From the NCBI GenBank assembly GCA_030077755.1, contig JAQJZZ010000011.1, positions 2,728,001 through 2,792,000 on the forward strand: DNA of 64,000 nucleotides. Direction: 5' to 3'. Made by a program: the position numbers and the translations under genes. The notes under the pieces are model-generated. The model worked only from the letters and a program-made list of their open reading frames with translations, was not told the origin of the DNA and did no database searches. The DNA comes from Filosporella fistucella (taxonomy: Eukaryota; Ascomycota; Leotiomycetes; Helotiales). Of this stretch, positions 1 through 64,000 are shown piece by piece (positions within the stretch are counted from its first letter, which is position 1; each line of letters starts with the position of its first letter).

Positions 1-677
1 TGCAACCATGGTGTGTCCCTGAAGAAAGCGGCGAAAGAGAACGGCGTCGAGCATTCCATAAAACCGAGCTCTCCTACACTTCCTGTGAGCCGTCATTCTT
101 CCCTGGAGGGTCCTCGAGTTGAACGAAAAGCCAACGCACCTCCTATAGCCTTTGCCATACCTCCATGTTCAACAGCACCAACACACTCAAAAGAGATGAA
201 CCCACCTTGTGCCTTCTTCCCTGCTTGAACCTTATCCTTCTTCGGAGTTTTCGGTTTCGGTGCATAAGTATTGACAAGGTACCCGACTGACTTTTCAATA
301 TCGTAGTAGTAATGCCACAGTGCCTCTTGTATTTGTTTGTCGGTGACATGAGTGACGGATGGAGGTAAATTCGCGCGAACATCTATTGTGCCAAGTCGCA
401 TTTGTTCTGGTCGTCGGTCAGATTATGTTTTGCGCAGAGTATCGCATCGTGCTTTATGCAAGGCGGGGTAGAGGGGTGGAGGGGTATTAGCTGTCTGACC
501 TTGGTCTTCCTCACTGAGCTCTGTTGCGCAATATTAGCAATGTATAAAGCTGTATAACAGATTTCCCATGCCTTCGACGCCGTCTCCTGCACCATCGTAT
601 CCATATTCCTCCCCACCATCAAAATCATCCAGCTCGTCGTCGAGATCTAAATTCTTGACGAGTTTGTGTCGAGACAT
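1..677 (-). CDS. HBS1: HBS1-like ribosome-rescue GTPase, N-terminal part (runs off the window)
   Basis: Hbs1 is a translational GTPase that works with Dom34/Pelota to release stalled ribosomes in the cytosol. Only the N-terminal region is here. I join exons 677-593, 520-500, 406-206 and 82-<1; each junction is GT-AG and keeps phase. The product opens MSRHKLVKNLDLDDELDDF, passes through an ELSEEDQEQMRLGT stretch, then has TDKQIQEALWHYYYD, the hallmark of the Hbs1 N-terminal domain. The last exon ends STPFSFAAFFRDTPWL, where family members approach the GTPase domain. The GTPase domain itself lies outside the window. The start is the ATG at 677, which gives the conserved acidic opening. The 5' flank is the gap in front of VPS27. 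Confidence is high for identity and moderate for the first two small introns. Confidence 0.88.
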
Positions 678-1131
678 GATGTCTCTGACTTAGTATCGAT
701 TCTGGGTTCACACAGCAAGAGATAAATAGTTGAAGAGGTCTTGTTTCTGTTTATGCAGTCAAAATTCGTGGTGCCAACAGTTCATCTATGCGGTGCTGTG
801 AATTTGGTTGCTGCCAAGTCAACTCCATAGCGCCTGCCAAATCAGCAAATCAAAGTATCGTCATACTCTCGGGCGGTGACGGCCCGGTCGTAGCGAAACT
901 CACCTCATATTTCACTACTTGGAAGCTGGGTGCGAGTCACGTGAAACAGGGCACAATTCACTAGGAAGCATTTCCAGATACACTTAGTTCCATGGCATTG
1001 AGGTCTATATTTACAGCCATGAAGAAAATGAGCCTCTCCCAACTATACATATCAGCTCGTCATCCCAAATTGCTAAATTGAACCAGATCCAAGAATTCCG
1101 TCGCCCAACGCCACGCTTCAATCTCAATTTA
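678..1131. other. Intergenic gap, HBS1 promoter side and VPS27 3' side
   Basis: About 450 bp between the HBS1 start and the VPS27 stop, both on the minus strand. It must hold the HBS1 promoter and the VPS27 3' end. I see no RNA gene, repeat or convincing reading frame in it. Confidence 0.6.
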
Positions 1132-3600
1132 TTAAAGTTCAATCAAGCTCTCTTCCACAACTTTAGGTTGTATGGAGTGTTGAGGAGCTGAAGGGAATGA
1201 TTCTTGTGTATATCCATTATAAGTTCCCCCGGCCTGCCATGTCTGAGGAGCAGGGGTTTGTTGTGCCTGCCAGTACGGAGCCCCCTGCTGTTGGGGTGCA
1301 TACTGCTGGGGAGGTTGTACTTGTTGATGTGGTAGAGCTTGCTGAGGTGGTGGTGCCTGCTGCTGTGGCGGTGCGAATTGTTCTTGCGGCTTTTGAGGTT
1401 GTCGGATGGATTGCATGGGAGATACAGGCTGTTGAGCAGTAGCATGAAACTGTTGTGGAGACTGGTGAGTTGGAGGGTATTGTGGTTGATTAGGTTCAGG
1501 GCCAGCCTGTGGGGGTGCCTGGCTACCATTGTTGTAGTAAAAAGCGGCGTTGGGGTCAGCTGATGGGGTAGTAACAGGCTCAGATGGGCCATATCCTGGG
1601 GGTTGTGAAGGGGCATTCATCAGCGGTGGGGCTTGTTGATTATGTACTGCCGCAGGGACTTGGGAATGCTGTTGAGGTGTGCTTTCTTGGGAATATGAAG
1701 GCTGAGAAGGGTGTTGACCCGGTGGAGCTTGGGCTTGCCAACTCGCTGTTCTTTGTGGCTGGGACGGTTGGGGTGGGTATTGTGAATAAGTTTCAGGACG
1801 TTGCTCTGGTAAAGCATACCCAGAAGGTGCCACCGAAGCTCTCTTTCCTGTCTCTGCATATTGTTGTTGAGATGGGGCGTAGGAATAGGTTGATTGGGGT
1901 CGGCCATAAGGTTCTGGCTGGGGATTGCCTGTGTAGAAGCTCTCCGCGCCTCCGACTGCTACGTTCGGATTAATTGTAGGATACATGGTAGAAGTCGGTC
2001 GCTGAGGTGGAAGGTTATAACCTCCAATGCTGTGTTGGTTGTATGTATTTGACAGACGTTCCTCGAGCATCCGGTCATAATAACGAACAACAGTTGATAA
2101 TTTTGCATGCAAGTCGAGAAGTGCATCTGGGGCTGTTAGCTTCCGATCGCACATTTTGATTCGATTCTCTTACCATGCTTGCTCATTGTCTCCCCATAAG
2201 TCCGGGCTAGCTTTGGTCGGAGTTTTCCGATGCTCTCATATAGCTCTTGAATTTGGGGTTCTCGTAAAATTGTTCCAGGGGGCTGAGTCTGAAGGCGATC
2301 AACTAGAGTGGAAAATAGATTGATATTCTCCGCTTCCACGGCGGTTAACTCATAATCGTGCTTTGGAAGTGCGATAGGACCACTCGACTTGGCACTCGCG
2401 GCTTGCTCTTTTATTGTGACTGCATACTTCTTCTTTTGTTCCTCCATATCCGCTAGGGACGCAGCAATCGCAGCTTTCAGGTCGTCATCTTCCTCTTCTG
2501 CTGGTTTGTTTGCGGAAGCTTTAGATGCACCATTTGTCGTAGCAGATGATGCACTAGGTTGAATCTTGGCCTGTGGTACGTATCCAGCTCCCGAATGACC
2601 ATTTACTTCTTCCAGACTCATCGCCAAGGCTCTCTTGAGATCCTCATCAAATCCATCATCGACTCGGGCACTTCGAGGCTGCATCGAGCTTTGTGGTCGG
2701 TGGTGCTTGTGAGTTGGGGAACGAGGGTGGCCAAAGGAGGATCCTTTCGTTGACTTGTCCGTCAACTTGATATAGCATCCATCGTCGACTCTCACTGGCT
2801 GGATTATGCCTAGGTGTGGAAGAGGTAGAACTTTCGCGGAACATTGTTGGTCAAAGACATTTCCGCAATTCCTGCAATGATGCTTTCGGTTGGTAAAGCT
2901 GAAGGCCGTTCGACATCTCATACAGACATCGGAATCAGTCCATTCGGGAGGCTAGAAATCACGATCAGCGACACCCCATGAAATAGCAAAACTGGGAGAA
3001 GGACGTACAGCGCTGCTGACCAACATGCTTTTAGCAACATCAACCTTTGGGGGGAAATTGAAGCCATCCCGCTGTAAACTTCTGTATGTTTCCCCAATAT
3101 AGGATAGCTCGTATTGTCCCTCACTTGCTGTCGCCCATGTCTGTATTAGTTCCAGAATTTTGGCCTTGACTTCCTCATTCACCGGTGCAGCTCCATATAC
3201 TTTTAAAAGTGAAACCAGATTGTCCATGAACTCTCGAGATGCGATTTCGACAAGGAAATGTGATCCACCATTCTTCACGCATGTATCTGTAAGCTGTGGT
3301 ATGATTGTCAGTAAAAGTTCGCAGAGATTTGGAGGGTCCGGCTGACATTCAATGCGCTGAGTTGGAAGTTTGGATTCTTGTTGCCTATGCGCTTCTTGAG
3401 TGAGCGCATCGCCTCCTTCGATCCCACTGTCTTGGACCTTATGACATCGGAAATTTCGAGGTTAAGGGCAATATCTTCCCTGTAAAGAATCAGTATAGGG
3501 TGACACAGCAAGATGAGGATGAAACTTACAGAGAACTAGAAGTTGCCTTCTCGATCTGCTCGTCGATCTGAGATGAGGAAGCAAACCAGCCCGCCATCAT
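1132..3600 (-). CDS. VPS27: ESCRT-0 subunit Vps27/Hrs (VHS-FYVE-UIM)
   Basis: Vps27 binds PI3P and ubiquitinated cargo on endosomes and recruits ESCRT-I for multivesicular-body sorting. Exons 3600-3530, 3479-3347, 3293-3009, 2951-2174 and 2126-1132 join in phase to give about 753 aa. The order is: VHS domain (residues about 1-155, with [14 protein letters not shown]); FYVE zinc finger (about 160-230, with [18 protein letters not shown], the R(R/K)HHCR signature); two ubiquitin-interacting motifs ([14 protein letters not shown] and [14 protein letters not shown]); a helical core segment ending [20 protein letters not shown]; then a long Gln/Pro-rich tail of about 300 aa. A second in-frame ATG at 3597 gives MAGWFASSS, the more usual start. 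The 47-bp last intron restores the conserved KHDALLDLH join. Nothing suggests it is broken. Confidence 0.93.
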
Positions 3601-6430
3601 GTTGGAACACGAGTCACCGATGTGAAGGAGATGGAAAGTATTGCGAGTGTGCGACCAAATATGTGTGTGCGATAGGCAGCTTATTGATGGTGGGTGTCGT
3701 GAGATGTATTGAGTTACGATCTTGTAGGTGGTTGTGGTTTTGATTGTAATGGTATTGCGTAGCTTGGTTCAGGCAGAGAGCTTGAGGTCCAGGCTGGTAG
3801 TGTGGAGTGAGTGCCTTGTCACTTTCACTGCAGCGCAGCCTCGCTTCATTTGGCGTTCTGTGGTAAAGGAGCCTCACCACGGGAATGTCCGGCTGCGATG
3901 AACACTTCCCTTAATTTCACAAGAAGTCTCATGCATGAACTGAAAGGGCGAATTTGGAATGAGGAGCATCATTTTTCTTCTCTAAGTAACGTGTCACAAA
4001 CAAATTACTTCTCTTGAACGACCAAGATGCTGCGTTCAGTTGTTGCTTTCCTTGTCGATCGAATCAAAGGCTCGAGTGAAGCCTAAACATAACCTGAGTT
4101 GTGCAGCCTAGAAACCAACATGTTACCAAAATCCTTTGGCGATGCTTCAAAATTTTCAAGCTTGTTGGGCAAGATACCTTTCGGCATATTTCCTCATCGT
4201 TTCGCCTCTGTCCTCACCAGATTGAGCCACAGATGAACTCATCTTGAGTTTTTTAAATTGCCATTTATGCGGGCCAACATGGATCTCCTACTTTTCTTGC
4301 TATTTTCTCTTATTATTTTGTTCGCGATTCAAGGCGCGCCAACTTGCAATGTCTCTATTTTCGTTGCCTAGGGCGAAGGCATTCCCTGGCAGGTTCAAGG
4401 ACACTTAAAACATTTGGCGACGATGAAGCCAAATGCCTTTCGTGTTTGCTACCAACCAAAGTCCCGCGTACGACCTCGCAACCCGGGCAGTTCTTCGATA
4501 GCCCAAATATCACCCCGCTCAAGAAATATCTCAGGAATCTATACGGTTCTATGCCTCGTAGAACAGGGTTTCGGGATGATTCTTCTGTTAGTACACCTTC
4601 ACCACCAAACTGGAGAATCTAATACTCCGCGTCTTACAATCCAATTTTCCAGTGGAGCCGCATCGGTATTTGTCTAATTGAATCTATAGACAACTTCAAT
4701 CCCAAATCGAAGCATCATAGACCCGCACGTAGCTAACAGCCCGCTACCTGTTACCCTGGCTGATTTTGATAGAACCGGAAAATTATGGGAAATTGCAGAA
4801 ATGTACGTTCGTGTTCACTGGCAGCTAAGTTTTGGGTACGAGCAAGAATGGAAAGCACGGAAACGCCTGGAAGAGTGGCTGGAAGACATTTTGAGCTAGG
4901 TTGTGGTTCGGGAGGTCGTCAACAAGCGTGGGAGTACTTGAAAAAAAGTTCTTATTTGTGTACACTCCTCTTCGCCGCCCGAACCACCAAGTTTCAGCAC
5001 TCGGGACAAGCAGATTTTCTAAAACACCGCTAACTTGATAGAGCAGGGTCTGGGCGACGCTTTTCTGACGGGTGATCCGAACTATTTTTCAGACTTTAAA
5101 CAATTTCGTGATGAATTGAGAGACCGTGGATCATACCGGACGAAAAGGCTGATGGGCAAGAAAACTATCGTCCTCTGGGAACTCACAGCGATGGTATTCC
5201 AATGTATACCCACACAGCCTGCACATTTTGATCACTCTGTACCGACATCTCCCAGGCTGTTTCCCTCGATGAGCTGTCAAGTGGGGTAGAGAACATCAGA
5301 ATCGCTGCCCACGATACCACTAGAGCGCCACATGATGGCAATCTGCGAAAGCGCAGGTTGACGTTCGTCCTGGGCGAGAAAGATATCGTGGAGAGAATGG
5401 TAGTAGGGACTTGAAGACGAGGCAGCTTTAGGAGCCATATCACGTAATGAAGGGGATAATGAAGAGCTCATGTGGTATCTGTCGACACATTTGCGTTCTT
5501 GGGAACATCATAATACTTTTCCGTCTTGATACTAACAAAATTTCACAATTGGCAAGGAAATGCACGTGAGATTGTCCCTAACCGTGCAGAAGGTATTTAT
5601 ACGAAGTAGGAGAGATATGTTTCGAGATAGAACTACCTCGGCGTGTTATTGAATACCATACTTCGACTTGGCAACGTTGGACTTCGCCATGTCAGAAACT
5701 AAATTGAACAGACAAATAATCATTCAATTCTTTCTCGATATCGGCTATCTTCCGTACCTAGTCGGGCACAAAAATTTCGGTCCCAAGAATGAAAGATTAC
5801 CTACATACCTTGATTTTGATGCTAAAATTATAATCTCTGTAACCTAATTCATATTTGCGCACCCCTCCCCAATCAAGCATAGCCCAGCCGCGACACCCTG
5901 GTCAAAATGACGAGGTTGTGGTGTCTGGAATGTCGACTGCCTCGAAGAATGTCTGTGGCGCCTAAGAAACGACAAAGTTAACCACGATTATTTCGTTCTC
6001 CCACTTCTTGCGATTTCAGAGATAATTATTTTGCCATCATTCGTTACAAACGAATGGTTCGCCCCCTCGAACTCGCTCTTGAAATCGCACCTGCGAACGC
6101 GGCGTTTTACACAGCCTCCAAACTCAGACAATATCACTCAGCGAGGGATACGGAGAAGGAAGAAATTGGTCGCAATATCGAGTTAAGGAGATCCAAATAA
6201 GCTCAGCTACGAGTAATTGCAGCCTACAATTCACTCGACTGGCCTCTCAATTTATATCCGCCGCCGATTTTCTTGCCTGTACGAAAGGCCTCCGCCCGCA
6301 GCCTACTTCGAAGCCCGACCTCAATTCGTTTCGCTCGAATACGCCCCATACGAGATATCCTGTGCCTCAAAAACGATAGTAACGTCTGCCACATTATGCT
6401 CTACGAAGAGCCTTTGTTGAAATCCTCGAG
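3601..6430. other. 2.8-kb gap with possible decayed coding fragments
   Basis: No gene is convincing here. Several plus-strand stretches read like protein but cannot be joined: a hydrophobic leader opening MDLLLFLLFSLIILFAI at about 4279, a block about 4690-4898 reading FDRTGKLWEIAEMYVRVHWQ, and a block about 5035-5195 containing GDPNYFSDFKQFRDELRDRG. I cannot name a family for any of them. They may be the remains of one gene, poorly spliced exons, or chance. The last few hundred bases must carry the promoter of the deubiquitinase that starts at 6431. Confidence 0.3.
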
Positions 6431-9400
6431 ATGAGTCCCGCTGCCATTGACGGCCATACTCACACTCGCGGCTCTTCTTTGTACAACGGTGGGCCGTTTG
6501 CCATGGCGAATGGAGGCAATTACAAAGACTCGAAGGGGGCACGGATATTTCCACATCTAGACGATCTGACAGCTGTCGATATGGAAGCAAATGTTAACTG
6601 GTCCTTAAGAAAGCTTCTTTCGGAAGCAGAGAAGTGTGCGAAGCAAGCAGACACTCATCTTGACTTTCGCCGTCCAGATCTGGCCTTACAGGATTACATC
6701 AGGGCTTCAACTGTGGTTGTGGAGGTTATACCTCGACATAGGGATTTCCCATCACTGAATACCGACCGTGGCGACCTTCATCGCATATATGTTGGCTTGA
6801 CAAAACGAATCACGGCTCAGCATCCGAAATTTGCTGAAGTGAAGGAGCTCATAAAGGAGAATAATCTGAGGAGTGGCGTATCTCCAAAATCATCGGCGAA
6901 ATCATTACCTGGGGTACCACAAAACGACATTGCAAATGGCATACCCAGCCCTTCTGCTCTGGAGGCCAATGGCTCTCCACGCAAACAACCCCCCGCCATT
7001 CAACCCAAACCAAATGCACTCCACGGAAACGCAATTCAGAGTGGACACAAAAATACTGTCGACTCTGATCTTAGTTTGAGGTTTGCTAGGCTGAGAGGTT
7101 CTGACGCAGGTAGCATCCAGCAAGATCCTCGAATAAATACTCGCCCAATATCAATTCCTAGCCAGCCTCCATCTCAGGCTCCCCTGCCTTCTTCCCGGCC
7201 AACTTCCTATACAAGCTCAGTACGTTCTCTGGGTCCACGTGAAATGCCATCCGTTCCGACGACCATCCCGGGTGCCAAAAAACCATCCTTGGTCACGGAT
7301 ATTCCTGCCATGCCTCGCGCTCCCGATGCGATTTACAGTCCAGCTCGCGGTACTGAGCCCGGACCGTCTATTGATGACCCATCCAGTGTTCCTCGCAGCT
7401 CCTCCTATCTTGGAAGTGGAAGGAAAGGATCCGCTCCACCTATATCGAATGTCGGTCCCAGTCCCGTGCCGTTTGGAAAACAGAAGCTGGTCTCCTATAC
7501 ACACTCCTCTCTGAGCCATGAAGATCTTCAAAGCTATCAGAAGCCAGTTGAGGTTGTTTTACCAAACTCCACCACTGTCACAGCAGAGAAGCTTATGGAA
7601 TATTTAAGACTTGGTTCACATTCTCTCAAGATTCTTCTAGTTGATCTTCGTAGTCGTGAGGAGTACGAAAGTGGACACATTTTATCCCAGTCAATCATTT
7701 GTGTCGAGCCAATTACTTTGCGTTCCGGAATATCTGGGGATGAATTGGAAGACAGCATGGTAATCGCGCCTGATAACGAGCAACGTCTTTTCGAACAACG
7801 TGACGAGTTTGATCTGCTTGTCTTCTATGATCAATCATCGAGTGAAATCAAGCCAACAAGCTTAGGAAAAGACAACAGCAGCATATTGCGAGACTTCTCT
7901 AAGGCAGTAGACGAGTATGGCTATAATACCCGATTAAAAAGAAAGCCAATGCTTCTTGTGGGTGGCCTGGATGCTTGGGTCGACCTGCTTGGACCGAATT
8001 CGTTGAAAACATCACTTACCAGTGCTTCTGGAATATCATCAACATTGTCGAAGAGAAGAAAGGCGCGTCCCACACGTCTGTTATCTGGGAATGCGGAGAA
8101 GAAGTGGGATTTAGCATTAACTGTTGAGTCATCTGAGCCAAATCAGGTTGAGTCTGGGGAGGATTTCAATTATGCCAGAACCACAGAAGACTTTTTCCGC
8201 AGGTTTCCAGAAGTTCCGATTGTCCAAGAGTCTATGGTTTCCCAGGGAGTTGCTGCTTTGACTCAACACATTCATCGAGAAGATTTGTCTACACCAACAC
8301 CTCCAGCTCGGCCACCTCCGGCACTACCAAGGCAGAAGTCTAGTGGCATTTCCGATCGCGGCCTCCTTGTCTCTTACGCCCATTCCAATGCTAATGGCGC
8401 TGCCAGCACAATAACGCCAACTCCCTTCGTTCCAGGTCTCACGGGACTCAACAATCCAAGTGTGTACTGTTACATGAATACCGCGATTCAAATGATCAGC
8501 GCAACACCATTTCTACGAAATGTACTACGGGACTATAGGAACCTCCCAAGCATTCCACGAAAGCGGGAGGAGCGATCTCCCAATCCTCAACTAATGGCTC
8601 GAGGCTTGGGCAATCTGATTGCTCATCTCTGGAGTGGGCAGAACAGATATTTGATGGCATCAACTCTTATGGTAGGTCCTCCAACTTTTCGTGATAGTAC
8701 AGTTCTAACGTCATCTAGAGTTATATCAATGTTCTGCACTCCAAAGACAGCTCCAATATGCGTGTGAGAGAGTCAGCTTTTGGAGGCTCCGCTCGAATGC
8801 ACGATATGGGAGAATTCGTTACTTGGCTATTCGTGATTCTTGAGGATGAGCTGAATCCTGGTAGATTACATGGCAACAGTCGAGATGCTTTGACTGGCAA
8901 GAATGGCGATCCCAGGGACAAATTCACCCGGTGTCATCCAACAGATCATATGGGCCACGCAACTTATTGTTTGGAAGCAATCAAGTACATCTCAGAAGCC
9001 TACCAATCCGTGATATCCCAACACATGTTGACATTCGTACTTCGAATGACGACTTGTGGACGTTGCGGTACAATTCAACCGTTCTGGGAATCGACGCCAT
9101 TTTTGATGGCAGATCCGCCCACCCGCAATCCATACACTCTCCAGGAGTTACTCCGGAACGACTACGGCCCTGCTCAGCAGAATAGGGATTATAAGTGCGA
9201 AGTGTGTCCTAAGATGCCAGATTCTGATCAGAAAATCACATTCCTGAATAAGATTTGTCGTATGCCAGAGTATCTTTGGATACAGGTCAACCGATTTGGA
9301 GATTATAATGACGGAGGCGGTAAAAATCAATTCAAGTTGACGCTTACGGAACGCGTCAATCTGCGCGAGTTCTACACGGATCTATGGGACAAGGCTCGGA

Positions 9401-9672
9401 CCCATAATGGAGGCAGAGATTTCCCCCCAAATCATCCTCAAGCCAGAAGCGATTTTACTTTTGATTACGACGTCTACGCAGTTGCCTGTCACATCGGTAC
9501 CAGTATAGCTACGGGTCATTATGTGGCTTACGCTAGGTCTTTGGACCAGAACAATGCTGCTGGTAGCTGGCACAGATTTGGAGACAGACAGGTTACGCCT
9601 AGTAATTGGCAAACTGTCGCTGCTCAGAAGACACAGATTGTTATGGTTTGCTTGAAACGAGTGATGAAATAG
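6431..9672 (+). CDS. Rhodanese-USP ubiquitin carboxyl-terminal hydrolase (Doa4/Ubp4/USP8 type)
   Basis: A cysteine protease that removes ubiquitin. The Doa4/Ubp4/USP8 group recycles ubiquitin at endosomes, where VPS27 (also in this window) acts. Exons are 6431-8671 and 8719-9672, total about 1,064 aa. It has a USP8-type dimerisation helix bundle (about 49-160, VNWSLRKLLSEAEKCAKQAD), a disordered Ser/Pro-rich stretch, a rhodanese-like domain (about 375-530, LLVDLRSREEYESGHI), then the USP core. The Cys box is GLNNPSVYCYMN with Cys680; the family is usually NxGNTCYMN, so the residues just before Cys are unusual, but the Asn at -5 is kept. The His box is TGHYVAYAR (His1014), followed by WHRFGDRQV carrying the Asp. 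CxxC pairs CGRCG and CEVCP form the zinc ribbon. Whether it is the Ubp4 or a Ubp5 orthologue cannot be told here. Confidence 0.9.
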
Positions 9673-10169
9673 GGAATAGGATGCATACTGGTTGAGGCGT
9701 TGGATGAGCATTTATTGGGTGTAGGCGTGGGCGCTTCACTTCTGGTTGGTTGGTGGGTTGTATACTCTGTTTGAAACACATAGCGGGTAGATCGCGATAT
9801 ATAATTTGAGGAGTTGGGTTACTTTTATAGTTCGGAATTTTCTCTTGCTGGTTTTGAAAAATTGATGTGAGGATTTCCGACATGATGCAAGAGCAACTTC
9901 CGGGTGGAAGATTTCTTGTCCCTGCTCCGCTGCGTGTCTCATCGAAGTATATATTTCGCCTGCTTCGTCAATCATTCCCCATCGGAAAACACTTCATCAA
10001 TCTCACGCCCAACCATTCTCAGTATTCGCCCATAGACGGTAAGTCAAATTTCGTTTCAATATATCAAGTCCTCATTCACTATTTTTATCTCCTTCATTTC
10101 AGCTTGGACCTCTTCTACTCTTCCATTTCTCTTCTCTTCGCCATCCCAAGTCAGTTTTATTAAGAGGCT
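9673..10169. other. Convergent intergenic gap
   Basis: About 500 bp between two convergent genes (deubiquitinase, plus; MFS permease, minus). A 98-codon plus-strand frame at 9867-10163 has low-complexity, AT-rich composition and no recognisable domain, so I treat it as chance. Polyadenylation signals of both genes are expected here. Confidence 0.55.
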
Positions 10170-12438
10170 CTAATGAGCAAATCTAAAATCCAATCTCCTA
10201 CTCGCCTTATCGGTACTATTCCTCGTGTAGTCGATCCGTTCCTACATTTCATCACAATTAGCCTCTATCCCTTTTCTCTACCTCCAAAGCCGGCTGCAGT
10301 AGGCTAAGGGGGGAAGGGGTGGAAGACATACCTCAGGCGTCATCGCGTTCCACTTCCGATCTCTAATCTTATTCTTGGTCACATAATACGCTTTCGTAAA
10401 TAGGAACAGGAATATGACCATCACGTTTATACCGATTAAAGTGCGGTTACCACGTTTGTAGAGGGGTTTGTCGTCGGCGCGGTAGATGTTTGCTGCTGTT
10501 ATGCCGCCGAGTTGGACACACACTGTCGATGACGTTAGGAGGCGTGAATTGAGGTATGGGATATGGAGAAGAGAAGAGGGGGAGAAGAAGGAAGGGAGAT
10601 ACGTACTGTTATAGAGAGCTGTTGAGACGGACCGTGATCCTACGTTATTCGAGTTCTTGGATGCCCAACCACTATTTTCATCAGCACCTGGCCGCCTGAA
10701 CAACTCACTTGAAACGAGATAACATACACATTAATAGCATGACAATATGGATAACTCAATAACACCGTAATCAGCGCATATGTCTGCCACGCCTTATCCT
10801 TCTGCATCAGACCCGGCCACGCGTACAATGCAATGATACATGGCAATGTCCAGATAGGCTGTAGAATGGCGACAAGACTACGCTGGTTTATCTTCTCGGA
10901 AAACCAGGTGAGGGAGATTAGGGTTATGATGTGGAAGACTGAAGCAGGGATGGTGAGAAGATTGGTGTTGAACTGGTGGAGTTAGTTGGTTTATAAGGTG
11001 TAAGAGGGGGTAAGAGGTGGGAAATTACGGTATTGAATCCCAAGGAGCGAAGAGTTAGTGTCAAGTATGTTGCTGGTGGTGATTGAGGGATGAAGCAAAC
11101 GAGACCGAGTGCATAGATTGGCCAGAGATCATAATCTTTCATCGCGTCCCAGAGACGACGTGGGGTAATGGCTTGGCGATTGTGCATGTCTCCTACGAGC
11201 ATTTAGTAAGACTTCCACCGACAACGTTCACAGTTGGGTAGCGTACCTTTACTTGGATCATCTCTCAAAACGCGATTGACGACAATACTTAGTTCTCTAT
11301 CGGTGAACCAACCCTTAGGTCTGAACCAGGTTTTGGTTTGAACTGCTGAGGCGGGCATGAGGAAAAAGGAGGCAATTCCTAGGAGGAGGGTAAGGAGACC
11401 TTCGAGGAGAAAGAGCCATCTGCAAAGCATCAGCAACATATTTTTTTGGGAGAAATACACGGCCTAAATACCTCCATCCAGCAATCCCTCGATGACCTTC
11501 CAGATGGAAGATCCCAAACGCAAGAAGCGAAGTAAGAATACTAGTGACACTCAATGCAGTCCAAAAGAAACTCAATCTGATCGGTAGTTCGCGACTAGTA
11601 TAGAAGTATGACAACCATAGAACGAGGTCAGGTATGAATCCTCCCTGTTTCCAGTCAGCGATCTCTCTTGTAGGATACGGAAAAGATATACCTCTAAAAG
11701 ACCCAGCAAAGATCTAGTAGCCAAGAAAGAGCTTCGTCCAGAAAGTGCTGCCTGGGACATAGCTACTATAGACCAAAGTACCATCTGTGTTGGGATCCAG
11801 CGATCTGGACCGATTTTCTTGGAGATGAGTTGAGAGGGAAGTTCGGCGAGGAGGAAAGAGACCAGGAAGACTGTGTTGCCGAAGTTGAAATCTGCTTGTG
11901 TTAGCTCAAGAGCGTTGAGGACTGAAATGGATGCCTACCATTAGTACTAAGCTTCAAGTCCTTGAGCAGAGTGCCAGAGACTGCTTGACTGATATTCCCT
12001 CGATCGACTTGCAGGGAGAAGAACATAACACACGCCCAAAAACAAACTGTGATACATTTAGCCTGGTTCTGCTCTGAGGGTGCGGGGTAATATACCTCTC
12101 ATATCAAGCCTTCGAACCAACTTCTTCTCTTCCTCTGCAGTCCACTCAAGCTCTGCATCAAAAACATGTCGACACTCATACTGAGCTTTCTCATACACAT
12201 CTATGTAATATGCCTTCACTTCCGGATCAGAAAAAACATTGGTTGAGAGACTAGCATCAGACTCGTTTCCCGATATCACAACGCCTTCTTTAGTGATGAT
12301 GTTTCCTTTAGAAGTAACTAATGCAGCATCCTTCAGAACAATGCCAGGGATTTTGGCGTCTAGTGTTTCTTTGTCCGAAGACTGAGAGATATTGTCTGAA
12401 TCCGAGTTCGAATCGTTGAGCTTCTGGGGTGGTGCCAT
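10170..12438 (-). CDS. MFS permease, anion:cation symporter (Dal5/ACS) family
   Basis: A plasma-membrane proton symporter for a small organic anion or vitamin-like solute; the substrate cannot be read from sequence. Ten exons (12438-12096, 12046-11939, 11891-11692, 11644-11472, 11419-11247, 11192-11029, 10972-10728, 10671-10607, 10522-10332, 10241-10170) join in phase to 577 aa. A hydrophilic N terminus of about 110 aa precedes helix 1 (FFSLQVDRGNISQAVSG). The family motif RSLLGLLEGGFIPDLVLWLS and the loop GHRGIAGWRWLFLLEG are intact, and the C terminus ends RRLDFRFAH, typical of the family. WASKNSNNVGSRSVSTALYN resembles the pantothenate/biotin-type branch. The last exon (24 codons) is easily missed because an intron follows MTPE. 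No break is seen. Confidence 0.88.
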
Positions 12439-14107
12439 GGTGTCGGATAGGGAAGAGATACGCTCTCTCTTGCGGGCGTGAATGAAGACCGATATCCATA
12501 GCCATGAAGGACAATCTCCCTATCTATACTCCCTCTCAGCAATTTTGGCCATCGGCCCCGCCAGTCTGGTCTACATGGTATCCGCATGGTATCTGCATGA
12601 TATCAAGAAGCGTAGCATTGCGTGACGAGCAAAACTCATGAAATCCATATCTCCGTATACAATTCGTACGTGTAAGTCCGAGATAGCTTGGGCTGTTTCC
12701 ACAATTGCATTCAATAATCCCGGCGTGAGCTTCTCTCGGTCAAGCTATAGCCATGCACCTGCATATCGTTCTTGATTGACCTGTCAGGTTCTTGGTGATT
12801 GAAGCGTCACGGAATCATTGGACGTTCTTCCATCATCGGATATCAATATGAGGTATACCTTGGCGTCTCCGTGATCCAATCATTTGGCTAGCGAGTTGGA
12901 TGAAATAAACCCCCCCTTTTGCGCCAAGCAAGTATCGGAATAAAAGAAATCGATATATGTTCAATTTGTAGCAAGAAGACCGAAGATTGATGTTGGCAGC
13001 TGTTCATAAAACCTTGATCTCGAATCAAACTTTGTCGTTTTAGGGGAAATAATCCGCAAACAGGCATCTCAATTCGCCGTCCTCGAAGGTATCACGTGCA
13101 ACTGTCGGCAACGCGATATTGGTTTGCCAGCACGTCATATTGTGCTGCATAAATGATAGTTGTGGAAGAAAGACAACTGGAAGATATGTCCCAGATATCT
13201 GAGGACGGTTATCTGGTTTGAGTGTGGCGTAAATAAGTCCTTTCACATTGCAGTTTCCCCTGCAAAAGGTTTCTGCGAAAGTGTGGGGGATGAATCTGTA
13301 TTTGTAGGTTGAATCGGAGCAATATTTTCCGCGTGCTTACCACCGAATCACAATTTTTATAAGCTAAATCGATATTAAAATCCAACCCGGTCCCAGGTAT
13401 CGATGACTTTTCCGGTGTTGGAGGTCGACTTCACATGCATAGAAAGAATTCTAATTTCATCCACGTTCTCCTCCGACTCTTAAAATATTGATTTTTCCAG
13501 CTGTTACATGATCAAAGTAATATACACAAAGTTGGAAATTAGACTTCGATGGAGATAAGCACAATCGAGCGGTTTTCTCTTTGATATATACCAAATTATC
13601 AACTGCCTCTAAGGAAAAAGAAATCCGCGAAAACTTGGGAAATGCCAGTTTGTCCACCCAAGTTTCTATGATACGACTATGAAATGTGGTCAAAGGGTCT
13701 ATTTAATCAAGTTCCTCTTATCTGGTCAGGATTATATAATACAAAACAAGCTACAGAGATGTGAGATACCTGGGTTTAAACTCCGAAAGGAAGTGTATGA
13801 TAACGGCGTGTGGGTCATGTTTGAGATCAGGCAGGAAATTTCCCGTTGTATCATCAGAGTTATGTGATATTGGGAAATTTTAATTATCCTGAGAATGGAA
13901 AATTATGCTCATCGAGAGCAGTAGTTTATCACGAGGGATGTTATCAGGCGAACTGAGACCTGACTATAACAGCCCTATAAAGAGTAATGAGTGAGGCATC
14001 CTAGCAAGTACAAGAGAAAAAAGATACTTATATTATCTATAAAAGCTCATCTCCTCCAATATGACTATATTCTCACCCCTCTAATCTACCCGCCTAATTC
14101 CAAACAC
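12439..14107. other. 1.7-kb AT-rich intergenic region
   Basis: It lies upstream of the MFS permease and downstream of the TDT transporter. Only short frames without domains are present. I see no repeat or RNA gene. Confidence 0.6.
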
Positions 14108-15581
14108 TCATTTCTCCCCCATCTCCCTAGGCGGACAAAGCAACCTCCCCTTCCAAACCCTCCAAACCATCGTCCCAAAAACAACGACCCACGTACAAAG
14201 TAACAGCACTGCCATAACACTCCCCATAATCTCCACCGCCTTCCACGCAAAAGCTTTGCCCACAGCATGCGTACTACTAACCATCGCCGAGTTCGGAAAC
14301 ACATATGCAAAGAACGAGATATCGAAGTCAGGACGCGCGGAACGGCGACATATAGCTCGCCATTGACCACCGACTGACAGGACAAAGAACCAGAGTGTCA
14401 GACCCCAGAGACAGAGACCACATGCAAATGCAAGGACGCGGACTATGTTTGCTACGGTATCGCTGGATCCGAGGGTCTTGGTGGTATGAGGGAGGGCTTT
14501 GGAAGCGAGACGCCCGAGTTGGATCACGCCTGTGGCGGTGAAGCCGGCGGGCCCGACGGAGACGAATATCGAGGGGAGGAGAGAGAGGGAGGGGAGACCT
14601 TGGGTCATGAGCCGGTAGAGGAAGGCGCTGTAGATTATGCCGGAGATCAGGAAGCCGATGCCTTGGAGGCAGAGGGCCCCGGCTAGGATGGTTTGGGAAG
14701 ATAGACGGAGGGTTTCGGTTGTGGAGGGGATGGCGTTGATGAGGGATGTAGAGAGAGGAGCGCTGATGAGGAGGGGGTAGACTGGAAAGACCCAGATGGG
14801 AGTCATACTTCTCAGTGAAAACTCTTGAGTGGACCAGCTGGGTTTTGTTAGTTGAATGTTTATGTTGGTGGATGTAATATAAAGAAGGTAAGAGGTTAGT
14901 CCCAAGAGCGGGAAGGCTTACAGAATCAGATATATGCCACAAGAGGAAAGAAACGCAAGGGCAGCGTATATCCAGAACAGGGCTTTAAAAGTAGTCTGCA
15001 GCCACCGCCCTGAATCGGGAATCCCATACTGCGCAATAGTCGTAAGGATAATACCAACAGATATGACACTGGCGGGTATGAACAAAGACTCTGAGGGCTC
15101 CCGAAAAGATCTCACGAATGATCCACGCTTGGTGTTGAAGCGGATAATCATCAGCGTGCAACTGAGCAGGAACAAACCGATATTAAATATCAGAAACACC
15201 TTTCCAATCGTTTCGAGTCCGGTGAAGCGGAATGGAACTGCTCAAACACTTAACTCGAGCCACAGAGAAGATGAAAAGAAGGACATGCTAACAAGAATAT
15301 ATGATATCTGCAATCCCACCAGTGGCCATGACCACCGTGAACCAGTTCCATTTGAAATACTGCAGACGCTCAATCAAAGTCAGTTTTGAGACCCTGCCTT
15401 GCTTATCATCGAAGCTCGAGGTCTCTTCCTCTACAGGTGGCTTTGATTGTGGTTCTGAAGGTCCAGACATAGCCCCTTTGAATCGCACTCGACGATCCTT
15501 AGTACAAACATTTCTCTGTGATTCTGGGTCAAGTTCCCAAGAATCTTCTGGTCGCATCTTCGACAATACCTTCGCGGGCAT
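14108..15581 (-). CDS. TDT-family transporter (Mae1 malate / Ssu1 sulfite efflux type)
   Basis: A ten-helix membrane transporter of the tellurite-resistance/dicarboxylate family; fungal members import malate (Mae1) or export sulfite (Ssu1). Exons 15581-15293, 15237-14922 and 14837-14108 give 444 aa in phase. A charged N-terminal tail of about 70 aa leads into FKWNWFTVVMATGGIADI, the first family motif, in TM1. Later come the conserved loop FVSVGPAGFTATGVIQLG and the final helices. The C-terminal tail is short (about 15 residues after WKGRLLCPP). The sequence does not decide between malate and sulfite. A Zn2Cys6 factor lies upstream on the same strand and could regulate it, by proximity only. 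The first donor is GTTAGC, weaker than its neighbours but required by phase. Confidence 0.85.
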
Positions 15582-15650
15582 GAACGAGAACGTTGCTGGG
15601 AGAAAGGTGAGTGGTGAAAGTCCAAAGGCGTTCGTAAATTGGATCTAAAC

Positions 15651-15962
15651 TCAATAATTTATAAAGCCCACTAACTCGGTCGTATCTCGCCATCGGTATG
15701 GCGGCCGAAAAATGGAGTTGAGCTCCGCTGTCGATAGATACATAGCAGCACAGCTAGTTGAGATTTGGTGTTGAAGAATAGGCGTCGCTGCTTCGAATCG
15801 GTTCATGTCTACTTTCATCTGCTGGACCCATGTCCCAAAGTACCTTCTCAGGGCGGCTCGGATGCTGTCGGGAACGCTAATGTATGACAACCTAACTTTC
15901 TCCAGGGCACGGGTTGCCAAGACGGAAGCTGTCGGATCTAAGGCCCAGAAAGTGGGGAACAT
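15651..15962 (-). CDS. Short unassigned frame between a transporter and a regulator
   Basis: A 103-aa frame opening MFPTFWALDPTASVLAT, with an ATG start and a stop 70 bp upstream of the TDT transporter start. Codon use looks protein-like (FRPPYRWRDTTELVGF near the end), but I recognise no domain, signal peptide or membrane segment. It could be a small gene, an upstream exon of something else, or chance. It fills most of a 630-bp gap that must also contain the transporter promoter, which argues against it. Confidence 0.25.
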   Translation of the reverse strand: MFPTFWALDPTASVLATRALEKVRLSYISVPDSIRAALRRYFGTWVQQMKVDMNRFEAATPILQHQISTSCAAMYLSTAELNSIFRPPYRWRDTTELVGFINY

Positions 15963-16213
15963 TGGAGCAGACCTCAGGACTACAAGATGATGTTAGAGAA
16001 ATGCCTTCAAATTTGTGTCAGTAAGTTTTCATTCTATAAATTAAAGGAGGCCGAAGAAGTAATCTTGACTTACTGAAAATGATTGATGGCTAAACTTCAA
16101 ACTGTTAGCATCGAATAGATCAACATCAATATTTGTGGATTTCTGACCCCTCCTATCAAGGATTGACTCGGTGCTCAACTTCTGCTTTTCGGATCCCCAA
16201 ACTTGATCTCACC

Positions 16214-18859
16214 TCAAAAATGAAACTGCGATTCGGACCGAGGAGTTTGCAGTGCTGATGCCTGCTCCAGCCAAGCAGGTGCGAAGACAGGAAATTGATT
16301 GGCCTCCTCCCCGAGCGCTTGAGTAAATGCAGCGAGAGGCATTGTAGATTGAGGATATTCGATTTGTGTCATTGATGGTTGTGATGTAGTCATGACTGTG
16401 TGTTGCTGATTGACGGACATGTCGGCGAAGGACATGGTGGGCCCAGTGTTTCTGTTGTTGGTGGATGGGAATGAGTTATGGATACCGTTGGTTTCAATGC
16501 TACCGTTATATTGCACGAATGGAGTGAAGTCTGTCAGCTCTAGCTGCTGCGGGAAAGTGACATTGCTATCTGTTGTGATATCAACGGTACCCTCGTTGAC
16601 TGGAATCATCGGCGGCATTAAAGGACTGTTCTCAGAATGTGCTGAGAACCGATCAAAAATATTCTAATCATAAAAGTCAGTAAGAATTAATGAAGTCGTA
16701 AGAGAGCCCATACTCCAATAGCAGTCACACATCTCTTAGCTGATACACTCTCTACAGCAAGCCTGGTGAGAATCTCTCTACCTTTGAGTGCCGCCTTCAT
16801 GACCTCAGCAGTCGTGGGATCCTTTAAATTGCCTAGTATGAACATGCAGAGTGACATGATTGCAAAAAACATGATGTAGACCGTAAACCAATATGTACCG
16901 ATAAGTAGGCCACGCTTATCCATTTCATCGACAAGCCAGACAATCTGCATAGCAGCTTTGACGCAAGCAGAGGCACATGCGTACGACTTCAAATCAGATG
17001 TATTCTCTAGGTCGCCTCGTACTAGGTGTTGTATAAATGGCCTGTAGAGTACCATCTGAACGTGAGCATAGGCAAGTCGTAGTAGAAGCTGGACTCTGGT
17101 GGTATGGTTAGAATGTGACGATTTATATTCAAGCGACGCACCTGAGAGCCTCGGGGGACACAAGAGTTTCGCGTGCCGATGATTGCACGACGTCCCGAAA
17201 CCATTCTTCAAGATTCGCTTCAACCTTCACTATTCCGGCGTAATCCACGTGATATGACGGTCTTTCTGTGCTAAGATCTTTTTGGTTGGGATAAATATAG
17301 GTAATGACATTAGCCATGAATAAGAGAAGTTTCGTATGGGCGTTAACGACTGCCATGCTGGACATGTGACCTGCTGGTACTGGGAGGAAGCCTTCCTTTG
17401 TTATGAACTCATCATCGAGATCAAGAGGAAACTCTTGGTCAAGCTCCTCATCTCGAATATTCTTTGGGAGTCCAAGCATGGTTGCTACATACGTATCCAT
17501 CGTCTGGAGAACCCAGAATGCCCTCTTACGGGTTTCCTGCTGAACGGGATCGAAGAACTTTAACACCGAGCGACGGTGCAATCCCATTCTAAAAGCTGAG
17601 GCAATGGCGAGCGAAATATAAGAGTAACAGCTGTGCATCAAGCCTGATGATTGGAAGTAAATGATCATACAAATGATGCATTGTAATGAGGTGATATCAT
17701 GACAATCCACAACGTCCACGAGTGACTGACCAGCACGGAAATATGTGGCACTATATTATGTTCAGCAGAATTCATCAAACGATGCAAAAACAATAGAAAA
17801 GAACAGACCCTTTGGCTCTATCGAAGTTATTAGGTAGAGCAGTCTTGGAGTAGTTCTCTCCCAGAGCTAGTGCAAAGTATAGGAGGGGGAGGAATCGGTG
17901 ATCTTCAGCGGTATAGTTATTCGGGAGGGTTTCATAGATTCTATCCAAATTGCGATCGAAGGAAGGTCGATGAACAAAATTCAACAAACAACAAGCATCC
18001 CTAAAGGCAATTGTTGCCAGCTCACGTGCGATGACCTTTAAAGGTAAAAGGTCGGTAGTGGTCTGTCCGATAGTTATGTTGTCGAGGCCAACTGGATATT
18101 CAGCCGAATCTAGTGGGAATATCTTCAATGGCATCTGATGTCTCGAGTCTGGATTGATGAGTTGACTGCAACGACTGCTGATCCGATCAAGAAAGGACAA
18201 TCCTGCAAAATCTCCTAAGTAGTCGCAACCTCCTTTGCTATCGATATTCAGGCGTCCAGTAGCTTCGATCATCGTGTCCAGAAGCTCCTTCTCTCCAAGC
18301 CACGGAGTGGGTTTGATTTTGCTGGTTGATTTTGCTGGTGCACCAGGAGCTTTTCTATTGACATTCAGCAACTTTTTTGCAGCTTCCGTTGTTGGAAGAC
18401 CATTAGACATATCAATCTTCATGACTTGGTCGAGATCAACCTCCGGGGCGGCAGTCTGGAGAGCAAACTTGAGACGCACGATGTCGTTTTCCAATTGCTG
18501 AATGTACAAGGGGCCACTGTATCGTGGCCTTCCATGTTTGTTGTACTGACATGCTGGAATGATGTTAGCAGTTAAGAAGTCCCGGGTAGCTTCTCACCAG
18601 ACAGCAATTGATAGACAGGGTGACCGGAAGCTGTCGGGGAGATGTAACGATTGATTGATCGATCGATCAAACGGATCTACGGACCTTGGTGGAAGTATAC
18701 ACATGAGGAGCATGGCATCTCTCCGTCACATTTGACTTTCCTCACGCGGCAATCATCGCAAGCCCTCGAGACGCGTGTGACCCGTCGTCTTTTGGGCGCA
18801 TCTGGGCCTGGAGTGGACACCTCTGATTCCGGCTGAGTGGGTTCCATTATGTCTGCCAT
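16214..18859 (-). CDS. Zn2Cys6 transcription factor with fungal-specific middle homology domain
   Basis: A nuclear regulator that normally binds paired CGG triplets. Exons 18859-18685, 18553-17809, 17750-17142, 17095-16714 and 16663-16214 join in phase to 786 aa. The binuclear cluster is near residue 30: CDDCRVRKVKCDGEMPC, then CSSC and, across the first intron, a sixth cysteine in HQACQYN; the intron splits the cluster, as is common. A linker and short coiled region (LYIQQLENDIVRLKF) follow. The middle homology domain (about 230-620) includes ASAFRMGLHR and WVLQTMDTYVATMLGLP. The C-terminal 150 aa are Ser/Thr/Asn-rich and probably disordered. Target genes are unknown; the nearest downstream gene is the TDT transporter. 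Confidence 0.9.
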
Positions 18860-19943
18860 GCAGATGATCCGTGGAGCCGTTCCGAATAATCAGTGAAGAT
18901 AAGCATTCATACACAAGTATTTGCGATGAAGCTGTAGCGGTCAGCGCCTACGTGAGAAGAGACAGGGCAAGAACGGCAGACGGACCGAGGCCAGATGGGA
19001 CAAGACAAGCCAAGGCGACGAGAAGAGCTAAGGCGATGAGTGTAAATGTATAGATATGCTAATAATAAGACGTAGATAATGGAGTGTAGCTATATAGCAG
19101 CAGTTTTCAAAGGAGAAAAAGCTGATATGAATTGAGACAGAGACTATGGGATGAATGGGCGATGATTGATGAAAATTGATCAGTAAATATGTTGTAGCTC
19201 TGGGTATGGGCTATGTAACGGCTCTACCGAGCAAGTGGCTCCCGTAGCTGTATTAGACTGTTTGGACGCTTGGCGGGGTTAGGGCCTTGATTCAGGAATT
19301 AGCCTGGAGCTGAAAGTGGGCTGTGGTGTGGCGATCTTCGAATATTTGAATCTTTGAATCTCAGGGCCTGCTAGACTCCACTTTTGTTACTGCTCTCTAG
19401 GGTAAGCATCGCCCCAGAAAAAGTTTATGTAAGAATTTGAATCTTATAAATCAGTGGAGATGTGCAAATACGGGATTATTTTTCTTTCGTATTACACTAC
19501 TTTTGTCTGAAAAGTACTGAGCAGCTTGCCTAAGCCATGGTCGTTGCCGGTGGTTCCCCATTGTCAGCTGTTGGCTATGCATTTTGGGTATTACCGTTGA
19601 CCCGAATCGTGATTATTTCGGAGTGCACCTGAATTAATATGCAACAGAAAAACAGAGAGTAATGAACCAGGAAGCACTCCCATATCAAATTGAAGGATAA
19701 CTCGAGATGATATCTCACAAACAAAGAGAAGAAATACAAAGATAATTACCCCACCCTAAGTCCTTAAGCGAGCACCTCTTCTTCTTCTTCTGAAGGTAGC
19801 AAAAGCTCACCAATCCGGCACGGAAATCATCAAATCCTTCCAAAAAAAACTATAAGCAAAATCTACATCCATAACCCATAAACTGCATCTACTATGTACA
19901 TGTAGCATAAAAAATAAGCACCTTAGAGAAGGGAGACAAAAAA
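18860..19943. other. Intergenic region upstream of the Zn2Cys6 gene
   Basis: About 1.1 kb with no convincing gene. It holds the promoter of the regulator that starts at 18859 and the 3' flank of the tRNA. Short pyrimidine runs (cttcttcttcttct near 19785) are the only low-complexity element noticed. Confidence 0.55.
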
Positions 19944-20030
19944 GGGCCTAACTGGGGATCGAACCCAGGACCTCACACATCTAAGATTTGGAAACCCAAA
20001 GCGTGAATTCTGCCACTGAACTATCAGGCC
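19944..20030 (-). tRNA. tRNA-Pro (anticodon UGG) with a 15-nt intron
   Basis: Read on the minus strand, the 87 bases fold as a cloverleaf. The acceptor stem GGCCTGA pairs with TTAGGCC (one G-T pair) and is followed by discriminator C, as usual for eukaryotic tRNA-Pro. The D stem is GTTC/GAAT, the anticodon stem CACGC/GTGTG, and the T arm CTGGG-TTCGATC-CCCAG. The anticodon is TGG in the loop TTTGGG. A 15-nt insertion at 19994-19980 sits one base 3' of the anticodon, the canonical place for tRNA introns. Internal promoter boxes are in the D and T arms. Removing the intron leaves 72 nt. Confidence 0.92.
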
Positions 20031-21329
20031 TTTCAAATTGATGTCATTGGCCGGCTTATTTGAAACCATAATCAAATGAAAAACTGTGATATTGTGGGTG
20101 TGGGGTCGCTTAGACACGGGCGGCTCTTCCTCAGCCTGCATACACATAATCGAGAGCCGTGAGAATCATTCCCCAACGGGCCTGAAATGAACAGAAACTT
20201 GAAACTCGACAATAAATGATCCTGCGACTACTACCAAAAGTTGGGTCGTCTAGTCAAGTATTACGGGAATTATAGCTTTAGTGTAATCAAGTCTTGCTTC
20301 CAGCCGCTGGGTTTTTATTTTCACTATATTGTAAGCTCTTGCTCTAACACAACAGCTTCCGGGTGTGCCTTGGAAATGACCCGTCATGACCATTAGGTGT
20401 TGTAGAAGACATGTTGGGGTGTCTTGCGAGTGGCTAGTGAAATTCTGGGCTGGAAATCAAGAAGGATCTTAGCAACTAACTGGAGGGAAAGAAAATTTCT
20501 GGAAATATTGGAGGAAAGCCAAATCACACGTCAATTACAATTAAAATGCCACTAATATCATCGGTACCAGGAACGGGGAAGCTCTCGTTCTGAAAACAAT
20601 GGCTATTTTGACAATATAATTGAAGCTTAAGTAACTGTATTTCTGATAACTTGAAAAATACTCAGATAACGCTTTTCTTTCAATACTACAATTACATTAC
20701 TCTCCATTCTTTTATACTCTCTAAATATTTGAAAATACTAAGCTTTAGTGGGAGTGGGTATTGAAGGTCATAGTACTGTTTATTCTCGAATTTCACGAAT
20801 ATAATTGCAGAAAAAGTGAATATTAGAAGCAGAGTTGAAATGATCATATGTGAGATTCGCCCATCTCTCGGAGTCGCCGTCCGATCGTTTGCTTTATCCT
20901 TTGGTTTCAGATCTTACTGTACTCTGCGTGGCACTATCACAACGCCCATACACCTCCAAATTAGATTGAAAGTACTTTGGTTGCAAATGGACTCTACTAA
21001 CCCATCCTGTACTTTTTAAAAGTGAACGACCCACTGTAATAACAGAATAAGTCAGTCACACATCATCATTTGAAAGTGACTATTTGCTACAGGATGCTCA
21101 GTCAAAACGCGAAGAAAGCAAACTTGAGCAATATAGAGAAGAAATAGAGGAGAAGAGATTAGGAGATCTCAAGGCCAGTGATAAGACGATAAATCAAGCT
21201 CCGGAAGAAGAGGAAAAAATCTACTCTCTTAATTTTGTCTTGCCAAACATTGATAATAGATATGACGTCTAATAAGTATCGGCGACGTATCAGTACCCTC
21301 TTGATACCAGAATGCTTTCACTAATCAAA
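20031..21329. other. Intergenic region with two short doubtful frames
   Basis: About 1.3 kb. Plus-strand frames at 20816-21019 and 21084-21272 carry no recognisable domain; the second is rich in Glu/Lys (EESKLEQYREEIEEKR) and preceded by an acceptor-like ctacag. I cannot build a gene from them. Confidence 0.45.
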
Positions 21330-22631
21330 TCAAAAGCAGAGACTTCCAAAAGCAACTATAAAAATCCACCATGACCCAAAGTTCAATCTCCTTCCACCAC
21401 TTTTCGGGGTCGTCGTAGATGCAGCCACAGTAGAACTGCTACCTTCTATTCTCGCACTCGTGGTGCTCGCCTCCACGATGCCAGCTTTAGTCACTACCAA
21501 TCCCTTTATTGTTGTCTCAGCTCTCTTATTCACCCCTAAATCTCTGGCCTCCCTCTTCTGCGCCTGCCCACTCAAGCTGGTAAAACAGTAGATCTCACTA
21601 TTCAGTCCCGTAGTGTCCCAGTCAGACGGACAGCAAACACTATTTGTTCCGGTCAACGAGAAAGTTTTGTAGTTGGAATGACATATCCCTGCGACCGGAT
21701 GTGTTGAAGACCCAGTTGGAGCACAAGCGACTATAGAAAGAATCGTCGTTGTGCCTCCTGAGGAGAAGCTTGTTGGAGAGGGAGTGATGGGGGTTGGGCA
21801 CTGCAGAGCTTGCGCAAATACTCCTGTTGCGAATGCAGTATTGATCGAATCTGAGCGTGAAGAAGCAGAGTCGATGGACAAAGATGGGGTGAGTGGAGAC
21901 GAAGAAGTTGTGGAAATTGTTTCGACTACTTGAGTCGAACCACTCCAGAAAACAGAGCTCAAGCTCCCAGGAACAATTGGGTATAAGGTCTCTACCTTCC
22001 CACTTATGGTAGTGGTGCACGGCGGTTGATATCCAGTATATGTATAATCAGGGAGAGGTGGTAAACCACAACCATTGTAAGTCTGGGCGGCGGTGTTGCT
22101 GGTGGAAGGGGCTTGTGAACCAGTTGGTGCAAAAGTTTGGGAGGGAGAGATGGTGAAGATAGGCGTTTGGTCCGAGAGCTGCAAAGGATTGTAACCAATG
22201 CTGAATGAATGGCGACCGGCTGAAATATTGGGAGGCACGTTGTAAGTCCACGAGCCATTATTCGGTGCATTTGCTGACAGAGATCAGTTTGCATCGATAA
22301 GCAAGGAAACCGAAGGCGCTATTGAAAACGGATGTGTGATATTTTGACAGGAAGGAAATTTTACGAAACGTGGAGGGAGTAGGAAAGCAGATTGCAGCAT
22401 ACACAATATACTCGAAGTGGTATATACGATATTCTGATCTGGTGTATCAGGAAAATAACCATTAAGAACAATGTAAATCGCCTCATTTTGCTCTCCTCCC
22501 GTCCACGTGAATATAAACGGCTGACCCGGAACCGGTGCCGGGGATACGCTCATGGTGAAATGATACGCAAGATCCGCAGCGGCTGTCTTGAGGACTGCTG
22601 CCAAGACAAAAGTTACTCTATACGGATACAT
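21330..22631 (-). CDS. Secreted Ser/Thr-rich protein with Kre9/Knh1-like N-terminal domain, probable GPI anchor
   Basis: Probably a cell-wall or membrane-anchored protein. Exons 22631-22403 and 22273-21330 give 390 aa. A signal peptide (MYPYRVTFVLAAVLKTAAA) is followed by a domain of about 90 aa with PVPGQPFIFTWTGG and, across the intron, LSNAPNNGSWTYNVPPNISAG. That is the pattern of the Ser-Thr-rich GPI-anchored/Kre9-type family. A Ser/Thr/Pro-rich centre, a Cys-containing block (ICHSNYKTFSLTG, SVCCPSDWDTTG) and a hydrophobic C terminus (FGSWWIFIVAFGSLCF) follow, the last suiting a GPI signal. The ATG at 22721 would hide the signal peptide, so I chose 22631. The function is not known. Confidence 0.72.
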
Positions 22632-23144
22632 GTTTATAGAAGTCGTGAAGCAAATAAAGTTTCTTGCAATATGGAAAATGGGAATGTAAGGAGAAGAGCG
22701 AAAAGTATCGAGTGTATCCATCCGAAATTAGTCAGCAGTGAGATTAAATCACCATCAAGGCTATTCCACAACTGGTGTCGACTACCATACCATTTTTATT
22801 ACCGTGCAATGTAAAGGATCGGCTGTTTCTCAATTCAATAATGGGAATTGTCTTCTTGATATGAGAACTATCCGAAATCAAAGCAAACGATCGTGACGAT
22901 AAAATGAAAATTCTAGACTATTTTATGTCCAACTAGCCCTCCAGATCCTTCCAGAAAAGAAGCCATATTTTAGCATCGTCCGCAAAAACACCCCAAGTTC
23001 CCCTGCGAAAATAATCTAATGTTATTGTGAGCACTTGTTGGCAAAAGCGGACCGAGCAAACAGATATAAAGAAGAATGTCGAAGAATTGCCTCGTTATTT
23101 GAACCATGCCCTCTCGGTTTTACCTGCGAAAGGCAGGTACCCTC
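22632..23144. other. Intergenic region
   Basis: About 510 bp between two minus-strand secreted-protein genes. It contains the promoter of the Kre9-like gene and the 3' end of the tyrosinase gene. Nothing else is seen. Confidence 0.55.
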
Positions 23145-24249
23145 CTACACGTACTCATAGCACAAGAATCCTCCTTGAATATCCATAACATCCTTGACCG
23201 TGCGATTGGCAGTAAGCCCAACCACACTTAGGGTATGGTTGAGTGTGGTGATATTTCCACCATTGTCACCATCATAGTCTAGCCAAGAATCACTGACTTC
23301 ATAAATACCCATGGAAGAAATGTACTCTTCAGTTGGTACATTCTGACCAGCAATATCATAGAGGCGATTCTCGGGATCAACTTGCTGCCACTCCCACCAC
23401 AAACGATCAAGATTGGTGTGATGCAAGAAGAAAATCGGATCGCCGGGGCTGCATGTGACATCTAGCATGACGCCTGCAATGGCGGCATGACCTGCGGTAT
23501 GCGGCCAGCTTGAAAAGAGTGACCAGGCATCAGAGTAATTAGTAGCTGCGAAAACAATGTCCAGATAGGTTTGGTTGGCCCACGCAATAGAGTTACTGTT
23601 CAAACTCCTACTCAGACAATGGTCGGTAACTTCGTAAATGGGACCAAGATGAAGGGTCAAATTTGAGAAAGGACCATCTGTGATGCAGGAGTCATCGCCA
23701 CTGCCATCGCCACCAAAGCCGAACTCGGTGTCGAATATTGGCGACGCAGTGAGATTGGTGGAATCAGAAAGCTCGTCCCAATATGGTTGTACCCCAGTGT
23801 AGTTGCATTCGCTCTTTAACATCTCGAGGTGAGTATACATATACAACCGATGCCATGGGAGGAATCCGCCCTAACTAACCGTCAGAGAGATACGGTCAGA
23901 GAAATTATGTATACATACAACATCATGAACAACATTCGTTGAGTTGATATGGGCGAACTGCAGATCGTCCCAGCGAGTTTGAGCACCAGGGTATCCCATC
24001 TTGGCGGGCAGAGACATCAAACAGAGATCAGCATTGATATAAGCTGTCTTCTCGTCATTGGTGAGATCGCGCCTGACAGAGTAAGTATTGTTCTCATCTA
24101 TTACTTCGAGAGAGGTCATACCATGATTTTCTCTGCTCAACTGTCGTACAAGTAGTGGAAGTGACATCCTTTTTCGAAATATAGGGAACTCCTTGAGCGA
24201 GAGGAAATAATGCTGCAATTGCAGTAAGAGTGAGTGTGGCTGCTAACAT
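23145..24249 (-). CDS. Secreted tyrosinase-domain (type-3 copper) protein
   Basis: A dicopper oxidase that hydroxylates phenols or oxidises diphenols, exported from the cell. Exons 24249-24122, 24072-23919 and 23870-23145 give 335 aa. The signal peptide is MLAATLTLTAIAALFPLAQG. CuA ligands are probably His84 (QFAHIN), His92 (VVHDVGG) and His101 (FLPWHR). CuB ligands are probably His218 and His222 (WPHTAGHAAIAG) plus His244/245 in the signature DPIFFLHHTNLDRLWW. Many N-x-S/T sites support secretion. There is no long C-terminal lid domain, so it is the short secreted form rather than the classic intracellular pro-tyrosinase. Whether it acts in pigment formation, detoxification or secondary metabolism is unknown; no biosynthetic cluster surrounds it. 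Confidence 0.9.
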
Positions 24250-25602
24250 TTTGTAAGGACTGTGCAACAGGAAGTACTTCAAATTAGAATGACTGTGGGT
24301 TTGGAACAAATGTGTAAAGCAAAACGTGAGATGTAGATGATGATGCAGACTCAACTTCATGTCGGGAATTGCATGTCTTTTGTAGCAAAATTATGGCACA
24401 AACTGTCTACACAGACCGAAAAGCTCTTAAAACTCCATAAGAGAGTCATCGACAAAGTCAATTGGCATCAGTACATGGATGCACAATAGGTTCTCGAGTG
24501 CTTCCTCATGAAAGACGACGCAGCTGCCCCGGAAATAGACTTCTAGTCCCACCACAACTGCGAAATGTCGTGGCTGGACCAGATTGAACATCAACTTCCA
24601 TAGTCAATATCAGAATATCAAGCGCAATTGTTCCATTCTTAAAACTGAGCTCAAAGATGATCGGCAATGCCAATTTCGGCTCTGAGCATTGACATGACAT
24701 ATTCGTCAGCTACAATCCACCTCCCCAGACGCTGATCTCGGAGAGTAAAAATAAACGTATATTAAAAGATCCATACTGAAAAGCCCTACGACATGAGTCG
24801 GAATTAGCATGGGGCTTGGAAATATGCTGATGTCTGGCGACGCGTGGTTTGAATTCAGATGGGTCAACAGACGCGAAAATCCACCTCTCAAAAATACATT
24901 GGGCCGATAAAAAATGCAGGTAGGTACCAGGCCAAACCAGGTAGAGAGTGCGGACTCGTTTGGCGTGACGCGTTTCGAGTTTGAAAAACCGATCCCCCAC
25001 CCTCAGTTCCATCCCCTGCGAGAGATCTACCCCTTTTCGCACACGTGACTGCTGTAGTATAATACTGGCAGTCCTGCACTAATTATTTTATATTTTAATA
25101 TGTTTAGATAAGTCTATGATGATTTGACAAATGCGATATATCTAGATCTACAGTAAGGCCGAGAATTTATACTTCTAATCGTTGACTTACAGACGTAGCA
25201 TTGACCTGGAGCATTACTGTGAGTAGAGACGAATGGTTTGTTGGCCTTACTGAAGAGACTCCTGGTCTTGAAAATTCTAATAGTCATGATTGCTGAATCA
25301 ACCGAAAAAGATTCATACTTTTCGAGCTGTGTTGTTGGAGGGGGATTTCGCTTGGCTATAACACCCCCTCCCGTTCGCGTCCTCAATTTAGCCTTCCTAC
25401 GTCCTCTAAAATCGAAGATATATATTACTACCATGAGCAAAGCGGGGAATATTCAATTCTCGGCAGTAGTTTATGTACTTTCGGGACTTTGCACCGGATA
25501 TTGCCAAGTCTATATCTACTCGTGGGCTGCTGTGTTGCCAAACCAAAAATCAAGCAATACCTCCTCCAATTTCTTTTGCAGTTGTGGTAAAATTTGTAGC
25601 TC
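24250..25602. other. 1.35-kb intergenic region
   Basis: It separates the tyrosinase gene (minus) from the DUF8021 gene (plus), so it carries both promoters. A minus-strand frame at 24710-25042 (110 codons) has no recognisable domain. Nothing else is supported. Confidence 0.5.
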
Positions 25603-26397
25603 ATGATGTTGCTTCACGACAGTAAAAAAGTTACAGCAGTTCTGACAGTCATCATGTCACTTTGTCTATCTGCGATGGCTGAGTGCACACGCGATGTGCT
25701 GGTCGCTGCTGCAGATCTTTACGTGACTGCACAAACCAATGGCCAACTCGGGGACTTGTCGAAGCTGCTCACCTCCGATTACAAGTATCAAGAAAACAAC
25801 AAAGCATCAGATGCCAAGAGTGGGGTCATCAGTCAAGCATTGAAAATTAGCCATCGCAAAACCACTGCCGATACAGTTGCATGTGCAAGCTACACCGAAC
25901 TTATCTCAACGACACCAAAACCATATGTCATTGGAACTCAGCTACGACACACCGTGAATGGTACTTCAATTACCCTCATTGATATCATTGCTGCTACGAC
26001 AGGCTCACTATCTTTCAACGCGGCCAAGACGTTGAGTTACATAGAAAAGGAAGATTGGAGCATACTTGAAGAATCAAAACGGTCAAGTCGCAAAGTTCTC
26101 CAAGCAGCCGCGGATGCATACCTCGATATGTGGAGCAATGCCACAGCATACAATGCTGTGCCGTGGGGTACACCATGTCAGAGAGTAGAAGGATCTTCGC
26201 TGAATTCTCCTTGCACGGTTGGTGCTCCGAAAGGAGGAAGTAAGAACCAAAATTCTATGCGTCGATATGTTATCGACGAGATGCTGGGATCATGCGATGT
26301 TCATTGCGCTTTCTCAGCTGTAGGAGGTGTCGCAGATAGTCATGAATTTCGATTAGAGAGTGGGAAGCTGAGATTTGTACATACTATCACGTTGTGA
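25603..26397 (+). CDS. Secreted DUF8021-type protein
   Basis: A 264-aa single-exon secreted protein. The N terminus (KVTAVLTVIMSLCLSAMA before ECTRDVL) is a signal peptide; starts at 25603, 25606 or the Met before SLCLS are all possible. The rest resembles the fungal DUF8021 domain: DLYVTAQTNGQLGDLSKLL near the start, a central Asn/Cys-containing stretch (PCQRVEGSSLNSPCTVG) and the ending DSHEFRLESGKLRFVHTITL. The overall shape suggests a SnoaL-like fold, but no catalytic role is established. Six cysteines in the mature part could form disulfides. Its neighbours are other secreted proteins. Confidence 0.7.
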   Translation: MMLLHDSKKVTAVLTVIMSLCLSAMAECTRDVLVAAADLYVTAQTNGQLGDLSKLLTSDYKYQENNKASDAKSGVISQALKISHRKTTADTVACASYTELISTTPKPYVIGTQLRHTVNGTSITLIDIIAATTGSLSFNAAKTLSYIEKEDWSILEESKRSSRKVLQAAADAYLDMWSNATAYNAVPWGTPCQRVEGSSLNSPCTVGAPKGGSKNQNSMRRYVIDEMLGSCDVHCAFSAVGGVADSHEFRLESGKLRFVHTITL

Positions 26398-26574
26398 TAT
26401 ATCTATCTTGCCGTGTTGTCAGGTATTGATGGTCACGTGGATTTTGTTTGATGAGTTGGGTTCAAAGAAATTGAATGATTAAAGGAGCTGTACACTTTGA
26501 AAATATCTGCTATACTTGTATTACAAAGTGATAAATATGTTATACGAGCAAATCTTAATCTCGTTTTTAATTCC

Positions 26575-27126
26575 TTAATCCCATCTCCTAAAAATACGCA
26601 TGACGTTCTCTCTGAAATTCTTAATTTCAGCCTTAGTCAATAATTCGCTACCTGGTCGTCGGTGGTCCAAGAGGTCAATGATAGTTATGCAAGCGTATAT
26701 ACCACATGCAGAACCATCTTCCTGCTGGGCGCAATACGTATCAGCCTTGAACCAGAGTTCTTCTTTAGGAACGAACCAATCTTTGATCAGATCCGCGAAT
26801 TTTCGAATCAAGACCTCAGCTTGAGCTTCGCGAATAGGGCTGCGCACACTGCAGAAATGAAGCGCTTTCCATTTTTTGAGATCGAAGTAGAATACAGCCC
26901 AGTGAACGTTGTCATGAGCATATGGGATGGCAAGGCCGTCTATGCCTTGAGTAGTACGCTCGATCAGGAAATCTGGGTATTCATCTGGGAGCTTGTTGTC
27001 CAATTCTACACTTTTAAACCAGGATGGATCGACAAAGTGGATGCGTGAAGTCTTGTCATGCTTACCTTGGACCATGACGACTTTTCGGATGCATTTATCT
27101 GTGAGCCAGCCACTCGGTGAGCTCAT
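26575..27126 (-). CDS. Stand-alone Ulp1-like (C48) cysteine protease domain
   Basis: SUMO/NEDD8-type proteases of the Ulp1 family cut the C-terminal tail or isopeptide bond of ubiquitin-like proteins. This 183-aa frame starts near the WLTD motif (SPSGWLTDKCIRKVV) and keeps the catalytic pattern: His in NVHWAVFYFDL (with a following Asp), Gln in CAQQEDGSACG and the Cys of SACG. The usual long N-terminal targeting region is absent. An in-frame minus-strand ORF at 27360-27133 stops only two codons before this ATG (see findings), so the gene may be a truncated or split copy. It could also be a lineage-specific single-domain gene. Confidence 0.65.
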   Translation of the reverse strand: MSSPSGWLTDKCIRKVVMVQGKHDKTSRIHFVDPSWFKSVELDNKLPDEYPDFLIERTTQGIDGLAIPYAHDNVHWAVFYFDLKKWKALHFCSVRSPIREAQAEVLIRKFADLIKDWFVPKEELWFKADTYCAQQEDGSACGIYACITIIDLLDHRRPGSELLTKAEIKNFRENVMRIFRRWD

Positions 27127-27132
27127 TGTCTC

Positions 27133-27360
27133 TTAGTCTTCCATGTCGATTGTACCCGGTCCCAACAATTCTTTCAAGGATGAGAAGTGGGAAACCACGT
27201 CGAATGGAGGAACGTATAGGATATTTAAGTGTCTCTGACAGCGAGTCGATCTCTGCAGAAGATGATGTGTTTCTTCCTTCACATATTTGTGTTTATTATT
27301 AATAAAGACTACCACAATCTGAACAATATTCTTGTTACGACCTCTTTGAATAAAAGACAT
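27133..27360 (-). other. ORF in frame with the Ulp1-like gene, ended by a stop just upstream
   Basis: 75 codons ending HFSSLKELLGPGTIDMED then TAA, two codons upstream of the Ulp1-like ATG and in the same frame. The C-terminal half looks protein-like and could be the lost N-terminal part of the protease gene; the N-terminal half is low-complexity and less convincing. It may also be 5' leader sequence. Confidence 0.25.
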
Positions 27361-27494
27361 ACATTCATTTGTGACCTTGTACTACGTAAGTGTTCGTATA
27401 ACAATGCGAGGCTGTACTTGTCCTTCTGATCATACTCTTGCAAGATGAGGTTCCGACTTATTCAACTGTGTCAAGCTATCAAATTGCATTCAGG

Positions 27495-28318
27495 CTAAAA
27501 ACTCATCCTCATGTCCTGATAATTGCTGCTCCGATATCTCTGGGAGAGAGAGATTTTCGGAAACTCGCGAGCTCTAGAGAGGACAAAGAATGGAATCCTT
27601 GCTGTGTATACTCCGATATCGTATATGGTGACCGGAAATGGCTCGGTGGCTGACAATCCGAACAAAGACGTGGCGAAAGGTTCAAGATTCAAGGTGATAG
27701 AATGCTCTGAGTCGTATTCGTTCCTCTTTGCTTCGCAGAGTAGCTTTTGGGTATCCGGCCGTTGATTCCGGCGCACATCCCCACCTCACCGTAGACACTT
27801 GCTTATTTCTAAGCCACCACAAAGTTCCTAGCATTCCAATTATGGTCAATGTGCCCCCATCATTCTTCTAGAGTGTTTCGAAGTATATGGAATTTGAGTA
27901 ATCGGAGAAATTGCCTGCTAAAGTCGAGTTGGAAGTCGCCACACATGCGACAGCATTTCCTCCAAGATAGAAATGAATGTTCATTTATATTTCTATCAGG
28001 TAGCTGCTTTCCGACATATGCCGAGATACATGAATAATTTAGCTCCCTGAGAATATGATAGATTGTCAAGTCGTCAGTGTTGAAGATCAAGGCTGTCAAC
28101 TTTCGGTGTCCAGAGTTGGTCTGACGACCTCGCCTCAATGCCAAGCATTCTTCTACAACATGTATTTCACCGAAAGCGACACAATTTGAGCGATAATCTG
28201 ATTTGATATATCGTACAAGGGTATAAGAAGTATCAAGATCTTCTAGGACACCGAATGTCTCTTTGTGAATCTGTGCAATGCTCTTCCTATCTATTCTGGT
28301 GAATATCTGGGTGATGTC
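27495..28318 (-). other. Unassigned coding-like region, possibly one broken gene
   Basis: Two minus-strand frames read like real protein but cannot be joined. The upstream one runs from about 28318 to 27860 with no stop for about 150 codons: it begins after an acceptor-like acccag, contains EDLDTSYTLVRYIKSDYRSN and LTALIFNTDDLTIYHILREL, and ends ILRNTLEE. The downstream one, 27776-27495, contains SITLNLEPFATSLFGLSATE. I recognise no domain in either. No ATG opens the first in frame. It could be a multi-exon gene I cannot splice, or a decayed one. Confidence 0.3.
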
Positions 28319-28647
28319 TCATCACAGCCATGAATAACACTGCTATAAGAAACTCCAACCCAAAGACAAAATTTACGATGACATTACATTGACAAGAGTG
28401 CTTAGAACAGAGTGAAATATTGACAAAATATTACCTGTTTATGAAATAATACGTCCGCGGCTTGCAGCGCCTCTGACAGCTGGGAAGAACACCGAAACTG
28501 TACCTACATCTGTGAGTGTAACCTCTAAAGCCCATATCAGACTTTCTCCTGCCACCTTTTACGACAAACAGTCTGCAATAGCATTACTAATTTAGTCAAC
28601 AGTACATTCAACAAGAACAACAAACAAGTGGTGTCAATTGTTCAACA

Positions 28648-29508
28648 ATGAGTTCAAACTTCGAAATGTCGGACACACTATCGCCTGCGTACTTTCAGTC
28701 AGCACTACAAGACTTCGAAACCTCTTCTTCCACTTTTCAGTTACTGTACCGATTCGAAGGAGATTATGTCTCTGCCAGCGAGAAAATCTACATCCTCGAC
28801 TCTTCATTCAATCCTCCAACACTCGCACACCAACGTCTTGCCATCTCAGCACTGAAAGAGTCTCCCCAGGGCAATGCAACACATCTGATGCTTCTATTAT
28901 CCATAGTCAACTGCGACAAATCATCCAAGCCAACGTCTTTTGACCAACGTTTGATGATGATGACGCTCTTCGCAGAAGATTTGCTTGAGGTTCTAGAGCT
29001 GACCTCCCGCTCTGGAACACCAATGCCAACGATCGATATCTGCGTCACGAAGATACCATACTTCCATGACAAAGCAGCTGTGATCGACACCTGTGACGTT
29101 TATCCAACCTCTCCACAACAAGTCTATCTTATGGGCTACGATACCCTAATCCGCTTCTTGGATACCAAGTACTACGGCCCAGCATACACTCTCAACGAAC
29201 TCGCTCCCTTCTTCGAGAAACATATTATACGTTGCTCATATCGAACAACTAGCTTATGGGGAGATAGGAGTGTTCAGGATGAATACATGAAGAGACTAAG
29301 AAATGGGGAGATGGAAAAGGTGGGGGGTTTGAGAGAGTGGGCCGATAGAATTGAGATGGTTTTGGAGGGGCGAACGGAAGATATGGAACCACTGAGCTCG
29401 ACGAAGGTGAGGATGGAAATTGCGTGTGAGAAGAAGGATTTTGGGAGGATCTTGACACCGAGGGTGAAGGGTTGGTTGACACAGCATATTCTGTACTTGG
29501 ATGCCTGA
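28648..29508 (+). CDS. Pof1-like nucleotidyltransferase (NadD/NMNAT superfamily)
   Basis: A single-exon 286-aa protein of the adenylyltransferase fold. The nucleotide-binding motif is SSFNPPTLAHQRLA (the (G/S)xFxPxTxxH pattern), and the second signature SSTKVRMEI near the C terminus matches the ISSTxxR motif. YLMGYDTLIRFLDTKYYG sits where NMN adenylyltransferases have the conserved GxD segment. It resembles yeast Pof1, reported as an NMNAT-like protein linked to filamentation and protein quality control, more than the main Nma1/Nma2 enzymes. The exact substrate cannot be settled from sequence. The start is the first ATG of the frame and no splice sites are needed. Confidence 0.8.
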   Translation: MSSNFEMSDTLSPAYFQSALQDFETSSSTFQLLYRFEGDYVSASEKIYILDSSFNPPTLAHQRLAISALKESPQGNATHLMLLLSIVNCDKSSKPTSFDQRLMMMTLFAEDLLEVLELTSRSGTPMPTIDICVTKIPYFHDKAAVIDTCDVYPTSPQQVYLMGYDTLIRFLDTKYYGPAYTLNELAPFFEKHIIRCSYRTTSLWGDRSVQDEYMKRLRNGEMEKVGGLREWADRIEMVLEGRTEDMEPLSSTKVRMEIACEKKDFGRILTPRVKGWLTQHILYLDA

Positions 29509-29927
29509 TGGATCTGGACTGTTATTCTTTTGGAGGTCTTTGGTTGATGCTTTTTCCTTTGGAGTAATATTTCTATACTTGTTCTGGACAACTAAATTAG
29601 CACTGACGAACTTAATTCAATTTACCCTTGACTGTTGTCTCGATTGCTGAAGTACTCCACTCTCGAATGTGGCGGGAGATCTTCATCAGGGTACCTATCG
29701 CTCCTCCGATTCTCCTTCGGACATAACGTCGCTGTTCCGAAACATGATGTATCGATATCCCACCTTCGTGATAAAGGATCTGCATTACTTTTGACGAAGG
29801 GCAATTGATGCACGGCGTCGGGCAATAAATGAAATTGAAAAGTGTGGCGGGCGGAGTTGCAGTCTTCGAAGCTTTAGTCCATATCAACTGTTTACTTAAA
29901 GACGCAAACATCTAGAACCAAATCAAC
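29509..29927. other. Intergenic gap
   Basis: About 420 bp between two plus-strand genes, holding the promoter of the deacetylase gene. No feature is seen. Confidence 0.55.
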
Positions 29928-31034
29928 ATGCCAGTCCCTGACCCACGTTATGAGCTCGTGAGAGATCTTGAAGGTGTGTATATCTATCTGAACACTCGAA
30001 CCTCAATAACAACAAGCAGGATACGGTGAACACTCGCTCAATCCGCAATGGCCAAATGACGCAAAAATTTGTGTCTCCTTCCTTCTCAATTATGAAGAAG
30101 GTGGAGAGAGAACAGTTTTGAATGGCGATGCACATTCGGAGCCCTATCTTTGGGAAAAAGGAGTTTCATCTACATTCGTCACTGGTGCACGCCACATTTC
30201 CGCCGAGTCTGAATATGAATATGGATCTCGGTCAGGGGCATGGCGGCTTTTGCGCCTCTTCAGAGAAATGGGATGGAATTTTACGAGCTGGGCAATAGGA
30301 CAGGCAATGGAGAAAAATCCCACTTTTGCGAAGGCATGTGTAAGAGACGGGCATGAGATTGCGGCGCACGGGTTGAGATGGCTTGATATCGGTGAATATA
30401 CCGTTGAGCAGGAAAAGGAATATATCAAGGAGAATGCGCTGAGCTTGGAGAAAACAACAGGGGTATTCCCGAAAGGGTATTTTTATGGGAGAGCCAGCCC
30501 GAATATTCGTGGTTTGTATCCCGAGGTGATGAAAGAGATGGGAAAGAAGTTGTTGTACTCAAGTGAAAGCTGTTTCAATGATGATGTGCCATACTGGATG
30601 GATCTGCCATGGGAGAAGGACTTGCCAGACGAAGAAAAAGAAGGGTTACTAGTGATTCCGTATAATTACGACTGCAATGGTACGTCTGCATCCCACTTGA
30701 GAATCTTACTAACTCTTTAGATGGCAAATTCTACATGTCGCCCGGCTTTACTGGGACCACATATTTAGAGTACTTGAAAGGGACGTTCGATATGCTCTAT
30801 CGAGAAGGCTGTAACGGCAGCCCGAAACTCATGAACATTCCGATGCATTCCCGAATTCTAGGAAAACCAGGCCGAAGCGAAGACCTCCGAAAATTTATGT
30901 TGTATATGAAAGAAAAAGGGGGTGATGACGTCTGGGTCGCCAAGCGGGAAGAAATAGCTGAGCATTTCAAAAGAAAATTCCCTTATCAGCCAGGATATCT
31001 GGCGCCAGGGCATCCTATAGGTCTGGGGAAGTAG
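29928..31034 (+). CDS. PuuE/allantoinase-like polysaccharide-deacetylase family protein
   Basis: A cytosolic carbohydrate-esterase-4-fold hydrolase. Close relatives are annotated as PuuE-type allantoinases or chitin deacetylase-like proteins. Exons 29928-29973, 30020-30679 and 30721-31034 give 339 aa. It opens MPVPDPRYELVRDLEGYGE with no signal peptide, typical of the PuuE group. Core motifs are VSFLLNYEEGGE (in the catalytic Asp position of CE4 enzymes it reads NYEEG, the usual PuuE form), HEIAAHGLRWLDI, and YNYDCND followed by MNIPMHSRILGKPGRS. The likely job is purine (allantoin) or related amide hydrolysis, an inference from family only. No other purine-catabolism gene lies beside it. Confidence 0.83.
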
Positions 31035-32447
31035 GTAGTACGGTACCTAAGTAGTAGTGCGGCGCGATGTGGAGGGATTCTTGCTCAGATGAGCAAATCG
31101 GTGGAGAAGTCAATTGAAATAGTTCCTTTTTCTGTGCACAGACAGCCCTGATTGAGCTATCAAAACCGACGCCGTTGCGCCATGTCAGTTATTCCCACTA
31201 CGATATGTGTCAACAGTGACATATTGAGTAAGCGTATGCGTGAGTATCCATGGCAAAGCCGTTTTCGGTCTTCTTGGAACGCTTTGTTCTCAGCATGGAG
31301 GGATTCAAGATTATGGGCTGGCTGGACATTAATCCGACTTGTTCATATATGGTGATCCCTGACGATCCCTTCCTATCAGATACCCCCCGCATCTGAGTGA
31401 AAATATTAAAACAAATGCATCTTTGGCCTATCGTGCACTGAATTTTACTCTGCAGTTGAAAGCCAATTGCGTTTCAAAATTCCTTGATACTCCCATTACC
31501 TAGAGAGTTCCCCACCCTCCTCAAACTCAGATATATTCAATTTTTCCGAATTCGATAGTCACAATTACTGCGAAATCCGGGGAAGTCGAGCCGATCCTCG
31601 TTTAGGGGCTTAGAGCTCAAAAATGGGTTAGTGTTTTGGTGGCTTGGATGCTGATCGTGATTAACGGCTCTTGTTTGATCAGTGCGTATGGCGCCAATTC
31701 GCATGCATTATTGACACCTGACAGTAAGCTAGCAGGTATAAGTCGAGCCGGATGCCCATAGTCAGGTTGAATGGCTGGATTAGAGTTTGCGATATTAACC
31801 TTTCGGGATGCGAAATTCGTTTTTCCTTCGACTTTTCGCATCAATGACGATAATGTTGATGCAGTCAGAGCCAGCATCGAGAAGTTTGTATGTCGATACC
31901 CTGGAATTGCGACCCTCGTTGCCAGTGCGCAGTTGTGTGAGGGACAAGATTGCCTTATGGACTTTCTTTTTGCTTGGTGTACATTTCAAGTCCGAAACGG
32001 CTCTTATGATTGGGATGATAATGAACAATTGAGTTGATGTCATTTAACCGAATGATAGCCCCTTTTCCCTGCGCCGGATCCTCCACCGGTCTTTATGTTA
32101 GCGGAACGGGCGAGACGGGCCATGACTTTCAAGTTGAGCGGTTCATTGGGGTGATGATGCCGCACTGTCGGTACTTTTCTGCACCTCATCGACGGGAAAG
32201 TTAGTTTTTGGCCACAGCCATCATAATCGTTCGATCATTTCTGTATTTCCTTTTCTGGAATAGAGGCACGATGGAGGGGAGACAAAATATCAGCTATTGA
32301 GTACAAGTGTACTGCTTTGTGCTCGGATGTGACAAATACTAAGAATCGCCGACGAAATCCTCTTTCTCCACCTCTCTTTACTTTTCGGAAATTCTCCAAA
32401 AGCATTTTTAACTTCTCGAATTGACTTATTTCGTAAACATTTACACG
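31035..32447. other. 1.4-kb intergenic region upstream of phytochrome
   Basis: It carries the phytochrome promoter. A plus-strand ATG frame at 31771-32037 (88 codons, FVFPSTFRINDDNVDAVRAS) has no recognisable domain; a small gene cannot be excluded. No repeats are noticed. Confidence 0.5.
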
Positions 32448-35400
32448 ATGCGACAGTTATTAAGCCGAAAAAGTCGCCCGAAGTTATCTGATGAGCATCA
32501 AGAATACCGGTCGTCAATACCTGGCCAAGGGGCGTCAACTGAAAGAGTCTTTCCAGTCCGCAATGGAAATGTGAGAAGCACAGCAGATCTTCTCCCACCT
32601 CTCGCGAAACAAGAGAGCTTGGTAAATAGTTCCAACAGTCAAAAGCAACAAGAAGGATCTAATACGTCTGCAGAACTTTGACGAAATGCGCTCTCGGGAC
32701 GTCCCTAATCGAACGTCAAGTATCAATCGTGGCACTAAGAGTGATCGATTAAGCAGTAATTCTGCACCACCTACCCAGGAAGAGCCACGGAAGATTGCAG
32801 ATACTTCCCAATACATATTCTCGAACTCGGGGCCTCCTCGAATCCAACAGCTTCTGCGATGCGAAGATGAACCTATTCATATACCAGGAGCAGTTCAAAC
32901 ATTTGGAGCCTTATTGGGAGTGAAGTACAATCGAGACGGACAGCTTGAAGTAAGGATCGCAAGCGAAAATTGTCGAAAGGTTTTGGGCTATGGACCGGAG
33001 CAGCTGTTTGCACTACCGTCTTTCCTGGACGTTTTGAAACATGATGTTCGTGATGAGATGGTAGCTCGTGTGAACCATGTTCTCAGCGATACAGAGTAAG
33101 TTGCACCTTGTAACCTGGAAAAAATACACACTTTTACCCAGACACTGCGTGTTCCCTGAGTCAGCCCCCGATTCAGATATCCTCAAACAATCTGAGGATC
33201 ACAAAATTTCGATCTCTATGGAATGTATTCTAACGTTGAGGTTACCACAGTGCACTGAAGGAAGAAACACGACTAGACGTCTTCCAAATGACTCTTACAT
33301 TTCCTTACGAACCCGAAATTCGCCTGTGGTGCGCTATTCATTTGGCACCAAATCCTAAGGGCATGGTAATCTGCGAGTTTGAAGAATATTTGGATGCATT
33401 TTACCTAAAAGATGCTGATGTGGGGAAAATATTGCCAGTCAACCGTGTGCACCATCTTGGCTTTGATGATGCACCACCAGAAGACTTCGAGAAGAGTACG
33501 AAACGGGCAAGTCAACCTCTGCCGGTGATCGAAGTTGCGAGGCAGAAGGAGAACAAAGAATTCACGCCCATGGATATTTTCAATGCTATGACACAGTCGC
33601 AGAAGCAGATCAATTCATGCGATTCAGTACAGCGGGTTATGGATATTTCGGTGGGAATTATTTCGGACCTGACGTGAGTAGAACCCCAAGGAAATTTCAG
33701 AATCCTCCCCGAAATGACTTTTAGAAACGATGTCTAACAGCACTACATTTAGTGGGTTCCATCGGGTCATGTTCTACAGTTTCGACGCTCAGAAAAATGG
33801 CTGTGTTGACGCTGAGATATTGAACCCAGCAGCAAGTACAGATGTGTATAGAGGCAAGTATAAATGCACCCAAATGAAGCGCGTACTAACATTCCAAAGG
33901 CTTGCACTACCCAGCTTCTGATATTCCCAAACAAGCCCGAGAACTATACAAAGTCAATCGCATCCGTATTCTGTATGATCGGGATGCTGTGACCGCGAAA
34001 CTGGTATGTGGAAGTATAAGAGTGCTTGAAGCAATGACAAGGAATGTAGCTTAAGGGCTCTGCTTACACTTTACATAGGTTTGCCGAAGTGAATCAGATA
34101 TGGAACAGCCACTTGACCTCACACATTCATATTTACGAGCAATGTCCCCAGTCCACAACAAATACCTTCGAAATATGGGTGTTCGGTCCACAATGTCAGT
34201 ATCAATTGTCATCAACAACGATCTCTGGGGGTTGATTGCTTGTCATGGTTATGGAGATCTTGGTATCAGAGTTTCGCTGCCAATTCGCGAGCTTTGCAGG
34301 AGCATCGTAAGTCTTACTAAACAAAACTCCAACAGGATACATTTTAATTCGAGTTTTGATGTAGGGAGAAAGTGCCGCTTCCAAGATCGAGCGTCTGTCA
34401 ATGCAGCAAAGAATCAGTGCACGGAGAGTTCCAGTTCCAACCCCATCGAACCAAAATCCTACCGGGTTCATTGCGAACTCGTCGGCGGATTTACTAAGAC
34501 TTGTAGATGCCGATTTCGCCTTGTTCAGCATAGATGACGAAGCTCGAGCTGTTGGGAGATTGGAACCTTATAAAGAAGCACTCGCCATTGTCTCCTATTT
34601 GCAATCTTGTCGTTTCACTGCTATTCGTAGCACGCACAATATCACGGCAGACTTCCCAGGCTTCAGCTTCCCGAACGGCTTGAAAACAATCGCTGGATTG
34701 CTGTATATCCCGCTGAACAATGCGGGCGATGGCAACAACTTTCTGGTATTTTTTAGGAAGGGACAGGAGAAACATGTCAAGTGGGCGGGGTAAGCACAAT
34801 TCCAGTTTCTTGTAGACCAACTTCTCGAACACCCTCTTTTTGTTCATAATGAGGCATCACTTCAAAATAACGTTACTACGAAGATTTTATTTTGCGAATT
34901 GATACTGATAGCGTCTTCGTCCAGGAATCCACATGACAAGAAAATGAAAGCCGGGACTACAAGTTATCTGGAGCCTCGAACAAGCTTTGCAAGGTGGTCA
35001 GAGACTATCGTAGGTAGTAGTAAAGAATGGACTGAAGATCAACGTAAGTGCCTTTGGGAAGTAATTAATTAATTCTAACGCGAGTCTCAGTTGATACGGC
35101 ATCAATCTTGGGATTGCTGTACGGCAGGTCAATCGATGCTTGGCAACAAAAAACATCGGGTAGTCCAAGCAGTGGCGAGATTGATGATGCCCCCGCCGAC
35201 GTTCCAGAGACTTTTAATCTTGGGCTCACAGGTAAGAATACCACTTCTCTTTTGGGATTATCGCTGATGCTTTTTCCCGTTAGTCTCGAAACTGATGAAA
35301 GGGCTTCAAAAGGAGGCAGAGAGAAAAGAGTTGGACTTGACAGTATCAGTCCACGACAGACTCCCCGCCATGGTCAAAGGGGACGCGGCACAATTCAAGC

Positions 35401-36581
35401 AAGTCATTGTATACTTTACAGGAAATGGTTTCAAGCAATCCACAAGTGTCAAAGTAGATATAAACCATATCCGTACAAAGGACCACACCTCAATTATCGG
35501 CCTAGTATTTGAGGATACTGGACCAGGACTGACTGAATCTCAATTGGATGTAAGTGATCTACCCTCCGCCTCAGCACCAAATTCTCATAGAAACCCAGGA
35601 CGTCTTCGAAGAATTCGAACAAGCCCAAGAAGAAGGCTGGCCCCTCCCACCAAATCAAAGATCGTCACAACTAAGCCAAAGATCCCCTCGCCAAAACGGC
35701 CACTCTGGCCCAAACACAGATCTTCCGGCCATCGCTCGCTATGTGCGAAATGTAAACGGACAGGTTTTGGTCACAAGTGAAATTGGTAAAGGCACGACTT
35801 TTAGTCTAGAACTCCCATTCGAGCATGCACCTCTCGAACAGCCCAAACCGCGAAAGCTGCGTTATCTTTTCTCTCCCTCTTCTCAACCGAAGGGGAGTTC
35901 TCCGCCTAGCACGCTTCCGTCTACAAAACCGAAACCGAAATCAAATGAGGCGAATAGAAGGAGTGTGAATAGAAATAGTCCAAGTCCTGTGCAGACACCG
36001 TTAAATATTTTAATTGCAGAAGATGACGCGATTAGCAGAGGCATATTAGAGGAGAAACTTGCAGGATCGGGTCATATAGTCGATGTTACATCGAACGGAC
36101 AGGAGTGCCATGGGAAATTTGCCGCCAATCCAGCGAAATATGATATCATTCTCATGGATTTGGATGTATGTTCTCCATTAAAAGATATATGATGCGAGGT
36201 ACTGACAAACAATAGATGCCCATTGTAGATGGAAATCTATCTACCAAGATGATTCGATTTCTTGAGAAAGAATCGAAGCAGGACCCGGAGAAGCCTAGAC
36301 CGAGGGTACCGATTATTGCGCTCTCGCCTTCTTTTGTGGAGGATAGCAGGCTGGAATATATGTCAAATGGGTGAGTCATCTTTCTAATTTCCTTTTTATC
36401 ATCATCTCTATATCAACGCCAAAGAATGAACTTTGACATAGAGTATAGGTTCGATGGGTGGATTCTAAAGCCTCTTGATTTCCGTATGCTTGATCAAATA
36501 ATGCAGGGCGTCAAAACACCAACGACAAGGATTGGGTCTCTTTATATACCAGGAGCTAAAGGAGGATGGTTTTTGCCTTGA
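32448..36581 (+). CDS. Fungal phytochrome (PAS-GAF-PHY) with degenerate kinase core and intact receiver domain
   Basis: A bilin-binding red/far-red photoreceptor. Thirteen exons (32448-32621, 32674-33095, 33251-33673, 33753-33853, 33900-34003, 34079-34306, 34365-34789, 34925-35043, 35091-35231, 35284-35549, 35599-36165, 36216-36370, 36449-36581) join in phase to 1,085 aa. Cys121 in LLRCEDEPIHIPGAVQTFG is the expected bilin attachment site. The GAF domain has LHYPASDIPKQARELY and the PHY domain EPRTSFARWSE. After GRSIDAWQQK (about 686) the histidine-containing dimerisation segment is missing. The ATPase part keeps an N-box-like TGNG and DTGPG but has lost the G2 box. The receiver (936-1085) keeps EDD, Asp988 (ILMDLDMP), Ser (ALSPS) and Lys (LKPLD). 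The fourth intron is GC-AG. The 155-bp intron at 33096-33250 is the least certain join. Confidence 0.88.
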
Positions 36582-36710
36582 TACCAGTGATGATGGATAT
36601 AGTGTATTTGTACAATTAAGCAACAAAAGGTGGTTAAGTGAAATATGGAAGGTTTATTCAAAGCTCATAGGCTGTCTATTTCAAGTAAAATTCTATCAGC
36701 CTTAATGTCC

Positions 36711-37566
36711 TTAATCCAAGCGTATGATCTTCTGTCCCTTCTTCTCCTTATCGTCTCGCTTTCGCTTCTTCCCACCAATTTCCTTCTCCCATTTCTTCTT
36801 CGTCTCCTCCCAAACTTTCTCGTCCCTCATCTCATCCTTGATACCCTCCAAAGCAGCCACCAGTCCCTCATTCGCTTTCACCCACAAAGTCATTTTGACT
36901 GCTGATTTCGAGATGAACAGCTTGAGTACTTCCATTTCGATGCAAAGTGGAATGCTCGTAATCATATCAGACGAAGCAAACGAATCTCCGGAAGCAGCAA
37001 TGCCAGTGAAAGAGAGCTCGATCTTCCGGATCAGATGGGCGTGCATATCATCGTCGAATGGCGGAGAGAGCTTCATCGTTCTTGGGATCAGAGGATTGTA
37101 CTTGTCTATTTCGGGAGAGAGGTAGACGGTGATTGTACTGTTGACGTTCAAGGATCTGGAATCGATGATCAATGTTCCGCTTCGGGTGCCAGTTTCGGTG
37201 GGTAGGTGGGATGTCAATCGGACGTGAGGAGATTCATCGTGGACGAATTCTACGCTGTATTCTGCGTGTGGTAATTGTCGGCGATAATTTGGGAGATATT
37301 GTCTATAGAGAAGAGATATGTCAGTTTTGTTCTCGCTAGAGGCGTGAAAGTTCGGGGAAGACTCACAGGCTAGACGCATCACTAATGCCCAGCTCGATGA
37401 TACCAGGTCTGGTCTGCTCCGTGTACCAAAACGACGCCAATTCACCTCCGAGTCGTTTTTCGTATTCATCAAATAGATCTTTGTCTTCACGCGCCCGGAG
37501 ATTGGCTTTGGAGAGCTGAATTATAACAGCCAAGGGGTTGCCTGCTTGAGCTGGTAGTTGTGACAT
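36711..37566 (-). CDS. Unassigned conserved-looking protein, 263 aa
   Basis: Exons 37566-37367 and 37302-36711 join in phase (donor GTGAGT, acceptor ctatag). The N-terminal third contains LAVIIQLSKANLRAREDKDL and FWYTEQTRPGIIELGISDAS. The middle is beta-rich (RSGTLIIDSRSLNVNSTITV). The C terminus is strongly basic and helical, ending KKRKRDDKEKKGQKIIRLD, which suggests nuclear location. There is no signal peptide or membrane helix. I cannot name a family; a chromatin or kinetochore accessory protein is one guess from the basic tail only. It converges on the phytochrome gene with about 130 bp between stops. Confidence 0.6.
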
Positions 37567-37840
37567 GATGACGAAGAATGCGTGCTAATGTATGATTCTT
37601 TGTCGCCTCCTTTTTTGTCGATGCTTGGTGTTGACAGACGTGTGATGTTCTTGACAATTCTTGAAAGAGAATGTAATTGACACGAAGAAGGAGGAAGTGA
37701 AAAGATTGGATGCTTGACTCGGAAACTTTCCGAGTCACTGTCGACGTGATGTGTTTTTTCTCGGTTGACTACGACCAGGTGAAGATTTATATAGACAGAC
37801 CTCCGTCAGTTGCCAGCGACAGTCGCATCCTGAGGCTTTA

Positions 37841-38180
37841 GACGATATCGTTCTTGAGAGTGAATAAAGATGGCGAGGCCGTATTGCGATGTCATAGGTG
37901 TGTAGAGCTGAAGAGATGCACGCATATTCGCATGTGTTAGTTACTACCACGTCCTACTGGATTTCAGCTCCGAACCCTGGCTAGTACTGTGGACGACATC
38001 GTTCTTGAGGGTGAATTAGGATGACAAGGGAGTACTACGTTGTCATAATTCCACAGAATTAAAGAGATAGAGCGTGTTTGCATTTGCTTGGCTTTAGCTC
38101 TAGGAGCTGTCTAATACTTTAGACGACATCGTTCTTGAGGGTGAATAGAGAAAATCATGTAGTACCACAATGTCATAGAT
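37841..38180. repeat. Degenerate direct repeat, three copies
   Basis: A block of about 57 bp beginning gacga(t/c)atcgttcttgag is found three times, at 37841, 37992 and 38122 (spacing 151 and 130 bp). Each copy ends with a ...tgtcata segment after a variable middle. The sequence between copies is also related (cattcgcatgtg versus tttgcatttgct). A fourth, much weaker copy may follow near 38265. It leads straight into the AT-rich relic. Confidence 0.7.
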
Positions 38181-38329
38181 CTATCGAATGGCTAAAACGG
38201 AAGCATTTCTGTGTGTGCTTGCTATTCTACCCACAGAATATCGACTTTGAATCCTACTTAATACCTGGGACAATGTTGAATTCAAAAGTAAGCTACAAAG
38301 CAATAGATATTGTCCTAAATCGCTAGGAA

Positions 38330-38760
38330 TAGTATAATCGGATAAATATTCTATTTACTATTTAGAACTTTCATAATATTCTAAAATACTACGAAATTAT
38401 AAATTTAATAAATTTAATATATAATTACTTTTACTTCGAATAATTAAGCTTTTAAAATTCTTTTTAATCCTTTAAGGACTTTATACGTTTATTTGACTTC
38501 CCTAAATATATTAGACTTTATAACTCGAGAAAAAGTATTCCCGATTACCTATCTATTTTACTTATTTAATAATTCCTCATTTTTATAGACTTTAATATTA
38601 AGAAATATATTTACTGTTCAAATCTAACATAGCTTGCAACAGGTACAAAAAGTCTAAGGAAGACTTAGATAATATATTTGAAGTCTCGCTATAGGTATAG
38701 TTAGAGCTTTGATTACTATAGAATTATCCAAAAAGCAGAAGTATAATAAGTCCCTCCCTA
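38330..38760. repeat. Very AT-rich relic, probably a RIP-mutated transposon fragment
   Basis: About 430 bp made almost wholly of A and T with many TpA steps (ttataaatttaataaatttaat and similar), unlike its surroundings. It has no reading frame. Such sequence is what repeat-induced point mutation leaves of old mobile elements in ascomycetes. The element type cannot be told. Confidence 0.55.
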
Positions 38761-38806
38761 CTCTCTAACCAAAGCACCACCCATCCGTCCTACACAAAAA
38801 ATCACC

Positions 38807-40924
38807 CTACGAACCCACAACAATCCTCTCTCCATCTCCCATCCTCTCTCCAACAACCACCCTCGGTCTATCCCCCCACTTCCTCCTCACCTCCCTAGCC
38901 TCACCCTTTCCCATCGCAAAAACAGCAGTTCCAAACATCGTCTCTCCCTCAAACTCCCTCCTCACAACCGGTATCACAGTCCTTGATTCCATGAGATTAG
39001 TGTTAGCATCCGGTTTCAGAATTTCCGGCCTCCCTTTCACGTTCTCCGTATCTGTATCTATATCTAGATGGTATATACCACTAGCTCCTTTCTCGGAAAC
39101 TACTAATGCTGCGGTGTCGGAGAGTTCGATTCCTTCTTTAGAATCCGGTGAGGAGAAGGGGGAGAGAGCGAGTCCATCACTGGATTGCCGGCCGTAGATT
39201 GCGAAACCGCCCTCTGCTGTCTTGATTATCCTTCCTTTAGAGACGAGGGAGGAAATACGATGGATCCTGATATGCCAATCTGGCCACCTTTTTACAGGCG
39301 GTATAAGGGTAGTTTCAATTTCCACTCCCTGCTTTCCGCCAACTCTCCATTTACTTATCAGTGTCTCTACTCTGTCCCCCTCTTCATCACCATTCATATA
39401 CACCGCGCTCCCAAATCTAGTCTCCTCACTCTTCCATCTTAATTTCCAGCTCTCTCCTTCGTCGATACTAAGCGCTAACATGCTATCCGGCGCAATCTGC
39501 TGGATTAACGTGCCTGTAGGGACTGAGAAACCAAAGGAAGAGGAGTATGCGAATTTAGAGTATTTAGCTTCTGTTGCTTTGAGAGGCCAGGAACAGTATT
39601 AGCCTGAGGAGAGGAGGAAGTGGTGAGAGGGGGTGTGGATGAGGATATGTCGGGGTTGTTTAAGAAGACTGATATCCAGAGATTGGGAAGAGGTGGGGAG
39701 AGGTGCTTCGTTCAGGGACCAGAAGGGGTGTGAGGGGGGAAGAGAGAGGAAACAGAAGGTTTTCATGCACCAGTAGGGACTTTGAGGGGAGTTGTAGTCT
39801 TCGGAGAGATACATGTTTGCGTAGTTGTAGCCGATGTTGAGAGTGCCGTCGGAGTAGAATATGGAGGATTGAGAGGCCCAGTAGCGGAGATGCCGGAGAA
39901 GGAGACCTTTGATTACGGATGGTGTGAGGGGAGAGGGGAGAGAGACATCGGCCATTATTGCTGCGGCCCAGAAACCACCCATTGCGAAACGGTAGGTGAG
40001 GCTGCGACCGAAAGGGATAGATGTTCCTATATTTGAATATTAGAATCTCACATTCTCTTCGCTAGGGAAATAAGACTCGCCATCTTTATCAAAATACCTC
40101 CAAAACCCCGTACTAAACTCCCTAGCCCTCTCTCTAAACACCTCACATCTCTCAGGATCTATATCCGCTGCAAATCTGACATAACACAACTGACTGAATT
40201 GAATCGCAAAACTCCCACTATAATAATCCATCTGTCTCCCCGCATCTCCATAATCTTCTTCCGCCCATTTCCCATCGCTAGCCCATCCTCTACCCACGTA
40301 GTAAGTATCCAATACTTTTAGATCATCATTAATACTTTGTTTCAATTCATGATAAGGGACACGGCAAGACTTAACAAGTGCAAGATTCGCCATAACTCGA
40401 AACCAGAGCCAATTGTTCTGAGGAAAGGTCTTGCCGTTGACGGATTGAAGATACCGTGTTATGTCTCTGCGACGCTTGATATCATATTCATCCGTTGAGT
40501 TTTCCTCTCCCAAGAAAGCGGTTGGGGCAGCGAGGAGAGCATAAGCTAGGATTTCCACCTCGACCATTCTTTGATCCGTGTCTTGGACATCGCCCCAGTA
40601 TTCTGAGTTATTTGGATCGGGGTCACATCCTACTGCCATGCCTTTGATCCATACATCTAATCGTGGATCAATAGGAAAATCTGGGCCATTGGAAGAAAGA
40701 AGAGCGCCAATTGCCCACAGAGGACGTGCAAAACCTTCGAGTTGAGCGGCGGTCTCGTCGAAATGTGTAGCTGTACCGATGGGAAGTTTGATCCGAGCTC
40801 CATCAGGAGATTGGTATTTGGTAAGTGGTGTAAGGAGAGCGTAGACAGCGGTGGTTAGATCAGAGTGTGTGATCAATGGATTGTCTGAGAAACCTGGTAG
40901 AGAAGGCATCGTGAAGTGGTGCAC
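38807..40924 (-). pseudogene. DUF2264 protein gene interrupted by one in-frame stop
   Basis: DUF2264 proteins are bacterial and fungal cytosolic proteins with an alpha-barrel-like N-terminal part, often near sugar or uronate catabolism genes. Exon 1 is 40924-40081 and exon 2 is 40026-38807. Family motifs include QLEGFARPLWAIGALL near the start and, over the join, [18 protein letters not shown]. That join needs a GC-AG intron (40080-40027), because no GT donor restores phase. In exon 2 the frame is open for 688 codons except a TAA at 39601-39599 (codon 424), between HHFLLSSG and YCSWPLKATEAKYSKFAYSS; both sides look conserved. A read-through product would be 687 aa, the truncated one 423 aa. 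The stop could also be a sequencing error. Confidence 0.7.
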
Positions 40925-41312
40925 GTGATCAAGGAAACGTGATAGCTATGATACACGAAAGAGGAATGTGTTAAACATTTTATCTTGGATGCAGCTGATT
41001 ATACTTAAACAGTAAGGTATAACAGGTTTAATCCGCGAGAAATGTCGACGTGATTTCGGAGTCTGTCCGGCTAACTTTGCCCCTCCTTAACCCTTACCCC
41101 ACTATATGGTGGGGATATCGGGGAGCGGAAAATGTCTCGGGAAATTGTGCCCTGGGTGAAAACAGACGCAAATATAGTAGTCAATAAATTGAAACTGTTC
41201 AAGTAGCTAGTGAAAAATATCCTTCGTGCTATGTGATATAGATTTAAAACTAAATATCTGCTTTGATGTCGCCATTTAGTTCCGGAAGTTTGTTTGTTTC
41301 ACTTGAAGGCAC
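40925..41312. other. Intergenic gap
   Basis: About 390 bp between the DUF2264 start and the end of the MFS pseudogene. No feature is seen. Confidence 0.5.
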
Positions 41313-42720
41313 TCAAGACTTCACTTCCATATGAACAAAATCTTTACCCAGTTTCTCCTCATCAATCACCATAACTGCAGCTTCCAACTTCTTCTGATCA
41401 AGTCTGTGAAGATACTGTCCGAGCATGAAAAGAATCCAGACCATTGAGACGAACACAACTTCGACGGCATATCCTTTCTTCCATCTTGGAGCTAGGAGCA
41501 AGTTAGTTGATGGCTTTGATCTTATAGAGCAGCACCGTACCTTCAATGACTGGAAAGACGGTAACGGGATAGAATGAGTACACTCCCCAGCCGACAGTCA
41601 ACTATACATAATTAGACCCAAATGTTTCAAGCAGACGCTAGAAGAGTGAAACTTACCATCGCTCCTGTAGTGAAAGCTCGCGCTTCTGAATCGTCTTTCA
41701 TGATGATATTCACCCAAGGGACCAATATCGGAGTAACGGCTGCTGTAAATCCGAGCAAGATATATACGAAAACTGCGAAAGTGAGCTTAGCTTTTCTTGA
41801 ACTCAACCGCGAAGAACTTACAGTGCAAACCAATTGGAACATCCCGAATGAGAAGGACAATAATTGAAAATAAAATACAACCCTGTACAACACTCATGAC
41901 TACCCAGAGCGGGTAAATCATAGACAAAGAAGTGCATAGAATGGTAACAACGATTGAGACCCTTTGAACACCAGTGGGAATGGTATTGATCTGAGGGACG
42001 GTCCAATGATGATGTCATTTTGCAGACTCATCTTTCAGCCATAACGCCATTTGCCCATTTGGATAAGATGATGACAAGAAGCTGGTTGGAGTCAGTACAG
42101 CATGACAGTTTTGTTTCTAATAATTACACTTACAAGGTATAGCACAAGACAGCAATGTAGAAATGCCACTTGGAGAAAACTCTTTTGATGAGTTTCCAGC
42201 TCAAATTCTTACTCTCCTCGACACCTGCATCTCTCATGCGCCGTTTTGCGAGAAGATGTTGCTTTTCGGTCAAACACCAAGGTTTCTTGCTCGAAGGAAG
42301 GCCTGGGAACAGGAAATGGCCAGCGATAGCCAACGGGAGACTAGTGTAGCCGTCGATTATGAATAGCCATCTTCACCCTGCCATACCACCAACACCATTG
42401 AGATTCTTGTACGCTGCGGCTTGTAGATAACCTGGACTTGCGTTAGATAATTATAGTCATATAAAGTTGCAATTGGAAAAATTCTCTTGAGAGGGAACAT
42501 ACCACCAAACATCACTGCCGCATTGTTACTGACGTACCAAACACCAGCACGTTTGAAAAGTTCTTCCGGGCGATACCACGACGAAAGAACGTACAGACTT
42601 CCAGATGAGACCGGAGTTTCTAAGACGCCTAGGAGCCGTCTTGTAGGATCTGACAGGTGCCTCATTTGCAGACGAGCCTGGGACCAGCTCTCTGAGATTT
42701 TCTGAGCTCCCAGTGGCAAC
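41313..42720 (-). pseudogene. MFS permease (ACS family) pseudogene: two in-frame stops, N terminus lost
   Basis: The C-terminal two thirds of a Dal5/ACS-type permease is readable: [20 protein letters not shown], then an intron, [27 protein letters not shown], an intron, NGQMALWLKDESAK-stop-HHHW followed by [12 protein letters not shown], then [14 protein letters not shown] and the C-terminal APRWKKGYAVEV. The first stop (TGA, 42375-42373) replaces the Trp of the family loop MAGWRWLF. The second (TGA, 42017-42015) lies just before [10 protein letters not shown]. Splice sites are still good. The first helices (the usual DRxNI region) cannot be found upstream. It is probably a recent loss; the substrate was perhaps a sugar acid or oligosaccharide, judging only by its neighbours. 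Confidence 0.75.
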
Positions 42721-43401
42721 CACGTTGGTAGCGGGAGATGGACTGCTCGTTATTACTAGCCCGACGATATTCTTTGTGGTTTCTGTCCTCGATACCTTAT
42801 GGGTGATTTTCAATCGGCGACTATAAGATTCCCTGATCTGAGGATAGGGAGAGATCTATAGACGTTGAATGAATGCCTGCATCTTCAAGAGCCATGAAGG
42901 TACAAGGAGTAGCGCACCAAACAGGATTCATTTCTCTGGGGCCCGGAGTAGCTGTAGCTGTAGTTAGCAAGGGATGGTGAGTTGAGCCGAGTTTGGGGAA
43001 CAGCGGGGTTAGTGCATGTTTATGGCGTGGAGTTGGGGGCGGATTGCGGATGAAGTCTCGGGGCTCACTTTGTCCGTGAAGTCCGAGAATGATACGAGTC
43101 AAGAATCTTGCCATGTAAGGAGCTTGATGAAAGGACTTGTGCGACAATACTGTTTCCTCATGTATTCTTAGTACCGTATTGGCATAAAGTAAGATGAAAT
43201 GAAAGACGGGATGTGAATCTTCAAGAAGATGGTAGTCGTAGAATTGATTTTGTTGTTTGCTGTGTTTGCACCAAGTGCACGTGATGGTACTTTCTCATTG
43301 CCGGGACTAATATTCAATCGACACCAACAACACCCACCATGCCGTAAAGCTTTGACGAACAATTGAACACACGTAGGCTTGAAAACGATGTTTGAGGCCT
43401 C
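42721..43401. other. Region upstream of the Zn2Cys6 gene and of the MFS relic
   Basis: About 680 bp. A minus-strand frame at 43147-42821 contains LLTTATATPGPREMNPVWC, which might be a scrambled remnant of the early part of the MFS gene, but the match is too weak to call. The plus-strand promoter of the regulator at 43402 is expected here. Confidence 0.4.
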
Positions 43402-46099
43402 ATGGCTCGAGAATATGAACCAAGGCCGGATATGCGAGAACGACCTCATAGCAGCTCTGGAGGGGCTGGCAATACCGATGAGGATCAACAGGACAACCCG
43501 GCCTGCCAATCGTGCCGGCGACGCAAGCTGAGATGCCCTCGAGAAACGCCATCTTGCTCTCAATGTGCCAGACTTGGTGAGTTAGTATTTTACACTTCAG
43601 ACAATCTCTAACGTGATCTCAGATATCGAGTGCGTATACGTTGCGACGCGTAAGCCAGGGATGAAAACTGGCGCGATTGAAGCTCTGAACAGGAGATTGC
43701 GTGAGTAATTGAACCATCATGATCGAATTCAAAATTATTGAATATTTTATAGAAACTCTAGAAGATGTCGTCTTACGTGATGGGCACCAAGAAGCGCGAA
43801 CATTGCCTCAAGGAGGTCACGAGGCGTTGCTCCAGGTATCTCAAGTGCTCATCAAAGAACTCCAGAGACTAGGGTCTTCGCAACTCAGACCTAGCGAGAG
43901 AGAAGAAGCCATCGAAAATGGACTGGAAAATGGTAATGGTCGCAAGAGAAAGCGGCAAGAAGGAGATCGTGTTAGGTGGAACCATGATGATGGCTCAAAT
44001 ATTGTCTCTTCTCTCCCGCCTGACAGTGTCCTGAAAGCCATGACCCATAGATACTTTCAGACCTTCCAACATTGGATCCCGTTTCTCCACGAAGGCAGAT
44101 TTAAACGGGATCTCAATGACCCACAGGCAACAGAACGTAACGCTGTTGTTTTGCATGCTATGGTTTCCGCCACTCTGAAGCTGTTGCATGACCCTGACCA
44201 CGGTATGGAGATGGCAGCGATGCAAAATCAAATTAAGCATTCCCGAGAGGTTGTGATGTTGACAGCCATGAGCCGGCCATCGCTGGAAAATCTTCAAGCT
44301 TTGGTAATCATCGCTTTTGACCACATTGGCCAAGGAGAAGTTGACAAGGCATGGTCCCTGATAGGATCCCTTACCAGAACAGTAGAATACCTGCGGTTGA
44401 CCGTGGAGCCTGAAGAACTTCAACGTCACCCTCTTCGCAGACCACTGACACTTTTGGGACCTACATCTGATTGGACTGACATTGAATCACGAAGGCGGTT
44501 GTTCTGGAACATTTTTCTCCTCGATCGATTCTGCTCGATCACCACAGGTTGGAACACTAGCTTGACCTCAGATGATGTTCATCGTAAGCTGCCTTGTGAT
44601 GGCGGGTTCTGGAGTCGGGAAGAGATGTCTGATACACCTTACTTCGGAATATGGAATAAATCGGCAGCGAAGATTGGCAACTCGATTGCGTTCATTCCAG
44701 CCCACTACCCAACTCCTGACCACGAGGTTGAGCATGACAATATGCGTAGTCCAGGTGTGGGGTCAAATCCCGCAACAGTAGACACATCAAAATTAGGCGC
44801 TTTTGCATATTGCATCGAGGCAACCGAATCTCTCAGCCAAGTTACCACATTCTTCTTACAACAGAGAATTGATTTTCAGAACAGGCAAGAAGTTGGAAGT
44901 TGGTTGACCAGATTCAAGGAATTGGATTTACGTCTGGTACAGTACGTGCTCGCCGCGTATCTCACTATCTATTGTATCACCTGCTAACATCTATAGCTGG
45001 AAAATGTTTCTTCCTCAAAAGTGGAAGGACTCCAACATCTCGAGAGACATATCATTTGTTAACATGGACCCAAATCTCACCTTAGCTCATATCACACACA
45101 ACACATCCATGATTTTGCTTCATCAGCATATCGCATACCCTCCACCACATTGGAACGATGTCGTGAAGCTTCCAAGCTCATGCAGCGCTGAGACTTGCCA
45201 AATGGCTGCAGTTGAAACTTCTGCAATTTGTCAGAAGTATCTCAAGTACACCGAAGATGGAATCTTAAACCCTCAGTTTGCTCTGTGCACATTTATCGCT
45301 GCACGAATTCTGTTAGGTGAGTTTGTGGAGTGTGGTTGACACGCACTTTTTGCACGGTATGCTAAGTTACGCAGTCCATTGGCGTTTCTGTGGTGTAGAT
45401 CTTTCGCCAGAGTTTTTCAGTCTTGTAGAATGCCTCCGGGACATGTCGCGCAGGTGGCAGGGCACAAATACATTGGGACATAAAAGTACGGATGACCAGA
45501 GTGACTCCAATATCGCAGGGCAATATGCACATCAACTTCAGGGGTTCCATACTTCATTTTCACAGAAGCCAGATTTCTGCATGAATGTTCTTGGATACCA
45601 CCAGGATTCAGCAGGTGAAGCGGCAGACAGCCTGCTACCTGGTATATATACAAATTCCCAAGCCCTCTCAGTGATTGCTGTCTCACCTCGAACTCCTCGA
45701 ACTCCTCGGCAAGCAATTCATCCCAACAACAATTTAGACGCAGTCACGAAAGAAACGGGAAACTCGAATTATCCTGCGGCGACTCGCGACCGAATGGCAT
45801 CACGATTTTCTAATGGCGATCCATCATCTCCACGGTCAATGGAGAGAACACAACAACAAGGATCTGTTGCCAACTTCGAGAACGATGGGTGGCGAAACTT
45901 TTCGCACTCCAATCTTGCACCAACAAATTTCAATGGCATGAATCCCAATTTAGAGTACGACACAGCCTCTGTTGATGATGAGTTGACAGCAATGTCGAAT
46001 GCTCTTCTGGGACAACAATTTCTTGAGATGGATAGAGTCATCACTTATGATGGCACAAATTTCGCCATCGACTTGGATGGTTGGTCGAACATTAATTAA
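43402..46099 (+). CDS. Zn2Cys6 transcription factor, probable regulator of the neighbouring saccharide genes
   Basis: A nuclear DNA-binding regulator. Exons 43402-43576, 43623-43700, 43753-44941, 44997-45316 and 45399-46099 join in phase to 820 aa. The cluster is [18 protein letters not shown], then CSQC and, over the first intron, ECVYV with the sixth Cys (residues about 35-62). The middle homology domain spans about 190-560, with FNT-like [20 protein letters not shown]. The long C-terminal part is Ser/Asn-rich with [16 protein letters not shown] and an acidic end, plausible for activation. It lies between the MFS relic and the GH88 gene, whose stop is only about 70 bp away on the other strand. 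A role in glucuronide or oligosaccharide use is inferred from position alone. Confidence 0.88.
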
Positions 46100-46168
46100 C
46101 GTATAATTCAAGATTCGGTATCGCGACAAGGAGACAGCGCAACGAGCCAATACTGTGATTTCTATCGA

Positions 46169-47786
46169 CTACACCAATCCCATTCGCATGAGTTTATTTC
46201 CGAACTCCAAAAAGTAATAATCTGCATAAACCAATCCATGGTCCCAATACTGCCGTAGCGAGTCTTCATTTCTGCATGCAGTCGCATTTTTCAGGATGGC
46301 ATCAAATGATCCACCTCGAACACTTAGCGACTTCCCTCCTTCGGCCTGTACTTCAAAAGACATTTTCTCCTTCGAGAGAGACAAATCAATTGTCTCAGTA
46401 GTGATTCGGAGCGCCGCAGAGAGATACCTACTTCCTTCTCCTTCACCTTGGAGAATCTGATGAAGAAGCAGGAGGCCATTTGCAGCAATCATACCAGCCG
46501 ATGTATCTCTCAGTGGCAGTTCACCAGGAGCCAACGGAACTGGAGCATCAAAATCCCACAAGGGTACGTATGGGCTCTTGCATGTCGATGCATCGATTCG
46601 GGAGAGGAAATAATCTGCCAGACCGATTGCTGCTCGAAGGAACACTGGATCTTTGGTCCAGATGTACGTTTGTGCAAATCCAAGAACACCCCACGCCTGT
46701 CCTCTGTACGAAATATAATTAGCGACTTCCTCACCTAACACCACCACGAGTAATTGAGTCTACATACCTGCTCCATGTCGACCAGTCTTTATAGCCTTGA
46801 TTTGTCAGTTTGTCTTTGACAGCTCCAGTTTGAGAATCGAAATTGACCAGGTGGTACGTGGAAGAATCACTTCTGACAACATGCTTCAAGACTGTGTGGG
46901 CGTGTGTCGTAGCAATGTGTATTAGATTTTGATTGGAAGTATGATGCGCCACATAGTACAACAGATCAAGATCTGATGCTGTCAGTATTTTTCCTCCTTT
47001 CATGCTGGCAGAGACTTACTGCACATGCTATCGATGATCACAAGAAAGTCCACCTCCTTGTCCACATATCGATATCTCTTATTTATGGCATTGTCCCAAC
47101 TGCGGATCGCCTTCACCTTTTCATCGTAACGCGATGCTAAGCTATGAGCTGCAGTGACAACCGCTTCAAGACTTCTTGGATTTCCAGTCAATTCCCAGTC
47201 CATTCGCAAAGCTGGCTGAATGATGAAACCCATGTCGTGGGTGTCTGTTCGACTGGCCATTTCATATAATGGCTCCGCCCATGCGCGACCAAGTCTCAAA
47301 ATCTCGCTTTGGAACTGGGTTCGATGGGTTTCAGGTATTTGGAGAAATTGAGGATATTTTATCGAACGCTCAAAAAGTGTGTATAAGCTACCAGGAAAGA
47401 AACCACAAGTCCAAAATTCGGCATCTCGTGTGGCATACTTTCCAGCTTTTTCGCCAGTCTGTGGAACTGTTTCCGGGTATTGATCTAAAATTCCGTTCTA
47501 CCATAACCTTGTCAGCCCTCAATAATTTTGGAAACAAATAAGTTGTTACCTGATCTTCCATCAACTGGACAGCCACCTTCCATATTTTCGCAGCGACATT
47601 CTCAGCAAACAGCTCTTTCAATTCCAAATCCAACCTTGGTGGAATATACTCTTTCAGATTTCTCTCTGCAGGACTTTGCGATGATATCGTAGTTCTACTC
47701 GAAGTATCATATTCCACTCGCTCATCAAACGGCGAGGACAACGGATCCTGTGGAGGTGACATTTTGGGTGTGGCAGTATTCTCCAT
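46169..47786 (-). CDS. GH88-like unsaturated glucuronyl hydrolase
   Basis: GH88 enzymes hydrate the 4,5-double bond of unsaturated uronic acids left by polysaccharide lyases, freeing the sugar. Exons 47786-47550, 47497-47020, 46978-46768 and 46703-46169 join in phase to 486 aa. There is no signal peptide, so it is probably intracellular. Family features: DAEFWTCGFFPGSLYTLFER, the conserved Asp-bearing RTDTHDMGFIIQPAL, VDFLVIIDSM, and GYKDWSTWSRGQAWGVLGFAQTY (the WxRGxAWxxxGF signature). The N-terminal 60 aa are Ser/Pro-rich and probably disordered. It is divergent from the GH5 gene (about 450 bp between starts) and convergent with the regulator. Reading frame and active-site regions are intact. 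Confidence 0.88.
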
Positions 47787-48239
47787 GCTTGTGTATGAGC
47801 TTTCATATTCTGTGGAAGACGGAATAAGAGGCTCGGCACATATTATCTACCCAAATCAGCCGGACATGCACGAATATTGTCCCGGTGGTGATCCGGATAA
47901 TCGGGGAAGTCTGAAAGAATATCGGGTTTTGATCGTCCGTGAGTTATACCGATGCCCGCTGCGAGGAATGCGGGGAGAGCTTGGCAGTGTAGGCGTTTTC
48001 CCGTGCTACTAATCCACACGAGGTTGATCACCCCGCATTCAGTGGCGCACCAATCGGTGGTATCATCCGCGTTCAGGAACACGGTATTGATGGACAATCA
48101 TTATTAGCCTCGAAGTATCGCGGTGAAATTGGTACATGTTAATCTGCGAAGTTTTGTGAGAACATCAAGCATATCAGTATATATTCCCCCTGGTGGTCTT
48201 GGGGCACTTTATTTTCGCGGGCTCCTCAATCAACTCATC
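47787..48239. promoter_or_regulatory. Shared divergent promoter of GH88 and GH5 genes, with clustered CGG triplets
   Basis: This 453-bp gap is the only upstream sequence for both genes. CGG triplets lie at 47861, 47883, 47894 and 47902; the last three form CGG-N8-CGG-N5-CGG. Zn2Cys6 factors bind paired CGG triplets, and such a factor is next door. No footprint or conservation data support the sites; triplets this short occur by chance. Confidence 0.35.
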
Positions 48240-49601
48240 ATGTTCTTCACTACCCTCCTTCTTGCTGGTATCTCTGCTGCCGCCTCAATTGGGCGGAACA
48301 CGCACACAACAGATCACAAATTGACTCTGCCGTGGAAACTTCCCTTCCACGTTGATGGTCCACATATCTGGTCAGCAACTGGTGATGAAGTCCAGTATGT
48401 TGGTACCAATTGGGCTGCTCATCAAGAAGCAATGATTCCAGAAGGTCTGCAATACTCCTCCATCAGAGACATTGTTTCCAAAATCAGGGGTTTCAGACTG
48501 AATGTTGTCCGTCTGACATTTGCTATCGAAATGGTCAATGATATTATCGATGGTGGTGGTGATGTAACTCTTGAACATACCCTCATCAACGCTCTCGGAG
48601 CAACCAATGGTTCCATAATTCTTGGAAAGGTCCTGAAGAATAATCCCCAGTTCACAAAAGATACTACCAGATTGGAAGTTTTTGATGCTGCTGCGTCTGA
48701 ACTCGCAAGTCAAGGCATTTATGTTCACCTTGACAATCACATGTCTAAAGCACTATGGTGCTGTGGAGCGGGAGATGGTAATGCATGGTTCGGAGATACC
48801 GACTTTAATGTCGCCAAATGGCTTCGTGGGTGGGAATTCATGGCTACTCATGTAAGGCTCTTTCTCACTGCTTATGACCAAGCTAATTATCAGGCCTCCA
48901 AAAACTGGAAATCATTCTCCTCTGTTGGTCTCAGGAACGAGCTTCGAAAGCCCGATAACAATCGCGGTGAACCATACGATTGGTACACATGGTACACACA
49001 CATGACAGAAGCAGCCACTATCGTCCATAAATCAGCTCCAGACGCACTCATCACATTTTCCGGTCTCAATTACGACGTCACGCTCGCACCAGTCGTTCAA
49101 GGACTTCCCCTAAACGGCACAACCGGAACAACCACAGAAGGAAAATCCGCCCTTTTCAACCCCTGCGATTTCCCATTCGAAAAGAAAATCGTCTTGGAAC
49201 TTCACAAATACGATTTCGAAAAAACCCAAATCTCATGCGAAGCCTTTGGCGCATCTCTCTACAACGCAGGCTACAATACCCTCAACACCTCCGATCCACA
49301 CGTCAAGCTCCATTTACCTATGCTACTAAGCGAATGGGGATTTATTCAAAATGGGGTGTATTGGAATAGCACGACGTATAATAAATGTTTGATAGAGAAC
49401 TTTGGGAAGTGGAAACCGAGTGGGTGGATGCAGTGGGAGTTGGCGGGGAGCTTTTATAGGAAGACGGCTTATGCGACGGGAGTTAGTGTGCAGGATTTGG
49501 ATGAGGCGTGGGGATTGCTGGATCATGAGTGGAAGGGGGCCAGGAGTGAGAAGACGGTTGGGGAGAGTTTGGAGAGGATGATTGATGCTACGCTTAAATA
49601 G
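48240..49601 (+). CDS. Secreted glycoside hydrolase family 5 enzyme
   Basis: A 453-aa single-exon secreted hydrolase. The start at 48240 gives a clean signal peptide (MFFTTLLLAGISAAASIG); the upstream frame is 5' leader. The GH5 barrel shows NWAAHQEAMIPEGL, FRLNVVRLTFAIEM, VHLDNHM with WCCG nearby, the acid/base Glu in SVGLRNELRKP and the nucleophile Glu in LLSEWGFIQNG, followed by GWMQWELAGSFY. Substrate within GH5 (beta-glucan, mannan, glycosylceramide or other) cannot be set by eye; the layout is like fungal members often annotated simply as cellulase/endoglycosylase. It is divergently transcribed with the GH88 gene, so they are probably coregulated. Confidence 0.88.
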   Translation: MFFTTLLLAGISAAASIGRNTHTTDHKLTLPWKLPFHVDGPHIWSATGDEVQYVGTNWAAHQEAMIPEGLQYSSIRDIVSKIRGFRLNVVRLTFAIEMVNDIIDGGGDVTLEHTLINALGATNGSIILGKVLKNNPQFTKDTTRLEVFDAAASELASQGIYVHLDNHMSKALWCCGAGDGNAWFGDTDFNVAKWLRGWEFMATHVRLFLTAYDQANYQASKNWKSFSSVGLRNELRKPDNNRGEPYDWYTWYTHMTEAATIVHKSAPDALITFSGLNYDVTLAPVVQGLPLNGTTGTTTEGKSALFNPCDFPFEKKIVLELHKYDFEKTQISCEAFGASLYNAGYNTLNTSDPHVKLHLPMLLSEWGFIQNGVYWNSTTYNKCLIENFGKWKPSGWMQWELAGSFYRKTAYATGVSVQDLDEAWGLLDHEWKGARSEKTVGESLERMIDATLK

Positions 49602-50554
49602 GGATTTTGAAGAGGGAGGAAGGTGAAAAAGGGGGAGGTTGTGCATATGTATATATTTCCTGAATTCATCCACATATAATCTCAAAAATGAAATGTTTGA
49701 TCCTAACTCCAATGCCCTCGCGCGTTAAAGCTCACATCAGAATATCCTTTAACCTGCTTAGATACCGTCTTTCTTTCCGTCTCACATCCCTCCACTAACG
49801 TCTCGTCCAAATTCAGGGTCCACACCAAAATCTCTCGTAACCACCAGCCAATCACGCACGCTCAGTCCCTTTTTACAGCATCACCAAAATCAACACCCTC
49901 AGTCACCCTTCACCTTACATAAGCGGCTCTCGCACTCGCTTACCACCAACCCCATAAAACCCAAACACACCTCACCTCCACTTCACTCCACATCTGCAAA
50001 CCTCGGTATATCAATTCACGATCAATATACAAACATGTGCTTTCTCTCACCCTTCCTCTCAATTAATCTCCTCAACAATTCTTCTCCTTCTATCCCTCTT
50101 AACTCGCGCATTACGATATTTCCCCCTGCCAAGCACCCCTCCGATCACAATGGCTCCACCCGGGCACCGCCGCCTAGGAATGGGTCGATAGAGCCTCACA
50201 ATCGACCCATTTTTTCGATTCCTATGCACTTGCGTACACTATGTTGAGGATGACTCTCCTCCCAACGGGGAAAAGGGTTGAAATCCCATCAATTGTTCCT
50301 AGGTGAACATGGGAAATCTAAGATGATTGTTTAAAGTTTTTCTACTTCGGGTGGATAAATAAAAGTCTTTTTTTTTTCGACTTTTTCGACTTTCTTATTA
50401 TTTCATCCGAACTACATTTCTTTACTATATTACATCTCGATTCTGGGCAAAGATTTCGTAGATCAAAACTTAAGCTCGCTTCTTCGGGGCGAATTTCTGT
50501 ATTTTGGTGCTTCCCAAATTCATTACCATCATCTCCTTAATCCTTCCCTCCAAG
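49602..50554. other. Upstream region of the desaturase gene
   Basis: A 950-bp pyrimidine-rich region that probably includes a long 5' leader of the desaturase mRNA. It contains a 70-codon ATG frame at 50035-50247, which could be an upstream ORF, and the hairpin listed separately. A T run (ttttttttt) is at about 50370. Confidence 0.5.
50179..50211. repeat. Perfect 11-bp inverted repeat (hairpin)
   Basis: aatgggtcgat and atcgacccatt are perfect complements separated by 11 bases, 344 bp upstream of the desaturase start. Weaker pairing (taggaa / ttccta) may extend the stem. It would fold in RNA, or may bind a dimeric protein in DNA. Confidence 0.6.
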
Positions 50555-52043
50555 ATGTCGTCCGCTTTCCCTTCAGCATCCAAGATGGCACCTTCTTCGC
50601 CCTCAGCAGTATCCAAACCCGAAAAGACGAAAAAACTACACATCGAAGACCAACCCTTCACCCTCTCAAATTGGTACCAGCATCTGAACTGGATCAACAT
50701 AACATTCGTCGCTATAATCCCTCTCTATGGTCTGATAATGACATATTACACTCCTCTCATAACTAAGACTGCGGTATGGGCACTTATATACTATGCTTTG
50801 ACTGGTTTGGGGATTACTGCTGGTATGTTTTTCCTTCCTCTTTTTCCTTGTTGTTCAGCTCTATCTCTCCTCCCATCTTTCGCATTCTCTTGACATTTGC
50901 CCTCAAAATCCTCTTCCTAACAAAAAATCCCCAGGCTACCATCGACTCTGGTCCCACACCTCTTACACCGCGACCCTCCCCATCCAACTCATTCTCTCTC
51001 TCCTCGGCGGGGGCGCAATCCAAGGTTCCATCCGTTGGTGGTCCCGCAATCACCGCGCTCACCATCGGTACACCGACACCCTAAAGGACCCATACTCTGT
51101 TCAAAAAGGCATTCTATATTCCCACATGGGCTGGATGGTCCTAGAACAAGACAAACAAAAGATTGGACGCGTGGATATATCGGATCTAAATAATGATCCT
51201 GTGGTGATGTGGCAACATCGCAATTTCGTACCCGTTGCTCTTGGAATGGCGTTTGGGTTTCCGGCAATAGTAGCAGGGCTAGGATGGGGCGATTGGTGGG
51301 GAGGTTTGGTGTATGCGGGGATAATTAGGTTGTTTGTTGTGCAGCAAGCTACGTTTTGTGTTAATTCTTTGGCGCATTGGTTGGGTGATCAACCTTTTGT
51401 ACGTTCTCCCTTCTCTCCCCCTCCATTCCCTCCAAAATTCAAATCTAACAAACCCAAAAAGGACGACCGTAATTCCCCCCGCGACCACGTCCTAACCGCC
51501 CTCGTAACCCTCGGAGAAGGCTACCACAATTTCCACCACGAGTTTCCAGCCGACTACCGCAATGCAATAGAATGGCACCAATACGATCCCACAAAGTGGC
51601 TTATCCGCACCCTATGTTTCTTCCATCTCGCCTCTAACCTCAAAACATGCCGTCGCAACGAGATCGAGAAGGGTAGGCTTCAACAACAGCAGAAAAAACT
51701 AGATCAGAAACGCGCTACTATAAATTGGGGCATTCCCCTCGAGGATCTAGAAATCGTCGAATGGGAAGATTTCAAACAGAGATGTGAGGAGGGAGAGAGA
51801 TTGGTTAGTGTGGGGGGGGTGATACATGATGTAGGACACTTTGTGAAGGAACATCCTGGGGGGAAGAGTTTGATTGCGGGGGCCATTGGGAAAGATGCTA
51901 CGGCTATGTTTAATGGAGGCGTGTATAATCATACGAATGCGGCGCATAATTTGTTGAGTACGATGAGAGTTGGTGTGCTGAGGGGGGGAGTGGAAGTAGA
52001 GGTTTGGAAGAGGAAGCAGGGAAGGAGTAAGTATGAGGAATAG
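50555..52043 (+). CDS. OLE1: Acyl-CoA delta-9 desaturase with C-terminal cytochrome b5 (OLE1)
   Basis: An ER membrane di-iron enzyme that makes oleoyl- and palmitoleoyl-CoA. Exons 50555-50822, 50935-51398 and 51462-52043 join in phase to 437 aa. The three His boxes are present: HRLWSH (over the first intron), HRAHHRYTD and [11 protein letters not shown]. Four membrane helices surround them. The C-terminal cytochrome b5 domain (about 325-420) keeps the heme ligand His in [11 protein letters not shown] and the second His in [11 protein letters not shown]. Electron donation in cis is a known feature of fungal Ole1. It is slightly shorter than yeast Ole1 (510 aa), mainly at the N terminus. The ATG at 50555 is used; a later Met (MAPSSPS) is also possible. 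Confidence 0.93.
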
Positions 52044-53318
52044 GTGGCAAGATAAGAGGGTTTGAGGTTTAAGGCGATTGATAGGAGTTTGGGTGGTGGA
52101 GTTGAGATTGTGGTTTGAGTAGGGAGAATGAAGAGGTGTTTATATTGGGGACCTTTTCTATGGATAACTTGCGCAGATAGAAAAATTAGGTTTGAAAACT
52201 CAGTCTAATTCAGGAATTGCGAAAAAGTTTAAAAAAATGAGATATTCAATTCTCAGTTTCCAAGTATTCTTATAAATATAGTCCTTGTCTAGGTACGCCA
52301 AATATTGAGGAGGTCCTGTGATTAGCTCTACCTTAGCAACTTTGACATACTATAAAGAGTCGTAAGGGAAAGTTATATTGCGAATACTCAGTTCGAAATT
52401 TCGAACGCTATTGGGATTTATCTAAGATTTTATTGTACTTAAGTATAAGTGATAGATAAATATCTTTAAGTTGCCCTAATATTCGTGATAAAAGTACCGA
52501 ACGGCAAACTGGTCCACGGCCTCCAAAAATTTATATCTTTGCGTGTAAGAAGGGTTTCTAACTGCGTAATAATAGGAAGGAGGGACACTTTAAGCTACGC
52601 ACTAATAGGCTACGGACCCTGTAATTATAGCGTGTCGAGCGTGTGCAGCTTGCATTTTCAACGTGCACAGCTTATTAATTAAAAGCTACGTAGCTTGTAT
52701 TTTCAGCGTGTATAGCGTGCTATCTACAGGCTTCGTAGCCTATATTTATGTATATGTATAAGCTATATAGCCTATAGGTAGTATGCTATTGATGCTGAAA
52801 ATAAAATCTACACACGCTATAACTACAAGCTACGTAGCCTGTAGGTAGCAAGGGCAGGTGAATAGATATCTTTCAATCGTGGTTCTTATTAGTTGGAATT
52901 CGCGATGTTTCGATGTTTTTGCGATGGGGTGTACTGGTTGGCCGCAACTGATTCGCCAAATTTGGTTGGCGGTTTCATGTCGCGTCGAAGTCGTGACTTC
53001 CATGCTTAGATTTTGTGCGTTTTTTTGTCAACGTCAATATAACAATCACCTCAACATCCTACAATCGACCATTTCATAGTCATATGCTACGCATCAGTCT
53101 TCAGCCTCGTTATGGCATATTCACACCAGATTGATCATGTTTCTGCGACTATTTCACAAATGTGCAACATTCTACCCCGCCTCATTTACTCACCAGTCCC
53201 GGCATTGCAATTGAACTGCTTACAGACAGTAACATTTGAACATTGTGTCTTCTGGCTAACAATCTATGTAGCAACAAGGGTTTCCAGTAAGATCCTCATT
53301 CCTCCATCCAAAAAACCT
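52044..53318. other. 1.3-kb non-coding region with a fold-back repeat
   Basis: After the desaturase 3' end comes AT-rich sequence, then the repeat block 52570-52855 (listed separately). No gene is supported; small frames such as 52485-52682 lie inside repeat sequence. Confidence 0.55.
52570..52855. repeat. Fold-back repeat built of AGCTACGTAGCCTGTAG-like units
   Basis: The palindromic core gctacgtagc and close variants (gcttcgtagcc, gctatatagcc) recur at least five times. The block has two arms: attttcagcgtgtatagcgtg with ctacaggcttcgtagcc on one side and, inverted, gatgctgaaaataaaatcta, cacgctataactacaagc and gctacgtagcctgtagg on the other. It looks like a MITE or satellite fragment able to form a long hairpin. 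Confidence 0.6.
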
Positions 53319-53842
53319 CTAAGCTGGCGCCTTTACAATCTTGATGATCAACCCCTCAGTCGTTGAACCACTCTTCTTGAACGCGTTCGTGGCGTAATAC
53401 GGATTCGTCTTATCCACCACCACTCCTAAACTCCCACCATTCTTCGCACATCCTGTCAAGCTTGCATCCCCCTGCGCCTGAGTTGCAAACTCCCCTCCAT
53501 CGATAGTAGTCGCAATATCCTCAAACAATACAGTCGAATTGACTTTTGGACTGATATGTTTGGCCAAAGCCATGACGGGTACCACCTACGAAAAGACTCC
53601 ATTCTGCGCAATCGAAAGGCCCAGTAGAGGGTATGGTAAGATCATTCTCGTTTTGGTGCCCATATATTCGCAGATAGCCGGCAACGTATGCAAGGTCCTC
53701 TAGGTCGATTTTTTGAGATGTGCCATCAGGCTGGCCATACACGAGCCGCCTTCTTGCCACAGTTGGCAGTAGGATTGAGGACAGCAGAGTGAATCACGGG
53801 GAACAGAATGAAAGAGGCGAGGGACTGAGTGGCATACGCCAT
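53319..53842 (-). CDS. Small secreted protein, about 126 aa (tentative model)
   Basis: The ATG at 53842 opens a clear signal peptide (MAYATQSLASFILFPVIHSA) and the frame ends at 53319 (TTEGLIIKIVKAPA). Three exons, 53842-53743, 53699-53686 and 53585-53319, keep phase and give about 126 aa with the join KKAAQDLAYVVPVMALAKHI. The middle exon would be only 14 nt and its donor (GTTGCC) is weak; a longer middle exon breaks the frame. Mature features: two cysteines (ANCGKK and LTGCAKNGG), no known domain. Size and secretion fit effector-like or surface proteins, but this is not evidence of function. If the model is wrong it may be a frameshifted relic. Confidence 0.45.
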
Positions 53843-55372
53843 GATAAGGTGGTGGTTTTTGAATCTAATAGTAGTTCAAGTGAATTATGGAGCGGTAATG
53901 AAGTTTGATACAAAGAAATGTAGCGGTTTGAAGAGTTTATATATTCAATTCCCCCCACTGTGCCTCTATCAACATGTTCTCAGCTACATTTCCATCATCC
54001 CCATCATTGCAAAGCAGTTTGTATGTTCGTGCATCTCAGTACATCAGAACGACTCTTTACTGCACCTTGTTCGCACCTACAAGCAAGACTTTGCGATACC
54101 CAATCAATCACTCTACTTTGATTGTATTGTCAATTCAAATCACCTTACAGAGCAAATACTAGCTGGCGCCGGTTACATCACCACACTGCAAGCATTGCAA
54201 GTGATGTTATTTACATTGGCCTTAAGCTGCAATATTGCCCTTGGGTGGCACAGCTACTGCAAAGAAACTACTTGAGCTCTGTTTATCAGTATTACAACTT
54301 GATGCAAGAGAACATGCGCCTTTCCGCTCATAACATTTTGTTGGTATATATTGCCTCATGAAGAAAATAATAGCGCCGAAGCCGGCTGTGCCTCCTACTT
54401 ATCAATTGCGAAATTCAACTAAATCTAGATTCGATGCGAACGAGCGGCGCAAGATATGTTACACGACGGGTACAGCCGTTATGTACGAGTGTGCCTTGCA
54501 GATTTAAAGTACTCACTTTTACCTTTGCGGCTGTTCTCGATAGTTTAGACGATGATGTATAAGAGTACCACTGCACAAGGCTGACTCGTTTGGATAAATA
54601 CATAGGTTCGGGGTAGGTTGACACTGCATCCGCGATATGGTATGCTGCTTTTATTCTCCTTTTTTGCAATGGGCATTCAAACCCCCCAACATTCTTAAAT
54701 TGGGAATGGAAGAGTCATGTGGTAGTGAATGCGCAATAATTATGTCTTCACCGGTCTATAGGTTAATACCGCGACTGCGGTATTAGATATTGAGGAGACA
54801 GATCTGTTCAGCTTTGGGTTTCGCAATTGAGTTTTGTTCATTGCATATCGACAGTCGATACTTCGGTAATTGAATGGCATTATTTTCCTTGCCAGAATCA
54901 ACGTCTATGTCCTTGAAGGCTGACGTCTTTGAGATACAATCGAATGGATCTGTGCCATACTTCATAACTTTGGAAGAATCCAACATGCGCGGCGAAGTAT
55001 CGCCAAGACGTGCCATTAACAATTTTTTAAAGCCCCGCACGGTAGGCTGCGCTTTACTCTCCCTGCTCCTCCAAATCTCTCGCTACATTCCTACTGAAAA
55101 GTAGGTCAAAATTTCGACGCTTCCCTTGTAAATTAATGAACTGTGACGCCTATCACCTCACGATCACAGGAATGACTAAAGTTTTGACGGAGGCGCAGAC
55201 ATTATCAATTTATGAATCCAAAAACTGCCAATTGATCCTTTCACAGTTCTACCGACAGCAAACCCCAAAAAATTTCATAAGACACAGCATGTGTCCCACA
55301 CCATACATTTTCCAATGCACATTCTTACTCGTGCCGCCGACTTTCAGATTGTGGGCCTACTAATCGATAGCG
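53843..55372. other. 1.5-kb intergenic region upstream of the GH55-S8 gene
   Basis: Several short frames of 60-150 codons occur on both strands (for example 54783-55040 minus and 53829-54275 plus), none with a domain. The promoter of the large gene that starts at 55373 is expected here. Confidence 0.5.
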
Positions 55373-58300
55373 ATGAGAATCTTCCAGTTGTCGCTGCCAG
55401 CGATCTTCTCTTGCCATGCGGTCCAGGCTGCGTGGAATATTGCACCTCACCCAGAAAATTACCCAGATCTAGCAGTTATTCCCGATGAAGGACCAGTTGT
55501 CAGTTTTCTCCCTCAAGCCTCCGAGAATTGTTTCTGATTGAATGACCAAAGCCTGCTCCGTCATATATGGTAGATAACACCAACAATTTTTGGAAAGTCG
55601 CCCCTGATAAAGGTATGAGAAATGCTCAATAGAGATGGACATGTCTGATTTGATACATAGGAATACAAAATGGTCCAGTCTGGGATCATTCTGGCAGCCT
55701 GGAGAATTACATGTCAAACTTGCATTCCAACTTTTCTCATAGCTACCCAAAAGACGCTCAGCCTTTCGGAAATTCATCTCAAAAGAGGGCTGTCCAGGGT
55801 GTGGATGCAGGCTACTGGCTTACTGAACTTGGACCTTATGGCAAGGTCAGCCTATCTCAACTAACTTCCTTTAATTTCCACACTAACTCCAGCTAATTTT
55901 GAAAGGCACCAATTGTGTCAACTCCATCCAATTACTCTTTCTGGCGGGATGTCACCGATTTCGGTGCCAAAGGAGACGGTAACCACGATGATACTGAAGC
56001 CATCAATGCTGCAATTTCTGCTGGAGATAGATGTGGACTGAAATGTGGGAACACCTTCTCCAAGGGAGCAATTGTCTACTTTCCTGTGAGTTGTTTCGTG
56101 TCTTCCCCCTCCCCTAAATCGGACATATGACATCTCTAATTATTCAAAGCCTGGAACATATAAGATTTGTACCCCAATCATTCAGTGAGTAAATTTGCGG
56201 AAGTTGGTTTGCCTAAGCTGACAATTTATCAGGTTGTACTACACGCAGTTCATTGGTCATCCTTCCTTCCGCCCCGTCATCAAGGGATGCAGCAACTTCA
56301 CAGGCATCGCTCTTGTCGACACTGATCCATATATTCCGGGCGGGTACTTCTTCCGACCTCATCTCACCATATAGGCTTCACTGACCATATAAACCCTCCA
56401 GAAATGGCCAAAATTGGTACACCAATCAAAACCAGTTCTTTCGTCAGATCCGAAACTTTGTATTTGATCTCAGAGATATGCCACTCAGTACAAAGGATCA
56501 TGATCAGCCTCTGGTACCTACCGGTATTCATTGGCAGGTGGCACAAGCGACCAGTCTGCAGAACTTGAAATTTATCATGCCCAAGGGAACGGGTATCACC
56601 CATGTTGGCATTTTCACCGAGAATGGAAGCGGAGGTTTTGTTTCCGGTTCGTTCTCCTTGCTTCTCATTGACTGGAAGTGTGCCCCATTCGTTGATCTCT
56701 TTACTGACATGCGTAGATATGGTATGAGATGGCGCTTTTGAGCGGAAAATGTGACGAAGGGCTAATATACTACGTAGGAATTCGAGGGTGGAAATATTGG
56801 ATGGAGAGCTGGTTCGTTCACCACTCATCTACAACCTTAAATATCACACTCATTGATACGGAACAGGATCTCAACAATTTACTGCCATGAATCTGAAATT
56901 TACCGGGTGCAATACTGCGGTTCAGATGATTTGGGACTGGGGCTTCAATTGGCAAAGAGTAAGTCGACTTCATTCCGTGCACTCTCGCCATACAAGACCA
57001 TACCTCAATCGGTTTTTAATGATTATATAGATCGAGGTCAACGGTGGCGCTATCGCTTTTAATGTCAGTGTAACAGGGGGTATTGACGGGCAAGGAATTG
57101 GATCCGTATCCCTGATAGATTGCACCTTCAGCAATGTTCCCATCGGAATTCTAACCAGCGAGCGGAAGAATGCACCACCAAGCATTGTACTTGACAATCT
57201 GGGTGTGGCAAATGTGGGTGCAGTTGTTAAGACGATTGAAGGGAATACTCTATTAGAAGGTACACTCGCTAGCTTGATTACGTGTTCTCTCTGACCAAAC
57301 ATTAGGCGGCTCCAAGGTGATTCCCCTTTGGGCAGCTGGTCGTCGGTACAATGGTGGAAATGGCTCCTACCAAGTTGGGCCTGTGATTGGTGCACCCAAG
57401 AAACCAGCTGCGCTTCTCCAGAATGGAAAACTTTTCACCAGGTCACGACCGCAGTATGAATCCTTTGGCCGGGGGAGATTCCTCGTCGCTACCACTGACG
57501 GCGGTTTGAAGAATGATGGAACTGGGGATCAAACTAAGGGTATAAATGCATTCTTAATGGATGCGAAAAATCTGGGGAAAATTGCGTATTTCCCTGGTGG
57601 GATTTACAGCTGCGGTGGGACCGTAACTATTCCTACTGGATCTGTTGTCCAAGGTTCGAGTTGGTCTCAAGTAATTCCTACATGATCTTGAGTTTTTTTA
57701 GTAATCCCACTAATGTCCCTCCAGCTCCAAGCAACAGGGCCATATTTCGGCGATATGAACAAGCCTAAAGTCTTCATCCGAGTAGGTGAAAAAGGTGACG
57801 TGGGCAGTATGGAAATAGTTGAGATGCTATTCACAGTCAAAGGCCCCACCGCCGGTGCCATTATGATGGAGTGGAATGTACACGAGGATAGGCAGGGCTC
57901 TGGTAAGTCATGTTTCTGTTTGAACCGCTATCAAACTAATTGAAAAAGTCGGCATGTGGGATTCCCACATTCGAGTAGGAGGCGCGGACGGATCCGACCT
58001 TGGGTATGCGAACTGCCCGAGAGGAGGATTCAGCGACAAATGTATTTGCATGTCCCTGCTTCTTCACGTTACTTCAAAGGCTACAGGCTATTTTGAAAAT
58101 GTGTGGACATGGATCGCTGACCAGTAAGTCATTTAAAGCCCGCTGCCTTGCAGCATAAACTGATTGCCATGGAGTGATAACGACAAAGTATCTTACCGCG
58201 TATTGGACCCTCAGACCTTGATGATTAGCCTTTATGGTGCCAGAGGAATGTTGATTGAATCGCAAGGGCCTTGCTGGTTCTACGGAACAGGCTCAGAACA

Positions 58301-61300
58301 TGCTGTTCTCTACCAATATCAGCTCTATAAAGCGAAGAATGTATGTCTCCACTTTCTCTGATCCAATCTTGCCATGCCCATCCCACTGACAAATAGCCAG
58401 ATATATCTTGGACATCTCCAAACTGAAGCTCCGTACTTTCAGCCTGTCCCTGTTGCACCGGCTCCCTTCAACTCCAGTATCGGGACATTTCCAGGCGACC
58501 CCACGTTCTCCGATTGCAAAACAGATAGCTGCAGAGTTGCATGGGGAGTTCGAATCGTTGATTCTTCGGATGTCCACATTCACAGCGCTGGCTTGTACTC
58601 TTGGTTCAACAACTATGAAAAGAAGCAAGCATGTGTCAAGAATGAGAATTGCCAGGAAAAGATTTTACAGGTGAAGGGATCGCAGAATGTTGCTGTGTAT
58701 AATCTGTTCACCAAAGCCGTGCTTGAAATTGCTTCGGGGGGGAAAGGGTATGACTATCCTCACCAGCAGAGACGTCGCTAACCCTATCTCGCAGTAACTC
58801 CATATCTCGCAATGATTCTCAAAGGTAACTTATTCTTATATTTTCATCCCTAGTCATTGGTCAACTCCTTGTACTAAAATAAATAGTGGATATACTACAG
58901 AGGTAAGTGTATGGTTCCCGCTCGACCAAGACGGTAGTGATGCCGAGGTCGTATATGTCGGAACTGAGATCTATGGACCAACTCACACCTTTGGAGCTAC
59001 TGCACCATTCATTGCCGTTTTTCCTCCTAGTTCCATCCCAACAACAGGTATTACAGTCGGGAACTACACAACCTCGTTCGAGGTAGGCCATACGACACGA
59101 GTTGTAAGCCAAGGTACTACTCAAACAGTCTTCATAGTCACAACTACCACAGTTGTCATCACAATCGGTATTATAAGTACTGATACATTGTCGATGTCGA
59201 ATATCAACGTAACGAATGGTCAAGGGAGTGGCATCATTACCCTGTCTCCTTATATTCCACTTGGGACTTTCCAAGTTCCACTCACTAATGCAGATGGTGC
59301 GGTCACAACACGAACCGTAAATGTGCCAGATTGGCCATCCATCTTGAAAGGGCCGCCTGAAGGGTGGACTCCCGTTTCATCGGCCTCCTGGGGGCAGATT
59401 ACAGGTGCACCAACTTCAAGAATCAGCACAGGCAAGACTCCCATTTCAGAATTCACGGGCCAGGAATTGTCATCTATTTGGAACTTCGATGGTGATGTCA
59501 GGAAGAAGTCTCCAATCATTCATGTCTGTCCTCCAAATTCTCTCTACATTGATGCATGGGAGGTCGATATTGTTCTTCCCGATTGTTACGGCACCACAAC
59601 TCTCGATTGGTATTGCCTTCCAACACGGACAATTTCACTCGATGCACCTACGTCTGTTTCATTCTCACTTGGATGTGCACTCTGGACTGGTACAAGTACG
59701 AAACTTGATTACCCGACTCTTACAGAATGGCCTAAAGCAACACTTATCCCAGTTGCTGGGGATGTGAGTGATGATGACACGAAGTCGAAGAAAAAGAGTA
59801 AATGCAGGGCATGGTTCTTCTTCGTAAGTTGCGGTTCGTTTGTCGGGATCATTTACTAACGAAGAGCAGATATGTATCGGCTGGATTGACCTGGAAATCA
59901 AAGGATGGGATTGGGGAGAATTTCCTATCGGTGTCATCCTGCCTCCGTGAGTCTGCCACAACGGACGACATCTTGAATACTGACTTTAAACCAGGGGTCC
60001 TCCTCCAACTATCAAGTGGCCGCCTGGGATTACCATTAAAGGAGATTTACCTGGACCGTGGCCCCGTATCACGTGAGTACTATCTTGAAGCATTCTTCCC
60101 TCTTGCTCACATCTGCGTAGTATAGGAATAGACGGTGGAATTACCTATCCACAAGATCAGCCCACTGAATGCAAGACTCAAACGGCATCAGCTTGCAGGA
60201 CCACAACAACTCTTGAAATGTCGGTTAATGGCGGGTCTACCAAAACCACAGCGACGAAAACGATAGAAACTTGTGCTACCATCCTGGGTTGCAACGTGAA
60301 GGACGACGGTACCCAAGCTACGACTACTGACGCGTGTACAGTCTCGACAGTGACAATCTTAAATCGAGATGTTCCAACCCCTATTGCATCCGTGGTAGCA
60401 CGGCAAGCTGGAAAGAAAAAGTGTCCAACCGTCAAGGTCGAAGACGCAGTCATATATCCAGTTAATCCTAAGGATACTGGTAAGCTGATATCTTGGCTCA
60501 AGAAAACACCTAGTACCGGGACAAAATACTGGGACCGGACGGGAACCAAACAGGTGGTCGCAAATAAGCTTGGTGGATCGGGATTTACTGCATTCTTTTA
60601 TGTGGAGAAGATGTCGTCCACGGATGTCGAGATCCTAATGAAGGAGGGTGGCGAGTGGTTTGGAAAAGTTTGTTCCCATATTGCTAGTTCGTTATGACCT
60701 TGCTGAAAGCTAACACCATTCTAGACTGTCGATTTTGCATACCAATTCCAAACTTGGAAAAGAAGACACATGGACGGCTCTGATTCTGCTAGCGGCTCAT
60801 CTAAACGTTCAAACAACGACTTCAACATGACTGGCACGATCGATCCCCGGAGCGGTGTTCAGAAACGCGACGCTAAGCCAACGTCCCAGGATCCTGCCGA
60901 CTGGGAACTTTCGCAAATCTCGACTCCTCAAGGTACTTCGTACGATTGGGCTCGGAGCCCGGGAATATATAACTATGATAGCTCGGCTGGTTCGGGGCAG
61001 GTAGTTTATGCCATCGAGGACGCTTTCTGGGATAAACATCCAGTAATTAAACCCATACCAAGTTGAGCTTAGCTAATGCAGAACAGGAATTTGATGGAAA
61101 GATCGCAGCTGGACTTTTGGAAAGTAATACTCGAGGCAGGCAGCTTAACATCAACAAAAATGCGCAACTTGGGACATCCCATGGGAATACAGTGCTATCT
61201 AAAGTTGGCGGCGCCAGACTTGGTATTGCCAAAAAAGCGAAAATGGTCATCATGCTCAACACGGCTTTATCCTATGTCGAAGATAATGGAAAGGTTGATA

Positions 61301-63209
61301 TCTACAGCAAGTGCACGGAAAATGTTCTGGCTAGTTTGCTGTTCGCGCTGGATCATATCAAGGGTAACAATGAAGGGGGAGTCAATAATGAAGGCAAATC
61401 TGTGATCAACTTCTCGGCTTCGGTCGATGGGGACACGGTACCACCAGCATTCTTGAAAATGATGCGTAAGTAATTGGTTAATTCGTTGCCGATATTGTTA
61501 GCTAATATGACACCCAGTCAAGATTTTCAAAGCTTTGGACGAAATGAATGTGGTTATTGTTGCCTCTGCCCATAACGAATACAGTAAAATCGATTATTCC
61601 GACTTCGTAAATGGTAAGCCCACGAGGGCGAAAAAGGTCCCTGACAAGAAGGACAGCGTAGATGGCACTTACCCTGCAGTAGTAAGTAGAAATCAACTCT
61701 CACTTCGTTGTTTCTCTCCTTTTTGCAACATTAACTCTTTGTCGTATCCACCTGCTGACTAAAGACTTGTCGTAGTGGGCGAATCCTCGGGGTGGGAACT
61801 ACCAACTTCCAAATCTGATATTAGTTGGAAGCACAGATATAAACACCAGAATCGCCCAGTATACACCATACCAACCTTGGATGGTGTTTGCACCTGGCGC
61901 ATGGTGTAATGCCGCTAATCAGATAACTGGATTTGGGAAGGGTGACGGTAATTCATTCGGTAAGTAGAACCTGCCTACTATATGATTGAAGGAGGTGGCA
62001 ATGCTGACGAAAATAGCTACTCCTTTGGTAGCAGGCTTGGTAGCTTACTACCGTGGTTTACCTTCCAGATGGGCTACAGACTTCCAAAGTCCGCGCAATG
62101 TGAAAGCGTTCGTGATGGCCATGCAACGCAAACTTGATTTCGACGTTCAGATTGAACCAGGCGAGAAAGATCCTAGCTACAGGGACCGCGTTGCATTTAT
62201 TTGGAATGGCATGGTTGGGAAAAAGAACTGCCTTCTAGAGTCCAAGTGGGCAACAACTTCAGGATCTTCAGGGTTTGGAGTGGGGTATGAGAAAGATGAA
62301 AATTTGTGCCCGAAGTTCAATACAGACCTCAGCAAACTTCCTACGGAACCGCAGGGGGGATCTGAAGGTTCTTGTATCAAAGGAAGACAGCTTAACGGAC
62401 AAGCATGCGACAGTGGTCTCACTGTCACATATACGCCAGGTCCAGCATCCCCGACTTGTTTGGCGAATGGTTGTGGTACATTATGCACAGGTTTCTGGTG
62501 TCAAGCAAATCCGACTGGATACCCTCCAGACTTCCAAGATCCGGCCGATCCTAGCTATGGCAACTCTCTCACTCGTACAGCTACTAAAAATCCCAACCCG
62601 GCGACCACGAATAATAGTGCAGCTCCCACTCCAACATGTGATGATGCTTGCAAGATGGATCGGGGATATCCCTGTACAGAACTACAAGCTGGGTTTGACA
62701 GGAACTCACCAAATTGTTGCGGCAGTGGGACATGTGGAACATGCGCTACCCGGAACAATGCCCCTCTCTGCTGTGCAACACATTCATGCGGCTGGGCGGG
62801 CGAGGTTTTTAACGACCACCCAGTCTCCAGTACCTGTCAACTCTCTGGCTTCTTAGCTACAAATGTCAACTGCGCCTTACCATTCTTCATCGCATGTGAC
62901 TCAGGTAACGGCCGCGGCTTCTACTTCGAAGTTGACGGAAAGAAGGGCGGTTGGACATGTAAAAACTGCAATCCTATTGGTACCACCGGCTTTTCGAATA
63001 CTGATATCGGAATGCACGAACAGGTTACCCTTTCTTGGGATGGAAAGACCGATTGTCATTGCACGGTAGACGGGGAAAAGGTCGCTGGAACGGTCACGGA
63101 GCATTATTCGGAGGATTTCTTTGGATTTCACTCGGACGATACGGTGATTTGTGCCTGTAAGTTTCATTGCACTAAATGGGGGGTCTTTAAAGCTCCTGGA
63201 AAGAGTTGA
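55373..63209 (+). CDS. Secreted fusion of GH55 beta-1,3-glucanase and subtilisin-like S8 protease
   Basis: 26 exons stay in phase for 2,147 codons. Boundaries: 55373-55498, 55552-55612, 55661-55845, 55906-56085, 56150-56184, 56233-56343, 56402-56646, 56717-56721, 56778-56811, 56867-56958, 57031-57259, 57306-57670, 57725-57902, 57949-58123, 58175-58340, 58401-58747, 58795-58824, 58887-59823, 59870-59946, 59995-60072, 60121-60667, 60725-61042, 61087-61465, 61518-61681, 61776-61959, 62017-63209. A signal peptide (MRIFQLSLPAIFSCHAVQA) leads to a GH55 double beta-helix (about 110-845): DFGAKGDGNHDDTEAINAAI, AIVYFPPGTYKI, and the second-half start FLVATTDGGLKNDGTGDQTK. A Ser/Thr/Pro-rich linker follows (about 860-1400). 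The S8 domain has Asp1500 (VVYAIEDAFW), His1539 (LGTSHGNTVL), Asn1653 (VIVASAHNEY) and Ser1748 (GNSFATPLVAG). A Cys-rich tail of about 400 aa ends it. Known: GH55 cuts beta-1,3-glucan from the end. Inferred: one secreted polypeptide attacks glucan and protein of walls. Confidence 0.82.
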
Positions 63210-63450
63210 TAGCTTTCGTCTTGCTATTATGATTTCGAAATCCTGTGTCGGGTATAAAGAGATAAATTAGTTAGTGAATATTTATTCAACTTGTGTTTCC
63301 AGGAACTCTAGGTGTCGCAGATCGTGATGGCACATTTAAAAGCAGCAAATTTCCCTCTCTGTCTTTACACCGTTTAATAGGGAACCTTAGGACTATATTT
63401 GGGCAATCTATATAGATTCTCTATACACATTCCAGGTTATTTCACTCCAC

Positions 63451-64000
63451 CTATGGCTTTAGGCTAATACATCCCGCTGAACTGCTATCTTCCTCAAAAA
63501 TACCTCCAAAGATGACACCTTCACTGATCCCACTTGGCTGCTTTCCACTTTTCGTGATATCAGAACCGGGATTGACTGGTTTCTTCAAGATGCCGTAGTG
63601 GTATTGTCCTTGTCCGCTGACGCTGTTGGTCACTGCCTTGCTGACGGAAGCTAGAGGATTCGTTCCGTTTGAGTAGTAGACTTGAGTAGTTCTATTACGA
63701 CGTCAGTGCCTCGACCTTTTACTTATGAAAACCGCCCCCTGCTCCAGGAGATGGAGTTATAGTGGAATAGATATAGTAGCAACATACCCTTTATTAAAAT
63801 CAACAGTAATCCCAAAATTATGCCACGTTCCCGCCGTAAACCTCGTACTAAAAATTGTATTCACAGGTTTCGTATTCACGTTTCCCTGGAGGAACAACGT
63901 ATCTGGATTTGCTCCCCCGGGGTTCCCACCGATTATACTTCCGTATTTCAAAGCGATTTGGTTTGTGGAATAATCATTTGATTCGAGGAAAAAGAGTTGG
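63451..64000 (-). CDS. GH131 beta-glucanase, C-terminal part (5' end outside window)
   Basis: GH131 enzymes are secreted bifunctional exo-beta-1,3/1,6 and endo-beta-1,4 glucanases of fungi. Two exons are visible: >64000-63788 and 63691-63451, joined in phase across a GT-AG intron. Motifs are TRFTAGTWHNFGITVDFNKG, TTQVYYSNGTNPLAS, GQGQYHYGILKKPVNP, and the ending GISEGVIFGGIFEEDSSSAG followed by CISLKP. These fit the end of the GH131 catalytic domain, with no cellulose-binding module after it. It converges on the GH55-S8 gene with about 240 bp between stops. The catalytic N-terminal half is not visible. Confidence 0.82.

What the first reader, a model, noticed from the sequence alone, without database searches (positions are those of the whole stretch)
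55373..63209. GH55 beta-1,3-glucanase fused to a subtilisin-like protease in one 2,146-aa secreted protein
Seen: 26 exons keep phase from a signal peptide through a whole GH55 double helix, a Ser/Thr-rich linker, a subtilisin-like domain with Asp1500/His1539/Asn1653/Ser1748, and a Cys-rich tail. No stop codon, promoter-like gap or second signal peptide separates the two enzymes; the join runs through small in-phase exons at 58795-58824 and 58887-59823. Known: GH55 and S8 enzymes are normally separate secreted proteins used together in mycoparasitism and wall lysis. Inferred: a single secreted wall-degrading machine, or a self-processing proenzyme that cuts its linker. The D, H and N boxes differ from classic subtilisins (IEDAF, TSHGN, ASAHN), so activity is uncertain.
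Basis: partly seen in the sequence, partly recalled or inferred. Interest (0 to 1): 0.88.

Follow-up and report, generated by a model that had tools for sequence, protein, structure and literature searches.

The report
Fungal glucanase-protease precursor with shared cassette
One fungal gene encodes a secreted glucan-cutting enzyme joined to an unusual subtilisin-like protease; the same join is common in related fungi, and the protease part also occurs behind a chitinase in the same genome, which points to a reusable module on wall-cutting enzymes.

Summary
An independently rebuilt 26-exon model at 55373-63209 gives one 2,146-aa protein: GH55 glucanase, linker, prodomain-like region, subtilisin-like (S8) domain, Cys motif, C-terminal domain. 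It is not unique: 65 of 120 listed homologues match the S8 segment, and S8 presence is stable on the GH55 tree.

What looks new is the module. (1) The linker-S8-Cys cassette also follows a GH18 chitinase in this genome (contig C14) and in Colletotrichum; three S8 introns match in position and phase. (2) The catalytic-acid position is Glu in 59 of 68 family rows, Asp in 22 of 22 ordinary fungal S8; His, Asn and Ser are kept. (3) A homologue's S8 is predicted as a pro-subtilisin-like zymogen, and dibasic sites concentrate just before S8 (54 of 66 proteins), so the precursor is probably cut in two. (4) C-terminal ends vary strongly.

I read it as a processed precursor for attacking walls, probably of other fungi. 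Protease activity and target are untested.

The parts
55373..63209 (+). whole gene, 26 exons, 2,146 aa plus stop
   Evidence: splice model with 25 GT..AG introns, no internal stop; full-length homologues
55373..55435 (+). likely signal peptide (about residues 1-21)
   Evidence: hydrophobic N-terminus read from the sequence; no signal-peptide program was run
55807..58810 (+). GH55 double domain, residues 112-850
   Evidence: PF12708 two stretches; solved GH55 enzymes 5m5z E 2e-169 and 3eqn E 5.1e-167 over 112-865
58296..58298 (+). Glu715, conserved; aligns with a putative catalytic Glu of PcLam55A (role recalled)
   Evidence: E in 119 of 119 aligned rows
58425..58427 (+). Glu738, conserved; aligns with the putative general acid of PcLam55A (role recalled)
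   Evidence: E in 117 of 119 aligned rows
56717..56721 (+). 5-base microexon
   Evidence: needed to keep the frame through VSDMEFEGG; matches homologues
58795..58824 (+). small in-phase exon joining GH55 to linker
   Evidence: the join is matched in homologues with and without S8
58888..60439 (+). linker region, about residues 856-1325
   Evidence: matched in 120 of 120 homologues and in two GH18 proteins
60440..60757 (+). prodomain-like region, about residues 1326-1412 (intron 60668-60724)
   Evidence: corresponding region of homologue P0121 predicted as beta-alpha-beta-beta-alpha-beta and aligned with pro-subtilisins; no Pfam I9 hit and no sequence-profile support
60758..60868 (+). junction with dibasic sites K1413-R1415, K1428-R1429, K1448-R1449
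   Evidence: dibasic density 1.79 per 100 aa against 0.18-0.54 in other segments, 54 of 66 proteins; shuffles mean 22.6, maximum 33 proteins
60989..62117 (+). S8 (subtilisin-like) domain, residues 1490-1783
   Evidence: PF00082 41.2 bits; fold of homologue P0121
61016..61018 (+). Glu1499 at the catalytic-acid position
   Evidence: E 59, D 7, A 1, gap 1 of 68 family rows; D in 22 of 22 ordinary fungal S8 rows
61180..61182 (+). His1539, catalytic base position
   Evidence: H 66, gap 2 of 68
61574..61576 (+). Asn1653, oxyanion position
   Evidence: N 67, gap 1 of 68
61953..61955 (+). Ser1748, nucleophile position
   Evidence: S 65, A 1, gap 2 of 68
62415..62564 (+). 50-residue Cys motif, residues 1883-1932
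   Evidence: found in 112 of 124 proteins, with or without S8
62565..63206 (+). C-terminal part, residues 1933-2146; last 130 residues variable
   Evidence: no match at E <= 1e-3 to the last 130 residues of the other tails compared; residues up to about 2010 do match several homologues

Best explanation
A secreted precursor for attack on cell walls. The GH55 part cuts beta-1,3-glucan. The C-terminal part is a subtilisin-fold zymogen with its own internal prodomain; it is released from the glucanase by a kexin-type cut at the dibasic junction and/or by its own cut after the prodomain, so that one gene delivers a glucanase and a protease together. The protease uses, or evolved from, a Glu-His-Ser triad instead of Asp-His-Ser. 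The linker-prodomain-S8-Cys cassette is a module inherited from a common ancestor and also carried by a GH18 chitinase; the variable C-terminal ends suggest that the last part meets different targets. Shown: gene, architecture, conservation, shared cassette, Glu, dibasic enrichment. Inferred: cleavage, activity, target walls (probably other fungi).
Against: The sequence-profile test of the prodomain against I9 was negative (probability 1.2%, E 0.043) and Pfam gives no I9 hit. 12 of 66 proteins have no dibasic pair in the fixed junction window. Asp-to-Glu may make the protease weak or inactive. The fold was predicted on a homologue, not on the window's protein. 55 of 120 homologues lack S8, so S8 is not needed for GH55 function. 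No transcript, protein or activity data.
Confidence: 0.55

Rival explanations
1. A wall-boring carrier like a polymorphic toxin: the GH55 or GH18 head opens the wall of a rival, the S8 is mainly a self-processing protease, and the variable C-terminal end is the released effector.
For: Two different wall hydrolases carry the cassette. The last 130 residues of 53 S8-bearing proteins fall into 18 clusters, 216 of 1,378 pairs homologous, against 9 clusters and 525 of 1,176 pairs in 49 without S8. One tail model has weak similarity to the secreted fungal proteins PevD1 and Alt a 1.
Confidence: 0.2
2. A dead protease: the S8 domain has lost activity and serves as a binding or scaffold domain on a glucanase.
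For: Glu at the acid position in 59 of 68 rows; S8 is less conserved than GH55 in 63 of 63 comparisons.
Against: His, Asn and Ser are kept almost without exception (66 of 68, 67 of 68 and 65 of 68, the rest gaps but for one Ala), and the zymogen-like prodomain is kept in the predicted fold of P0121.
Confidence: 0.2
3. Gene-model artefact: two neighbouring genes joined by mistake.
For: No transcripts were available; the linker is long and Ser/Thr-rich.
Against: All introns are GT..AG and the frame is open; 65 of 120 independent homologues show the same join; the GH18 gene has the same cassette and introns.
Confidence: 0.03

Closest known systems
GH55 beta-1,3-glucanases with solved structures (5m5z; 3eqn, called Glucan 1,3-beta-glucosidase)
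   Same: Residues 112-865 align end to end (E 2e-169 and 5.1e-167); two conserved Glu.
   Different: The solved chains are 757-758 residues long; here an N-terminal extension, linker, S8, Cys motif and tail are added.
Proteinase K-like fungal S8A subtilases (ver112 3f7m, proteinase K)
   Same: PF00082, subtilisin fold, His, Asn and Ser boxes.
   Different: Glu at the acid position; about 31% identity at most typical level even within its own family; internal in a larger protein; no Pfam I9.
Already deposited GH55-S8 proteins of Pezizomycotina (for example P0002 Podospora conica, P0017 Corynascus, P0022 Podospora anserina)
   Same: Same domain order over 87-94% of the query for the best full-length hits.
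   Different: Only 38-47% identity for most full-length hits; different C-terminal ends. Named as glucan 1,3-beta-glucosidase or pectate lyase superfamily protein.
GH18 chitinases with chitin-binding modules (subgroup C, 'killer toxin-like')
   Same: The C14 gene and P0145 carry the same linker-S8-Cys cassette.
   Different: Head is GH18, not GH55. The subgroup C descriptions I saw (PMC12954445 passages) name CBM18 and CBM50 but no protease.
Pro-subtilisins (3whi, pro-Tk-subtilisin, EpiP 3qfh)
   Different: There the prodomain is N-terminal; here it lies behind a glucanase and linker.

Membership tests
GH55 | Two pectate-lyase-like (PF12708) halves and end-to-end alignment with solved GH55 enzymes | tested here: met
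   PF12708 two stretches, 257.5 bits; 5m5z and 3eqn over 112-865
GH55 | Conserved catalytic Glu (role recalled from PcLam55A) | tested here: met
   Glu715 119 of 119, Glu738 117 of 119 rows
GH55 | Beta-1,3-glucanase activity | not testable with these tools
   no assay
Peptidase S8 | PF00082 over the curated cut-off | tested here: met
   41.2 bits against 21.8
Peptidase S8 | Subtilisin fold | tested here: met
   [not shown]
Peptidase S8 | Asp of the Asp-His-Ser triad | tested here: not met
   Glu1499; E 59, D 7, A 1, gap 1 of 68 family rows; with strict spacing E 46, D 7, other 11, no
Peptidase S8 | His, Ser and oxyanion Asn | tested here: met
   H 66, S 65, N 67 of 68
Inhibitor_I9 prodomain | sequence match to PF05922 or to I9 profiles | tested here: not met
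   no Pfam hit; hhalign probability 1.2%, E 0.043, control 0.11%
Inhibitor_I9 prodomain | beta-alpha-beta-beta-alpha-beta fold placed as in pro-subtilisins | tested here: inconclusive
   topology and joint alignment in the P0121 model support it; not tested on the window's protein
Polymorphic toxin-like carrier | conserved front, variable C-terminal end | tested here: met
   18 clusters among 53 tails, with the caveat of gene-model errors
Polymorphic toxin-like carrier | toxic end and matching immunity gene | not tested
   not sought

The most novel reading that the evidence does not exclude
A clade of subtilisin-fold zymogens with a Glu-His-Ser triad that acts as the built-in processing unit of modular fungal wall-attack proteins: interchangeable wall-hydrolase heads (GH55 or GH18), a shared linker-prodomain-S8-Cys cassette, and interchangeable C-terminal ends that are the delivered effectors.
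Probability: 0.25. Interest if true: 0.85.

Novelty: new variant of a known kind. Interest (0 to 1): 0.58.

Why it matters
[quoted passage not shown] The shared cassette on GH55 and GH18 suggests a general fungal way of making wall hydrolase and protease from one precursor. It also gives a testable idea for the poorly understood long C-terminal parts of large fungal glucanases and chitinases. Database names such as glucan 1,3-beta-glucosidase hide the protease.

Tried and rejected
Gene-model artefact: rejected by homologues and by the GH18 copy. A unique fusion: rejected. Asp1500 as catalytic acid: a first alignment put the acid column at residue 1500 (E 42, D 19, other or gap 5 of 66 rows); adding 22 ordinary fungal S8 proteins moved it to 1499. 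With strict spacing of 7 to the HxEF His the count falls to E 46 and D 7 of 68, so Glu is the common state but the exact number depends on the alignment. The 22 ordinary S8 rows are the 24 hits less P0121 and P0138, which belong to the family.

The C14 alignment was run without composition adjustment or low-complexity masking, so its E-values are flattering in the Ser/Thr-rich linker; the P0145 comparison used the default adjustment (5.8e-50). L028 S8 pieces gave no Pfam hit one by one; the profile search of the whole genome did find PF00082 there (C14:777776-778060, 24.4 bits).

Print: ten searches listed no title or abstract that describes a GH55-S8 or GH18-S8 protein; I read passages or one section of nine relevant papers, not whole texts, and subscription papers are not held. 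The survey PMC5371821 removed genes with ambiguous active sites as pseudogenes (section 7), so such proteins may have been dropped there. The species of the window was not identified.

Full report
Observation. The result is 26 exons from 55373 to 63209, 25 introns of 44-94 bases that all begin GT and end AG, 2,146 residues and one terminal stop. A 5-base exon at 56717-56721 is needed to keep the frame. Pfam finds PF12708 in two stretches and PF00082 at residues 1490-1783 of the same protein, both over their cut-offs. The GH55 part aligns with the solved enzymes 5m5z and 3eqn from residue 112 to 865, and two Glu at positions that I recall as catalytic in PcLam55A are kept in 119 of 119 and 117 of 119 rows.

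The fusion is common. A search with the whole protein listed 120 of 139 hits. All 120 match GH55 and linker, 65 of 120 match the S8 segment (P0117 only at its front end), and 101 of 120 match the tail segment. The named sources include Sordariomycetes, Leotiomycetes and Onygenales (names, classes recalled). The other 55 have the linker followed by the Cys tail with no S8. On a quick GH55 tree of 119 rows the S8 label needs 4 changes, against a mean of 39.5 in shuffles, with 0 of 500 as low; some apparent losses may be incomplete gene models. In the window's genome the S8 segment matches only this gene and one place on contig C14, while GH55 matches lie at roughly ten further places.

The cassette is shared with a chitinase. 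The C14 place (L028) encodes a GH18 domain (172.4 bits) with a chitin-binding module next to it. Behind it lie stretches that align with window residues 837-1507, 1631-1719 and 1750-1953 (25-31% identity). A Colletotrichum siamense protein, P0145, has PF00704 and PF00082 and aligns with window residues 873-1016 and 1136-1944 (5.8e-50 for the latter). In the S8 part of window and C14, three introns agree in position and phase: after the His-Pro of the D-box (phase 0), before the KIF segment (phase 1) and within the Ser box (phase 1) (read by eye). The acceptor of the first C14 intron is uncertain. This agreement at low identity indicates common descent of the cassette.

An unusual active site. 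In an alignment of 68 family rows with 22 ordinary fungal S8 proteins, the catalytic-acid column is Asp in 22 of 22 ordinary rows and Glu 59, Asp 7, Ala 1, gap 1 in the family. His is kept in 66 (2 gaps), Asn in 67 (1 gap), Ser in 65 (1 Ala, 2 gaps). A count by strict spacing gives Glu 46, Asp 7, other 11, no. The earlier alignment without ordinary rows read one column further. The C14 copy and P0145 have Glu too. Of eight other S8 loci checked in this genome, seven matched a D-box pattern, all with Asp; one did not match the pattern. The S8 domain is less like its homologues than GH55 in 63 of 63 comparisons (medians 31.0% and 61.4%).

C-terminal ends. A 50-residue Cys motif is found in 112 of 124 proteins. 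The last 130 residues of 53 proteins with S8 form 18 clusters, and 216 of 1,378 pairs are homologous; for 49 without S8 it is 9 clusters and 525 of 1,176 pairs. Among pairs with GH55 identity of 75% or more, 62 of 89 keep a homologous tail; at 60-65% only 20 of 400 do. The window's last 130 residues match none of the compared ends, though residues up to about 2010 do match several homologues (P0060 to about 2068). Wrong gene models may inflate the variety. A predicted tail domain of P0138 has only weak fold matches.

Reading. The best-supported mechanism is a precursor that is cut between glucanase and protease, so that one gene supplies both. The evidence for the cut is the dibasic enrichment and the zymogen-like prodomain; the cut itself, the activity of the Glu-type protease and the target are inferred. 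Rivals are a toxin-like carrier with released ends and a dead protease domain; neither is excluded.

Known and new. Proteins with both domains are already in the databases under glucanase names, so the finding is not a new fusion. In ten literature searches of the open PMC library I saw no paper describing it; I read passages or one section, not whole texts. PMC11593635 (abstract and passages) names two triad types for subtilisin-like proteins, neither with Glu in the acid position and His as base. I therefore call it a new variant of a known kind.

Noticed in passing
L028 (own genome C14:774000-783900), minus strand, about 2531-7940: Second gene with the same cassette: chitin-binding module, GH18, linker, S8 with Glu at the acid position, Cys motif and tail.
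   Followed up: yes
window 56717-56721: A 5-base microexon in the GH55 part.
   Followed up: partly
own genome, GH55 matches: About ten further GH55 places without a match to the S8 segment; the genome is rich in GH55.
   Followed up: no
[not shown]
   Followed up: partly
L001 (own genome C2:1428777-1429658): S8 match with a kexin-like D-box, so a kexin-type protease is probably present.
   Followed up: partly
window 1-52040: Neighbouring open frames look ordinary for an ascomycete: Vps27-like, ubiquitin hydrolase, SLAC1, transcription factors, tyrosinase, polysaccharide deacetylase, DUF2264, GH5, cytochrome-b5 desaturase (20 of 30 frames of 170 aa or more scanned).
   Followed up: no
window 63451-64000, minus strand: Start of another gene or frame cut by the window end; not identified.
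   Followed up: no
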